Source of the DNA: an uncultured bacterium | GTDB lineage: Bacteria; Cyanobacteriota; Vampirovibrionia; Gastranaerophilales; Gastranaerophilaceae | DNA length: 37,617 nucleotides | Reading direction: 5' to 3' | Assembly: GCA_902803165.1 (NCBI GenBank) | Contig: CADCOS010000114.1 | Coordinates: 1 to 37,617, forward strand | Part shown: one piece after another, positions 1-37,617 of the stretch | Position numbering within the stretch: position 1 is the stretch's first letter | Layout of the letters: every line of letters starts with the position of its first letter | The notes under the pieces: model-generated | What the model saw: the letters and a program-made list of their open reading frames with translations, nothing else | Databases searched by the model: none | What the model was told of the DNA's origin: nothing | Position numbers and translations under genes: made by a program

Positions 1-78
1 AAAAATCCGACTTAAGTTAGAGAATATTCATAATTAACTATAATTAAAAAGCCGTTTTAAAAACGTTACTATAATATT

Positions 79-414
79 ATGGAAATCAGAGATAATGACA
101 AGTTTTATATAATAGCGCCGTTAAATCCAAAATTGGATAAAAGGGAGGCTGTAAGAATATCAGCCGAAATGCTTAATGAAAATCGGCTTATAGGTTTGGA
201 TTTAAGATATGTTTATGATTGTACAGTTGATTTTCTGGAAGAACTTAGAAAATTATGTAAAATTAAAGATATTGGTATATTTAACATAAATTCCGATATA
301 TTTACTTTATTTAACTATATGAATGCGGATAAATTCGCTCGTCTTTTTGTATCAGAATTGGATTTTGAAGAGGATTCAAGACAATTAATTAACAGAAAAT
401 TCACTATAGTCTGA
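79..414 (+). CDS. STAS-domain-like small protein
   Basis: This 111-residue protein looks like a single STAS (anti-sigma-factor antagonist) domain. It has an N-terminal beta segment (KFYIIAPL), then a strand IGLDLRYV followed by a helix FLEELRKL, then a second strand-helix unit (IGIFNINSDIFTLFNYMN) as in SpoIIAA-like folds. No clear phosphorylatable Ser follows the first strand, so classical kinase-controlled switching is uncertain. The ATG has no Shine-Dalgarno. TATAAT boxes lie at 39-44 and 70-75, the second only three bases before the ATG. bioG starts 20 bases downstream but has its own apparent promoter. The fold is inferred from pattern only; a degenerate member or an unrelated alpha/beta protein is possible. 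Confidence 0.6.
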   Translation: MEIRDNDKFYIIAPLNPKLDKREAVRISAEMLNENRLIGLDLRYVYDCTVDFLEELRKLCKIKDIGIFNINSDIFTLFNYMNADKFARLFVSELDFEEDSRQLINRKFTIV

Positions 415-418
415 ATTG

Positions 419-427
419 TGATATGAT
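419..427 (+). promoter_or_regulatory. Extended -10 placed for a leaderless bioG mRNA
   Basis: TGaTATGAT matches the extended -10 consensus (TGnTATnnT). It ends 6 bases before the bioG ATG at 434, so the predicted transcription start is at or within a base of the A of the ATG. There is no Shine-Dalgarno in the gap. A weak TTCACT lies at 400-405 (16-base spacer). Confidence 0.5.
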
Positions 428-433
428 ATAGGC

Positions 434-1075
434 ATGAAATATAAATGGTTAAATCAAAATAAAAATTCCGATTTGATATTGTTTTTCAATGGTTGGGGAA
501 TGGATGAGAGTGTAGTAAAACATCTTGTTTGCGGTAATTATGATGTGGTAATGTTTTATGATTATAACTCTATAGAAACAGACTTTTTTGATAAATATAA
601 TATTGAAGTATACGAAGAAATAAATATAATCGGTTGGTCTATGGGTGTTATGATTTGTGCCTATATAATCCAATCTTATAATATAAGAGCTGATAAAATA
701 ACCGTAATAAACGGAACTCTAAAACCAATAGATGCGGATTACGGTATTAATCCGAAAATTTATGATTTGACAATCAGAGGTTTTAACGAAAACAGTAAAA
801 ATCGGTTTGTAAAAAACATGTTTAATTCTTCCGTCCCGAGTCAAATTGAGAAAATAGAAAGGTCGATTGACAATTTAAAAAATGAACTTATTTCAATAAA
901 AAATTTTGCAGGAAAATTTAATTTAAATCCGATAAAACCATCTAAAATTGTAATATGCAATGAAGATAAAATAATTCCCGCTAAAAGTCAAAGCAAATAT
1001 TGGGGGATTGCTCCGAATTATGATGCAGGGCATTGCCCGTTTTTTACATATTCTTCTTGGGAGGAGCTTTTATGA
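434..1075 (+). CDS. bioG: Pimeloyl-ACP methyl ester esterase BioG
   Basis: This 213-residue alpha/beta hydrolase of the BioG (DUF452) family removes the methyl ester from pimeloyl-ACP methyl ester, the step that releases the pimeloyl chain for biotin ring assembly. The N-terminus has LILFFNGWGMDE, typical of the family, with the nucleophile Ser69 in GWSMG. His200 in DAGHCPFF and probably Asp178 in CNEDKIIP complete the triad. The last codons overlap the bioC start (TGA 1073-1075, ATG 1072-1074), so the two are translationally coupled. No ring-assembly genes (bioF, bioA, bioD, bioB) are in the window. The gene seems to be transcribed without a 5' leader. Confidence 0.88.
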   Translation: MKYKWLNQNKNSDLILFFNGWGMDESVVKHLVCGNYDVVMFYDYNSIETDFFDKYNIEVYEEINIIGWSMGVMICAYIIQSYNIRADKITVINGTLKPIDADYGINPKIYDLTIRGFNENSKNRFVKNMFNSSVPSQIEKIERSIDNLKNELISIKNFAGKFNLNPIKPSKIVICNEDKIIPAKSQSKYWGIAPNYDAGHCPFFTYSSWEELL

Positions 1076-1806
1076 ATAAGAATTTAATAAAAAGCAGATT
1101 TTCAAGGCACTTAGAGGATTACAGTGTAAATGCGGTTGTGCAAAAACAAATGGCTGAAAAATTGGCTAAACTATGCTCACGAAAAGAATACGGCAGTGTT
1201 TTGGAAATTGGCTGCGGAACAGGATTTTTAACAAATTACTTGAATGAAAGTATAAAGTTTACAAAATACGTAGCAATAGACATTGTTGAAGAATGCGGAG
1301 ATTATATATCAAAAATAAACAATGATATTGTATTTAATCCGGCAGATATAGAGAGTTTTGCTCTTGATAAGTATGATTTAATAATTTCAAATGCCGTTTT
1401 ACAATGGACAGAAAATTTTAAAGATATTTTGTTAAAATTGCGGAAAGCTCTTAATCCGAGCGGAGAACTAATATTTACAACGTTTGGAAAAGAACATTTC
1501 AGAGAAATTTATTATATATCAGGCATGTCACTAAATTATTATTCCGAGAGTGAATTAAGAGAAGGTTTAACAAGTAATTCTGACGAGATAGTTATAAATT
1601 CCGAAATATATATTAAAAGTTTTAATACGCCAAGAGATGTATTAAAGCATTTAAAGTTAACCGGAGTAAATTCATTAGAAACAAAATCTTGGACAAAATC
1701 TGATTTAAAAATGTTTGAAAATGCCTACCAAAATTTGTGTAATTCAAGGCCTACCCTAACTTATAATCCTATATATGTAAAATATCAAAATAAGACAATC
1801 GGGTAA
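1072..1806 (+). CDS. bioC: Malonyl-ACP O-methyltransferase BioC
   Basis: A class I SAM-dependent methyltransferase of 244 residues that methylates malonyl-ACP (or malonyl-CoA) so that it can prime the fatty-acid cycle to make pimeloyl-ACP methyl ester. SAM motif I is VLEIGCGTGFLTNYL and the post-II region is YDLIISNAVLQW. The N-terminal NKNLIKSRFSRHLEDYSVNA is typical of BioC. The ATG at 1072 is preferred over an upstream in-frame start because a GGAGG Shine-Dalgarno sits just before it and it overlaps the bioG stop by four bases. BioG undoes exactly the methylation BioC performs, so the pair forms the functional gate of biotin synthesis. Confidence 0.9.
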   Translation: MNKNLIKSRFSRHLEDYSVNAVVQKQMAEKLAKLCSRKEYGSVLEIGCGTGFLTNYLNESIKFTKYVAIDIVEECGDYISKINNDIVFNPADIESFALDKYDLIISNAVLQWTENFKDILLKLRKALNPSGELIFTTFGKEHFREIYYISGMSLNYYSESELREGLTSNSDEIVINSEIYIKSFNTPRDVLKHLKLTGVNSLETKSWTKSDLKMFENAYQNLCNSRPTLTYNPIYVKYQNKTIG

Positions 1807-1847
1807 TATCTTATAGTATAAAACACGTGTAATATAGTTGTATACTT

Positions 1848-3002
1848 ATGAAAAGCGTGAAAGAATATTACAATTTAGCAGATTGTGGCATTTCAAATTT
1901 AGACAGATTGTTTAATCTTTGTCCTGACGGAATTGTATGTAAAGATAAAAACTTAAATTATATCAGCGCAAACAAAAGTTACTGTAATTTATTTTCCGAG
2001 TCTGATAATTCTTTTTTATTAGGATGTTCAGTTAACAGCTGCATATCAGAAAAGAATTTAAAACTAATACACGCTGCTGATACGGAAATAAAGAAAAATA
2101 AGTATCCTATCAACTATATAATTAATGTAGAGAATGGGAAAATTTTAAATATAACCGCTTCTCCGATTTTAGAAAATGAAGATTTTAACGGAATAATATC
2201 AATAATAAGAGATATAACAGCCGAAGAAAAAATAAAAGAAAACTTTGTAAATAAGCATTTTGAATATATTAATAAAGAACGAAGCCTTCAAGCTCAGCGT
2301 GAAATATTTGTTGCTTCTATAGGACATGATTTGAAGAATCCGACAATAGCTCAAATTAGAGGGCTGGAACTTCTTTTAAAAGGAAGTTTCGGACAGTTGA
2401 ATGAAGATCAGTTTGAGCTGATAAAAATGATTCTTGATTCATGTAGGTACATGAATGGCATGCTGTCATCGCTTTTAGAGACATACAGAAACTATGGCGG
2501 AGTTATAAAACTAAACTTTGAAACTTTTAGTTTTAATGAATTAATTCAGGAGTGTGTTTCAGAAATGATGTATGTGGCTAAAGACAAGGGTGTTAGTATA
2601 GGAACCGTATTCTCTAATGAAAATATGGAAATAATTGCTGATAGAGTACAAATTAAACGTGTTATTATGAATCTGTTGTCGAACGGTATTAAATATGCAT
2701 TTAAAAATACCGAAATTAAGCTTTTTTCGATTCAAAAAAATAGTGTAATGAATTTTTATTTTGAGAACAAAAGTCCTTATATACCAAGAGAAAAACAAAA
2801 AGCAATTTTCGCAAGATACGTTTCTTATGCTTCGGCACATAAAGAACTTGGAATCGGGTTAGGTTTGTATGCTTCAAAAAAAATAATAGAAGCGCATAAT
2901 GGAAATATATACGTTAAAAGTTATGAAGATAACAGAAATATCTTCGGATTTAATATTCCTGTTGAACATTTAAGTTCTAATTACAGTGAATTGGTGCTTT
3001 AA
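1848..3002 (+). CDS. PAS-domain sensor histidine kinase
   Basis: A soluble 384-residue histidine kinase with no membrane segment. An N-terminal PAS domain (about residues 15-130, ending in the PAS-typical ISIIRDITAEEKIKE) precedes a HisKA dimerisation domain with the phospho-acceptor His160 in IGHDLKNP, and a HATPase domain. The N-box is MNLLSNGIKY (274-283) and the G2 box is GIGLGLY (335-341). The G1 box is unusual: the usual DxGxGI is replaced by FENKSPYIP, which may alter ATP handling. No response regulator lies next to it. The start has no Shine-Dalgarno; TATAGT at 1833-1838 would give a leader of only a few bases. Its stop overlaps that of the convergent rqcH. Confidence 0.88.
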   Translation: MKSVKEYYNLADCGISNLDRLFNLCPDGIVCKDKNLNYISANKSYCNLFSESDNSFLLGCSVNSCISEKNLKLIHAADTEIKKNKYPINYIINVENGKILNITASPILENEDFNGIISIIRDITAEEKIKENFVNKHFEYINKERSLQAQREIFVASIGHDLKNPTIAQIRGLELLLKGSFGQLNEDQFELIKMILDSCRYMNGMLSSLLETYRNYGGVIKLNFETFSFNELIQECVSEMMYVAKDKGVSIGTVFSNENMEIIADRVQIKRVIMNLLSNGIKYAFKNTEIKLFSIQKNSVMNFYFENKSPYIPREKQKAIFARYVSYASAHKELGIGLGLYASKKIIEAHNGNIYVKSYEDNRNIFGFNIPVEHLSSNYSELVL

Positions 3003-4522
3003 ATAAGGATTTCTTTTTCATTTTTGTATGTCACGTACCCTAAAGGTGCAGCAGGCGGTTTCCTTAAATTTTTTCTCTCTGTATAAATTACACCGACTTT
3101 TGAGGGCTGCTTTGCTGAAGAATATTTGCGGGCAAGTTTGCAGCATTCAAAAATTGTTTCATCGTCAGGCTTTTTATTATTTATCTTTAGTAAAACATGA
3201 GAGCCGGCACACATTTTTGTGTGGAACCACAAGTCTTCGTCTTTGGCTAATCTGGAGATTATGTAATCATTTTGCTTGTTATTTTTCCCTACGTATATAT
3301 CATATCCGTTTATATTCAGTTGAAGAATCTCGTTTTCATTGCATTTTCTTTTTTCGGATTTCTCAAGACCTAATTCAAGTTTAATTTCATTTAAGTCTTC
3401 AAGGCTATTTGCGGATTCTATGCTGTAAATAATATTTTCAAAATTTTCTGATTGAATTTTTAAATTTTCAAGTATTTTAAATGATTTTTCTTTGGTATTT
3501 TTTGATTTTGTGTACAATCTGAAATACCTTTGAGCGTTTTCGTTTAAAGTTAAATTTTTATCAAGCTCAATGGTTATATTTTTATTGTTGATATAGTCCC
3601 AAACCTCTATTGAAGATGTATAATCGTTATTTTGGTATAAATTAGCGGTAATTAATTCTCCGTATAGCTTATAGATGTCAGTTTTGTCTCTTTTGTTCAG
3701 AAGTTGTTCTATTTTTTCAGCAGAAGATTTAGTTTTTTTTAGTTTAGGTCTTACTAATGTTAACAATTTATTTTTTTCTGAAATTATAAGTTTTTCTTCT
3801 TGGATTTTAGAGTAATAGTTGTCAAGCATTTCGTTTATTGAATTTTGAGGAATTGAATCCGGTAAAAGTTCCCTAAACAATGTATAGCTGTTTTTCGAAA
3901 GAGCAGGTCTAAATTGCTCAGAATTTAAATATTCGGATATTTTTTTATCAGAAAGATTAGAAAATTGTTGTTTTAGTTCGTTAGAAAGTTTAACTTTTGA
4001 TTTCGGCGGATAAATGTATTTTAAACCACCTTGCAGTTCTCTGTATCGGCTTTTTTCGGAACCGACATTGTGCGCACATCCTATAATTACAGAGGTGTTT
4101 TTGTCATAGAGAATTATATTCGAATGTTTTCCCATTAGCTCAACACAAAGGCAAAGCGAACGACTTTGTGACAGTTCATCCGTAATATCAAAATATAATT
4201 CTAAGATTCTTTCATTATCAATCACCGTTGCATCAGCTATTCTGCATCCTTCAAGATATTTCCTGAGCAGCATACAGAACATAGGCGGCTGCTTGGGGAT
4301 TTCAAGATGTCGTTTCTTTTCATTTTCAGCGCTTATAAATGATAGATGATAAATTTCAGGATTTATATTAATGTATAATTTCCTGCTTTCGGAATTATTA
4401 CGCAGTGAAAATATAAAATCTCTTCTTGTCGGCTGTTGGATTTTTTGTAATCTTGCCCCAATAAAAAAATCAATATTTTCGATAAAAAAAGCTTTTAGTG
4501 TAAGAAAATCAATATTTATCAT
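2999..4522 (-). CDS. rqcH: NFACT-family ribosome quality control factor RqcH
   Basis: A 507-residue NFACT protein (bacterial Rqc2/RqcH, formerly called fibronectin-binding protein A). It binds obstructed 50S subunits and directs alanine tailing of stalled nascent chains. The NFACT-N region has the hallmark PPMFCMLLRKYLEG (about 80-93), followed by a coiled-coil middle and the NFACT-R domain with DLWFHTKMCAGSHVLLK near the C-terminus. It is somewhat shorter than Firmicutes RqcH (about 570). The family's essential Asp-Arg pair seems to be Glu-Arg here (DNERILEL), judged by eye. There is no Shine-Dalgarno; a TATAAT box ends 6 bases before the ATG, suggesting a leaderless mRNA. Confidence 0.88.
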   Translation of the reverse strand: MINIDFLTLKAFFIENIDFFIGARLQKIQQPTRRDFIFSLRNNSESRKLYININPEIYHLSFISAENEKKRHLEIPKQPPMFCMLLRKYLEGCRIADATVIDNERILELYFDITDELSQSRSLCLCVELMGKHSNIILYDKNTSVIIGCAHNVGSEKSRYRELQGGLKYIYPPKSKVKLSNELKQQFSNLSDKKISEYLNSEQFRPALSKNSYTLFRELLPDSIPQNSINEMLDNYYSKIQEEKLIISEKNKLLTLVRPKLKKTKSSAEKIEQLLNKRDKTDIYKLYGELITANLYQNNDYTSSIEVWDYINNKNITIELDKNLTLNENAQRYFRLYTKSKNTKEKSFKILENLKIQSENFENIIYSIESANSLEDLNEIKLELGLEKSEKRKCNENEILQLNINGYDIYVGKNNKQNDYIISRLAKDEDLWFHTKMCAGSHVLLKINNKKPDDETIFECCKLARKYSSAKQPSKVGVIYTERKNLRKPPAAPLGYVTYKNEKEILI

Positions 4523-4528
4523 AAAAAT

Positions 4529-4534
4529 ATTATA
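4529..4534 (-). promoter_or_regulatory. -10 box placed for a leaderless rqcH mRNA
   Basis: TATAAT on the minus strand, with 6 bases (ATTTTT) between it and the rqcH ATG. The predicted start of transcription coincides with the start codon, and no Shine-Dalgarno is present. Confidence 0.5.
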
Positions 4535-4539
4535 ATATG

Positions 4540-5127
4540 CTAAATTTTAATATGATTTTTTAAAATCAAGAATAAATTGTCAGGTGATTTTTCAAAACCG
4601 TGATCTAAATAAAACTTTTTTGAATTAGCGGTAGGTATCAGTACAATAGGCTTATCTCTAAATATACTTATAATGGATTGCAATAACGATATTCCAATCT
4701 TTTTATAATTTCTAATGCGTGATAAAAACATTGAATCAGGTTTTGTTTGAAGATAGTCTAAAATAAAAACATCCGATTCATCAAATCTGTTTTCCGGTAC
4801 ATGGGAAACTTCCGCAAGTCCTAAAACATTGTTAGAATCAATTTTTTCAAAGCTGTCAAGTTGTGTTGTTAAGCCGAAAAATCTGCTTTGATTGTAATTA
4901 TCGTATTTACTGCTAACTTCTTTGAATTCATCAGCCATATCATTCGCAAAAGTCCTAGTGTTTCCGATTCTTTCCCAATCTTTTGCTACAGACTTTATGG
5001 TATTTCTGTCATCAGACGATTTGGTATCAAATTCTACAATTGATACTCTGGAATCAGAATATAAATCAAAAATTACTCTTTGTGGAACAATCCCGCTATT
5101 TATATAATTAGCTTTAAAACTTAACAA
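4540..5127 (-). CDS. GNAT-like acetyltransferase with N-terminal F-motif
   Basis: A 195-residue protein whose C-terminal half looks like a GNAT acyltransferase. NNVLGLAEV and DVFILDYLQTKP resemble the central strands, RNYKKIGISLLQSI sits where the CoA-binding loop and helix would be, and SKKFYLDHGFEKS resembles the terminal strand-helix motif common in GNATs. The substrate is unknown. The start is a TTG with a good AAGGAG six bases upstream. The N-terminus (MLSFKANYIN) carries the SFKA form of the motif shared with neighbouring genes at 5153-5509 and 5582-6082. It follows the glycine-zipper gene by 25 bases and probably shares its transcript. Confidence 0.6.
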   Translation of the reverse strand: MLSFKANYINSGIVPQRVIFDLYSDSRVSIVEFDTKSSDDRNTIKSVAKDWERIGNTRTFANDMADEFKEVSSKYDNYNQSRFFGLTTQLDSFEKIDSNNVLGLAEVSHVPENRFDESDVFILDYLQTKPDSMFLSRIRNYKKIGISLLQSIISIFRDKPIVLIPTANSKKFYLDHGFEKSPDNLFLILKNHIKI

Positions 5128-5152
5128 TGCACACTCCTTTATAAAATAATTT

Positions 5153-5509
5153 TTATGGCCAACTTCTTATATCAAAATAAGTATCGTCAAAATCGTCATA
5201 GTCGCTGTTGTCGGAACAATTGCTGCGGCTTTCTTCAATCATGTTTCCTCCCATAGAGCCGGCTGCGGTTCCTGCCATGACAGCAATAAAAGGTGCGGCT
5301 GCACCGCCTGTCAAAGCGGTAATAGCGGTTCCGATGCCATATCCTATAGCAGCACCAGTAGCTCCGCCGAATATACCGCCAAACGGTATTTTGGCACCGA
5401 ATGATATCAGATGTGAGTTATTTGATTGTATCACCTTTTTGCCTTGTTTTTTTGTTGTTGCTACATTTTTGTGAGTGTAAGGATATGCTTTTATTGCGGC
5501 TATTTTCAT
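5153..5509 (-). CDS. Small glycine-zipper protein with N-terminal F-motif
   Basis: A 118-residue protein of unknown function. After a basic N-terminus comes SHLISFGAK (F-motif at residues 36-39), then a Gly/Ala-rich segment with GxxxG spacing (IFGGATGAAIGYGIGTA and AAPFIAVMAGTAAGSMGG) resembling glycine-zipper membrane segments, then an acidic tail rich in Asp, Ser and aromatic residues. The ATG at 5509 is chosen over an in-frame start at 5539 because GGAGAG lies just before it. Glycine zippers of this kind pack in membranes or oligomers; whether this one is inserted in a membrane is an inference. It sits between two other F-motif genes on the same strand. Confidence 0.65.
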   Translation of the reverse strand: MKIAAIKAYPYTHKNVATTKKQGKKVIQSNNSHLISFGAKIPFGGIFGGATGAAIGYGIGTAITALTGGAAAPFIAVMAGTAAGSMGGNMIEESRSNCSDNSDYDDFDDTYFDIRSWP

Positions 5510-5581
5510 AAACAACTCTCCATTTTGATGCTTGTGCAAATTTTACACCTTGTGAAAAGTTAGGTCAATACATCATTTGTA

Positions 5582-6082
5582 CTAAAATAATGCGTGATTT
5601 TTGTTATATAATTCAATTTCTTCCGCAGCTTTTTTTATAGCGGGGCTGATTTCAATATCAGATTCTTTTTCACCGCTTCTCAGAAACTTTTTCCAATTAG
5701 GATTTTTGTCTATAATTCTTGCTATAATTTCAGCAATACTTATTTGTTTATTATTAATTCCATATTTGTTAACGTCTGAATCCGATATCCCCGGTACAAT
5801 TTTAAAAATATGTCTTTTTTCATGTTCAAAAATTTCAATATCAGAAAAATGCTTGCTGTTTGCAAGAATTTTAGAAATTTTCAAAATCATATTTCTTTCA
5901 GGAGGAATTACTTCAACATTATTTGAAGAAATTAATACATCACTTTTAACAAAAGTATTTCGGCCAATCATTATTTTTGCTTGTAATGCCGGAATTGTTT
6001 TTGCTAACCTTTCTGCTCCGCCGACTCCAAGTTTAATATCTCCGAACGACACATTTGCATTTGAAATTGATTGTATATTCAT
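5582..6082 (-). CDS. Unknown protein with N-terminal F-motif
   Basis: A 166-residue protein that I do not recognise. The N-terminus MNIQSISNANVSFGDIKLG has an Asn/Ser-rich stretch followed by VSFGD (residues 11-15), the clearest example of the motif shared by several genes here. The rest looks soluble, alpha/beta, with a charged C-terminus and no catalytic signature. One stretch (HFSDIEIFEHEKRHIFKI) is rich in His and Glu but does not form a standard metal site. A TATAAT box about 30 bases upstream and a GGGGAT before the ATG support the start. It begins a probable three-gene run ending at 4540. Confidence 0.6.
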   Translation of the reverse strand: MNIQSISNANVSFGDIKLGVGGAERLAKTIPALQAKIMIGRNTFVKSDVLISSNNVEVIPPERNMILKISKILANSKHFSDIEIFEHEKRHIFKIVPGISDSDVNKYGINNKQISIAEIIARIIDKNPNWKKFLRSGEKESDIEISPAIKKAAEEIELYNKNHALF

Positions 6083-6283
6083 AACTTATCCCCGCTATAT
6101 GATATGTACTGTCCCTATATTATAAATAAACAAATATTGTTTTATAAGCCTAATAAGCTTAAATTTTACAAATTTTAATAATAGTGTGCCGAAATTAAAA
6201 TGTTACATTACTATACACTTTATTGAATTGGTATTTTATTTGGGATAACCTTTTAGATGTGGTAGTTTATATTGGGTGAATAA

Positions 6284-7327
6284 ATGGAAAAAGGTTTTAT
6301 AGAGAATGGCTTTATCGTAAATTTAAGTAATTCTAAAAACACAAATCAACTGGTTTACGAATTAAGTAATATAATGGAACATCCTGACGTTAAGGGGAAA
6401 AGAGTTTGTTTAAAGTTGGGAAGTATAGATTTAAAACAATCGCAGCTCTTGAGTATAAAAGCCCTTATAGAATCTATGGATGCGCAAATAGCATTTATTG
6501 ATACAACGTCTGAGCAAACGACTGTTTCAGCACAAAGTGTCGGTGTTATGGTTTCAAAAATGAGCGACAATTTGCAAACAGAAGAAACTCCGCGGGAAAA
6601 TGAAGTAGAAGTACTGGAAACAGAAGAAATTCCGCAAGATGATGAGTATGTAAATTCAGAAAATTCGGAAGCAAGTATTTCTGATGAAGCTGAAGAAGAT
6701 AAAGTTGTTGAAGTTGAGACAAATTTAGAGATTCAACCGCAGCAAGGACAGGGTATTATTAATACGGTTGAAGGTGTTGAGGATATTTATACCGAAACTT
6801 CAGAGCATGAATTATCAGAGATTATACCTTCCGAAAGATTAGAAAATGATTTTGAAGTACTTGCGGCAAGTGAAGGGCTTATAAACAAGGAAGATATGAG
6901 CAAGTACATTCTTCTGGATACCGGTGACGTACTACCTGAGGATGCGGAAGAACATTCAAAAGACACAAAGGAATTGCCTACTTTGTACTTAAATCAAACG
7001 CTGCGTTCGGGACAGACGGTTACTTACGAAGGAAATATTCTTATTGTAGGTGATGCTCATCCCGGAAGTGAAATAATTGCAGACGGTGATATTACCGTTT
7101 GGGGTATTTTAGGCGGTATAGCACATGCCGGAAGCAAAGGAAATGTTACTTCCAAAGTGCGTGCTTTAAAATTAAATGCAATACAATTAAGAATAGCAGG
7201 TCTTTATGCAAGAAGGAATGATACTTTAAACGTTCCTTATGTTCAAAAGACAAATGAGTTTACTCCTGAAGAAGCTCAAATTGAAAATGGTAAAATAGTA
7301 ATTTACAAGAAGTTAAGGAGAGATTAA
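6284..7327 (+). CDS. minC: Septum site-determining protein MinC
   Basis: MinC inhibits FtsZ polymerisation away from midcell and is recruited to the membrane by MinD. This 347-residue copy has an N-terminal MinC_N-like domain (about 1-85: ENGFIVNLSNSKNTNQLVYE...), a long acidic linker (about 100-230) and the C-terminal beta-helix domain (about 235-325) with the family's GNILIVGDAHPGSEIIADGD and VWGILGGIAHAG. It is clearly longer than E. coli MinC (231 residues), the extra length lying mostly in the Glu/Asp-rich linker. The stop codon overlaps the minD start by one base. A weak GGGTGA precedes the ATG. Confidence 0.93.
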   Translation: MEKGFIENGFIVNLSNSKNTNQLVYELSNIMEHPDVKGKRVCLKLGSIDLKQSQLLSIKALIESMDAQIAFIDTTSEQTTVSAQSVGVMVSKMSDNLQTEETPRENEVEVLETEEIPQDDEYVNSENSEASISDEAEEDKVVEVETNLEIQPQQGQGIINTVEGVEDIYTETSEHELSEIIPSERLENDFEVLAASEGLINKEDMSKYILLDTGDVLPEDAEEHSKDTKELPTLYLNQTLRSGQTVTYEGNILIVGDAHPGSEIIADGDITVWGILGGIAHAGSKGNVTSKVRALKLNAIQLRIAGLYARRNDTLNVPYVQKTNEFTPEEAQIENGKIVIYKKLRRD

Positions 7328-8139
7328 TGACCGGTCGAGTAATAGTAATAACATCAGGAAAGGGTGGTGTCGGTAAAACGACTACAAGTGCAAATATAGG
7401 TACTGCACTTGCAAAAGAAGGTTATAAAGTTGTTTTGATTGATACTGACCTCGGTTTAAGAAATTTAGACCTCTTGCTTGGTTTGGAAAATAGAATTGTG
7501 TATACAATTGTTGACGTTATAGAAGATCGCTGCAAATTGAAACAGGCACTTGTAAAAGATAAAAAGAATCCTAATTTATCGCTGCTTGCAGCTGCTCAGA
7601 CAAGGGACAAATCAGCAGTTAATGCTGAACAATTAAAGGAAATATGCGATAAATTGAAAGAAAAGAACGATTTTGTTCTGGTTGATTGTCCTGCAGGTAT
7701 TGAACAAGGTTTTCAAAATGCAGTAGCAGGTGCAACGGAAGCTATAGTAGTTACAACTCCTGAAATGTCAGCAATTCGTGATGCTGACAGAATTATAGGG
7801 CTGTTAAATACAAAAGAAGAAATTAAAAGTACGAAACTTCTTTTAAACAGGGTTCGTCCGAATTTGATAAAAACAAATGAAATGATGAGCGTTGATGATG
7901 TAGTAGGAGTTTTGGAAATACCTTTAATCGGTATTATTCCGGAAGATACAGGAATTATTACATCAACAAACAAGGGTGAGCCGATAGTAAACGATGAGAA
8001 AGCTCTTGCAGGTGAAGCATACAGAAGAGTCGCAAAAAGGGTGCTTGGAGAAGAGGTTCCGTTTTTGGATTTAGATGAACCAAAAGGATTTATGGCAAAA
8101 ATAAAAAATGCTTTTGCAAAATTGAAAGCGAAGGTGTAA
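7327..8139 (+). CDS. minD: Septum site-determining ATPase MinD
   Basis: A deviant Walker-A ATPase (270 residues) that binds the membrane in its ATP-bound dimeric form, carries MinC and is released by MinE. The P-loop is SGKGGVGKTTTSANIG (residues 9-24). The switch regions include LIDTDLGLRNLDLLLG and LVDCPAGIEQGF. The C-terminal GFMAKIKNAFAKLKAKV is a typical amphipathic membrane-targeting helix. It overlaps minC by one base and is followed by minE after a single base, so the three genes form a tight operon. The ribosome-binding sequence AAGGAG lies at the end of minC. Confidence 0.97.
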   Translation: MTGRVIVITSGKGGVGKTTTSANIGTALAKEGYKVVLIDTDLGLRNLDLLLGLENRIVYTIVDVIEDRCKLKQALVKDKKNPNLSLLAAAQTRDKSAVNAEQLKEICDKLKEKNDFVLVDCPAGIEQGFQNAVAGATEAIVVTTPEMSAIRDADRIIGLLNTKEEIKSTKLLLNRVRPNLIKTNEMMSVDDVVGVLEIPLIGIIPEDTGIITSTNKGEPIVNDEKALAGEAYRRVAKRVLGEEVPFLDLDEPKGFMAKIKNAFAKLKAKV

Positions 8140-8140
8140 A

Positions 8141-8659
8141 ATGGGACTTCTTACTGATTTTTATAATACGGTTGCTAAGTTTTTCCGTCCGCAGGAAGAG
8201 CTTGTTGACGGAGAAAATTCAAAATCTGTTGCAACCAACAGGCTTAAATTAGTTCTAATGCAGGACAGAACGAATCTAACTCCTAAAATCTTGGAGCAAA
8301 TGCGAGGTGAATTGGTAGATTTGTTGTCCAAGTATTTGGAAATGGATAAAGATTTGCTTGAATTAAATTTTGAACAAGAGGGTGATCAGGTTGCATTAAT
8401 GCTTTCTATCCCTGTAATAAGGGCAAAAGATGAAGAGGAAATTGAAGAAGCATTAAAGGCTCAAGAAGAATCCGAGTCCGAAGAATCTGATGAAAACGAA
8501 GACGTGGAAGGTGAAACGGAAGATAGTTCCGAATCAGATGATGAGGTTGAAGTTGATGAGGAAGATGTGTCGGAAGAAGCAGCCGAAGATAATGCAGATA
8601 CTGAGAATGTTGAAGATGTAGTGGTTAATGAAAACGAATCAGAATCGGCAAATGTGTAG
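8141..8659 (+). CDS. minE: Cell division topological factor MinE with long acidic tail
   Basis: MinE stimulates the MinD ATPase and drives Min oscillation. Residues 1-95 are a normal MinE: an N-terminal amphipathic helix (MGLLTDFYNTVAKFF), a contact region (ATNRLKLVLMQDRTNLTP) and the dimerisation domain (GDQVALMLSIPV). Residues about 96-172 form an extra, highly acidic Ser/Glu/Asp tail with almost no basic residues, doubling the usual length of about 85-90. The tail is in frame and codon use looks continuous, so it is unlikely to be a sequencing error. A clear terminator follows the gene. Confidence 0.92.
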   Translation: MGLLTDFYNTVAKFFRPQEELVDGENSKSVATNRLKLVLMQDRTNLTPKILEQMRGELVDLLSKYLEMDKDLLELNFEQEGDQVALMLSIPVIRAKDEEEIEEALKAQEESESEESDENEDVEGETEDSSESDDEVEVDEEDVSEEAAEDNADTENVEDVVVNENESESANV

Positions 8660-8681
8660 TTAAAGATTTATAAATATTTAA

Positions 8682-8713
8682 AAGAGGACGACTAAAAAAG
8701 TCGCCCTCTTTAT
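8682..8713 (+). terminator. Intrinsic terminator of the minCDE operon
   Basis: An 11-base stem (AAGAGGACGAC with GTCGCCCTCTT, one A/C mismatch) closes a 7-base loop, with a short T-rich end. It lies 22 bases after the minE stop. Confidence 0.75.
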
Positions 8714-8721
8714 GTTATAAT
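8713..8721 (+). promoter_or_regulatory. Extended -10 promoter of the phosphohexomutase gene
   Basis: TGtTATAAT is a perfect extended -10, placed directly after the minCDE terminator. The predicted start near 8728 leaves a leader of about 19 bases containing a Shine-Dalgarno (AGGAG) before the ATG at 8747. Confidence 0.55.
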
Positions 8722-8746
8722 AAACCATGTTTTATAGGAGAATATT

Positions 8747-11008
8747 ATGTTAAAAAGAGAGCCTCATTCAGAGTTAGAAAAAGAGCTGTTTAATAATGTG
8801 TTTGAAAAGACACCTGACTATATAAAAAATTTAAATTTGTTTGATTTTGATAATGAAAACGAATTTAGTTTCATATTAAAGAAAGAGCATTTATATCCTC
8901 ATTCCGACGAAAATCCTGAGGGCTTGAATTTAAAAGAGTGGTTTGAAGGTTACGCAAAAGAAGCAAAAGTTTCAACTGCAGGGATAAGGGGGCCTCAGAA
9001 TATTTTGTATCCGCAAGATACAAGATTCCCTATTAATTTGGTCGGAATTGTTTTGGCTACATTAGCTAAAGCGTTGGTAGCACGAGAAAAATATCAAGGT
9101 AAAGAAATAAGAAAAATTGCCGGCTCGGAAGTTAGGTATAATTCGGAATTATATTTGGATGCTATAGCCAGAATTCAAGCGGCGCAAGGCGTAAAGACAC
9201 TGACAACAAAAGGGAGAAAAACTCTGCCTATTTGGCTTGCTTCTTTTCTTGCATTCAAACTTGATTTATTAGGCGGTGAATATATTACATCCAGTCATGG
9301 AATTTCTGTAAAAACAGCAACAAAAGATTTAAATTCACAAGGAAGTCAATATTTACCGGAAGAGTCATTGGAATTTGTTAACAAAATTCAAGAAATTTTT
9401 GATATCACGGAAAAATACGGTACTTATGAAATAAAAATTTCGGCTAAAAATAATCCTTTAATAGATGAAGCGGTTATGACCGAGTTAAATGACGGTATTG
9501 ACTTGTATGTGGAATATTTAAAATCAGGTGTTGCCGAAAATTTGAGCGGAATTAAGAAACTTAATAACAGATTATTCGTGGAATGTGTTGGCGGCTGTGC
9601 TTATAAAACTTTATCAAGAGTGTTGGATAGATTAGGTATTTCTGATAAATATGATTGGAATAATGCATCAGAAGATCCGTTCTTCCACTCAATAGGTAAA
9701 TACGATACAGATCCTAAAGGGAATAAAGTCTTTTATGATTATTCGGTAGATGCTACAGTAGTTGCAAAACGATTAGACGGTACGAAATTTTTCCCTGTTA
9801 TAGAGTCTTTGCATTATGAAAAAATATTAAAGGATTATCCGCTTGGTACTGTTGTATTAATTACGGATCCTGATCATGACAGACTTACAGTATGTCAAAT
9901 TGAGACAGCGGGAAGTATTCCGGCTCTTGATGAATATGGTATCTCATATATAACTCTTGACGAAGAAAGAGTTTTAACGGTATATTCAGCTAATCAGGCA
10001 TTTTTAATGCTTATGAATTACAGGGTTAACCAGTTAAAATCTAACGGAATATTCAAAAATCATCCGAGATTTATAATTAAAACGACAGCTTCTGCCCTGA
10101 GTTGGGATGAATGGGCAAAACATCATGACATAAAAGTGGTAAATGTACCTGTCGGGTTTAAAGAAATTGCAAATATTATGAAAAAAGTTGAGCTTCAAAT
10201 AAGGATGAATCCTGATAAAGAAGTAATAGTTCAAGATGTGTTCGGTCAGAATATAAACCTTGGAGTTCAACCGCGACTGGTATTTGCAGGTGAGGAATCC
10301 GGCGGTATGATAATGGGCACGGAAGATTTGATAGAATCTTTGCATGGTAGAAAAGCAATAGCGATGAGGGAAAAAAGTGCAACAGAGGCTATTATCGTTG
10401 CATCTTTACTGGCTGCACATTTGGAAGAAGAAAATAAAACATTGTCAGAATATTTGGAAGATTTGCTTGACGGTAATAATATTATTGCGAAATACGATAT
10501 TAGGGAAGATATTGCATATTATAATGAATCCGAACCTGATATTGAAAAATTAAAACAAGCAAAAACAGAAGGTGAAAAACAAAGGACTAAAAATGATTTG
10601 TTCTATCTTTCTTTAGCTATAGCCGTAAAGGAAGGTATCGCAGACATAAATGATGTTAAAAGCGTATTAAATAGTGCATTCGAAACTCTTTCATTTGATA
10701 ATTTAGAATCAGTTAAATTTGTCGGTGACGGAACTTATTTAAAATTTTCTGATAAATTTGTAGAAATACGTCCTTCAGGAACAGATGCTAAGACCAAAGC
10801 GTACGCCGGCGGTGATAATTTGCAAAATATAGCTGAATTTGCCCGTATATTGGGTAATTATTCCGGCATGAGAACAGAAGAACATAAAAGGCTGATTTCA
10901 GAGGACTTTTATAACAATTCTAAAGAAACAGCGTTAAATTATTATTTAAAATTCGTAGACAAAGATTCAGATAAAACTGTTTTTGAGATTCCTGATTATG
11001 ATAAGTAA
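8747..11008 (+). CDS. Large phosphoglucomutase/phosphomannomutase-type phosphohexomutase
   Basis: A member of the alpha-D-phosphohexomutase superfamily, which moves a phosphate between C1 and C6 of hexose phosphates. All four signatures are present: the phosphoserine loop ITSSHG (catalytic Ser183, usually TASHNP), the metal loop DPDHDR (374-379), the sugar-binding GEESGG (515-520) and the phosphate-binding RPSGT (675-679). At 753 residues it is much longer than typical PGM/PMM enzymes (450-580), so extra segments are present. The deviation from TASHNP and the length make the exact substrate (glucose, mannose or glucosamine phosphate) uncertain. A GtrA-like gene overlaps its 3' end. Confidence 0.85.
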   Translation: MLKREPHSELEKELFNNVFEKTPDYIKNLNLFDFDNENEFSFILKKEHLYPHSDENPEGLNLKEWFEGYAKEAKVSTAGIRGPQNILYPQDTRFPINLVGIVLATLAKALVAREKYQGKEIRKIAGSEVRYNSELYLDAIARIQAAQGVKTLTTKGRKTLPIWLASFLAFKLDLLGGEYITSSHGISVKTATKDLNSQGSQYLPEESLEFVNKIQEIFDITEKYGTYEIKISAKNNPLIDEAVMTELNDGIDLYVEYLKSGVAENLSGIKKLNNRLFVECVGGCAYKTLSRVLDRLGISDKYDWNNASEDPFFHSIGKYDTDPKGNKVFYDYSVDATVVAKRLDGTKFFPVIESLHYEKILKDYPLGTVVLITDPDHDRLTVCQIETAGSIPALDEYGISYITLDEERVLTVYSANQAFLMLMNYRVNQLKSNGIFKNHPRFIIKTTASALSWDEWAKHHDIKVVNVPVGFKEIANIMKKVELQIRMNPDKEVIVQDVFGQNINLGVQPRLVFAGEESGGMIMGTEDLIESLHGRKAIAMREKSATEAIIVASLLAAHLEEENKTLSEYLEDLLDGNNIIAKYDIREDIAYYNESEPDIEKLKQAKTEGEKQRTKNDLFYLSLAIAVKEGIADINDVKSVLNSAFETLSFDNLESVKFVGDGTYLKFSDKFVEIRPSGTDAKTKAYAGGDNLQNIAEFARILGNYSGMRTEEHKRLISEDFYNNSKETALNYYLKFVDKDSDKTVFEIPDYDK

Positions 11009-11420
11009 TAAAATATCAAATCTATGGTTTAAACTTTCCGACAAAATAAGGTTTATTATAGTCGGGTGTTGTAACTTTGTCGTTTCGTATATTATTTATT
11101 CTTTAATAGTTTATTTCGGCGGAGAAAGTTTATATCAAATATCATTGGGACTTTCATGGTTAATTACATCCGTAATTTCATTTACTACCCAAAGATTATT
11201 TGTTTTTCCGGTTAAAGGGAATCTTTTTAAGCAGTATTTAAAATGCTGTGTAACGTGGTTTTTTAGCTATTTAATAAATGCCTTTTTATTGGAAATCTTT
11301 GTAAAATATTTTTCTTGGAATGTGTATATAGCTCAGATTTTGGCAAATTCCTCTGCTGCCGTATTTACTTATATAATGTTTAAAATCTTTGCGTTTAAAA
11401 ATAAAACTGAATGTGTTTAA
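10998..11420 (+). CDS. GtrA-like four-helix membrane protein
   Basis: A 140-residue integral membrane protein of the GtrA/DPMS type, thought to help move lipid-linked sugars across the membrane during polysaccharide or glycan modification. Four hydrophobic segments are visible, starting at IRFIIVGCCNFVVSYIIYSL, and FTTQRLFVFP is the typical loop between the second and third. The ATG at 10998 is chosen over a TTG at 10983; it overlaps the phosphohexomutase stop by 11 bases, so coupling is likely. Pairing a sugar phosphomutase with a GtrA protein suggests surface glycan synthesis. Confidence 0.8.
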   Translation: MISNKISNLWFKLSDKIRFIIVGCCNFVVSYIIYSLIVYFGGESLYQISLGLSWLITSVISFTTQRLFVFPVKGNLFKQYLKCCVTWFFSYLINAFLLEIFVKYFSWNVYIAQILANSSAAVFTYIMFKIFAFKNKTECV

Positions 11421-11459
11421 ATTCTTTTTAATATTAGTGGAAAAGAAAATTTCTAAGGG

Positions 11460-11897
11460 TTAAAACTCAAGCATAAAAGTAACAGGTCCGTCGTTAATGA
11501 GCTGCACTTCCATGTGTGCGCCGAATACTCCGGATGCGGTTTTTATTCCGCAGTTCGAAATTTCTTTTATAAACTTTTCATACAAAGAGTTTGCAATTTC
11601 AGGAGAAGCTGAGTTGTCAAAGCTTGGTCTTGTACCTTTTTTGCAGTCTCCGCATAGTGTAAATTGAGAAACAATAAGCATTTCTCCCTTTGTATCAATA
11701 ATTGAAAGATTCATTTTTCCGTTTTCATCCGAAAAAATTCTTAATCCTGAAATTTTTTTCACGGCTTTTAATATGATTTCTTCCGTGTCTTGTTTCTCAA
11801 TCCCCACAAACGCAAGTATTCCGTGTTTTATTTCGGAATGAATTTTATTATCAATGCTCACTGAGGCTTCTTTAACCCGCTGTATTAAAACTTTCAT
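11460..11897 (-). CDS. dtd: D-aminoacyl-tRNA deacylase
   Basis: A 145-residue DTD that hydrolyses D-amino acids from mischarged tRNAs. Both signature motifs are intact: SQFTLCGDCKKGTRPSF (with the SQFTL core) and the C-terminal NDGPVTF carrying the Gly-Pro dipeptide that reads chirality. The N-terminus MKVLIQRVKEASVSID is typical. Its ATG lies inside the end of the upstream maf gene (26-base overlap, different frame), so translation is probably coupled. The functional link between the two is not obvious. Confidence 0.95.
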   Translation of the reverse strand: MKVLIQRVKEASVSIDNKIHSEIKHGILAFVGIEKQDTEEIILKAVKKISGLRIFSDENGKMNLSIIDTKGEMLIVSQFTLCGDCKKGTRPSFDNSASPEIANSLYEKFIKEISNCGIKTASGVFGAHMEVQLINDGPVTFMLEF

Positions 11898-13770
11898 TAA
11901 CTATATCCTCGACTTCTTTAATTCTTATTTTTGCATTTGTTAAGTATCCCGAAATCTTTTCACAGATTCTTAAAACGCTGTTTGCAGAAAAATCTCTCAT
12001 CATTTTCATTTCGTAATCTAAATCAATCTTATCTCCAACCGTTATAATATCAAATAGACAGCAATTATTTGAAAATTCTCCGGATAGATATAAATAATTC
12101 AGAGAAAGTTTTTTTAGAGTTTTTAAAATATCTTGAGAAACATTCATATTTGACTTTAGTGCCTTGATGATATTTTGAGTGTCTTTAAGTGTATCATTGA
12201 TATATTTATCCGAAGTTTTTAAAAGCTCAAGTTCTTTTTTTAGATTGTTAAATATAGCCGATTTATTGTATTCAAAATCCGAATAAAGATTAATTTCGTC
12301 TGCGGGGGTTGAGTCAGATAAAGCTTCTTCAAGCGGTAAGTTTTTAAAACCGTCTATTTGAGCGCCAACCAATGATGTATTTATATATTCTCTGTCGTTA
12401 AAATGTTCTGCAAATTCGCTCAACGGCTGTACAAATGCAGCATAAACGGATTCTGTCGGTATCATATCTCCGTTAATACCTTTTACAAAATAAAGAGAAT
12501 TGTTTAGTCTTTCGAGCCTTAGTTCCGCTTTTTTTAATCTTGTCTCAAGGGTTAAAGCTCCGGAAAGGGCATTTGCAAAGTCTTCCGTATTCTTAGCTTT
12601 TATTTCCCATTTGCCTGTTTCGGAATCTTTACAGCAGATTAAATCTTTGTAAGCTGAATCTTTGCTGTAACACTGCCCTTCTATGTACGCTAAATCCTGT
12701 CCTACGAGTATTATTTTTGAACAGCCCAATATTCTTGCACAATTCAGGGCAGTATAAGAAACTGTACCTTTTGACCAGTATTCTTCAATGTTTTCACCGC
12801 ATAACATTGCCCAAATTTGGTTTATTGGAGAATTTGCGGAAATGTGTGAAAATGTGTTCCTGAATTTGAATTTATGCAGTTCAGGGTTTGCATAAGGTTC
12901 CGTTATAAAGTAAACATTATTTAAATCTAAACCTTCAATTTGTCCGGATGAATTATATGTTTCAATAATACACAGGAAATCAGGCGTTAGTCCGTGTTTA
13001 AACAGAGTCTTTGCTGCCGTTCCTACGGTAAATAATACATATTTATCCCTATATTTTTTCAAAGTTTCGATATTTCTGTCCAAGGTAGGTCCTGCGGATA
13101 CTACAACAGCTGTTTTTCCCTTTAAATAATCTTTAAATTTTACAAGCGGTTTTTCGTTAAGCAGGTAAGGTATATTTTTAAGAAGCATTTTTAATGACGG
13201 ATAAAATTTTTCTCTCGTAAACCTTAAATCCATACCATAAGCACCTACGGCTTCTTGCAATTTTTTTACAAGTATGTCAAAATTCTCTCCCGCAAAATCT
13301 TTTGCTGACGGTAGTGACAGCATTTGCGGTGTATTTTGAGTGTTCGATTTTTTATAAATTTCATTCAATGTTTCTTCTAAAGTATATGTAATGCTTACAT
13401 TATTTTTCAGGATATCCTCGGAAAAATCAACAAGAGTAAATGCTGTCCAAATAATATTTAAATCAGGTTCATATAAAATAACACTTCCCATAGAATTTTT
13501 GCAGGCTACTTGGAATAAGTATCCCAACCCGAGTCCGTAAATCAGATGAATTGCAACAGGCTCATTTGTTGCCATTGAAAAAATTTCTTTTGCTTCGCCT
13601 AAAGGATTTTGTCTGTTATGTATAAATTTACCCTTGTATTGCAAATTGTAGGCGCCGTTTTCTTGCACTAATTGCGGTAAATCATTAGGAATATAAGTTA
13701 AAATTTTATTAGCAAAATCGGGATTTTTTTGTTTTAAAGCAAGTATATTTTTTTGAAAAATATTATTCAA
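11872..13770 (-). CDS. Maf-type motility accessory factor (DUF115), putative flagellin glycosyltransferase
   Basis: A 632-residue protein of the Maf/DUF115 family. Maf proteins transfer nonulosonic acids such as pseudaminic or legionaminic acid onto flagellin in Campylobacter, Helicobacter and others. The DUF115 core (about 210-390) includes KTAVVVSAGPTLDRNIE and a TPDFLCIIETYN segment matching the sugar-nucleotide-binding fold. The start is a TTG with AGGAG upstream. The only flagellin gene seen lies 3 kb away on the same strand. A broader role in surface glycosylation cannot be excluded, because no nonulosonic acid synthesis genes are in the window. Confidence 0.78.
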   Translation of the reverse strand: MNNIFQKNILALKQKNPDFANKILTYIPNDLPQLVQENGAYNLQYKGKFIHNRQNPLGEAKEIFSMATNEPVAIHLIYGLGLGYLFQVACKNSMGSVILYEPDLNIIWTAFTLVDFSEDILKNNVSITYTLEETLNEIYKKSNTQNTPQMLSLPSAKDFAGENFDILVKKLQEAVGAYGMDLRFTREKFYPSLKMLLKNIPYLLNEKPLVKFKDYLKGKTAVVVSAGPTLDRNIETLKKYRDKYVLFTVGTAAKTLFKHGLTPDFLCIIETYNSSGQIEGLDLNNVYFITEPYANPELHKFKFRNTFSHISANSPINQIWAMLCGENIEEYWSKGTVSYTALNCARILGCSKIILVGQDLAYIEGQCYSKDSAYKDLICCKDSETGKWEIKAKNTEDFANALSGALTLETRLKKAELRLERLNNSLYFVKGINGDMIPTESVYAAFVQPLSEFAEHFNDREYINTSLVGAQIDGFKNLPLEEALSDSTPADEINLYSDFEYNKSAIFNNLKKELELLKTSDKYINDTLKDTQNIIKALKSNMNVSQDILKTLKKLSLNYLYLSGEFSNNCCLFDIITVGDKIDLDYEMKMMRDFSANSVLRICEKISGYLTNAKIRIKEVEDIVNESFNTAG

Positions 13771-13790
13771 AACGAAGTTCTCCTATTTGT

Positions 13791-14813
13791 TTATACGGTT
13801 TTGCCTCTCAATTGACCGCAAGCCGCATCAATGTCGGCGCCTCTTTCAAGACGTACCGTAACTTTTTTCCCTGAATGTTCCAATAAATACTTAAACTTCA
13901 TAATATCGTCATTAGAAGATTTTTTATATTTAGTGTCATTTACATTATTGTACGGAATAAGATTGATATTGCATTTTATCCCTCTTAAATAGTATGCAAG
14001 TTCTTTTGCGCACTCCGTAGTGTCATTAAAGCCGTGAATTAAAATATATTCAATGGTTATTCGTCTCCCTGTTTGTTCAATATATTCAAGAAGAGAATTT
14101 TTTAATTCATCAATATTATATTTGTTTTCAATCGGCATTAATTCCGCTCTCAATTGGTGATTAGGCGCATGCAGAGAAATAGCCAAAGTGGATTGTAATT
14201 CTGAATTGGCAAGTTCTTTAATTTTCGGAATTATTCCGCTTGTTGAAATTGTAATTCTTCTTGCACCTATTTGAAAATCATTATTAAAAATTTCAAGAGC
14301 TTTAAGGACATTATCTAAATTTAAAAGAGGTTCTCCTTGTCCCATAAATACTATATTTGTAACCTTTAGTCCCGTATCTCTTTGGATTGTTAAAACTTGT
14401 TCAATAATTTCTTTATAATCAAGATTTCTTATAAAACCTCGTTTTCCGGTTGCACAAAATGAACAATTTACCGCGCATCCGACTTGAGAACTAACGCAGG
14501 CCGTTAAATTAGCACGATTATCGAATCTCATAAGAACAGTTTCGACACATTCTCCGTCAGAGTATTCAATAAGATATTTTATTGTCCCGTCTGAACTTAC
14601 CTGTTTGGTTTTAATTTTGGAATTCGTAACGGTATAATTATGTTTTAAACTTTCACGAAAATCTTTTGAAAGGTCAGTCATTTCGTCAATAGAAGAAACG
14701 GATTTTGAATATATCCAATTATGAATCTGTTTTGCACGAAACTTCGAGCCGCCTTCTTTGGCGACTAAATCTTCAAGCTGCTCCAATGATAAACCCGATA
14801 GAACTTTTAACAC
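13791..14813 (-). CDS. rlmN: Dual-specificity 23S rRNA/tRNA adenine-C2 methyltransferase RlmN
   Basis: A radical-SAM methyltransferase (340 residues) that makes 2-methyladenosine at 23S rRNA A2503 and tRNA A37. The 4Fe-4S motif is CAVNCSFCATGKRGF. MGQGEPLLN, TISTSGI and LAISLHAPN are classic RlmN/Cfr segments. The N-terminal accessory domain (GGSKFRAKQIHNWIYSK) and the C-terminal VRLERGADIDAACGQL with its catalytic Cys are intact. The start is a GTG with GAGG eight bases upstream. It lies between the ykgJ-like gene (15 bases upstream) and maf. Confidence 0.95.
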   Translation of the reverse strand: MLKVLSGLSLEQLEDLVAKEGGSKFRAKQIHNWIYSKSVSSIDEMTDLSKDFRESLKHNYTVTNSKIKTKQVSSDGTIKYLIEYSDGECVETVLMRFDNRANLTACVSSQVGCAVNCSFCATGKRGFIRNLDYKEIIEQVLTIQRDTGLKVTNIVFMGQGEPLLNLDNVLKALEIFNNDFQIGARRITISTSGIIPKIKELANSELQSTLAISLHAPNHQLRAELMPIENKYNIDELKNSLLEYIEQTGRRITIEYILIHGFNDTTECAKELAYYLRGIKCNINLIPYNNVNDTKYKKSSNDDIMKFKYLLEHSGKKVTVRLERGADIDAACGQLRGKTV

Positions 14814-14828
14814 TTAATTTCCTCAAAT

Positions 14829-15572
14829 CTAACCTAATCGTTGTTTATAAAATTCAATTATATCAGTCTTTGCTTTCAGAAGCATTGACTGATGAGAAAC
14901 TTCATTTTTCCATTCATTAAAGCTGCATCTTGACGGCAAAAGCTTTAACGGATTGTGCGGAAAATCTTTGCAAATATCAGGTCTGTGTTCATAATCGGAA
15001 CAAAGATTATTTTGAAGTCTCGGACAATAATAATAGTAAGTTCTATCTTCAACTAATTCTCCAAGCATTTCAAAATATTTAGGATTAGCTTTTTTAGCAT
15101 CTTCTTCACTTTTATACGGGACAAATACAGATACAAAATCTTTTGAATACTTATCTCCTCTAAAAGCTCTTTGTTTTAATTGTTCATAAGAATATTCACT
15201 TACTGCAAGCCGGCAGCAATCTCCGCATTTGCTGCACTCATAATTGCATTTCTTGTCCATTATCATTTTATAAGAGTTTTTTAATTTTTGTTTATATTCG
15301 CCGTTTAAAAAAGTTAAAGTTTTTGCTTGCCAGTCTTTGTAAGCACATCCTGACGGGAAAATGGTGAAAATATCTTTTTTTTCAATTTTGCAGTTGTTAA
15401 CGGAGCAGAGTGTACAAGGATTTTCCGGTTTAAACTTTGCAATTTCGGAACGTATGCTATTTGCAGCCTCAAGAAAAATCTGCTTGTAATTATCTCTTAA
15501 ATCATCATATTGATTTATTAAAGGTGTTTCCGAAGGTTTATTCGTATCCCCTGTATTAAAAAAATTCTCCAT
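14829..15572 (-). CDS. YkgJ-family cysteine-cluster (Fe/Zn-binding) protein
   Basis: A 247-residue protein with the YkgJ cysteine cluster thought to bind zinc or an iron-sulphur centre. The core is YECSKCGDCCRLA followed by YCPRLQNNLCSDYEHRPDIC and KDFP. An extra N-terminal cysteine group (CTLCSVNNCK and FPSGCAY) suggests a second metal site. The ATG at 15572 is preferred over an in-frame start at 15608: a perfect extended -10 (TGGTATTAT) ends 7 bases before it and would leave the upstream start untranscribed. It leads the ykgJ-like, rlmN, maf, dtd run. Biochemical function is unknown. Confidence 0.75.
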   Translation of the reverse strand: MENFFNTGDTNKPSETPLINQYDDLRDNYKQIFLEAANSIRSEIAKFKPENPCTLCSVNNCKIEKKDIFTIFPSGCAYKDWQAKTLTFLNGEYKQKLKNSYKMIMDKKCNYECSKCGDCCRLAVSEYSYEQLKQRAFRGDKYSKDFVSVFVPYKSEEDAKKANPKYFEMLGELVEDRTYYYYCPRLQNNLCSDYEHRPDICKDFPHNPLKLLPSRCSFNEWKNEVSHQSMLLKAKTDIIEFYKQRLG

Positions 15573-15579
15573 AACAATG

Positions 15580-15588
15580 ATAATACCA
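15580..15588 (-). promoter_or_regulatory. Extended -10 placed for a leaderless ykgJ-like mRNA
   Basis: TGgTATTAT on the minus strand matches the extended -10 exactly and ends 7 bases before the ATG at 15572. No Shine-Dalgarno lies between them. Confidence 0.55.
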
Positions 15589-15656
15589 TAAATTGCCCGT
15601 TGGGACAATGAAGTTTTTGAACTTTTTTATAAAATTATATGACGAAAGGAGTTTAT

Positions 15657-16064
15657 ATGAGTTTAAAATTTGGTATTTACAAATGCAAAATTTGCGGTAA
15701 TGTTGTTCAAACATTAATAAGCGGCGAAGGTGAACTGGTTTGCTGCGGAGAAGAAATGGAGCTTCTTGAAGCTAAATATGAAGAAAATGAGCTGGGAGAA
15801 AAGCATGTCCCGTTGATAGAAACACGCCACGAAGGTTGTGAAACGGGAATGTGTCATGATGAAACTTATGTAACAGTTTTAAAACATCCTATGATTCAAG
15901 AACACTATATTCAGTTTATAGAAGTTTTTAATAAGGATAAAAGTGAAATAAGATTAAAATTTTTTAATCCTAATCAAAAGGCTGAATATAAAATTAGCGG
16001 ATTAAACGGTGATGTTACGGCTTATGAACTTTGTAACATTCACGGTTTATGGCGCTCTGTTTAG
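15657..16064 (+). CDS. dfx: Desulfoferrodoxin (superoxide reductase) with an extra Cys/His insertion
   Basis: A 135-residue two-centre superoxide reductase that reduces superoxide to peroxide without making oxygen, typical of anaerobes. Centre I (desulforedoxin-like) has C10, C13, C29 and C30. Centre II has E48-K49-H50, H77, H83, C126 and H129, matching the Fe(His)4Cys site. The gap between the first and second centre II histidines is 27 residues rather than the usual 20 or so, and the insertion (HEGCETGMCHDE) brings C61, C66, H58 and H68. The ATG at 15657 follows a strong AAAGGAG. Ferritin follows after 20 bases, coupling superoxide removal to iron storage. Confidence 0.93.
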   Translation: MSLKFGIYKCKICGNVVQTLISGEGELVCCGEEMELLEAKYEENELGEKHVPLIETRHEGCETGMCHDETYVTVLKHPMIQEHYIQFIEVFNKDKSEIRLKFFNPNQKAEYKISGLNGDVTAYELCNIHGLWRSV

Positions 16065-16084
16065 TAAGTTAAAAGGAGATAATA

Positions 16085-16576
16085 ATGATAAGCGAAGCAA
16101 TAAATGAAATTTTAAATGAACAAATTAACAAAGAATTTTATTCCGGATATCTGTATCTTTCAATGTCTGCGCACTTAAAAGAATTGGGTTTAAACGGTTT
16201 TTCTTCATGGATGAAATATCAGGCGAAAGAAGAGGTTGAACACGGTTTGAAAATTTTTGATTATTTGATTGACTGTAACAGTTTTGTTACTCTTAAACAA
16301 ATTCGAATGCCTGAATTTGAATTTCAAGGCATATTATCTATATTTAAAACTGTATATGACCATGAGCAATGTATTACCAAATCAATAATGACTGTTGCTA
16401 AAAAGGCAGAAGAAGAATGTGATAGAACTACCCTCAATTTTGTTGATTGGTTTATTGAAGAACAGGTTCAGGAAGAAGAAGTTATTAAAAATATTATTAA
16501 ACGTTTGGAACTTTTCGGGGAAGACAAAGTTGCATTATACCTTATGGACAAGGAGCTCTCCGAACGTGCGGAATAA
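16085..16576 (+). CDS. ftnA: Non-heme ferritin
   Basis: A 163-residue bacterial ferritin that oxidises Fe(II) and stores it as mineral in a 24-subunit shell. The ferroxidase ligands line up with E. coli FtnA: E17, E50, H53, E94 and Q127, with E126 and E130 available for the third site. There is no heme-binding Met in the bacterioferritin position. AAAAGGAG precedes the ATG. It follows dfx in one unit and ends at a bidirectional terminator. Binding free iron limits Fenton chemistry with the peroxide made by the superoxide reductase. Confidence 0.95.
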   Translation: MISEAINEILNEQINKEFYSGYLYLSMSAHLKELGLNGFSSWMKYQAKEEVEHGLKIFDYLIDCNSFVTLKQIRMPEFEFQGILSIFKTVYDHEQCITKSIMTVAKKAEEECDRTTLNFVDWFIEEQVQEEEVIKNIIKRLELFGEDKVALYLMDKELSERAE

Positions 16577-16590
16577 TTAATAAAAAAGAA

Positions 16591-16620
16591 AAAGACCTGT
16601 TAAGTTACAGGTCTTTTTTA
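16591..16620. terminator. Bidirectional intrinsic terminator between ftnA and flagellin
   Basis: A perfect 10-base stem (AAAGACCTGT/ACAGGTCTTT) with a 6-base loop (16601-16606), a T-run on the right and an A-run on the left, so it can stop both the + strand dfx-ftnA transcript and the - strand flagellin transcript. Confidence 0.85.
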
Positions 16621-16681
16621 TCCCTAATCAACACACTTACACTTCTGATTTGTTCGTCATTTATATTTCCCCGCTCCAATA

Positions 16682-17701
16682 CTATATCAAGTTCAATGCT
16701 ACACTAGGAAGCTGATTAGCTGTAGATAAAAGTGTAGAAGAAGCTTGTTGTAATATTTGAGCTTGAAGATAGTTTGAAGATTCCGATGCTATATCGGTAT
16801 CTCTAAGAGTCGATAATGATGATGTTAAATTTTGTGATTGAACATCAAGTGCCGATATTGCAGACGTTAATCTGTTTTGTGCAGCACCGATTTTAGTTAC
16901 CCTATCTGAGATATCATTGATAGCCGCATCTAAAAATCCGAGTAATTCTCTTGCTGTCATGTCAGGATCAGTTTGTAAAACAAGTTTTTTATCTGATGTA
17001 TATTTCATACCTGCGCAAGCCGCAGCGAATGCTTGTATACCTGTTTCCGTATCAAGAGTTGTAGCTGTTGCTCCGGCAGATTGAATTATTTCAGAGAATG
17101 TTTTTCCGCTTTCTGACGGATTACCTGACATTCCGCTGAATAAACCGCTTACGCTTGCTTTTTTGAACAAATCTATATCAAGTTTAATTCTGCTGTCTGC
17201 ATTTGCATATAAACCGACTTGAATATTTAACCCTGATTCAGTCATTCCTACGTCTGAATTATCAGCTCCTTCTGTAGTATCAAATGCCATTAATTTAATA
17301 CCGTTAAATTCAGCGTTAGCTGAAATTCTGCTGATTTCTTGGAATCTAGCGGCAGCTTCAGCTTGAATTGCTCTTAAAGAAGCTGAACCATAAGTTCCGT
17401 TAGCAGCTTGTTCGGTCAAATCTCTGATACGTTGAAGGTGATCTGTTAATAAGCTGTACATTTCTTCAGCAGTAGTCAGCATATCAGAACCCGTAGCCGT
17501 ATTATCCGATACGATGTCTAATGAATGTAATTGTGTAACCCATTGTTTTGCGATAGAATAACCCGCAGCGTTGTCGGAAGCGTGATTAATTCTGTAACCT
17601 GTTGTCATTCTTTCCATTGAAGTGTTCAATGCGTTAGTTGCACTGTTCAAATTTCTTTGCGCAATAAGCGACGAAATGTTTGTGTTGATTGTAAGTGGCA
17701 T
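16682..17701 (-). CDS. fliC: Flagellin
   Basis: A 339-residue flagellin. The N-terminal D0/D1 region (about 1-135) starts MPLTINTNISSLIAQRNLN and continues with MERMTTGYRINHASDNAAGYSIA. The C-terminal D1/D0 (about 255-339) ends QAQILQQASSTLLSTANQLP...LNLI. The variable middle is short, giving a compact filament protein. The ATG at 17701 is chosen because AAAGGAG lies 11 bases upstream and flagellin N-termini begin this way; an in-frame start at 17752 would add an untypical extension. No other flagellar genes are in the window. Maf at 11872-13770 is a candidate for its glycosylation. Confidence 0.95.
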   Translation of the reverse strand: MPLTINTNISSLIAQRNLNSATNALNTSMERMTTGYRINHASDNAAGYSIAKQWVTQLHSLDIVSDNTATGSDMLTTAEEMYSLLTDHLQRIRDLTEQAANGTYGSASLRAIQAEAAARFQEISRISANAEFNGIKLMAFDTTEGADNSDVGMTESGLNIQVGLYANADSRIKLDIDLFKKASVSGLFSGMSGNPSESGKTFSEIIQSAGATATTLDTETGIQAFAAACAGMKYTSDKKLVLQTDPDMTARELLGFLDAAINDISDRVTKIGAAQNRLTSAISALDVQSQNLTSSLSTLRDTDIASESSNYLQAQILQQASSTLLSTANQLPSVALNLI

Positions 17702-17744
17702 AATTTTGAGCTCCTTTCTCTTCGATACGTACTTGTTCCACTTT

Positions 17745-17767
17745 GTTCGCAAAATCCGTGCGCGAAC
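17745..17767 (-). promoter_or_regulatory. Stem-loop in the flagellin mRNA leader
   Basis: A perfect 6-base inverted repeat (GTTCGC/GCGAAC) around an 11-base loop lies 44 bases upstream of the flagellin ATG, in a leader that is unusually G+C-rich for this genome. A weaker CCGA/TCGG hairpin lies just upstream. Either could stabilise the transcript or control its translation. No consensus promoter (including a sigma-28 type) could be fixed in the 279 bases between flagellin and the divergent gene. Confidence 0.4.
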
Positions 17768-17980
17768 TAAACCCGATTTTTTGTCGGATTTCTATACTCT
17801 CTTTTTTAAAAAACGATTTGTGATATATACTTCTTACTACAATATTATTCTCACACTATATAAAAAATGTAAACAATTTATCTATAAATGTGTTACAAAT
17901 TTTAATTTTATTTAATATTACTTTACAAAAAAGTCAATTTCCCCCGAAACAAAAACTTTATATAATTGAGGAGTATATAT

Positions 17981-18508
17981 ATGGCAGGACTAAATTGTCA
18001 AAATTATCAAACAGGTGAGCATGTAAATTATAACGGTAGAGATGCTGTTGTAATAAGTAATAATTATTCTTCCAGATCAATAACAATAGAAGTCGACGGT
18101 AAAAGAATTACTGTTGACAGAAATGACTTGTTCGGTATGAATAAAGACATTTCGTCATCGTATTATGATTCCCAAATTGCAAATTTGGATAAAAGTATAG
18201 AAAAAAAACAAGCTCAAATAGAAGAAAATAAAACTCTTTGGTCAATAGCAACGAAAATAATCCATAAGTGCAGATTGCTAATGCGGTCAATTTTAAATGA
18301 ATTTGGTGTAAGCTCTTTTAAACAATTGACTGATGAAAACGCGAAAAAGCAGTATAGTCTTGCAATGACAGATAAAACTTCTGCAAGAAGTGTTCAGATA
18401 GGTGCTTCTTCTGATATAATTTCAGACGCGCATAGTGCAGGCTCAGATATATTATACAGAGGCACGCTGTTAAATGAGCAAAGCATTTATAATAGCCAAA
18501 TGGGTTAA
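17981..18508 (+). CDS. Unknown protein: small beta-barrel-like N-terminus plus coiled coil
   Basis: A 175-residue protein that I do not recognise. Residues about 10-50 (GEHVNYNGRDAVVISN, SITIEVDGKRITVDRNDL) look like an SH3/KOW-type beta-barrel. Residues about 60-85 (SQIANLDKSIEKKQAQIEEN) form a coiled coil, and the rest is Ser/Ala-rich. The ATG at 17981 follows GAGGAG; an in-frame TTG at 17966 is less likely. It is divergent from flagellin, but nothing shows that it is flagellar. There is no signal peptide or membrane helix. Confidence 0.6.
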   Translation: MAGLNCQNYQTGEHVNYNGRDAVVISNNYSSRSITIEVDGKRITVDRNDLFGMNKDISSSYYDSQIANLDKSIEKKQAQIEENKTLWSIATKIIHKCRLLMRSILNEFGVSSFKQLTDENAKKQYSLAMTDKTSARSVQIGASSDIISDAHSAGSDILYRGTLLNEQSIYNSQMG

Positions 18509-18562
18509 TAGTAAAAATTTTCGTACTACGTAATACTTCTTTATAAAAGGAGTATTTGTTTT

Positions 18563-19564
18563 ATGAAAATGTTATTTTTTGATTTTAGAGAATCGGAAAA
18601 AGAATTTTTCAATAATAATAGTTTAAACGATTTCGATATAGAATTTATAAAAGAACCTTTAAATGAGTTATCCGTATTAAGCGAAGAACAGCTTGAGCAA
18701 ACTGATGTTATAAGTGTTTTTATAAGTTCCAATGTTACGGAAAACGTTATTAAAAAGTTTAAAAATTTAAGAATAATTACAACTCGTTCGACAGGTTATA
18801 ATCATATTGACTTAAAATATTGCACGCAAAAAAATATTGCAGTATTTAATGTCGCAAATTATGGCGAAAGTTCGGTGGCGCAATTTACGTTTATGTTAAT
18901 TCTTTCTCTTGTCAGAAATCTTATTCCTGCGTATATAGATATTCAACGCAGTATGGTTAATCATCCGTCTTACGAAGGCAGAGATATTAATAAATTATCG
19001 ATAGGAATTTTAGGCTGCGGTTCAATAGGAGCATCAGTTGCAAAAATTGCTGATTTTTTCGGTATGCAGGTTTATGTTTGCAGTTATGAAAAAAATAAAG
19101 AAATTTCTAATTTTGCACAGTATGTTTCTGTTGATGAAATGTTAGCAAAATCGGATATAATATCTCTTCATCTTCCATATAGCGCAGAAACTCATCATAT
19201 AATAAATGAAGAAAGTTTTAGTAAAATGAAAGACGGAGTTTACATAATAAATACTGCCAGAGGAGAATTACTTGATATTGTTGCATTATATAATAATCTT
19301 CTTTCAGGTCACGTAAAAGGAGCTGCCCTTGATGTTGTAGAATGTGAAAATGTTGCGGTAAGTAATAACCCTCTTTGTGAAGACAGTTCAAATTGTGTTG
19401 CAAAGGCTCTTATAATTCAAAAATTGCTGAGTCGTCCGGATGTTATAATAACGCCGCATATTGCTTATAATACAAAAGAATCGGTTGAAACAATATTAAA
19501 AACAACATTTAACAGTATCAGAGATTTTTCAAAAGGATTGCATACAAATCAATTACGCGGGTAA
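18563..19564 (+). CDS. D-2-hydroxyacid dehydrogenase (D-lactate dehydrogenase-like)
   Basis: A 333-residue NAD-dependent D-2-hydroxyacid dehydrogenase. The NAD-binding fold starts at GILGCGSIGASVAK. The catalytic Arg is in NTARGELLD, the Glu lies in the following segment and the His is in ITPHIAYNT. ISLHLPYSAETHHII and GAALDVVE are family signatures. It most resembles the D-lactate dehydrogenase branch, which would regenerate NAD by reducing pyruvate in a fermenter, but substrate cannot be read from sequence alone. AAAGGAG precedes the ATG. Its stop lies 6 bases from the convergent gene's stop. Confidence 0.88.
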   Translation: MKMLFFDFRESEKEFFNNNSLNDFDIEFIKEPLNELSVLSEEQLEQTDVISVFISSNVTENVIKKFKNLRIITTRSTGYNHIDLKYCTQKNIAVFNVANYGESSVAQFTFMLILSLVRNLIPAYIDIQRSMVNHPSYEGRDINKLSIGILGCGSIGASVAKIADFFGMQVYVCSYEKNKEISNFAQYVSVDEMLAKSDIISLHLPYSAETHHIINEESFSKMKDGVYIINTARGELLDIVALYNNLLSGHVKGAALDVVECENVAVSNNPLCEDSSNCVAKALIIQKLLSRPDVIITPHIAYNTKESVETILKTTFNSIRDFSKGLHTNQLRG

Positions 19565-19570
19565 AATCAG

Positions 19571-20809
19571 TTACTCTGTTGCACCGTTGTGTGATTTTTT
19601 ATTTTTTTTGTTAAGTTTTAGAGTTTCTTTTCTTTCACGAATTTTTAGCATTGTTTCCATATCCATTTGATTAATCGTTCGTTCGTATTCAAGTTTCTTT
19701 ATTTTATTATCAAATTTTTCTTGTTTCTTCGCTTGTTTATTTTGAATTTTTTCTAATTCTTTTGCCTGTCTTGCTTCAAATTCAACCTCGGCAGGCTCTT
19801 TAACGGAATCTTCCGCAAGTCTGTAACCTACGACAGAAACAGAAACGCTCACTCCGTCAAGGTCTTCAAGTTTAGAATTATTGCCGTTTACATCAATACT
19901 CCAAGTACCTAAAAATTTCGGAACATCGCCTGTGTACGCGTATGCGCATACAATAACTCTGTTGTCATCGTTTGAATCAAATCCCATAGGATAAATATCC
20001 CAACGGTTTTCGTCAAAGTCTAAACCTTCTTTTTCAGCCCAATAGTTAATTATGGCATCTCTGATTTGCGGAATTTTTAAGGCTTTATTTGTTTCAAAAT
20101 CATAAACCCATAAATCTGTTTTCCAAATGCCGTCGTGTCTGTGTCCGACTTTTTCTTTAACTACAAGCTTTTTATTGTCATTAGAAAAATCTATAGGCGT
20201 AAGAGTTCTGAATATAAACTTTGTTTCAATATCTTTATCCGTTGATATAAGAGGCTCTTCAACCCTTTGTATAATATTTGCCCTCATTGCTTTTTCTGTG
20301 TCGGAAAGAGAAGGATCTAATTTTATTAAAAATAAATCGCAAGAAGTGCAATCCTTTTCTGCATAATAATATACAGCAGGATAAACTAACATTGTTTTGT
20401 CTCCTGAAATAATTCCTTGAGCGTTTATTTGCCTGTCAAAATTTAATTTTCTGGGAAGTGATAATTCAGGGCTGCCTACAGGATCGTTGTATTTAACTAA
20501 TTTAAAAGTTTTTTGCGGTACATAAACCATATTTGAATCTTTAGGCATATCAGCTTCGGTCAGTTTAATATCGTGTTTTGATTTTGCCCTTGATTTTGCT
20601 TCATACTCTTCGTCTGTCATGTATCCTGATTCAGGCATTATACTTTTTTCGTATTTTTCGGTTACTTCAATTTTATTAACTTCGTTTTGGTAAATACATT
20701 CGGCAACCCCTCTGTCTCTCTTTTTCATTATCGGATACTTCATTTGGTTAAAATGAACTTTTGCCGCCATTATTAATCCTGCCATTGCACCTGCTGTTGA
20801 CGCTGTCAT
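19571..20809 (-). CDS. Unknown protein coupled to a two-component pair; beta-propeller-like middle and coiled-coil tail
   Basis: A 412-residue protein that I do not recognise. The start (MTASTAGAMAGLIMAAKVHF) is weakly hydrophobic and could be a signal or short anchor. The middle (about 110-330) has TolB/WD-like strands such as FSNDNKKLVVKE, DLWVYDFETNKALKIP and GFDSNDDNRVIVCAY, plus a CTSC pair. The last 75 residues are a highly charged coiled coil (Lys/Glu-rich). The ATG overlaps the response regulator stop by one base (TAATG), so it is translated with the kinase and regulator. A role as a sensor or output partner of that system is an inference. Confidence 0.6.
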   Translation of the reverse strand: MTASTAGAMAGLIMAAKVHFNQMKYPIMKKRDRGVAECIYQNEVNKIEVTEKYEKSIMPESGYMTDEEYEAKSRAKSKHDIKLTEADMPKDSNMVYVPQKTFKLVKYNDPVGSPELSLPRKLNFDRQINAQGIISGDKTMLVYPAVYYYAEKDCTSCDLFLIKLDPSLSDTEKAMRANIIQRVEEPLISTDKDIETKFIFRTLTPIDFSNDNKKLVVKEKVGHRHDGIWKTDLWVYDFETNKALKIPQIRDAIINYWAEKEGLDFDENRWDIYPMGFDSNDDNRVIVCAYAYTGDVPKFLGTWSIDVNGNNSKLEDLDGVSVSVSVVGYRLAEDSVKEPAEVEFEARQAKELEKIQNKQAKKQEKFDNKIKKLEYERTINQMDMETMLKIRERKETLKLNKKNKKSHNGATE

Positions 20810-21474
20810 TATACGAGTCCTTCCTTCATTGCCGTAACTGTTGCCTGAGTTCGTGTAGCTGCACACAATTTTTGTAATATACTATGTACATGAGCTTTTG
20901 CGGTAGCTCTTGTAATTACGAGTTTATCAGCGATTTGAGGATTTGATAACCCTTCAACCATAAGTTCAAGAACATCTAACTCTCTATCAGTAAGTCCGTA
21001 CGAGTTTTTTGACCGGCTTTCGTTCGGGTTTATTACTACAGATTCTCTGGAGGAGCTGTTTCCAAGGTTAGAAAATACAATCTTGGCAATTGACGGATCA
21101 ATCCACCCGATACCTTCATTTACCGCTTTAATTGCGCCTATTGTTTGTTCGGGTGACGCCCCTTTCATTATGTAGCCGTCGGCACCTGCTTTAAATGCAC
21201 TTAGGACATCCTGTTCACTGTCACGGGATGTCATAATTAAAATTTTTGTTTCGGGTAAAAAATCTTTGATTTTAGCAGTAGCTTCAATCCCGTCTATATT
21301 AGGAAGTCCTATATCCATTAATATAACGTCAGGCATAAGTTCTCGTGCTTTTTTTATTCCCTCTGCGCCGTCAGCGGCTTCTGATGCGAGATTTATTCCT
21401 TCTGTCTTGGAAAGAAGCATCGCAAGCCCCATTCTGTATAATTCATGGTCTTCAACTAAAAGAATATTTATCAT
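20809..21474 (-). CDS. NarL/FixJ-type response regulator
   Basis: A 221-residue DNA-binding response regulator. The receiver domain (1-120) has the acidic pair in LLVEDHELYR, phospho-acceptor Asp54 in VILMDIGLP and Lys104 in YIMKGAS. A LuxR-type helix-turn-helix (about 155-221) reads YGLTDRELDVLELMVEGLSN and continues with IADKLVITRATAKAHVHSIL. It sits between the hybrid kinase and the 412-residue unknown protein, with a one-base stop-start overlap on each side, so all three are made from one transcript. The kinase is its likely partner. Confidence 0.93.
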   Translation of the reverse strand: MINILLVEDHELYRMGLAMLLSKTEGINLASEAADGAEGIKKARELMPDVILMDIGLPNIDGIEATAKIKDFLPETKILIMTSRDSEQDVLSAFKAGADGYIMKGASPEQTIGAIKAVNEGIGWIDPSIAKIVFSNLGNSSSRESVVINPNESRSKNSYGLTDRELDVLELMVEGLSNPQIADKLVITRATAKAHVHSILQKLCAATRTQATVTAMKEGLV

Positions 21475-23027
21475 TATAAAGCTACCTCTGTTTTATTTTT
21501 TACAACATCAGTCAATATAAAAGAAAATTCGCTTCCCTTATTCAATCCGCTTTCAAGCCAAATTTTTCCGCCGTGTGATTCAATAATTTGTCTGGATAAG
21601 TATAAACCCAGCCCTGTCCCTGTTGAACGTTTTTTGCTTGTTCCCTGAGAAAATCTTTGGAACATATTCGGAATATCTTCGGCGGGAATCCCCGGTCCAT
21701 TGTCTGATACAGAGAATATAAGGTCATTTTCTTCATTCTTTATTGTAATACACACTTTTCCGTCTTCGGGTGTGTAGTTTATAGCGTTTCCGCATAAGTT
21801 GCAAATAACTCTTCTTAACTCGCTTCTGTCTGCGTTTATAGTCAGGTCATGGTTTTCGCAATTAATATTAAATTCTATATTTTTGCTAATAGCAAGCGGT
21901 GATAATTCTTCGTAAACATGGTAAGCAAGTTCATAGATATTAAAATCTGATTTATTAAGTGTTAACTTTTCCGCATCATATTTGTATACTTCAAGAAGCG
22001 CGTTTACAAGACCAAGCAAGTCTTCATTGCTCTTTTGCATAGTTGAAAGCAGAAGTTTTTGCTTTTCATCAATTTCGCCGAGTGCTCCGTCAAGGAAAAA
22101 TTTCAATGTTTGTATAGCTGCAAGCAAAGGAGTCCTTAAATCATGCGTTAGAGTAGCGATAAAATCATCTCTTAATTTATCGGATTTTTTCTGCTCTGTT
22201 ACATCTCTTATCACACCTGCAAATCTTTTAAATTCATCATCAGGGTTTATTCTGGCAAAGCTTATTTCGACAGGAAGCAGATTGCTGCTTAAAGGATTTT
22301 TAATATAAAAATCTCTTAAGAAAAGTTCGTTGTTTTCAAGCAAGTGCAGCTCTTTCGAAATGAAAGTCTTTTTATTGAAAAGAAAATTGTCAATGGAAGA
22401 ACCTGTTATTTTGCTGTTTACTAAACCTATAAAATTCTCGCAAGCAGGATTTACCTGTTCAATAATTCCGTCTTCATTAACTATAATAATTCCGTCAGCA
22501 CAATAATTTACAATGCTTTCAAGTTTTGCATTAGATTGCTTTAAATCCTTTGTTCTCTCTTCTACTATAGATTCCAGACTGTGTGAATACTTTTCCAGCT
22601 CTTTTTTAGCGTCTTCCAATTCGGATATTTTTTGTCTTAGTTGAGATAACAGGTAACTTCTTTCAATACCGTTTTTTATATTAATGATTAAATCATCGTT
22701 ATTCCATGGTTTTTCAATATATCGATACAAACCGACTTCATTGATTGCTCTTATTGCATTTTCTTTATCTGCATATCCGGTTAAAAGTATTCTGCTGACT
22801 TCAGGATAAAGTTCTTTTACCTTTGAAAGAAACTCTAAACCGTTCATTTCCGGCATGAGAAAATCTGAAATAATTAAATCAGGGGTATTATCAGTTAGAA
22901 AGTCCAACGCTTCTTTCGGATTATTAAAAAAATGAGCATCAGAAAACCCTTCGACCTTCAACAGTGTTGAAAAAGCCGAGGTTACAATCTTCTCATCATC
23001 AACTACGACTATCTTCCCCTTTTCCAT
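21474..23027 (-). CDS. Hybrid sensor kinase (REC-coiled coil-PAS-HisKA-HATPase)
   Basis: A soluble 517-residue kinase with an N-terminal receiver (Asp55 in LIISDFLMPEMNG, Lys106 in YIEKPW), a coiled-coil linker (about 125-170), a PAS domain (about 170-280, ending GVIRDVTEQKK), HisKA with His295 in TLTHDLRTP, and a complete HATPase (RRVICNLCGNAINY, DNGPGIP, GTGLGLYLSR). No membrane segment is seen, so input probably comes from phosphorylation of the receiver and a PAS ligand. Its stop overlaps the response regulator start by one base. The receiver-first layout is common in cyanobacterial phosphorelays. Confidence 0.93.
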   Translation of the reverse strand: MEKGKIVVVDDEKIVTSAFSTLLKVEGFSDAHFFNNPKEALDFLTDNTPDLIISDFLMPEMNGLEFLSKVKELYPEVSRILLTGYADKENAIRAINEVGLYRYIEKPWNNDDLIINIKNGIERSYLLSQLRQKISELEDAKKELEKYSHSLESIVEERTKDLKQSNAKLESIVNYCADGIIIVNEDGIIEQVNPACENFIGLVNSKITGSSIDNFLFNKKTFISKELHLLENNELFLRDFYIKNPLSSNLLPVEISFARINPDDEFKRFAGVIRDVTEQKKSDKLRDDFIATLTHDLRTPLLAAIQTLKFFLDGALGEIDEKQKLLLSTMQKSNEDLLGLVNALLEVYKYDAEKLTLNKSDFNIYELAYHVYEELSPLAISKNIEFNINCENHDLTINADRSELRRVICNLCGNAINYTPEDGKVCITIKNEENDLIFSVSDNGPGIPAEDIPNMFQRFSQGTSKKRSTGTGLGLYLSRQIIESHGGKIWLESGLNKGSEFSFILTDVVKNKTEVAL

Positions 23028-23117
23028 ATCCTTATAATAACCTAAATAAAATCTTTGGACAAATTATTAAAATTTATTACCGATATAAATATACGTAAAT
23101 TAAAAAATATTAATTCA

Positions 23118-23126
23118 TGTTATAAT
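23118..23126 (+). promoter_or_regulatory. Extended -10 promoter of the prepilin gene
   Basis: TGtTATAAT is a perfect extended -10. The predicted start near 23133 falls after the in-frame ATG at 23131 and so supports the ATG at 23149 as the true start. Confidence 0.55.
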
Positions 23127-23148
23127 CTAAATGAAACTTGGAGGATAT

Positions 23149-23856
23149 ATGAAATATATGAATACAAAAGGATTTACTTTATCTGAAGTTTTGGTGGTAA
23201 TGAGTATATTAGGTATAGTTGCTGCTATGGCAATTCCTAATGTAAGTTACAATATGCAAAAGAATAGAAATGCCGCTGCATTAAGCAGAGCTGTTCAATT
23301 GGTAGAAACAGGATGCGGGAACATAATAGAACATTACAACTCGACAATGGAAGACGGAACAATATATAGCGGTTATTCTTCAATAAAAAATGACGCAGGA
23401 AATTTTATAAACGGATCAGCATTAATCTCAGGAAATCAAGGACTGTTCGATGTGTCTGAAGTCGATAAAACCGGTTATACTCCTAAGGTGTATGATAAAT
23501 CACAAGATATGTCGAGCGGTTATGCCGGTGAGAGTGCGGAACTTTTTGTAACTTCTGCCGGAGCATGGATTAGTTGGAGTGCCGGAATAGAAGACGATAC
23601 AACATCAAGTGATGATAAAATTAAGGATATAATATTTGTTGATGTAAACGGTGTAAACAAGCCGAATTCGTTAGGCAGAGATATATTCGTTTTTGGATTG
23701 ACTGACAGATGCAGTATGATTCCGGCGGGTTCAAACAGAATGAGAACATTGGGTTACCCGAGTGCGACATCTGATGTTTGTACTGTCGATTCGCAAGGTA
23801 CAGGTATGGCTTGTGCGGATTTGGTTGTAAAAGACGGTTATAAGATAAATTATTAG
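23149..23856 (+). CDS. Type IV prepilin/pseudopilin-like protein
   Basis: A 235-residue protein with a class III signal: a short basic leader (MKYMNTKG) followed by FTLSEVLVVMSILGIVAAMA, where cleavage falls before the Phe and the Glu at +5 is present. The N-terminal helix anchors and packs the subunit in a pilus or type II secretion pseudopilus. The globular part has Asp/Gly/Ser-rich loops and four to six Cys (for example TGCGN, DRCS, DVCT, MACAD) that could form disulphides. GGAGG precedes the ATG. No pilus assembly ATPase or peptidase is nearby, so it may be one of several dispersed minor pilins. Confidence 0.85.
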   Translation: MKYMNTKGFTLSEVLVVMSILGIVAAMAIPNVSYNMQKNRNAAALSRAVQLVETGCGNIIEHYNSTMEDGTIYSGYSSIKNDAGNFINGSALISGNQGLFDVSEVDKTGYTPKVYDKSQDMSSGYAGESAELFVTSAGAWISWSAGIEDDTTSSDDKIKDIIFVDVNGVNKPNSLGRDIFVFGLTDRCSMIPAGSNRMRTLGYPSATSDVCTVDSQGTGMACADLVVKDGYKINY

Positions 23857-23877
23857 TTTAATATAAGGAGATTTATT

Positions 23878-24096
23878 ATGGCAGGAAAATTATTAGCCAG
23901 TATTCAAAGAACAGATACTGAACAGTTGCAAATATCAATTTCAGAGTATAGAGGAAAAAGCTATTTTAATTTGAGAATTTTCTATACTACTGATGATGGT
24001 GCGACATGGCTTCCGACAAAAAAAGGTGTAACTTTTGCACCTGATCAATTAGACATATTATCCGATGCAATTGAAGAAGCCAAAAAGAATTTATGA
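23878..24096 (+). CDS. PC4-like (transcriptional coactivator p15) DNA-binding protein
   Basis: A 72-residue protein matching the bacterial PC4/YdbC-like fold, which binds single-stranded or melted DNA as a dimer. The pattern is typical: ISISEYRGKSYFNLRIFY, then an Asp/Gly turn, then WLPTKKGVTFAPDQLDIL and a C-terminal helix (DAIEEAKKN). AAGGAG precedes the ATG. It lies 21 bases after the prepilin and 50 before a histidine kinase on the same strand. The role (transcription, repair or recombination) is not known for bacterial members in general. Confidence 0.85.
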   Translation: MAGKLLASIQRTDTEQLQISISEYRGKSYFNLRIFYTTDDGATWLPTKKGVTFAPDQLDILSDAIEEAKKNL

Positions 24097-24146
24097 CTGA
24101 GGAATAGTTTGTAAATTCTATTATAGGTAAGCAGCAGGATATTAAA

Positions 24147-24872
24147 ATGTCTGATAAAAATACAATAATACAGGATGAATTTATATCAACTGTTTCACAT
24201 GAGTTAAGAACCCCTCTGACAAGTATCAGAGGGTTTTCTCAAACCCTTTTGTCATCTTGGGATAAATTAGATGAGGAAACAAAGAAAAAATTTATAAAAA
24301 TTATTGAAGAACAATCAGGCAGGCTTATTAATCTTGTTGAAAACATACTAACAGTGTCTAAAATAAAAAATGACAGGCCTATTTTGCGTGAATTGAATGT
24401 AAATAATTCTATAGAGAAACTTCTTCAGATGTTTTTGTTACATGGAAATACTCATAATATAGTTAGGGAATTTTCTGAAAATTTGCCGCATGCAAATTTA
24501 GATGAAGGTAAATTTCAGCAAATTATGACGAATTTAATAGACAATGCATGCAAATATTCAAAAGAAGGTTCAAAAATTACAATTTCAAGTAATTATATAA
24601 ATGACAGTATAGTAGTTAGTGTCAGTGATGAAGGTACCGGCATTAAAAAAGAAGATTTTGATAAGATTTTTGAAAAGTTTGTTCGTCTTGAAAATCACTT
24701 AACGAGTAAAACGCAAGGAAACGGATTGGGGCTATATATAACAAAAAAACTTGTAGAATCAATGAACGGAAAAATTACAGTGACAAGTGAAGTGAATAAA
24801 GGTACAAAATTTACATTGATATTTCCGCCATATAACAGCGAGGAGGCTCTAAAATGCTCTCTACAGTCTTAA
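24147..24872 (+). CDS. Soluble histidine kinase without sensor domain
   Basis: A 241-residue kinase made only of HisKA (His18 in TVSHELRTPLTSIRGFSQ) and HATPase (MTNLIDNACKYS, DEGTGIKKEDFDKIFEKF, GNGLGLYITKKL), lacking any input domain. It must take its signal from a partner. The Shine-Dalgarno is weak (CAGGA). Its 3' end overlaps the following response regulator start by 19 bases, so the two form a cognate pair. An upstream in-frame extension carrying a sensor is not visible. Confidence 0.9.
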   Translation: MSDKNTIIQDEFISTVSHELRTPLTSIRGFSQTLLSSWDKLDEETKKKFIKIIEEQSGRLINLVENILTVSKIKNDRPILRELNVNNSIEKLLQMFLLHGNTHNIVREFSENLPHANLDEGKFQQIMTNLIDNACKYSKEGSKITISSNYINDSIVVSVSDEGTGIKKEDFDKIFEKFVRLENHLTSKTQGNGLGLYITKKLVESMNGKITVTSEVNKGTKFTLIFPPYNSEEALKCSLQS

Positions 24873-26116
24873 TTATTGATAAAAGAGCTGAACTTCCTTA
24901 TAAATACAAAAAATGTATAGATGGTTCGGATTTCAGGGCAGTTATTGCTCAAAATATGAAGGACGGTTTTGAAAAAATTCAGTATATGGAGCCTGATATG
25001 ATAATAATTTCGGACTCGATAGATGAACCGTTGCCGTATTTTTGCAGAAAAATAAGGGATTTAACTTTTGATACAAGACCGATAATTATTGCTTTATCAA
25101 AGTCGGCAGATATATCAGATAGGATTGAAGCGCTTGAAAGCGGAGCTGATGACTTTTTAAGTGAGCCTGTAAATACAGAAGAGTTTAAAAGTCGTATAAA
25201 AGCTCATTTAAGAAGGGATATTGAATCTGATTTAGATACAAAGACTTTACTTCCCTCTCTAAAGTATTCAAAAAAGGCAATGAAAAGAGCTTTGGTAGAA
25301 GATAATAAGGCCGTTTTGGAGATAAGTATTGAAAATTTAAAAGAATATGCTTCCGTTTATACCGAATTGGCAGCGGATAAATTGGTACAGACATTTATTG
25401 CCATTGCAAAATCGGCACTGGATGCAGAGGATTTTATAGGGCATATAAATGAAACTACTTTTATAATTGTTACGAACAAATACAGTGCTGAAAAACTTGC
25501 AGAGTTTTTAACCTTTGCATTTGATACCGTTGTTCCTAAATTTTATTCTGAAAAAGATGTTAACAGAGGTTACATGCTGATTGACGGTGACAAACATGCA
25601 GGTATGAGAGTTAATTTCGTTTCAATATTAATCGGCGGAGTGGTTGACGGATTTGAAAATCTAAAAAACATAAATCTTTTGCTTGAAAGACTTTATGAAG
25701 TGAAGAATTTGGCGAAAGTAACAAGTGGCTCTAATTATGCAATTGAGCGTGCAAAATTAAGCGGTAAAAATGCTGTTTTGTCAGATATTCCCAATAAAAA
25801 AGTATATATAAAAGAGAGCGATGCATCATTGGCTTATTTGATACGAATGGCATTAGAACTTCAAGGTTATGATGTTACGGAAAGTATTACGGATATTCCG
25901 TCGGTCATCATTGCAGATAGCGGAGATACACTAGACGGATTGAACTTTTGCAGAGAGATAAAGCAAAATTTAAATTACAGCGGAATAAAACTTATTGTTA
26001 CTTCTACCGTTCAAGATAAAGAGTCTATACTTGCGGCAGGTGCGGATTTGTATTTACCAAAACCTTATGAGATATCCGATTTAATTCACTGGGTAGAATA
26101 TTTTATGAAAAGATAG
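24854..26116 (+). CDS. Two-receiver response regulator with degenerate GGDEF-like domain
   Basis: A 420-residue regulator. An N-terminal receiver (1-120) keeps the phospho-Asp (D54 in IIISDSIDEP) but has Glu104 in the place of the conserved Lys (FLSEPVN). The middle (about 130-290) follows a diguanylate cyclase pattern, but the GGDEF signature is replaced by GHINETTF, so it cannot be an active cyclase; it may bind nucleotide or only scaffold. A second receiver (about 300-420) has an Asp in VIIADSGD and an intact YLPKPYE lysine. A GAGGAGG Shine-Dalgarno lies inside the end of the kinase gene. Output is probably by protein contact. Confidence 0.85.
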   Translation: MLSTVLIIDKRAELPYKYKKCIDGSDFRAVIAQNMKDGFEKIQYMEPDMIIISDSIDEPLPYFCRKIRDLTFDTRPIIIALSKSADISDRIEALESGADDFLSEPVNTEEFKSRIKAHLRRDIESDLDTKTLLPSLKYSKKAMKRALVEDNKAVLEISIENLKEYASVYTELAADKLVQTFIAIAKSALDAEDFIGHINETTFIIVTNKYSAEKLAEFLTFAFDTVVPKFYSEKDVNRGYMLIDGDKHAGMRVNFVSILIGGVVDGFENLKNINLLLERLYEVKNLAKVTSGSNYAIERAKLSGKNAVLSDIPNKKVYIKESDASLAYLIRMALELQGYDVTESITDIPSVIIADSGDTLDGLNFCREIKQNLNYSGIKLIVTSTVQDKESILAAGADLYLPKPYEISDLIHWVEYFMKR

Positions 26117-26216
26117 CAAGCCAAGTTTAATGATGTATTCAAACTTGCAATTTAAAATTGATGTGATATCTTTGATACAGAGGCTTAAAGAGCCAAAACA
26201 AATGAATAATATGTAG

Positions 26217-26290
26217 GCGTCTGTAGCTCAGCTGGATAGAGCATCTGCCTTCTAAGCAGAGGGTCGCGCGTTCGAATCGCGCCAGGCGTA
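26217..26290 (+). tRNA. tRNA-Arg (anticodon UCU)
   Basis: A 74-base cloverleaf without an encoded CCA. The acceptor stem pairs GCGTCTG with CAGGCGT (two G-T pairs), the D-stem is GCTC/GAGC, the anticodon stem is TCTGC/GCAGA around the loop CTTCTAA (anticodon TCT), and the T-arm is GCGCG-TTCGAAT-CGCGC. The discriminator is A. It reads AGA codons, which are frequent in this AT-rich genome. A strong terminator follows. Confidence 0.95.
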
Positions 26291-26293
26291 AAT

Positions 26294-26325
26294 AAAAAAG
26301 GATTGGTTTAAACCAATCCTTTTTT
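26294..26325 (+). terminator. Perfect-palindrome terminator after tRNA-Arg
   Basis: A 32-base perfect inverted repeat with arms of 16 bases (AAAAAAGGATTGGTTT and its complement), ending in six T. It begins four bases after the tRNA and could act on both strands. Confidence 0.85.
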
Positions 26326-26369
26326 ATTTGTTTATTTTGAGAACGAAATTGCGTCCTTATAACGTTATT

Positions 26370-26390
26370 GTTGGGTTTCACCCAACCTAC
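26370..26390. repeat. REP-like palindrome
   Basis: GTTGGGT-TTC-ACCCAAC forms a perfect 7-base hairpin with a 3-base loop, followed by CTAC and then a CTACT/CTGCT-rich run to about 26411. The GTTGGGTTTC...CCCAACCTAC arrangement recalls dispersed REP-like palindromes common in cyanobacteria and proteobacteria. Only one copy is present here. Confidence 0.45.
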
Positions 26391-26445
26391 TCTACTACTC
26401 TGCTCTGCTCTATACCGCTATATAAGGCATTGTTCCTTGGTTTTA

Positions 26446-26491
26446 GCCAATTGTAACAAGTTTTAATCTTGCTTAACAATATTAAGATTTG
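26446..26491 (+). repeat. 46-bp intergenic element, copy A
   Basis: GCCAATTGTAACAAG, a 10-base AT-rich spacer, then GCTTAACAATATTAAG and further bases. It matches copy B (27896-27941) at 36 of 46 positions with no gaps, and the two conserved blocks are equally spaced. Both copies lie downstream of a CTACT-rich tract. TTGTAACAA and TTAACAATATTAA are near-palindromic. Confidence 0.6.
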
Positions 26492-26536
26492 CTAAGCAAA
26501 TTGTATTAAATTGTAATTGTTTTTACCCTAAACATT

Positions 26537-26545
26537 TGATATAAT
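26537..26545 (+). promoter_or_regulatory. Extended -10 promoter of the toxin-antitoxin operon
   Basis: TGaTATAAT is a perfect extended -10. The predicted start is near 26552, with AAAGGAG before the antitoxin ATG at 26569. Confidence 0.55.
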
Positions 26546-26568
26546 TAAGAATAATAAAGGAGTCAATT

Positions 26569-26814
26569 ATGGATATATCTTTATCGCCTGATAACGAAAA
26601 ATTTTTGCAAAGTCAGATTGCTGCGGGAATCTATAATTCAATAAATGAAGCAATTAATGCTGCAATCAATATTGCTATCGTTGAAACTACAATTTCTCAA
26701 AAACGCATTGAGGATTTTAATAAAGAGATTGAAATCGGCTGGCAAGCTATGGAAAATGGTGATGTTCTTGATGGTCAATCCGTGATGGAAGAGTTTAAAA
26801 AGAAATATGCATAA
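26569..26814 (+). CDS. ParD-like antitoxin
   Basis: An 81-residue protein of the ParD type: an N-terminal ribbon-helix-helix-like start (MDISLSPDNEKFLQSQIAAG, then SINEAINAAINIAI), which would bind the operon's own promoter, and a charged C-terminal tail (GDVLDGQSVMEEFKKKY) that typically wraps the toxin. The family is called from overall pattern and from its partner. The end overlaps the toxin start by 8 bases. AAAGGAG precedes the ATG. Confidence 0.8.
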   Translation: MDISLSPDNEKFLQSQIAAGIYNSINEAINAAINIAIVETTISQKRIEDFNKEIEIGWQAMENGDVLDGQSVMEEFKKKYA

Positions 26815-27103
26815 AAAACTAAAACTTATAATAACTCGTCCTGCATATAATGATATGCAAAATATCTTTGATTATATAGCACAGGATAATATAAATGCTG
26901 CTTCAAAATTAATCGAAGTTTTTGAAAAACGTTTTGATAGTATTGCTACATTTCCAAATAGCGGATTTAAACCTCACTTTTCTTCAAAAGATATTAAAGT
27001 TTGTATAGTTGCAAAACATTATCAAATTGTTTATGCAATAAGAAATGACAACATATATATACAAAGAGTTTTAACAGGTTATCAAGATATTTGTAATTTA
27101 TAA
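26807..27103 (+). CDS. ParE/RelE-superfamily toxin
   Basis: A 98-residue RelE/ParE-fold toxin. The sequence LIITRPAYNDMQNIFDYIAQDNINAA and the C-terminal KHYQIVYAIRNDNIYIQRVL follow the ParE pattern (helical hairpin, then the FPNSG turn, then the strand with a terminal Arg). ParE members poison gyrase and RelE members cleave mRNA; the antitoxin type and the DYI-helix favour ParE, but activity is not proven. It overlaps the antitoxin by 8 bases and ends at a strong terminator. The pair lies between a tRNA and two copies of an intergenic repeat. Confidence 0.85.
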   Translation: MHKKLKLIITRPAYNDMQNIFDYIAQDNINAASKLIEVFEKRFDSIATFPNSGFKPHFSSKDIKVCIVAKHYQIVYAIRNDNIYIQRVLTGYQDICNL

Positions 27104-27160
27104 TTATCAAACAAAATTTTTCACTAACCATGTTCGAAACTTGTCAACTCTGGGGTAAAT

Positions 27161-27192
27161 AAAAATAGATAGGTCACAACCTATCTATTTTT
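27161..27192 (+). terminator. Terminator of the toxin-antitoxin operon
   Basis: A perfect 14-base stem (AAAAATAGATAGGT and its complement) around a CACA loop, with T-rich flanks on the right and A-rich on the left. It also could serve the convergent EF-hand gene. Confidence 0.85.
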
Positions 27193-27276
27193 ATTTTGTT
27201 CATAAATTATTTATTTTTACAAATTAAATGACTTTGTTAAAAACTAATAAAATCATTGTTTGAATTTTTCTATAAA

Positions 27277-27756
27277 TTAATTACTATCATTCACCTTCTC
27301 ATTAATATATTCTAAAAGCGCTTTTTCGTATTCCATTTTATTGTCTTCCCCACCGTCACCTATATTTGTCGGAGCTGTTTTGTTTTGCTTTAAATATTTG
27401 TCTGCCATTTCTTTTAGTGAATTGATGACATTATCTATAAAGCTGCCGACCTTTATATCTACATCTATTGCGTCAATGCCCTTTGAAATATTCGTTTTAA
27501 CATCTTTACACTCTTTGATAAATATATCTATATAATTTCTTATATCGAACCCATTTTCAAATGCTTCCTGTATGGCGCTATCGTTACGTAATTCTTCATA
27601 AAAAGCCGCTATCTGTTCAGCTGAAGATACAGTTCCGTCTTGATTCTTATCAAAAATGCTGTATTTTTTATCCTCAACTTCGTTAGAAGTTGTTTGGGGT
27701 TTGTTTGGGTTTTGTTCATTCGGTTCCGGTGTTGCTCCGACTCCTGATATAGCCAT
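27277..27756 (-). CDS. Small EF-hand calcium-binding protein
   Basis: A 159-residue acidic protein of unknown role with one canonical EF-hand loop, DKNQDGTVSSAE (about residues 36-47), having Asp at 1 and 5, Asn at 3, Gly at 6 and Glu at 12. The N-terminus is Pro/Asn-rich and low complexity (GVGATPEPNEQNPNKPQTT); the C-terminus is helical with an acidic GDGGEDN stretch. There is no signal peptide, membrane helix or second EF-hand. AAAGGAG precedes the ATG. Calcium binding is likely from the loop alone; the partner is unknown. Confidence 0.75.
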   Translation of the reverse strand: MAISGVGATPEPNEQNPNKPQTTSNEVEDKKYSIFDKNQDGTVSSAEQIAAFYEELRNDSAIQEAFENGFDIRNYIDIFIKECKDVKTNISKGIDAIDVDIKVGSFIDNVINSLKEMADKYLKQNKTAPTNIGDGGEDNKMEYEKALLEYINEKVNDSN

Positions 27757-27824
27757 GTAATACTCCTTTTATTAAAATTAATAATCTTACGAATGTATTA
27801 TCGGCATATTTTTTTTAAACTTTA

Positions 27825-27848
27825 GGGGTAAAGGGGTAAAGGGGTAAA
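27825..27848. repeat. Tandem GGGGTAAA x3
   Basis: Three perfect copies of an 8-base unit, preceded by TTTA. It has three G4 runs, one short of an intramolecular quadruplex. It lies about 70 bases upstream of the EF-hand start on that gene's template side. Confidence 0.85.
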
Positions 27849-27852
27849 AATT

Positions 27853-27889
<37 letters not shown>

Positions 27890-27895
27890 GTTTCC

Positions 27896-27941
27896 GCCGA
27901 TTGTAACAATTTTTTTACGCGCTTAACAATGTTAACTTTTG
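27896..27941 (+). repeat. 46-bp intergenic element, copy B
   Basis: GCCGATTGTAACAAT, a spacer of the same length, then GCTTAACAATGTTAAC and further bases. It is 36/46 identical to copy A (26446-26491), gap-free. Confidence 0.6.
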
Positions 27942-28000
27942 TAACAAAAAACAACATGTGTGAAATTGAAATAAAAATATATACTTTATATATATGTAAG

Positions 28001-28088
28001 ATGTAAATAACAAAAAATTATAAACCTAATCCTTTCCCTAAAATTTCCCTAAAATTATTTTCCGGCTTCTCTAAAAAGAAGCTTTTTT
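28001..28088 (+). ncRNA. Possible small RNA with twin UUUCCCU segments
   Basis: A possible promoter (TTGAAA at 27966-27971, 17-base spacer, TATATA at 27989-27994) predicts a transcript of about 88 bases ending at the terminator at 28065-28088. It has no open frame of note. Two perfect tandem copies of TTTCCCTAAAA (28033-28054) lie in an otherwise unpaired region. Pyrimidine-rich UCCC segments in other bacterial small RNAs pair with ribosome-binding sites; that role here is a guess. Confidence 0.25.
28065..28088 (+). terminator. Orphan intrinsic terminator upstream of ilvE
   Basis: GCTTCT pairs with AGAAGC around CTAAAA, followed by six T. It is upstream of the ilvE promoter and after the previous + strand terminator, so it has no known gene to end. 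Confidence 0.7.
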
Positions 28089-28120
28089 CTTTATTAGGAG
28101 AAATATTTAAGCTTTTGTAT

Positions 28121-28126
28121 TATAAT
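28121..28126 (+). promoter_or_regulatory. -10 box of ilvE
   Basis: TATAAT. The predicted start near 28133 lies after the in-frame ATG at 28128, which rules that codon out and supports the ATG at 28161, which has GAGGGG upstream. Confidence 0.55.
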
Positions 28127-28160
28127 AATGAGTACTTGGAATTATGAAGAGGGGAAAATA

Positions 28161-29183
28161 ATGGCAAAAGATATTGACTGGGGTTCGTTGGGCTTTTCAT
28201 ATATGCAAACGGATTATCGTTATGTTTCAAATTATAAAGACGGTAAATGGGATGACGGTGTTTTAACAGAAGACTCAAATGTAGTTATAAATGAGAGCGC
28301 CGGAGTTTTACAGTATGCTCAGACATGTTTTGAAGGGTTAAAGGCGTACAGAACCATTGATAACAAAGTTGTTTGTTTCAGACCGGATATGAATGCTAAG
28401 AGAATGGCTGATTCTGCAAAACGATTAGAAATGGCAGTGTTTCCCGAAGACAGATTTGTTGATGCCGTAGTAAAAGTTGTTAAAGCGAATCTTGATTACG
28501 TACCTCCTTACGGTTCGGGTGCAACACTATATTTAAGACCTTATATGTTTGGTTCTAATGCGGTAATAGGTGTAAAACCCGCTACAGAGTTTCAATTTAG
28601 AATATTTGCGACTCCTGTCGGTCCTTATTTTAAAGGAGGAGTAAAACCGATAACATTAAGAGTTCCCGATTTTGACAGGGCTGCTCCAAGAGGTACGGGG
28701 CATGTCAAAGCAGGGTTAAACTATGCGATGAGCCTTCATGCGATAGTTGATGCGCATAATCAAGGTTATAGCGAAAATATGTATCTTGATTCTGCGACAA
28801 GGACAAAGGTCGAAGAAACAGGAGGTGCGAATATTATATTTGTAACAAAAGATAATACTGTAGTAACTCCTAAATCTTCAACTATTTTGCCGTCAATTAC
28901 AAGACGTTCTTTAATGTATGTTGCGGAAAAATACTTAGGTTTAAAAGCCGAAGAAAGAGAAGTTTATATTGATGAAATAAAAGATTTCAAAGAGTGCGCT
29001 CTTTGCGGAACGGCAGCGGTGCTTTCTCCTGTAGGTAAAATAGTTGACCATGATAAAACATATTGTCTACCTTCAGGAATGGAAAAGAGTGGTGAAATAA
29101 CACAAAAACTGTATGATACTTTAACAGGTATACAAATGGGCAGGCTTGATGCCCCTGAAGGTTGGATAAAAGTTATAGCATAG
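28161..29183 (+). CDS. ilvE: Branched-chain amino acid aminotransferase
   Basis: A 340-residue PLP-dependent fold type IV aminotransferase that makes or degrades leucine, isoleucine and valine using glutamate/2-oxoglutarate. The PLP lysine is Lys183 in GTGHVKAGLNYA. Other signatures are QTCFEGLKAYR, LYLRPYMFGS and VEETGGANIIFV. The start at 28161 (MAKDIDWGSLGFSYMQTDYR) agrees with the family N-terminus and a GAGGGG Shine-Dalgarno; an ATG at 28128 lies only one base after the -10. It stands alone in a monocistronic unit. Confidence 0.95.
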   Translation: MAKDIDWGSLGFSYMQTDYRYVSNYKDGKWDDGVLTEDSNVVINESAGVLQYAQTCFEGLKAYRTIDNKVVCFRPDMNAKRMADSAKRLEMAVFPEDRFVDAVVKVVKANLDYVPPYGSGATLYLRPYMFGSNAVIGVKPATEFQFRIFATPVGPYFKGGVKPITLRVPDFDRAAPRGTGHVKAGLNYAMSLHAIVDAHNQGYSENMYLDSATRTKVEETGGANIIFVTKDNTVVTPKSSTILPSITRRSLMYVAEKYLGLKAEEREVYIDEIKDFKECALCGTAAVLSPVGKIVDHDKTYCLPSGMEKSGEITQKLYDTLTGIQMGRLDAPEGWIKVIA

Positions 29184-29188
29184 TTTTC

Positions 29189-29896
29189 CTATGCGGCTTT
29201 ATGCTGCTCTCCGAGAATTAAGTCTCCGAGTTTATCACCGACTGTAAATCCGCCAATTGATGCACCGACAAATAATAATCCTTTCGCTATTCCGGGAAGA
29301 GGTTTTAGTGAAACTTTGTTAAACAGTTTCTTGGTTTCGCATAGGTCTTTAAATGCTTGTGCTTGTTTTTCGGCAAACGGATTTTTGTGATACAGAGCTT
29401 TTCTTGGAACTCGTTCGCGTTTCCCTGTAGCTTTATTTTTCTTATAATAAGGCATTCCCAAAACTTCTTTTGCAGCTTTTTCAGCGCCAAACATTGTTCC
29501 GAGCGAAATACCTTCTCTTAAAAGTGTATCTGCTTTATCATCGGAATTTAAAACTTTTACTCCGCTTGTAACGCAGATTATAGGGTTTATATTATCAGCA
29601 GTAAAATCAATAACTTTAATGGCAGTTTTTGCAAATTTTCCGGCTTTTGCTGTTTCCTGAACGGCATTTGCTGCTTTAATAGCATCTTTGGCTGAAGTCT
29701 CAACAGGTTCTGACAAGTCTTTTACAGCTCTAATCCCCTTCAATGTTTGTCCTGCCGCGATATCATAGTTCATAAGTCCGTAAATAGGATCAGTATCCAT
29801 GGCAGCAGTGCCTTTATTAAGGCGTCGAGGAGCAAATATTGCATTTGATGCAATAATCGGAGCTGATAATGCTATTGCTTGAATTCCTGCTGACAT
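29189..29896 (-). CDS. Unknown Ala/Lys-rich protein with a hydrophobic C-terminal segment
   Basis: A 235-residue protein that I do not recognise. The N-terminus (MSAGIQAIALSAPIIASNAIF) is mildly hydrophobic. The middle is Ala/Lys-rich and helical (KDAIKAANAVQETAKAGKFA), then a basic region (KNKATGKRERVPRKALYHKN) with one NPF tripeptide, then a hydrophobic Gly-rich stretch (GIAKGLLFVGASIGGFTVGD). The layout resembles small membrane-associated proteins next to the F-motif genes, although the motif itself is absent. It is convergent with ilvE, 5 bases apart. AAGGTG precedes the ATG. Confidence 0.55.
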   Translation of the reverse strand: MSAGIQAIALSAPIIASNAIFAPRRLNKGTAAMDTDPIYGLMNYDIAAGQTLKGIRAVKDLSEPVETSAKDAIKAANAVQETAKAGKFAKTAIKVIDFTADNINPIICVTSGVKVLNSDDKADTLLREGISLGTMFGAEKAAKEVLGMPYYKKNKATGKRERVPRKALYHKNPFAEKQAQAFKDLCETKKLFNKVSLKPLPGIAKGLLFVGASIGGFTVGDKLGDLILGEQHKAA

Positions 29897-29986
29897 TAAA
29901 ATACACCTTTACACACTAATATATACATATATATAAAGTATTTTTGTTAAGGGTTATTGCCAAAATTAGAAAAATTTTTACAATTC

Positions 29987-30436
29987 TTAATTTTTATTCG
30001 TAAAGTTTACAACGCTGTTTTTAAAGTTTTCTATATATTTTGAATAGCCGTTTACCAACAGTTCAAAAACTTCTGCAGGCATATCGTTTAAGACATCGTT
30101 TTCAACTTTTATAATAGGGATAACGCTATTTTCTATATATTGCTTTCCGATTTCCGTAAGATAAATATGCATGTTGGGGTATTTGCCGGCTTTTAGTTCA
30201 ATCAAACCCTCTTTTTGCAGTTTTTTTATTGTTGCATTAATGGTTTTTTTGTTCATAAATCCGTTTGCAGCAATATCTTTTTGTAAACATCCTTCTCCCA
30301 AGGTCAGAATTGAAAACATTACAATAAACTCACTGTCAGACATGTTTTTTGAGATTAAAAGTGTCTGATAGAGGTTATCAATCTCACTCAGCATTCTATT
30401 TAGCAATTTTACTTTTTCGCTTATTTGAAAATTCAT
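29987..30436 (-). CDS. MarR-family transcriptional regulator
   Basis: A 149-residue winged-helix repressor or activator of the MarR type. A long N-terminal helix is followed by the DNA-binding domain (about 35-110): SDSEFIVMFSILTLGEGCLQ, then KDIAANGFMNKKTINATIKKL and LQKEGLIELKA with the wing. The ATG at 30436 has GAGG six bases upstream and fits the promoter seen at 30454-30482; longer in-frame starts at 30448 and 30532 do not. No metabolic target is adjacent. It is divergent from an unknown gene at 30593, and a palindrome overlaps its -35 box. Confidence 0.85.
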   Translation of the reverse strand: MNFQISEKVKLLNRMLSEIDNLYQTLLISKNMSDSEFIVMFSILTLGEGCLQKDIAANGFMNKKTINATIKKLQKEGLIELKAGKYPNMHIYLTEIGKQYIENSVIPIIKVENDVLNDMPAEVFELLVNGYSKYIENFKNSVVNFTNKN

Positions 30437-30453
30437 ATTAATCCTCATGTAAT

Positions 30454-30490
30454 ATAATAAATTAACGTGTCTTTTTTGTAAACAAAAAAG
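30454..30490 (-). promoter_or_regulatory. marR-like gene promoter with overlapping operator palindrome
   Basis: On the minus strand TTTACA (30482-30477), a 17-base spacer and TATTAT (30459-30454) form a good sigma-70 promoter. The -35 box lies inside the perfect inverted repeat CTTTTTTGT-AA-ACAAAAAAG (30471-30490), placed to block RNA polymerase. A second half-site, GTAAACAAA, recurs at 30515-30523. This suggests autoregulation and possibly control of the divergent gene. Confidence 0.55.
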
Positions 30491-30592
30491 ATAGAATTGA
30501 ATTGTTACAAAATCGTAAACAAATAATGACATTATATTTTTGTTGTTTTAGAATTTACTTGGAGATATTAACTATCATCAAAGGAGTATACT

Positions 30593-31069
30593 GTGACGAG
30601 TAAGAAGATTGAGACGGTTTATCCGGTACAAAGTACATTTTCAAGCGATAATGATGCTTTTACAGCACTTTCTACATCAGCACTTTTAGCGAAAAGTTCT
30701 GTTCCTTATTCACACAGAAGGATAGCTGATAATTATGTTATTATTAAGCGTGTATACAGGTTTCAAGCTGTTCAGAGCAGGATTACAAATGCGGAAAGAC
30801 AGCTTTTACAAAAATATGATTTTAATACTCTTGAATTCTCTACAATCAAACAAATTAATGAAGAATTGTCATATTTAAAAAAATGGTCAACATCTTCTAA
30901 CGAATCACTCAGAAAAGATGCTGATACAATTTTGCAGATAAGAGCAAAAGAATTAAAGTACATAGTTGCGAGCAGATATTCTGCCATTACTAACGAAATA
31001 TACAACGGATATAAAGCTTTAGAGAGATATTTTGAAGAAATTTCAAAATTTTATTCACCTATTGTGTAA
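30593..31069 (+). CDS. Unknown small helical protein
   Basis: A 158-residue protein, not recognised. It is almost entirely helical after an unstructured Ser/Thr-rich N-terminus, with heptad-like stretches (ITNAERQLLQKYDFNTLEF, STIKQINEELSYLKKW) and a Tyr-rich C-terminus. There is no membrane segment or catalytic motif. The start is a GTG with a strong AAAGGAG. It is divergent from the MarR-like gene and could be its regulated partner. Confidence 0.6.
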   Translation: MTSKKIETVYPVQSTFSSDNDAFTALSTSALLAKSSVPYSHRRIADNYVIIKRVYRFQAVQSRITNAERQLLQKYDFNTLEFSTIKQINEELSYLKKWSTSSNESLRKDADTILQIRAKELKYIVASRYSAITNEIYNGYKALERYFEEISKFYSPIV

Positions 31070-31143
31070 AGTTTAGTTAAATATTTTAATAATACATGGC
31101 AATTTTTCGGATTTAGAGGTTTTAACATTTCCGGAAGGTTGTT

Positions 31144-31875
31144 ATGCAAGTATTATCTGTTAACAATAATTATACAAATAATTTAAGATTGAAAGAAAAT
31201 ATTCCGTCATTCGGACATGGTGATTCTCTCAAAAATAGTGGTTATACCTCAAAACAGAAAGCTGTTGTCGCTTCAACTACAATTGTAGGGGTTGCGGCGA
31301 GTCTTGCACTTATGGCAAAGTGTGCAAAATATTCTTTAAAGCCTTCCAAAATGTTTAAAAATATAAAAAATTCATACCTTTCTAAAACTGATTATAAAGC
31401 AAAAGAAATTGTAGCAATGGGCGCCGGTTCATGTATAGGCGGTCTTGCCGGAGGATATATTGTAGATAAAAATAAAGACAACAGAAAATCAAAACTAAGA
31501 GAAACCATTATGCAAATAGGAAATGTTTCGTTTCCGATTCTAACTGTTGATGTTGTTGTTGATAAGATATTTAAAAATAAATCAAAAGGATTTAAGGCTA
31601 TAGCCGGTCTTGGAGGTGTTTTTGCAGGTGTTGCCATTTCGAATATCGTAATGAATAAATTAAACAACCTTATATTCAATGAAAAACGTGGTGAAGGACG
31701 TAAAATGAAAATTACGGACTTTTCAATGCACTTTGATGATGTGGTAGCAGCTGCAAACTATATAGCAAAAGGTGATTTTGTTCACAAAGTAGGCAGAATT
31801 ATACCTGCATTTCTTGTTATTCCGGGACTTGAAGTCGGAAATAAAACTGCTGAGAAAAATAGTGTTACTTTATAA
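31144..31875 (+). CDS. Unknown membrane protein with N-terminal F-motif
   Basis: A 243-residue protein, not recognised. The N-terminus is Asn-rich (MQVLSVNNNYTNNLRLKENI) and is followed by PSFGHG (residues 21-26), the shared motif. Hydrophobic segments near AVVASTTIVGVAASLALMA (about 40-58), GAGSCIGGLAGGYIV (about 93-107) and AIAGLGGVFAGVAISNIVM are likely membrane helices with GxxxG packing. The loops are basic. GGAAGG precedes the ATG. Its end overlaps the convergent DUF212 gene by 11 bases. Confidence 0.6.
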   Translation: MQVLSVNNNYTNNLRLKENIPSFGHGDSLKNSGYTSKQKAVVASTTIVGVAASLALMAKCAKYSLKPSKMFKNIKNSYLSKTDYKAKEIVAMGAGSCIGGLAGGYIVDKNKDNRKSKLRETIMQIGNVSFPILTVDVVVDKIFKNKSKGFKAIAGLGGVFAGVAISNIVMNKLNNLIFNEKRGEGRKMKITDFSMHFDDVVAAANYIAKGDFVHKVGRIIPAFLVIPGLEVGNKTAEKNSVTL

Positions 31876-32338
31876 GTGTTGATAATAAATAATGCACATA
31901 ATAGGAGTATAAAATTCCAAAAATAGCTCCCATAAATACTTGAAGCGGGGTATGTCCTAAAAGTTCTTTTAATTTTCCGCCGGCTTCTTTTAATTCTTGT
32001 TTGTATACATCCATTATGATTTTATTTAAGCACGCTGCTTGTTTGCCGGCAGCTCTTCTTACTCCGGCAGCATCATACATTACTATAAACGCATAACCAA
32101 GTGCGATAGCAAATTCAATTGAAGAGAATCCGCGAATCAAGCCTACAGAAGTTGATAATCCCATTACACCTGCTGCATGTGAACTTGGCATTCCTCCTGT
32201 TGTTGTAAACATTCGAAAATCTGCTTGCCTTTTTACCAATAGATGTGCAAAAAATTTGACAATTTGAGCAACTATTATAACCGAAAAAGCAACAAATATA
32301 ACTTCATAACCGCTGCTGTAAACTAAATTAAAATCCAT
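31865..32338 (-). CDS. Divergent PAP2-family (DUF212) membrane protein
   Basis: A 157-residue protein of the divergent PAP2 (DUF212) family, related to lipid phosphatases. The signature GGMPSSHAAGVMGL and the later LGHTPLQVFMGAIFG carry the phosphatase-like His residues. Three to four hydrophobic segments are seen. Its ATG directly follows the ispA stop (TAAATG). In cyanobacteria this family often lies next to the prenyl diphosphate synthase gene, suggesting action on a prenyl phosphate, but the substrate is unproven. Confidence 0.85.
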   Translation of the reverse strand: MDFNLVYSSGYEVIFVAFSVIIVAQIVKFFAHLLVKRQADFRMFTTTGGMPSSHAAGVMGLSTSVGLIRGFSSIEFAIALGYAFIVMYDAAGVRRAAGKQAACLNKIIMDVYKQELKEAGGKLKELLGHTPLQVFMGAIFGILYSYYVHYLLSTLIK

Positions 32339-33220
32339 TTATTCTCCCAAAATTCTATTTTTAAGTTTATTTGCAATTTCTTTAAATATTTCAGAATGAT
32401 ACTTCTCAATTGTACCATAACATTCATCAAATAGTACACTAAATTTCTTTTTGGCTTCATCTAATCCGTATAAAGTAGTATATGTTAATTTTCCGCTTTT
32501 AACATCTTTTCCGAGGGTTTTACCCATTTCTTCAAATGTTGAGATTTCATCCATAATATCATCATAAATTTGGAATAAAATTCCGAATTTTTTTGCGAAT
32601 TCATCAAGTTCATTTAATACTGATTCATTGGCATTTGCAATAATAGCTCCCATTCTTACAGATAGTCGGAATAAAGATGCCGTTTTATTAAGATGTATGT
32701 AATCTAATATTTCTTCGGGAGATTTTTGCATATTATTCCAATCTTTGGTTTTTTCGGATTCAATGTCTGCAACTTGACCTGCAATTAAAGCAAAAGCGCC
32801 TGCAAATTTAACGAATTCGTGTACAAGTTTAAGTTTTTGAATATCTGTTAAATCAGAAGATTTTTCAATTATCAGTTGAGGAGCAAACGATAATAAAGCG
32901 TCTCCGGCAAGAACCGCATTCGCTTCGCCAAATACTTTGTGATTTGACGGCTGCCCTCTTCTAAAATCATCATTGTCCATACAAGGTAAATCATCGTGAA
33001 TAAGACTTTGAGCGTGAAGCATTTCCAGCGCACAAGCGGCGGGGAGAGCTTTATTAATGTCTCCGCCCAGCATGCTTACTGTTTCAAGACACATCACAGG
33101 TCTTAATCGTTTGCCTTTAAGTGTGACTGTATATTTCATTGCCTTGAATATAGATTCAGGATATTCAATAGGCATATATTCATCTAATTTTTTATTAACA
33201 AGTTCAATCAATTCTTTCAT
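32339..33220 (-). CDS. ispA: Polyprenyl (farnesyl/geranylgeranyl) diphosphate synthase
   Basis: A 293-residue trans-prenyl diphosphate synthase that condenses isopentenyl diphosphate with allylic diphosphates. The first Asp motif is DDLPCMDNDD with the RRG that follows, the second is DDIMDE, and GKRLRP and GEANAVLAGDALL are typical. The two-residue insertion in the first motif marks the bacterial farnesyl/geranylgeranyl type; chain length cannot be fixed. The ATG at 33220 has AAGGA eight bases upstream and is preferred over 33226 or 33265. It overlaps the end of rsgA by 17 bases. Confidence 0.92.
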   Translation of the reverse strand: MKELIELVNKKLDEYMPIEYPESIFKAMKYTVTLKGKRLRPVMCLETVSMLGGDINKALPAACALEMLHAQSLIHDDLPCMDNDDFRRGQPSNHKVFGEANAVLAGDALLSFAPQLIIEKSSDLTDIQKLKLVHEFVKFAGAFALIAGQVADIESEKTKDWNNMQKSPEEILDYIHLNKTASLFRLSVRMGAIIANANESVLNELDEFAKKFGILFQIYDDIMDEISTFEEMGKTLGKDVKSGKLTYTTLYGLDEAKKKFSVLFDECYGTIEKYHSEIFKEIANKLKNRILGE

Positions 33221-34202
33221 TTTCATAATCCTTATATAAGCTTTGCCGTTTTGTATTTCTTGCACCTTCTCTTTTTCCCGAACTTATTTTAACGGATACT
33301 TTATTGTGAGTATATTTTTGTGTTGTTTCAGTTTTTGTGCCGCGGTATTTAATTTTTTCTTTATAAGATTTTGCTTCTTCCAGAAAAGACACATAACTTT
33401 CGTACCTTGATAAATCAATTTTACCGAGATTAGCTTTAACCGCACAATCAGTTTCATTAACATGCAAGCAATTTTGATATTTGCACATAGACTTATACTT
33501 AGCTATTTCAGGGAAAAGTTCGTCAAGATCATTTGGCAAAATAAAATCAAATTTAAGATTACTAAATCCTGGCGTATCAACAATTTTAGAATTGTTCCCA
33601 AGGTTAATAATTTCACAATGTCTTGTTGTGTGAGTTCCTCTGCCGGTTTTATCACTTACGGACTTCGTTTTTAAATTTAAACCGCTGACTGCTGAAATAA
33701 GGCTTGATTTACCTACACCGGAAGAACCGCATAAAACGGAAGTCTTATTTGATAAAATATTTTTAAACTCTTCAATTCCGTAGCCTTCTGTAGCAGAAGT
33801 AAATAAAACATCAAACCCCAATGGCTCATATATAGAAAAAACTTTTTCTATTGTTTTATCATCATCCGATAAATCATTTTTGTTAAAACACAAAACGGTA
33901 GGTATATTGTGATAATTTGCAAAGGCAATGTAACGATTCAACTGTTCAAAACTCAATTCCGGTTCTTTAACGGCTGATATAATAATAACTTGATCAATAT
34001 TAGCAACAGATGGTCTTGGGATAGAATTTTTTCTCGGATAAACTGATGTTATTGCTCCGTTTTCAAAATCTACAAAATCACCGACCAAAACCTTTTGCTT
34101 TTGTTTTTTTAAAACCTCTCTCAACTTACACTCAAAAAGTTTATTGTCTGCATTTATGTAATAAAAATCCGAATGAATTTTGTATATTTGCCCTTTTGTC
34201 AT
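33204..34202 (-). CDS. rsgA: Ribosome small subunit-dependent GTPase RsgA
   Basis: A circularly permuted GTPase (332 residues) that helps mature the 30S subunit. An N-terminal OB-fold (about 1-65) is followed by G4 (NKNDL), then G1 (GSSGVGKSSL), G2 and G3 (DTPGFSN), and a C-terminal zinc-binding helix domain (CKYQNCLHVNETDC). The tail is basic. There is no Shine-Dalgarno: TATAAT ends 6 bases before the ATG, pointing to a leaderless mRNA. It sits between the YhaM-like gene (21 bases upstream) and ispA. Confidence 0.95.
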   Translation of the reverse strand: MTKGQIYKIHSDFYYINADNKLFECKLREVLKKQKQKVLVGDFVDFENGAITSVYPRKNSIPRPSVANIDQVIIISAVKEPELSFEQLNRYIAFANYHNIPTVLCFNKNDLSDDDKTIEKVFSIYEPLGFDVLFTSATEGYGIEEFKNILSNKTSVLCGSSGVGKSSLISAVSGLNLKTKSVSDKTGRGTHTTRHCEIINLGNNSKIVDTPGFSNLKFDFILPNDLDELFPEIAKYKSMCKYQNCLHVNETDCAVKANLGKIDLSRYESYVSFLEEAKSYKEKIKYRGTKTETTQKYTHNKVSVKISSGKREGARNTKRQSLYKDYENERID

Positions 34203-34208
34203 AGATTA

Positions 34209-34214
34209 ATTATA
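34209..34214 (-). promoter_or_regulatory. -10 box placed for a leaderless rsgA mRNA
   Basis: TATAAT on the minus strand, with TAATCT (6 bases) between it and the rsgA ATG. The whole box lies between the upstream gene's stop and rsgA. Confidence 0.5.
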
Positions 34215-34223
34215 CACCAAATA

Positions 34224-35054
34224 TTAACCCAACATAGCTACATTTGTTTTGCCGAATTTAGCTGAAAGGTCATCAATATGGTGAATTAAGTATACATACG
34301 GTTCAAGGTCTTTCTCATTCAAGTCTATAATTGCGCCCCATTCAGTTCTGGCATGGTGGGCTGCTATCATTCTTGCAACTCTTTTAAATCCCGCATTCAT
34401 ACACAAAGAGAACCCGTATTGCGAATGCGTTATCCATTCTTTTCGAAACTCTTCATTGTAATCAATAAGCCCAGATTCGGTATCTACTGTGTATTCAAAT
34501 ACTTTCCCGATGTCATGTAATAAGCAGGCTGCATAAACTTCATCCCTGTTTACGCGTTGAAAAAATGCTTCAATATTTACATCAGCATACTTTAAGCATT
34601 CCAAAGTGTGTACTATTAATCCTCCGATATAATTATGATGCATCATTTTAGCCCCCGGAGCAATTAGTAAATTCTCTCTGTTTTTACTATAAATGTCAGA
34701 TACAAACACTTTTAATTTTTCATCTTTAATTTTATATATATATTGTTCTAATTCAGCAAATACTTCTTGTCGTTCTTTTTCATCCAACCCTGTTTTAGCT
34801 TCTTTTATCAGTTCCAAAGAATTTACCAAACAGTTATTAAACTTTTCGTTAAAAGAACCGGAGACAATTCTTAAAATGTTGCCGCATCTGAATAATTTTG
34901 AATCCATACGGTTTAATGCTTCTTCCCAAAGTATACAATTAAGCAATTCTCCTTTTACTGTGTCTTTTAGCTGAAGTTTGCCCATTTTAGTTCCGGCTTT
35001 AGTGTCTCCTATTGAAAAAGTGACGACTTCATAATTAATATCAGTGCTAAACAT
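34224..35054 (-). CDS. YhaM-like OB-fold/HD-domain 3'-5' exoribonuclease
   Basis: A 276-residue protein with an OB-fold nucleic acid-binding domain (about 1-100: GTKMGKLQLKDTVKGELLNC) and an HD phosphohydrolase domain (about 145-276). The HD residues are visible in HTLECLKYA, LLHDIGKVFEY and AHHARTEWG. This layout is that of YhaM, a 3'-5' exonuclease, slightly shorter than the Bacillus protein (314). The ATG at 35054 follows AAGGAG and an extended -10; an in-frame start at 35102 would fall upstream of transcription. Confidence 0.82.
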   Translation of the reverse strand: MFSTDINYEVVTFSIGDTKAGTKMGKLQLKDTVKGELLNCILWEEALNRMDSKLFRCGNILRIVSGSFNEKFNNCLVNSLELIKEAKTGLDEKERQEVFAELEQYIYKIKDEKLKVFVSDIYSKNRENLLIAPGAKMMHHNYIGGLIVHTLECLKYADVNIEAFFQRVNRDEVYAACLLHDIGKVFEYTVDTESGLIDYNEEFRKEWITHSQYGFSLCMNAGFKRVARMIAAHHARTEWGAIIDLNEKDLEPYVYLIHHIDDLSAKFGKTNVAMLG

Positions 35055-35082
35055 TAAAATACTCCTTATATTATTAATGTTG

Positions 35083-35091
35083 ATTATAACA
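35083..35091 (-). promoter_or_regulatory. Extended -10 promoter of the YhaM-like gene
   Basis: TGtTATAAT on the minus strand. The predicted start near 35076 gives a leader of about 22 bases with AAGGAG before the ATG at 35054. Confidence 0.55.
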
Positions 35092-35103
35092 TAAAAGAGC
35101 AAT

Positions 35104-35149
35104 ATAAAAAGAAACAGCCCCCATCGTCATAAGACAGGGTACTGTGTTT
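35104..35149 (-). terminator. Possible terminator of the NPF-repeat gene
   Basis: On the minus strand AAACA...CCC pairs with GGG...TGTTT with internal bulges, followed by CTTTTTAT. The stem is imperfect, so this is tentative. Confidence 0.4.
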
Positions 35150-35174
35150 GGGTTATTAATGTATATTTTTGAGT

Positions 35175-35429
35175 CTAAGCCTCAATAAACAATCTTCTGC
35201 CGACAATATTCGGCTGGTTATTATAATATCCGGCAAAATAACCGCCAGCAACAGGTCTGTTTTGACCGTAAGTCGCGAACGGATTATCATGATTTGAATT
35301 TACAAAAGGATTATTGGATGCAAAAGGGTTTGATGAGGTTTTGTTTGAATTTGTTCTTTTAATTTCTGCTGCCTGATATGACGGCTGTGATGTTAAAACC
35401 CTTGATAAAAAATTTACGATTTCTGCCAT
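35175..35429 (-). CDS. Small NPF-repeat protein
   Basis: An 84-residue protein, not recognised. A short N-terminal helix (MAEIVNFLSRVLTS) is followed by a disordered Asn/Ser-rich region with three NPF tripeptides (residues 34-36, 40-42, 49-51: SNPFAS, NNPFVN, DNPFAT), then a Tyr/Gly-rich part (GGYFAGYYNNQPN). In eukaryotes NPF repeats bind EH domains in endocytic proteins; whether that is relevant here is unknown. The ribosome-binding sequence is weak (AAGAGA). It is monocistronic. Confidence 0.55.
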   Translation of the reverse strand: MAEIVNFLSRVLTSQPSYQAAEIKRTNSNKTSSNPFASNNPFVNSNHDNPFATYGQNRPVAGGYFAGYYNNQPNIVGRRLFIEA

Positions 35430-35605
35430 TTCTCTTATATACCTTTCTAAGGTGTATTTAATGTTTTTTTTGCTTTCGTCAATTATTTAATCGTCATAAT
35501 TTCGAATTTCTTAATATAAATTTACAAAACATCATCCGTGTGTATGAAAATTTTTAGCAAAAAAATTTTTTATGAGTTTTAGTATTATCAGAAAAGGAAA
35601 TTAAT

Positions 35606-36895
35606 ATGAATATATCAGTTTATCCTATTTTTTTCAGCCAACAATTGAGTACAATTCAAAATAAAGAAAATGCAAAAGCTAATACCGTTAATTTTAGAGC
35701 ATTTCCCAGTGAAGTTTTAAAACCTATGAAAAATGTTTATGAAGCCGGTACAATGTCTTTGGATGAACTTTTTTCCAAATTGCCTCCCGGGTACCAAGAT
35801 AGAATTATTTCTATAGCTAACTCGTTTAAAGGTTATGGTGTAGACAGAAATAAAATTTTTCAAAAGGTCTTAAAGCAGCCAAGTATGATTACCTCGACAG
35901 CGGAATTAATAGTGGACAGAGTAAAAGCTCATGCATTTGTTGAAAGACATAAATCAGGCAGTTCAAAAGAAGAACTTATTCCGTTTGTAATCGAAAATAA
36001 AAATTTGGGCAAATCTGTAGATAGCATATTTGCTGCACTTTTGTTGTCAAAAGCTTTTAAATCAACCGGAAGACCTGATTGCTTTGTAGATGAAAGCGGT
36101 ATTATAAATACTTTTAAACGGTATTACAGAAAAAATCCGGATGTTAAATTTGATAAAATTGAAATATTAAATGATGATGAGGCGGATGCTTTTATTAATT
36201 TTACAAAGAAATTATCAGTCGAAATGTCGGGAAAAGATAATTTATTTGATATAAGTGTAAAAAAAGATGTTATACCGTCTAATATGCCGAAGCCTTTGAG
36301 TGAAGAAAAAGCTGCAAATATAAAAGATATTCTTTCTCATTTAAAATATAATTACTTTGAGAATTTTGATAACGCTGAATTTTTGAAATTGTATAAAACA
36401 TTACCGGACAGGTATCATAAAAATTTTTCGGATTTACTTCTTCTTTTGAGATCGAATAAGGAAAAACTTTCTTTTTATGATTTAATGCCTCTATTTTTAA
36501 GAAATAATTTCTTTTTTAACATGAAGGCACCAGAAGCATTGAATTTGATTAGGGTTAAATTATTTATTGATAAAAATAACGGTAAGTCTGATACAAAAAT
36601 TAAAGATATTATAGAGTCAGGATTTTTCTCTGCTATACACCAAACAAATCTTTATTCGCACTTTCTTGCATCAAAAATGTTTCCTGAAAAAACAAAAATG
36701 CCATGGTATATGAAAAAAGGCGCGAATGCGGACCTTACTGACGACATAAAGACATTTTTAAAAGAAAATCCTACGGTAAGATATGAATTTGATATAGAAA
36801 ATGAAGAACGAGCGGATTCTTTTTATAATTATGCGAAAGGGTTGTCAAGAAGTTCTATAGGAACAAATGTTTTTAGAATAACTATTAAAGAGTAA
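35606..36895 (+). CDS. Unknown F-motif protein with an internal duplication
   Basis: A 429-residue protein, not recognised. The N-terminus has TVNFRAFPS (residues 27-35), the NFRA form of the shared motif. The rest is two diverged copies of one unit of about 170 residues (about 51-220 and 257-428). The best-matching blocks are residues 168-219 and 381-428, where KRYYRKNPDVKFD aligns with KTFLKENPTVRYEFD and DDEADAFINFTKKLS with EERADSFYNYAKGLS. The units start LPPGYQDR and LPDRYHKN. No signal peptide, membrane helix or catalytic motif is seen. AAAAGGAA precedes the ATG, and a strong terminator follows. Confidence 0.65.
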   Translation: MNISVYPIFFSQQLSTIQNKENAKANTVNFRAFPSEVLKPMKNVYEAGTMSLDELFSKLPPGYQDRIISIANSFKGYGVDRNKIFQKVLKQPSMITSTAELIVDRVKAHAFVERHKSGSSKEELIPFVIENKNLGKSVDSIFAALLLSKAFKSTGRPDCFVDESGIINTFKRYYRKNPDVKFDKIEILNDDEADAFINFTKKLSVEMSGKDNLFDISVKKDVIPSNMPKPLSEEKAANIKDILSHLKYNYFENFDNAEFLKLYKTLPDRYHKNFSDLLLLLRSNKEKLSFYDLMPLFLRNNFFFNMKAPEALNLIRVKLFIDKNNGKSDTKIKDIIESGFFSAIHQTNLYSHFLASKMFPEKTKMPWYMKKGANADLTDDIKTFLKENPTVRYEFDIENEERADSFYNYAKGLSRSSIGTNVFRITIKE

Positions 36896-36900
36896 TAATA

Positions 36901-36933
36901 AAAGCGGGATTAGTGAACTGCTAATCCCGCTTT
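36901..36933. terminator. Bidirectional terminator between the duplicated-unit gene and pgk
   Basis: A perfect 13-base stem (AAAGCGGGATTAG/CTAATCCCGCTTT) around TGAACTG, A-rich on one side and T-rich on the other, between two convergent genes. Confidence 0.85.
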
Positions 36934-36958
36934 AAAATTGATTATTTTAAGTAAATAA

Positions 36959-37617
36959 TTACTTGTCATCTAATGCGGCAACACCGGGTAATACTTTACC
37001 TTCAATGAATTCTAATGAAGCACCGCCGCCTGTTGATACGTGAGTAAAGTCTTCTGCTTTGAAGAATTTCTTAGCTGCAGAAACTGAATCACCGCCGCCG
37101 ATAACAGAAGTCGCACCATTTTTGGTTGCTTCAACTACAGCTGCCAGAACCGCTTTTGTACCTTCAGCGAACTTAGGGTTTTCAAAAGCTCCTACAGGGC
37201 CGTTCATAAGAATTGTCTTAGAAGATTTGATTACGTCAGCAAAAGCTTTTCTTGATTCTTCGCCTGCATCAACGCCTTCAAATCCGTCAGGAATTTCATT
37301 AATCTTAACAAACTTATTTGTTCCGTTGCCTGAAAAATCATCAGTAACTAAAACATCTGTTGCCATAACGAGTTTAACACCTTTTTCCTGAGCTTTCTTT
37401 TCGATAGCCTTAGCTACATCCAATTGATCGTCCTCGCATATAGAGTTTCCTATTTGTCCCCCGTTAGCTTTAACAAATGTATAAGCCATACCGCCGCCGA
37501 TTATCATATTATCAACTTTGTCGAGTAAGTTTTCCAATACGCCGATTTTAGAAGAAACTTTTGCTCCGCCGACGATTGCCGTAAACGGTCTTGTAGGATT
37601 ATCAAGAGCTTGAGATA
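36959..37617 (-). CDS. pgk: Phosphoglycerate kinase (C-terminal part, 5' end beyond the window)
   Basis: The C-terminal 218 residues of phosphoglycerate kinase, which makes ATP from 1,3-bisphosphoglycerate in glycolysis. The frame is open to the window edge; upstream of the first Met-like residue it reads [19 protein letters not shown], so no start is present here. Typical segments are [34 protein letters not shown] and the C-terminal [15 protein letters not shown] with the nucleotide-binding loop. The gene is intact as far as seen and convergent with the preceding one. Confidence 0.97.

What the first reader, a model, noticed from the sequence alone, without database searches (positions are those of the whole stretch)
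4540..6082. Shared N-terminal [SN]-F-[GKR] motif on unrelated small proteins
Five proteins of different make-up start with a polar, often Asn/Ser/Lys-rich stretch followed by a short F-centred motif: VSFGD (5582-6082), ISFGAK (5153-5509), LSFKAN (4540-5127), PSFGHG (31144-31875) and NFRAF (35606-36895). Three are consecutive. The bodies differ (GNAT-like, glycine zipper, membrane, soluble), so homology does not explain the match. A common sorting, secretion or cleavage tag is a natural reading. I know of no described signal of this form in bacteria.
Basis: partly seen in the sequence, partly recalled or inferred. Interest (0 to 1): 0.8.

Follow-up and report, generated by a model that had tools for sequence, protein, structure and literature searches.

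The report
Shared two-part start-tag on unrelated proteins
Dozens of otherwise unrelated proteins in a group of gut-dwelling relatives of cyanobacteria begin with the same short two-part label, which looks like an undescribed address tag that sends them to a common place or machine.

Summary
Behind it is a real, more specific signal in two parts. Box 1 is M-x-[IV]-x-x-[IV] at the extreme N-terminus. A polar, acid-poor linker of about 1-30 residues follows. Box 2 is [STN]-F-[KNG]-[GAS]. A profile trained on this genome finds 23 of 1068 N-termini in seven other Gastranaerophilales genomes, against 2.1 expected (P=1.6e-16), and 3 of 473 in other families of the class. A set of 49 tagged proteins falls into 41 unrelated families, mostly orphans. 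Among 65 orthologues of one family the linker length varies freely while box 1 (65/65) and box 2 (51/65) persist; the same family has an invariant internal copy of box 2. A phosphoglucomutase paralogue carries the tag as an added 60-residue extension. The N-termini have type III secretion-like composition, and 116 of 117 genomes of the order keep a second flagellar-type export gate even without a flagellar copy. I propose an export or docking tag, most likely for that gate. The tag is well supported; its reader is not shown.

The parts
5582..6082 (-). Tagged orphan protein, 166 aa (MNIQSISNANVSFGD...)
   Evidence: score 15.6; only one other, weak match among 117 genomes of the order; no Pfam match
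6038..6082 (-). Tag, residues 1-15: box 1 MNIQSI, box 2 SFGD
5153..5509 (-). Tagged 118-aa glycine-zipper-like protein
   Evidence: score 11.9; no Pfam match
5393..5509 (-). Tag, residues 1-39: box 1 MKIAAI, long polar linker, box 2 SFGA
4540..5127 (-). GNAT-like protein, 195 aa, TTG start with AAAGGAG ribosome-binding site; box 2 only
   Evidence: three paralogues in the same genome keep [ST]F[KN][AS]; no Pfam match of its own
5107..5127 (-). Box 2 form at the very N-terminus (MLSFKAN)
31144..31875 (+). Tagged membrane protein, 243 aa, three predicted hydrophobic segments
   Evidence: (score 15.2)
31144..31218 (+). Tag, residues 1-25: box 1 MQVLSV, box 2 SFGH
35606..36895 (+). Tagged soluble protein, 429 aa; weakest of the scoring four
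   Evidence: (score 8.0)
35606..35701 (+). Tag, residues 1-32: MNISVY, polar linker, NFRA

Best explanation
Layer 1 (shown by sequence statistics): the proteins carry a bipartite N-terminal targeting tag. Box 1 is M-[KNQR]-[IV]-x-x-[IV]. A disordered, Asn/Ser/Thr/Gln/Pro-rich, acid-poor linker of free length follows. Box 2 is [PIV]-[STN]-F-[KNG]-[GAS]. The tag has been acquired or kept by many unrelated, mostly lineage-specific proteins in Gastranaerophilales. Layer 2 (inferred): the tag is an export signal read in the unfolded state by the second, flagellar-type type III secretion gate (FlhA2, FlhB2, FliP2, FliQ2, FliR2 with FliE-, FliF- and FliH-like partners). This gate is kept across the order, including genera in which no flagellar copy was found. 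In this reading box 1 would engage the gate, box 2 would dock on a gate or sorting protein, and the flexible linker spans the two. I put about 0.85 on layer 1 and about 0.4 on layer 2; the confidence given is for both together.
For: Out-of-sample enrichment: 23 of 1068 N-termini against 2.1 expected from internal-Met windows and 2.4 (maximum 7) from shuffled N-termini; 3 of 473 in other families of the class. 49 tagged proteins form 41 body families. Purifying selection on the boxes: in 65 orthologues of one family, an aliphatic residue at position 3 in 65/65 and F-x-[G-like] in 51/65, with 1-22 residues between; in the fliR2-adjacent family M[KE]I and NF[NKS]GL are kept while the residues between vary. 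Modular addition: a phosphoglucomutase paralogue with its active-site motifs present carries a ~60-residue tagged extension, while homologues in other genomes of the order start directly at the domain and the own genome has two further untagged copies. T3S-like composition outside the defining box: no D/E in residues 8-12 in 89% against 53% (P=3e-6); S/N/T/Q/P rich (P=2e-8); L, E, D, C, W depleted, resembling published T3S signals (PMC3338616, PMC2669295). Machine: FlhA in 117/117 and FliP in 116/117 genomes of the order, the second copy present also where no flagellar copy was found; FlhB in 59/60. A tagged gene lies next to fliR2 in all 11 genomes of one genus that have it. Only about 5 of 49 tagged proteins have a Pfam domain at E<0.01, among them GNATs and a dual-specificity phosphatase; 48 untagged controls matched 105 Pfam families.
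Against: Other families of the class that have FHIPEP/FlhA homologues (f9, f12, f14) show essentially no tag, so the tag follows the order, not the machine. One family has an invariant internal box 2, which an N-terminal export signal does not need. Box 2 usually lies closer to box 1 than the 19-30 residues the Salmonella FlgD signal requires. One tagged protein is a metabolic enzyme. Genomic linkage to the gate rests on one ancestral locus. No secretion data exist.
Confidence: 0.4

Rival explanations
1. Docking motif for an intracellular partner. Box 2 is a short linear motif in disordered segments that binds a shared scaffold or receptor (membrane structure, pole, compartment); box 1 helps at the N-terminus. 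Tagged proteins are gathered inside the cell, not exported.
For: An internal [LIV][ST]F[KTN]G in a hypervariable loop of family A has F invariant in 44/44 and G in at least 90%. AlphaFold2 leaves both copies disordered (residues 1-13 and 165-179). A metabolic enzyme with its active-site motifs present is tagged. The tag is specific to the order, not to the gate.
Against: No candidate partner found. Box 2 is concentrated at residues 10-20 of proteins and is at background elsewhere. Box 1 at the extreme N-terminus is the usual place for a targeting signal.
Confidence: 0.3
2. Proteolytic processing site. A dedicated protease recognises [ST]F-x-G, removes the N-terminal segment, and in family A also cuts between the two helical halves.
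For: A conserved short motif in hypervariable linkers at the N-terminus and between two predicted helical halves looks like a pro-region or polyprotein site.
Against: The 14 of 65 orthologues without linker and box 2 keep MKV or MNV. No conserved residues beyond the motif that would mark a cut, no candidate protease found, and the GNAT paralogues have box 2 at residues 3-6, leaving almost nothing to remove.
Confidence: 0.12
3. No tag: chance, composition, or shared ancestry of start regions in an AT-rich genome.
For: Four GNAT-like proteins are paralogues. AT-rich starts favour K, N and I codons. About 9 of 47 profile hits look like false positives.
Against: Internal-Met and shuffled controls on the same proteins give 2.1-2.4 against 23 observed. 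41 body families. Boxes are kept while the linker diverges in orthologues.
Confidence: 0.08

Closest known systems
N-terminal signals of type III secreted effectors (e.g. Pseudomonas syringae rules, PMC3338616; EffectiveT3, PMC2669295)
   Same: Disordered N-terminus, aliphatic residue at position 3 or 4, few acidic residues in the first 12, polar S/T/P-rich composition, on fast-evolving unrelated proteins
   Different: Known T3S signals have no fixed sequence; here two conserved boxes are seen. Serine over 10% is met by only 21% (asparagine dominates). Dependence on a T3SS is untested
Two-part export signal of early flagellar subunits such as FlgD (PMC8983047)
   Same: Small hydrophobic residues at the extreme N-terminus, polar flexible spacer, then a Phe-centred docking motif
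   Different: The FlgD docking motif is F-x-x-x-hydrophobic at least 19-30 residues downstream; here it is F-x-[GAS], usually at residues 8-23
Non-flagellar proteins exported by the flagellar gate of Campylobacter jejuni (PMC2764114)
   Same: A flagellar-type gate exporting non-flagellar cargo through an N-terminal signal
   Different: No shared sequence motif is known to me for that cargo; secretion is shown there, only inferred here
PEXEL (Plasmodium) and RxLR (oomycete) host-targeting motifs (from general knowledge)
   Same: Short shared N-terminal motif on many unrelated, fast-evolving proteins
   Different: Those follow a Sec signal peptide in eukaryotes; none here, and the sequences are unrelated

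Membership tests
Type III secretion substrate | Genome encodes a type III export gate | tested here: met
   FlhA 117/117, FliP 116/117, FlhB 59/60 genomes of the order; own genome has two sets
Type III secretion substrate | Disordered, polar, acid-poor N-terminus with no Sec signal | tested here: met
   Composition tests outside box 1; low pLDDT of residues 1-13 in one family
Type III secretion substrate | Signal distribution follows presence of the gate | tested here: not met
   Class families with FlhA homologues lack the tag
Type III secretion substrate | Genes enriched near gate genes | tested here: inconclusive
   Tagged gene beside fliR2 in one genus and a second near it; none at the FlhA2 loci read
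Type III secretion substrate | Secretion depends on the gate | not testable with these tools
   Needs an experiment
FlgD-type early flagellar export signal | Hydrophobic N-terminal residues plus F-x-x-x-hydrophobic at least 19 residues further on | tested here: not met
   F lies at residue 22 or later in 7 of 38; position +4 is mixed (spacing rule)
Sec, Tat or lipoprotein signal peptide | n-region, hydrophobic h-region, cleavage box (or RR / lipobox) | tested here: not met
   Tagged N-termini are polar throughout; judged from sequence, no signal-peptide predictor was run

The most novel reading that the evidence does not exclude
A bacterial sorting code of its own kind: a two-box N-terminal tag whose second box also works inside disordered loops, read by an undescribed order-specific receptor, used to send dozens of unrelated proteins of gut Gastranaerophilales to a common destination.
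Probability: 0.35. Interest if true: 0.85.

Novelty: new variant of a known kind. Interest (0 to 1): 0.68.

Why it matters
Gastranaerophilales are common gut bacteria, and the genomes examined here are draft or metagenome assemblies with many orphan proteins. A sequence tag that groups orphans by destination would give a first handle on what they do. It would also be a type III-type signal with an explicit sequence pattern, which makes the old question of how such signals are recognised directly testable.

Tried and rejected
A DNA pattern for the tag over whole genomes: too noisy to separate from its control outside the own family. Flagellar FlgD-type signal: spacing and position +4 do not fit. 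Membrane proteins as the common property: 17% of tagged against 18% of all proteins have a hydrophobic segment. A shared promoter: TAGCAAA upstream in 8 of 47 against 43 of 1342, picked from many words, so only a lead. Fold of family A: all-helical AlphaFold2 model, no PDB match below E=0.06. AlphaFold2 of 4540-5127 from one sequence: pLDDT 38, not usable. Internal duplication of family A: hhalign P=0.11, not shown. The inner-membrane hat structure related to the flagellar gate (PMC9380563) was read and found not informative here.

Full report
WHAT WAS CLAIMED. Five proteins in the window share an N-terminal F-centred motif on unrelated bodies. All five N-termini are there. The genome is a 1.78-Mb draft.

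IS IT MORE THAN CHANCE? I took about 1.6 Mb from eight genomes of the order (own plus seven) and about 0.6 Mb from seven genomes of other families of the class, called genes with a codon-usage script, and tested N-termini. The motif as written, [SN]F[GKR] in residues 1-50, occurs in 83 of 1480 N-termini. Shuffled N-termini give 72.0 (maximum 95) and internal-Met windows 62.6, so it is not significant. The lists nevertheless showed a second element at the very start: MNISPI, MQVLPI, MKISNI, MRIQSI, MQILPI, MKVNSI. A two-box profile was built: residues 2-7, plus six residues around an F at positions 8-48. Trained on 13 own-genome N-termini only and applied to the seven other genomes of the order, it finds 23 of 1068, against 2.1 expected from internal-Met windows of the same proteins (P=1.6e-16) and 2.4 (maximum 7) from shuffled N-termini; 3 of 473 in the other families. 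An iterated profile on all eight genomes gives 47 of 1480 against 3 expected, and 0 of 473 outgroup; about nine of the 47 look false by name (RimM, rod or hook proteins, glycosyltransferases and others). Some own-genome contigs were picked because they held a related pattern, which is why the out-of-sample number is the one to trust.

ANATOMY. In 38 curated profile hits: position 3 is I (28) or V (9); position 6 is I in 26; the residue before F is S (17), T (8) or N (7); after F come K (16), G (7) or N (7), then G (16), A (5) or S (4). F lies at residue 8 to 39, median about 14. The linker is rich in N, Q, T, P, S and poor in E, D, L, C, W, both against other proteins and against the bodies of the same proteins. 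The bodies are mostly orphans: 49 tagged proteins form 41 families by body similarity. Pfam matches at E<0.01 fall on about five of them: GNATs, a dual-specificity phosphatase with an intact HC-x5-R, a phosphoglucomutase. A random set of 48 untagged proteins matched 105 Pfam families. Tagged genes tend to lie side by side (4 adjacent pairs against 1.2, P=0.03), as in the window.

IS THE TAG UNDER SELECTION? Three tests say yes. (1) Family A, an all-helical protein with 63 orthologues in the genome collection: among 65 sequences position 3 is aliphatic in all, F-x-[G-like] follows within residue 28 in 51, and 1 to 22 residues separate them. Fourteen sequences, with two kinds of N-terminus, have lost box 2. 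(2) A 128-aa family beside fliR2 in genus g2 keeps M[KE]I and NF[NKS]GL at 37-62% overall identity while the residues between change. (3) A phosphoglucomutase paralogue (L019:8492-10198) has a ~60-residue tagged extension, also seen in a second genome (L167). Homologues in other genomes of the order start at the domain (MTKNITFGTDGWRAI...), and the own genome has two more untagged copies.

A COMPLICATION. Family A has a second, internal [LIV][ST]F[KTN]G in a loop of very variable length: F is invariant in 44 of 44 sequences and G in at least 90%. AlphaFold2 (mean pLDDT 80) leaves both copies disordered, each before a helical half. Box 2 can therefore be kept inside a protein. Over all proteins of the order, however, box 2 peaks at residues 10-20 (about 1.0 per 1000 positions against about 0.3) and is not enriched in the bodies of untagged proteins (79 against 75 shuffled).

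A CANDIDATE READER. Every genome of the order searched has FlhA and all but one FliP, in two kinds. One (about 870 and 270 bits) is present in some genera only. The other (about 720 and 230 bits) is nearly universal, also where the first is missing. FlhB is in 59 of 60. The second set comes with FliE-, FliF-, FliH-, FliO- and FliMN-like proteins. Published work saw the incomplete sets as flagella being lost (PMC3787301, PMC4040986). A near-universal complete gate suggests instead that it does something. Together with the type III-like N-terminal composition and the precedent of C. jejuni (PMC2764114), an export signal is my first choice. Against it: families of the class with FlhA homologues do not have the tag; linkage to gate genes is a single locus; the internal copy. 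Hence 0.4, with an intracellular docking motif at 0.3 and a processing site at 0.12.

LIMITS. Gene starts are my own calls. The survey covers a part of each genome. Families f2 to f6 of the order were hardly sampled. The profile misses box-2-only forms such as 4540-5127. No experiment bears on location.

Noticed in passing
L021:12106-18142, L122, L081:8209-12181, L085:6159-12137: A second flagellar-type export gate (FlhA2, FlhB2, FliP2Q2R2 with FliE-, FliF-, FliH-, FliO-, FliMN-like proteins) is nearly universal in Gastranaerophilales, including genera without the flagellar copy.
   Followed up: partly
e.g. G001:C6:10760-11788, G018:C3:317649-318671: Many genomes of the own family also carry ~500-aa ORFs matching only the C-terminal cytoplasmic half of FlhA (profile positions about 310-655).
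   Followed up: no
upstream of tagged genes, e.g. window 35606 at about -51: TAGCAAA lies 35-70 nt upstream of 8 of 47 tagged genes against 43 of 1342 others; possible shared promoter or operator element, not corrected for the number of words tried.
   Followed up: partly
window 4540-5127; L005:5016-5540; L005:11007-11552; L007:3381-3989: Small family of GNAT-like paralogues within one genome, 25-32% identical, each with an [ST]F[KN][AS] start.
   Followed up: partly
L013:3810-4814 and orthologues L156-L218: All-helical protein in Gastranaerophilales with no Pfam or PDB match and two disordered motif copies, possibly an old internal duplication.
   Followed up: partly
L017:7196-9130: 644-aa tagged protein with two stretches similar to the product of L020:3026-3394 (extended): an internal repeat of an orphan domain.
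   Followed up: no
window 27277-27756 and L023:139-1884 (G001): MAISGV / MSISGV starts on proteins without a clear box 2; the window one looks EF-hand-like (DKNQDGTVSSAE), the other lies about 13 kb from the FliE2-FlhA2 locus.
   Followed up: no
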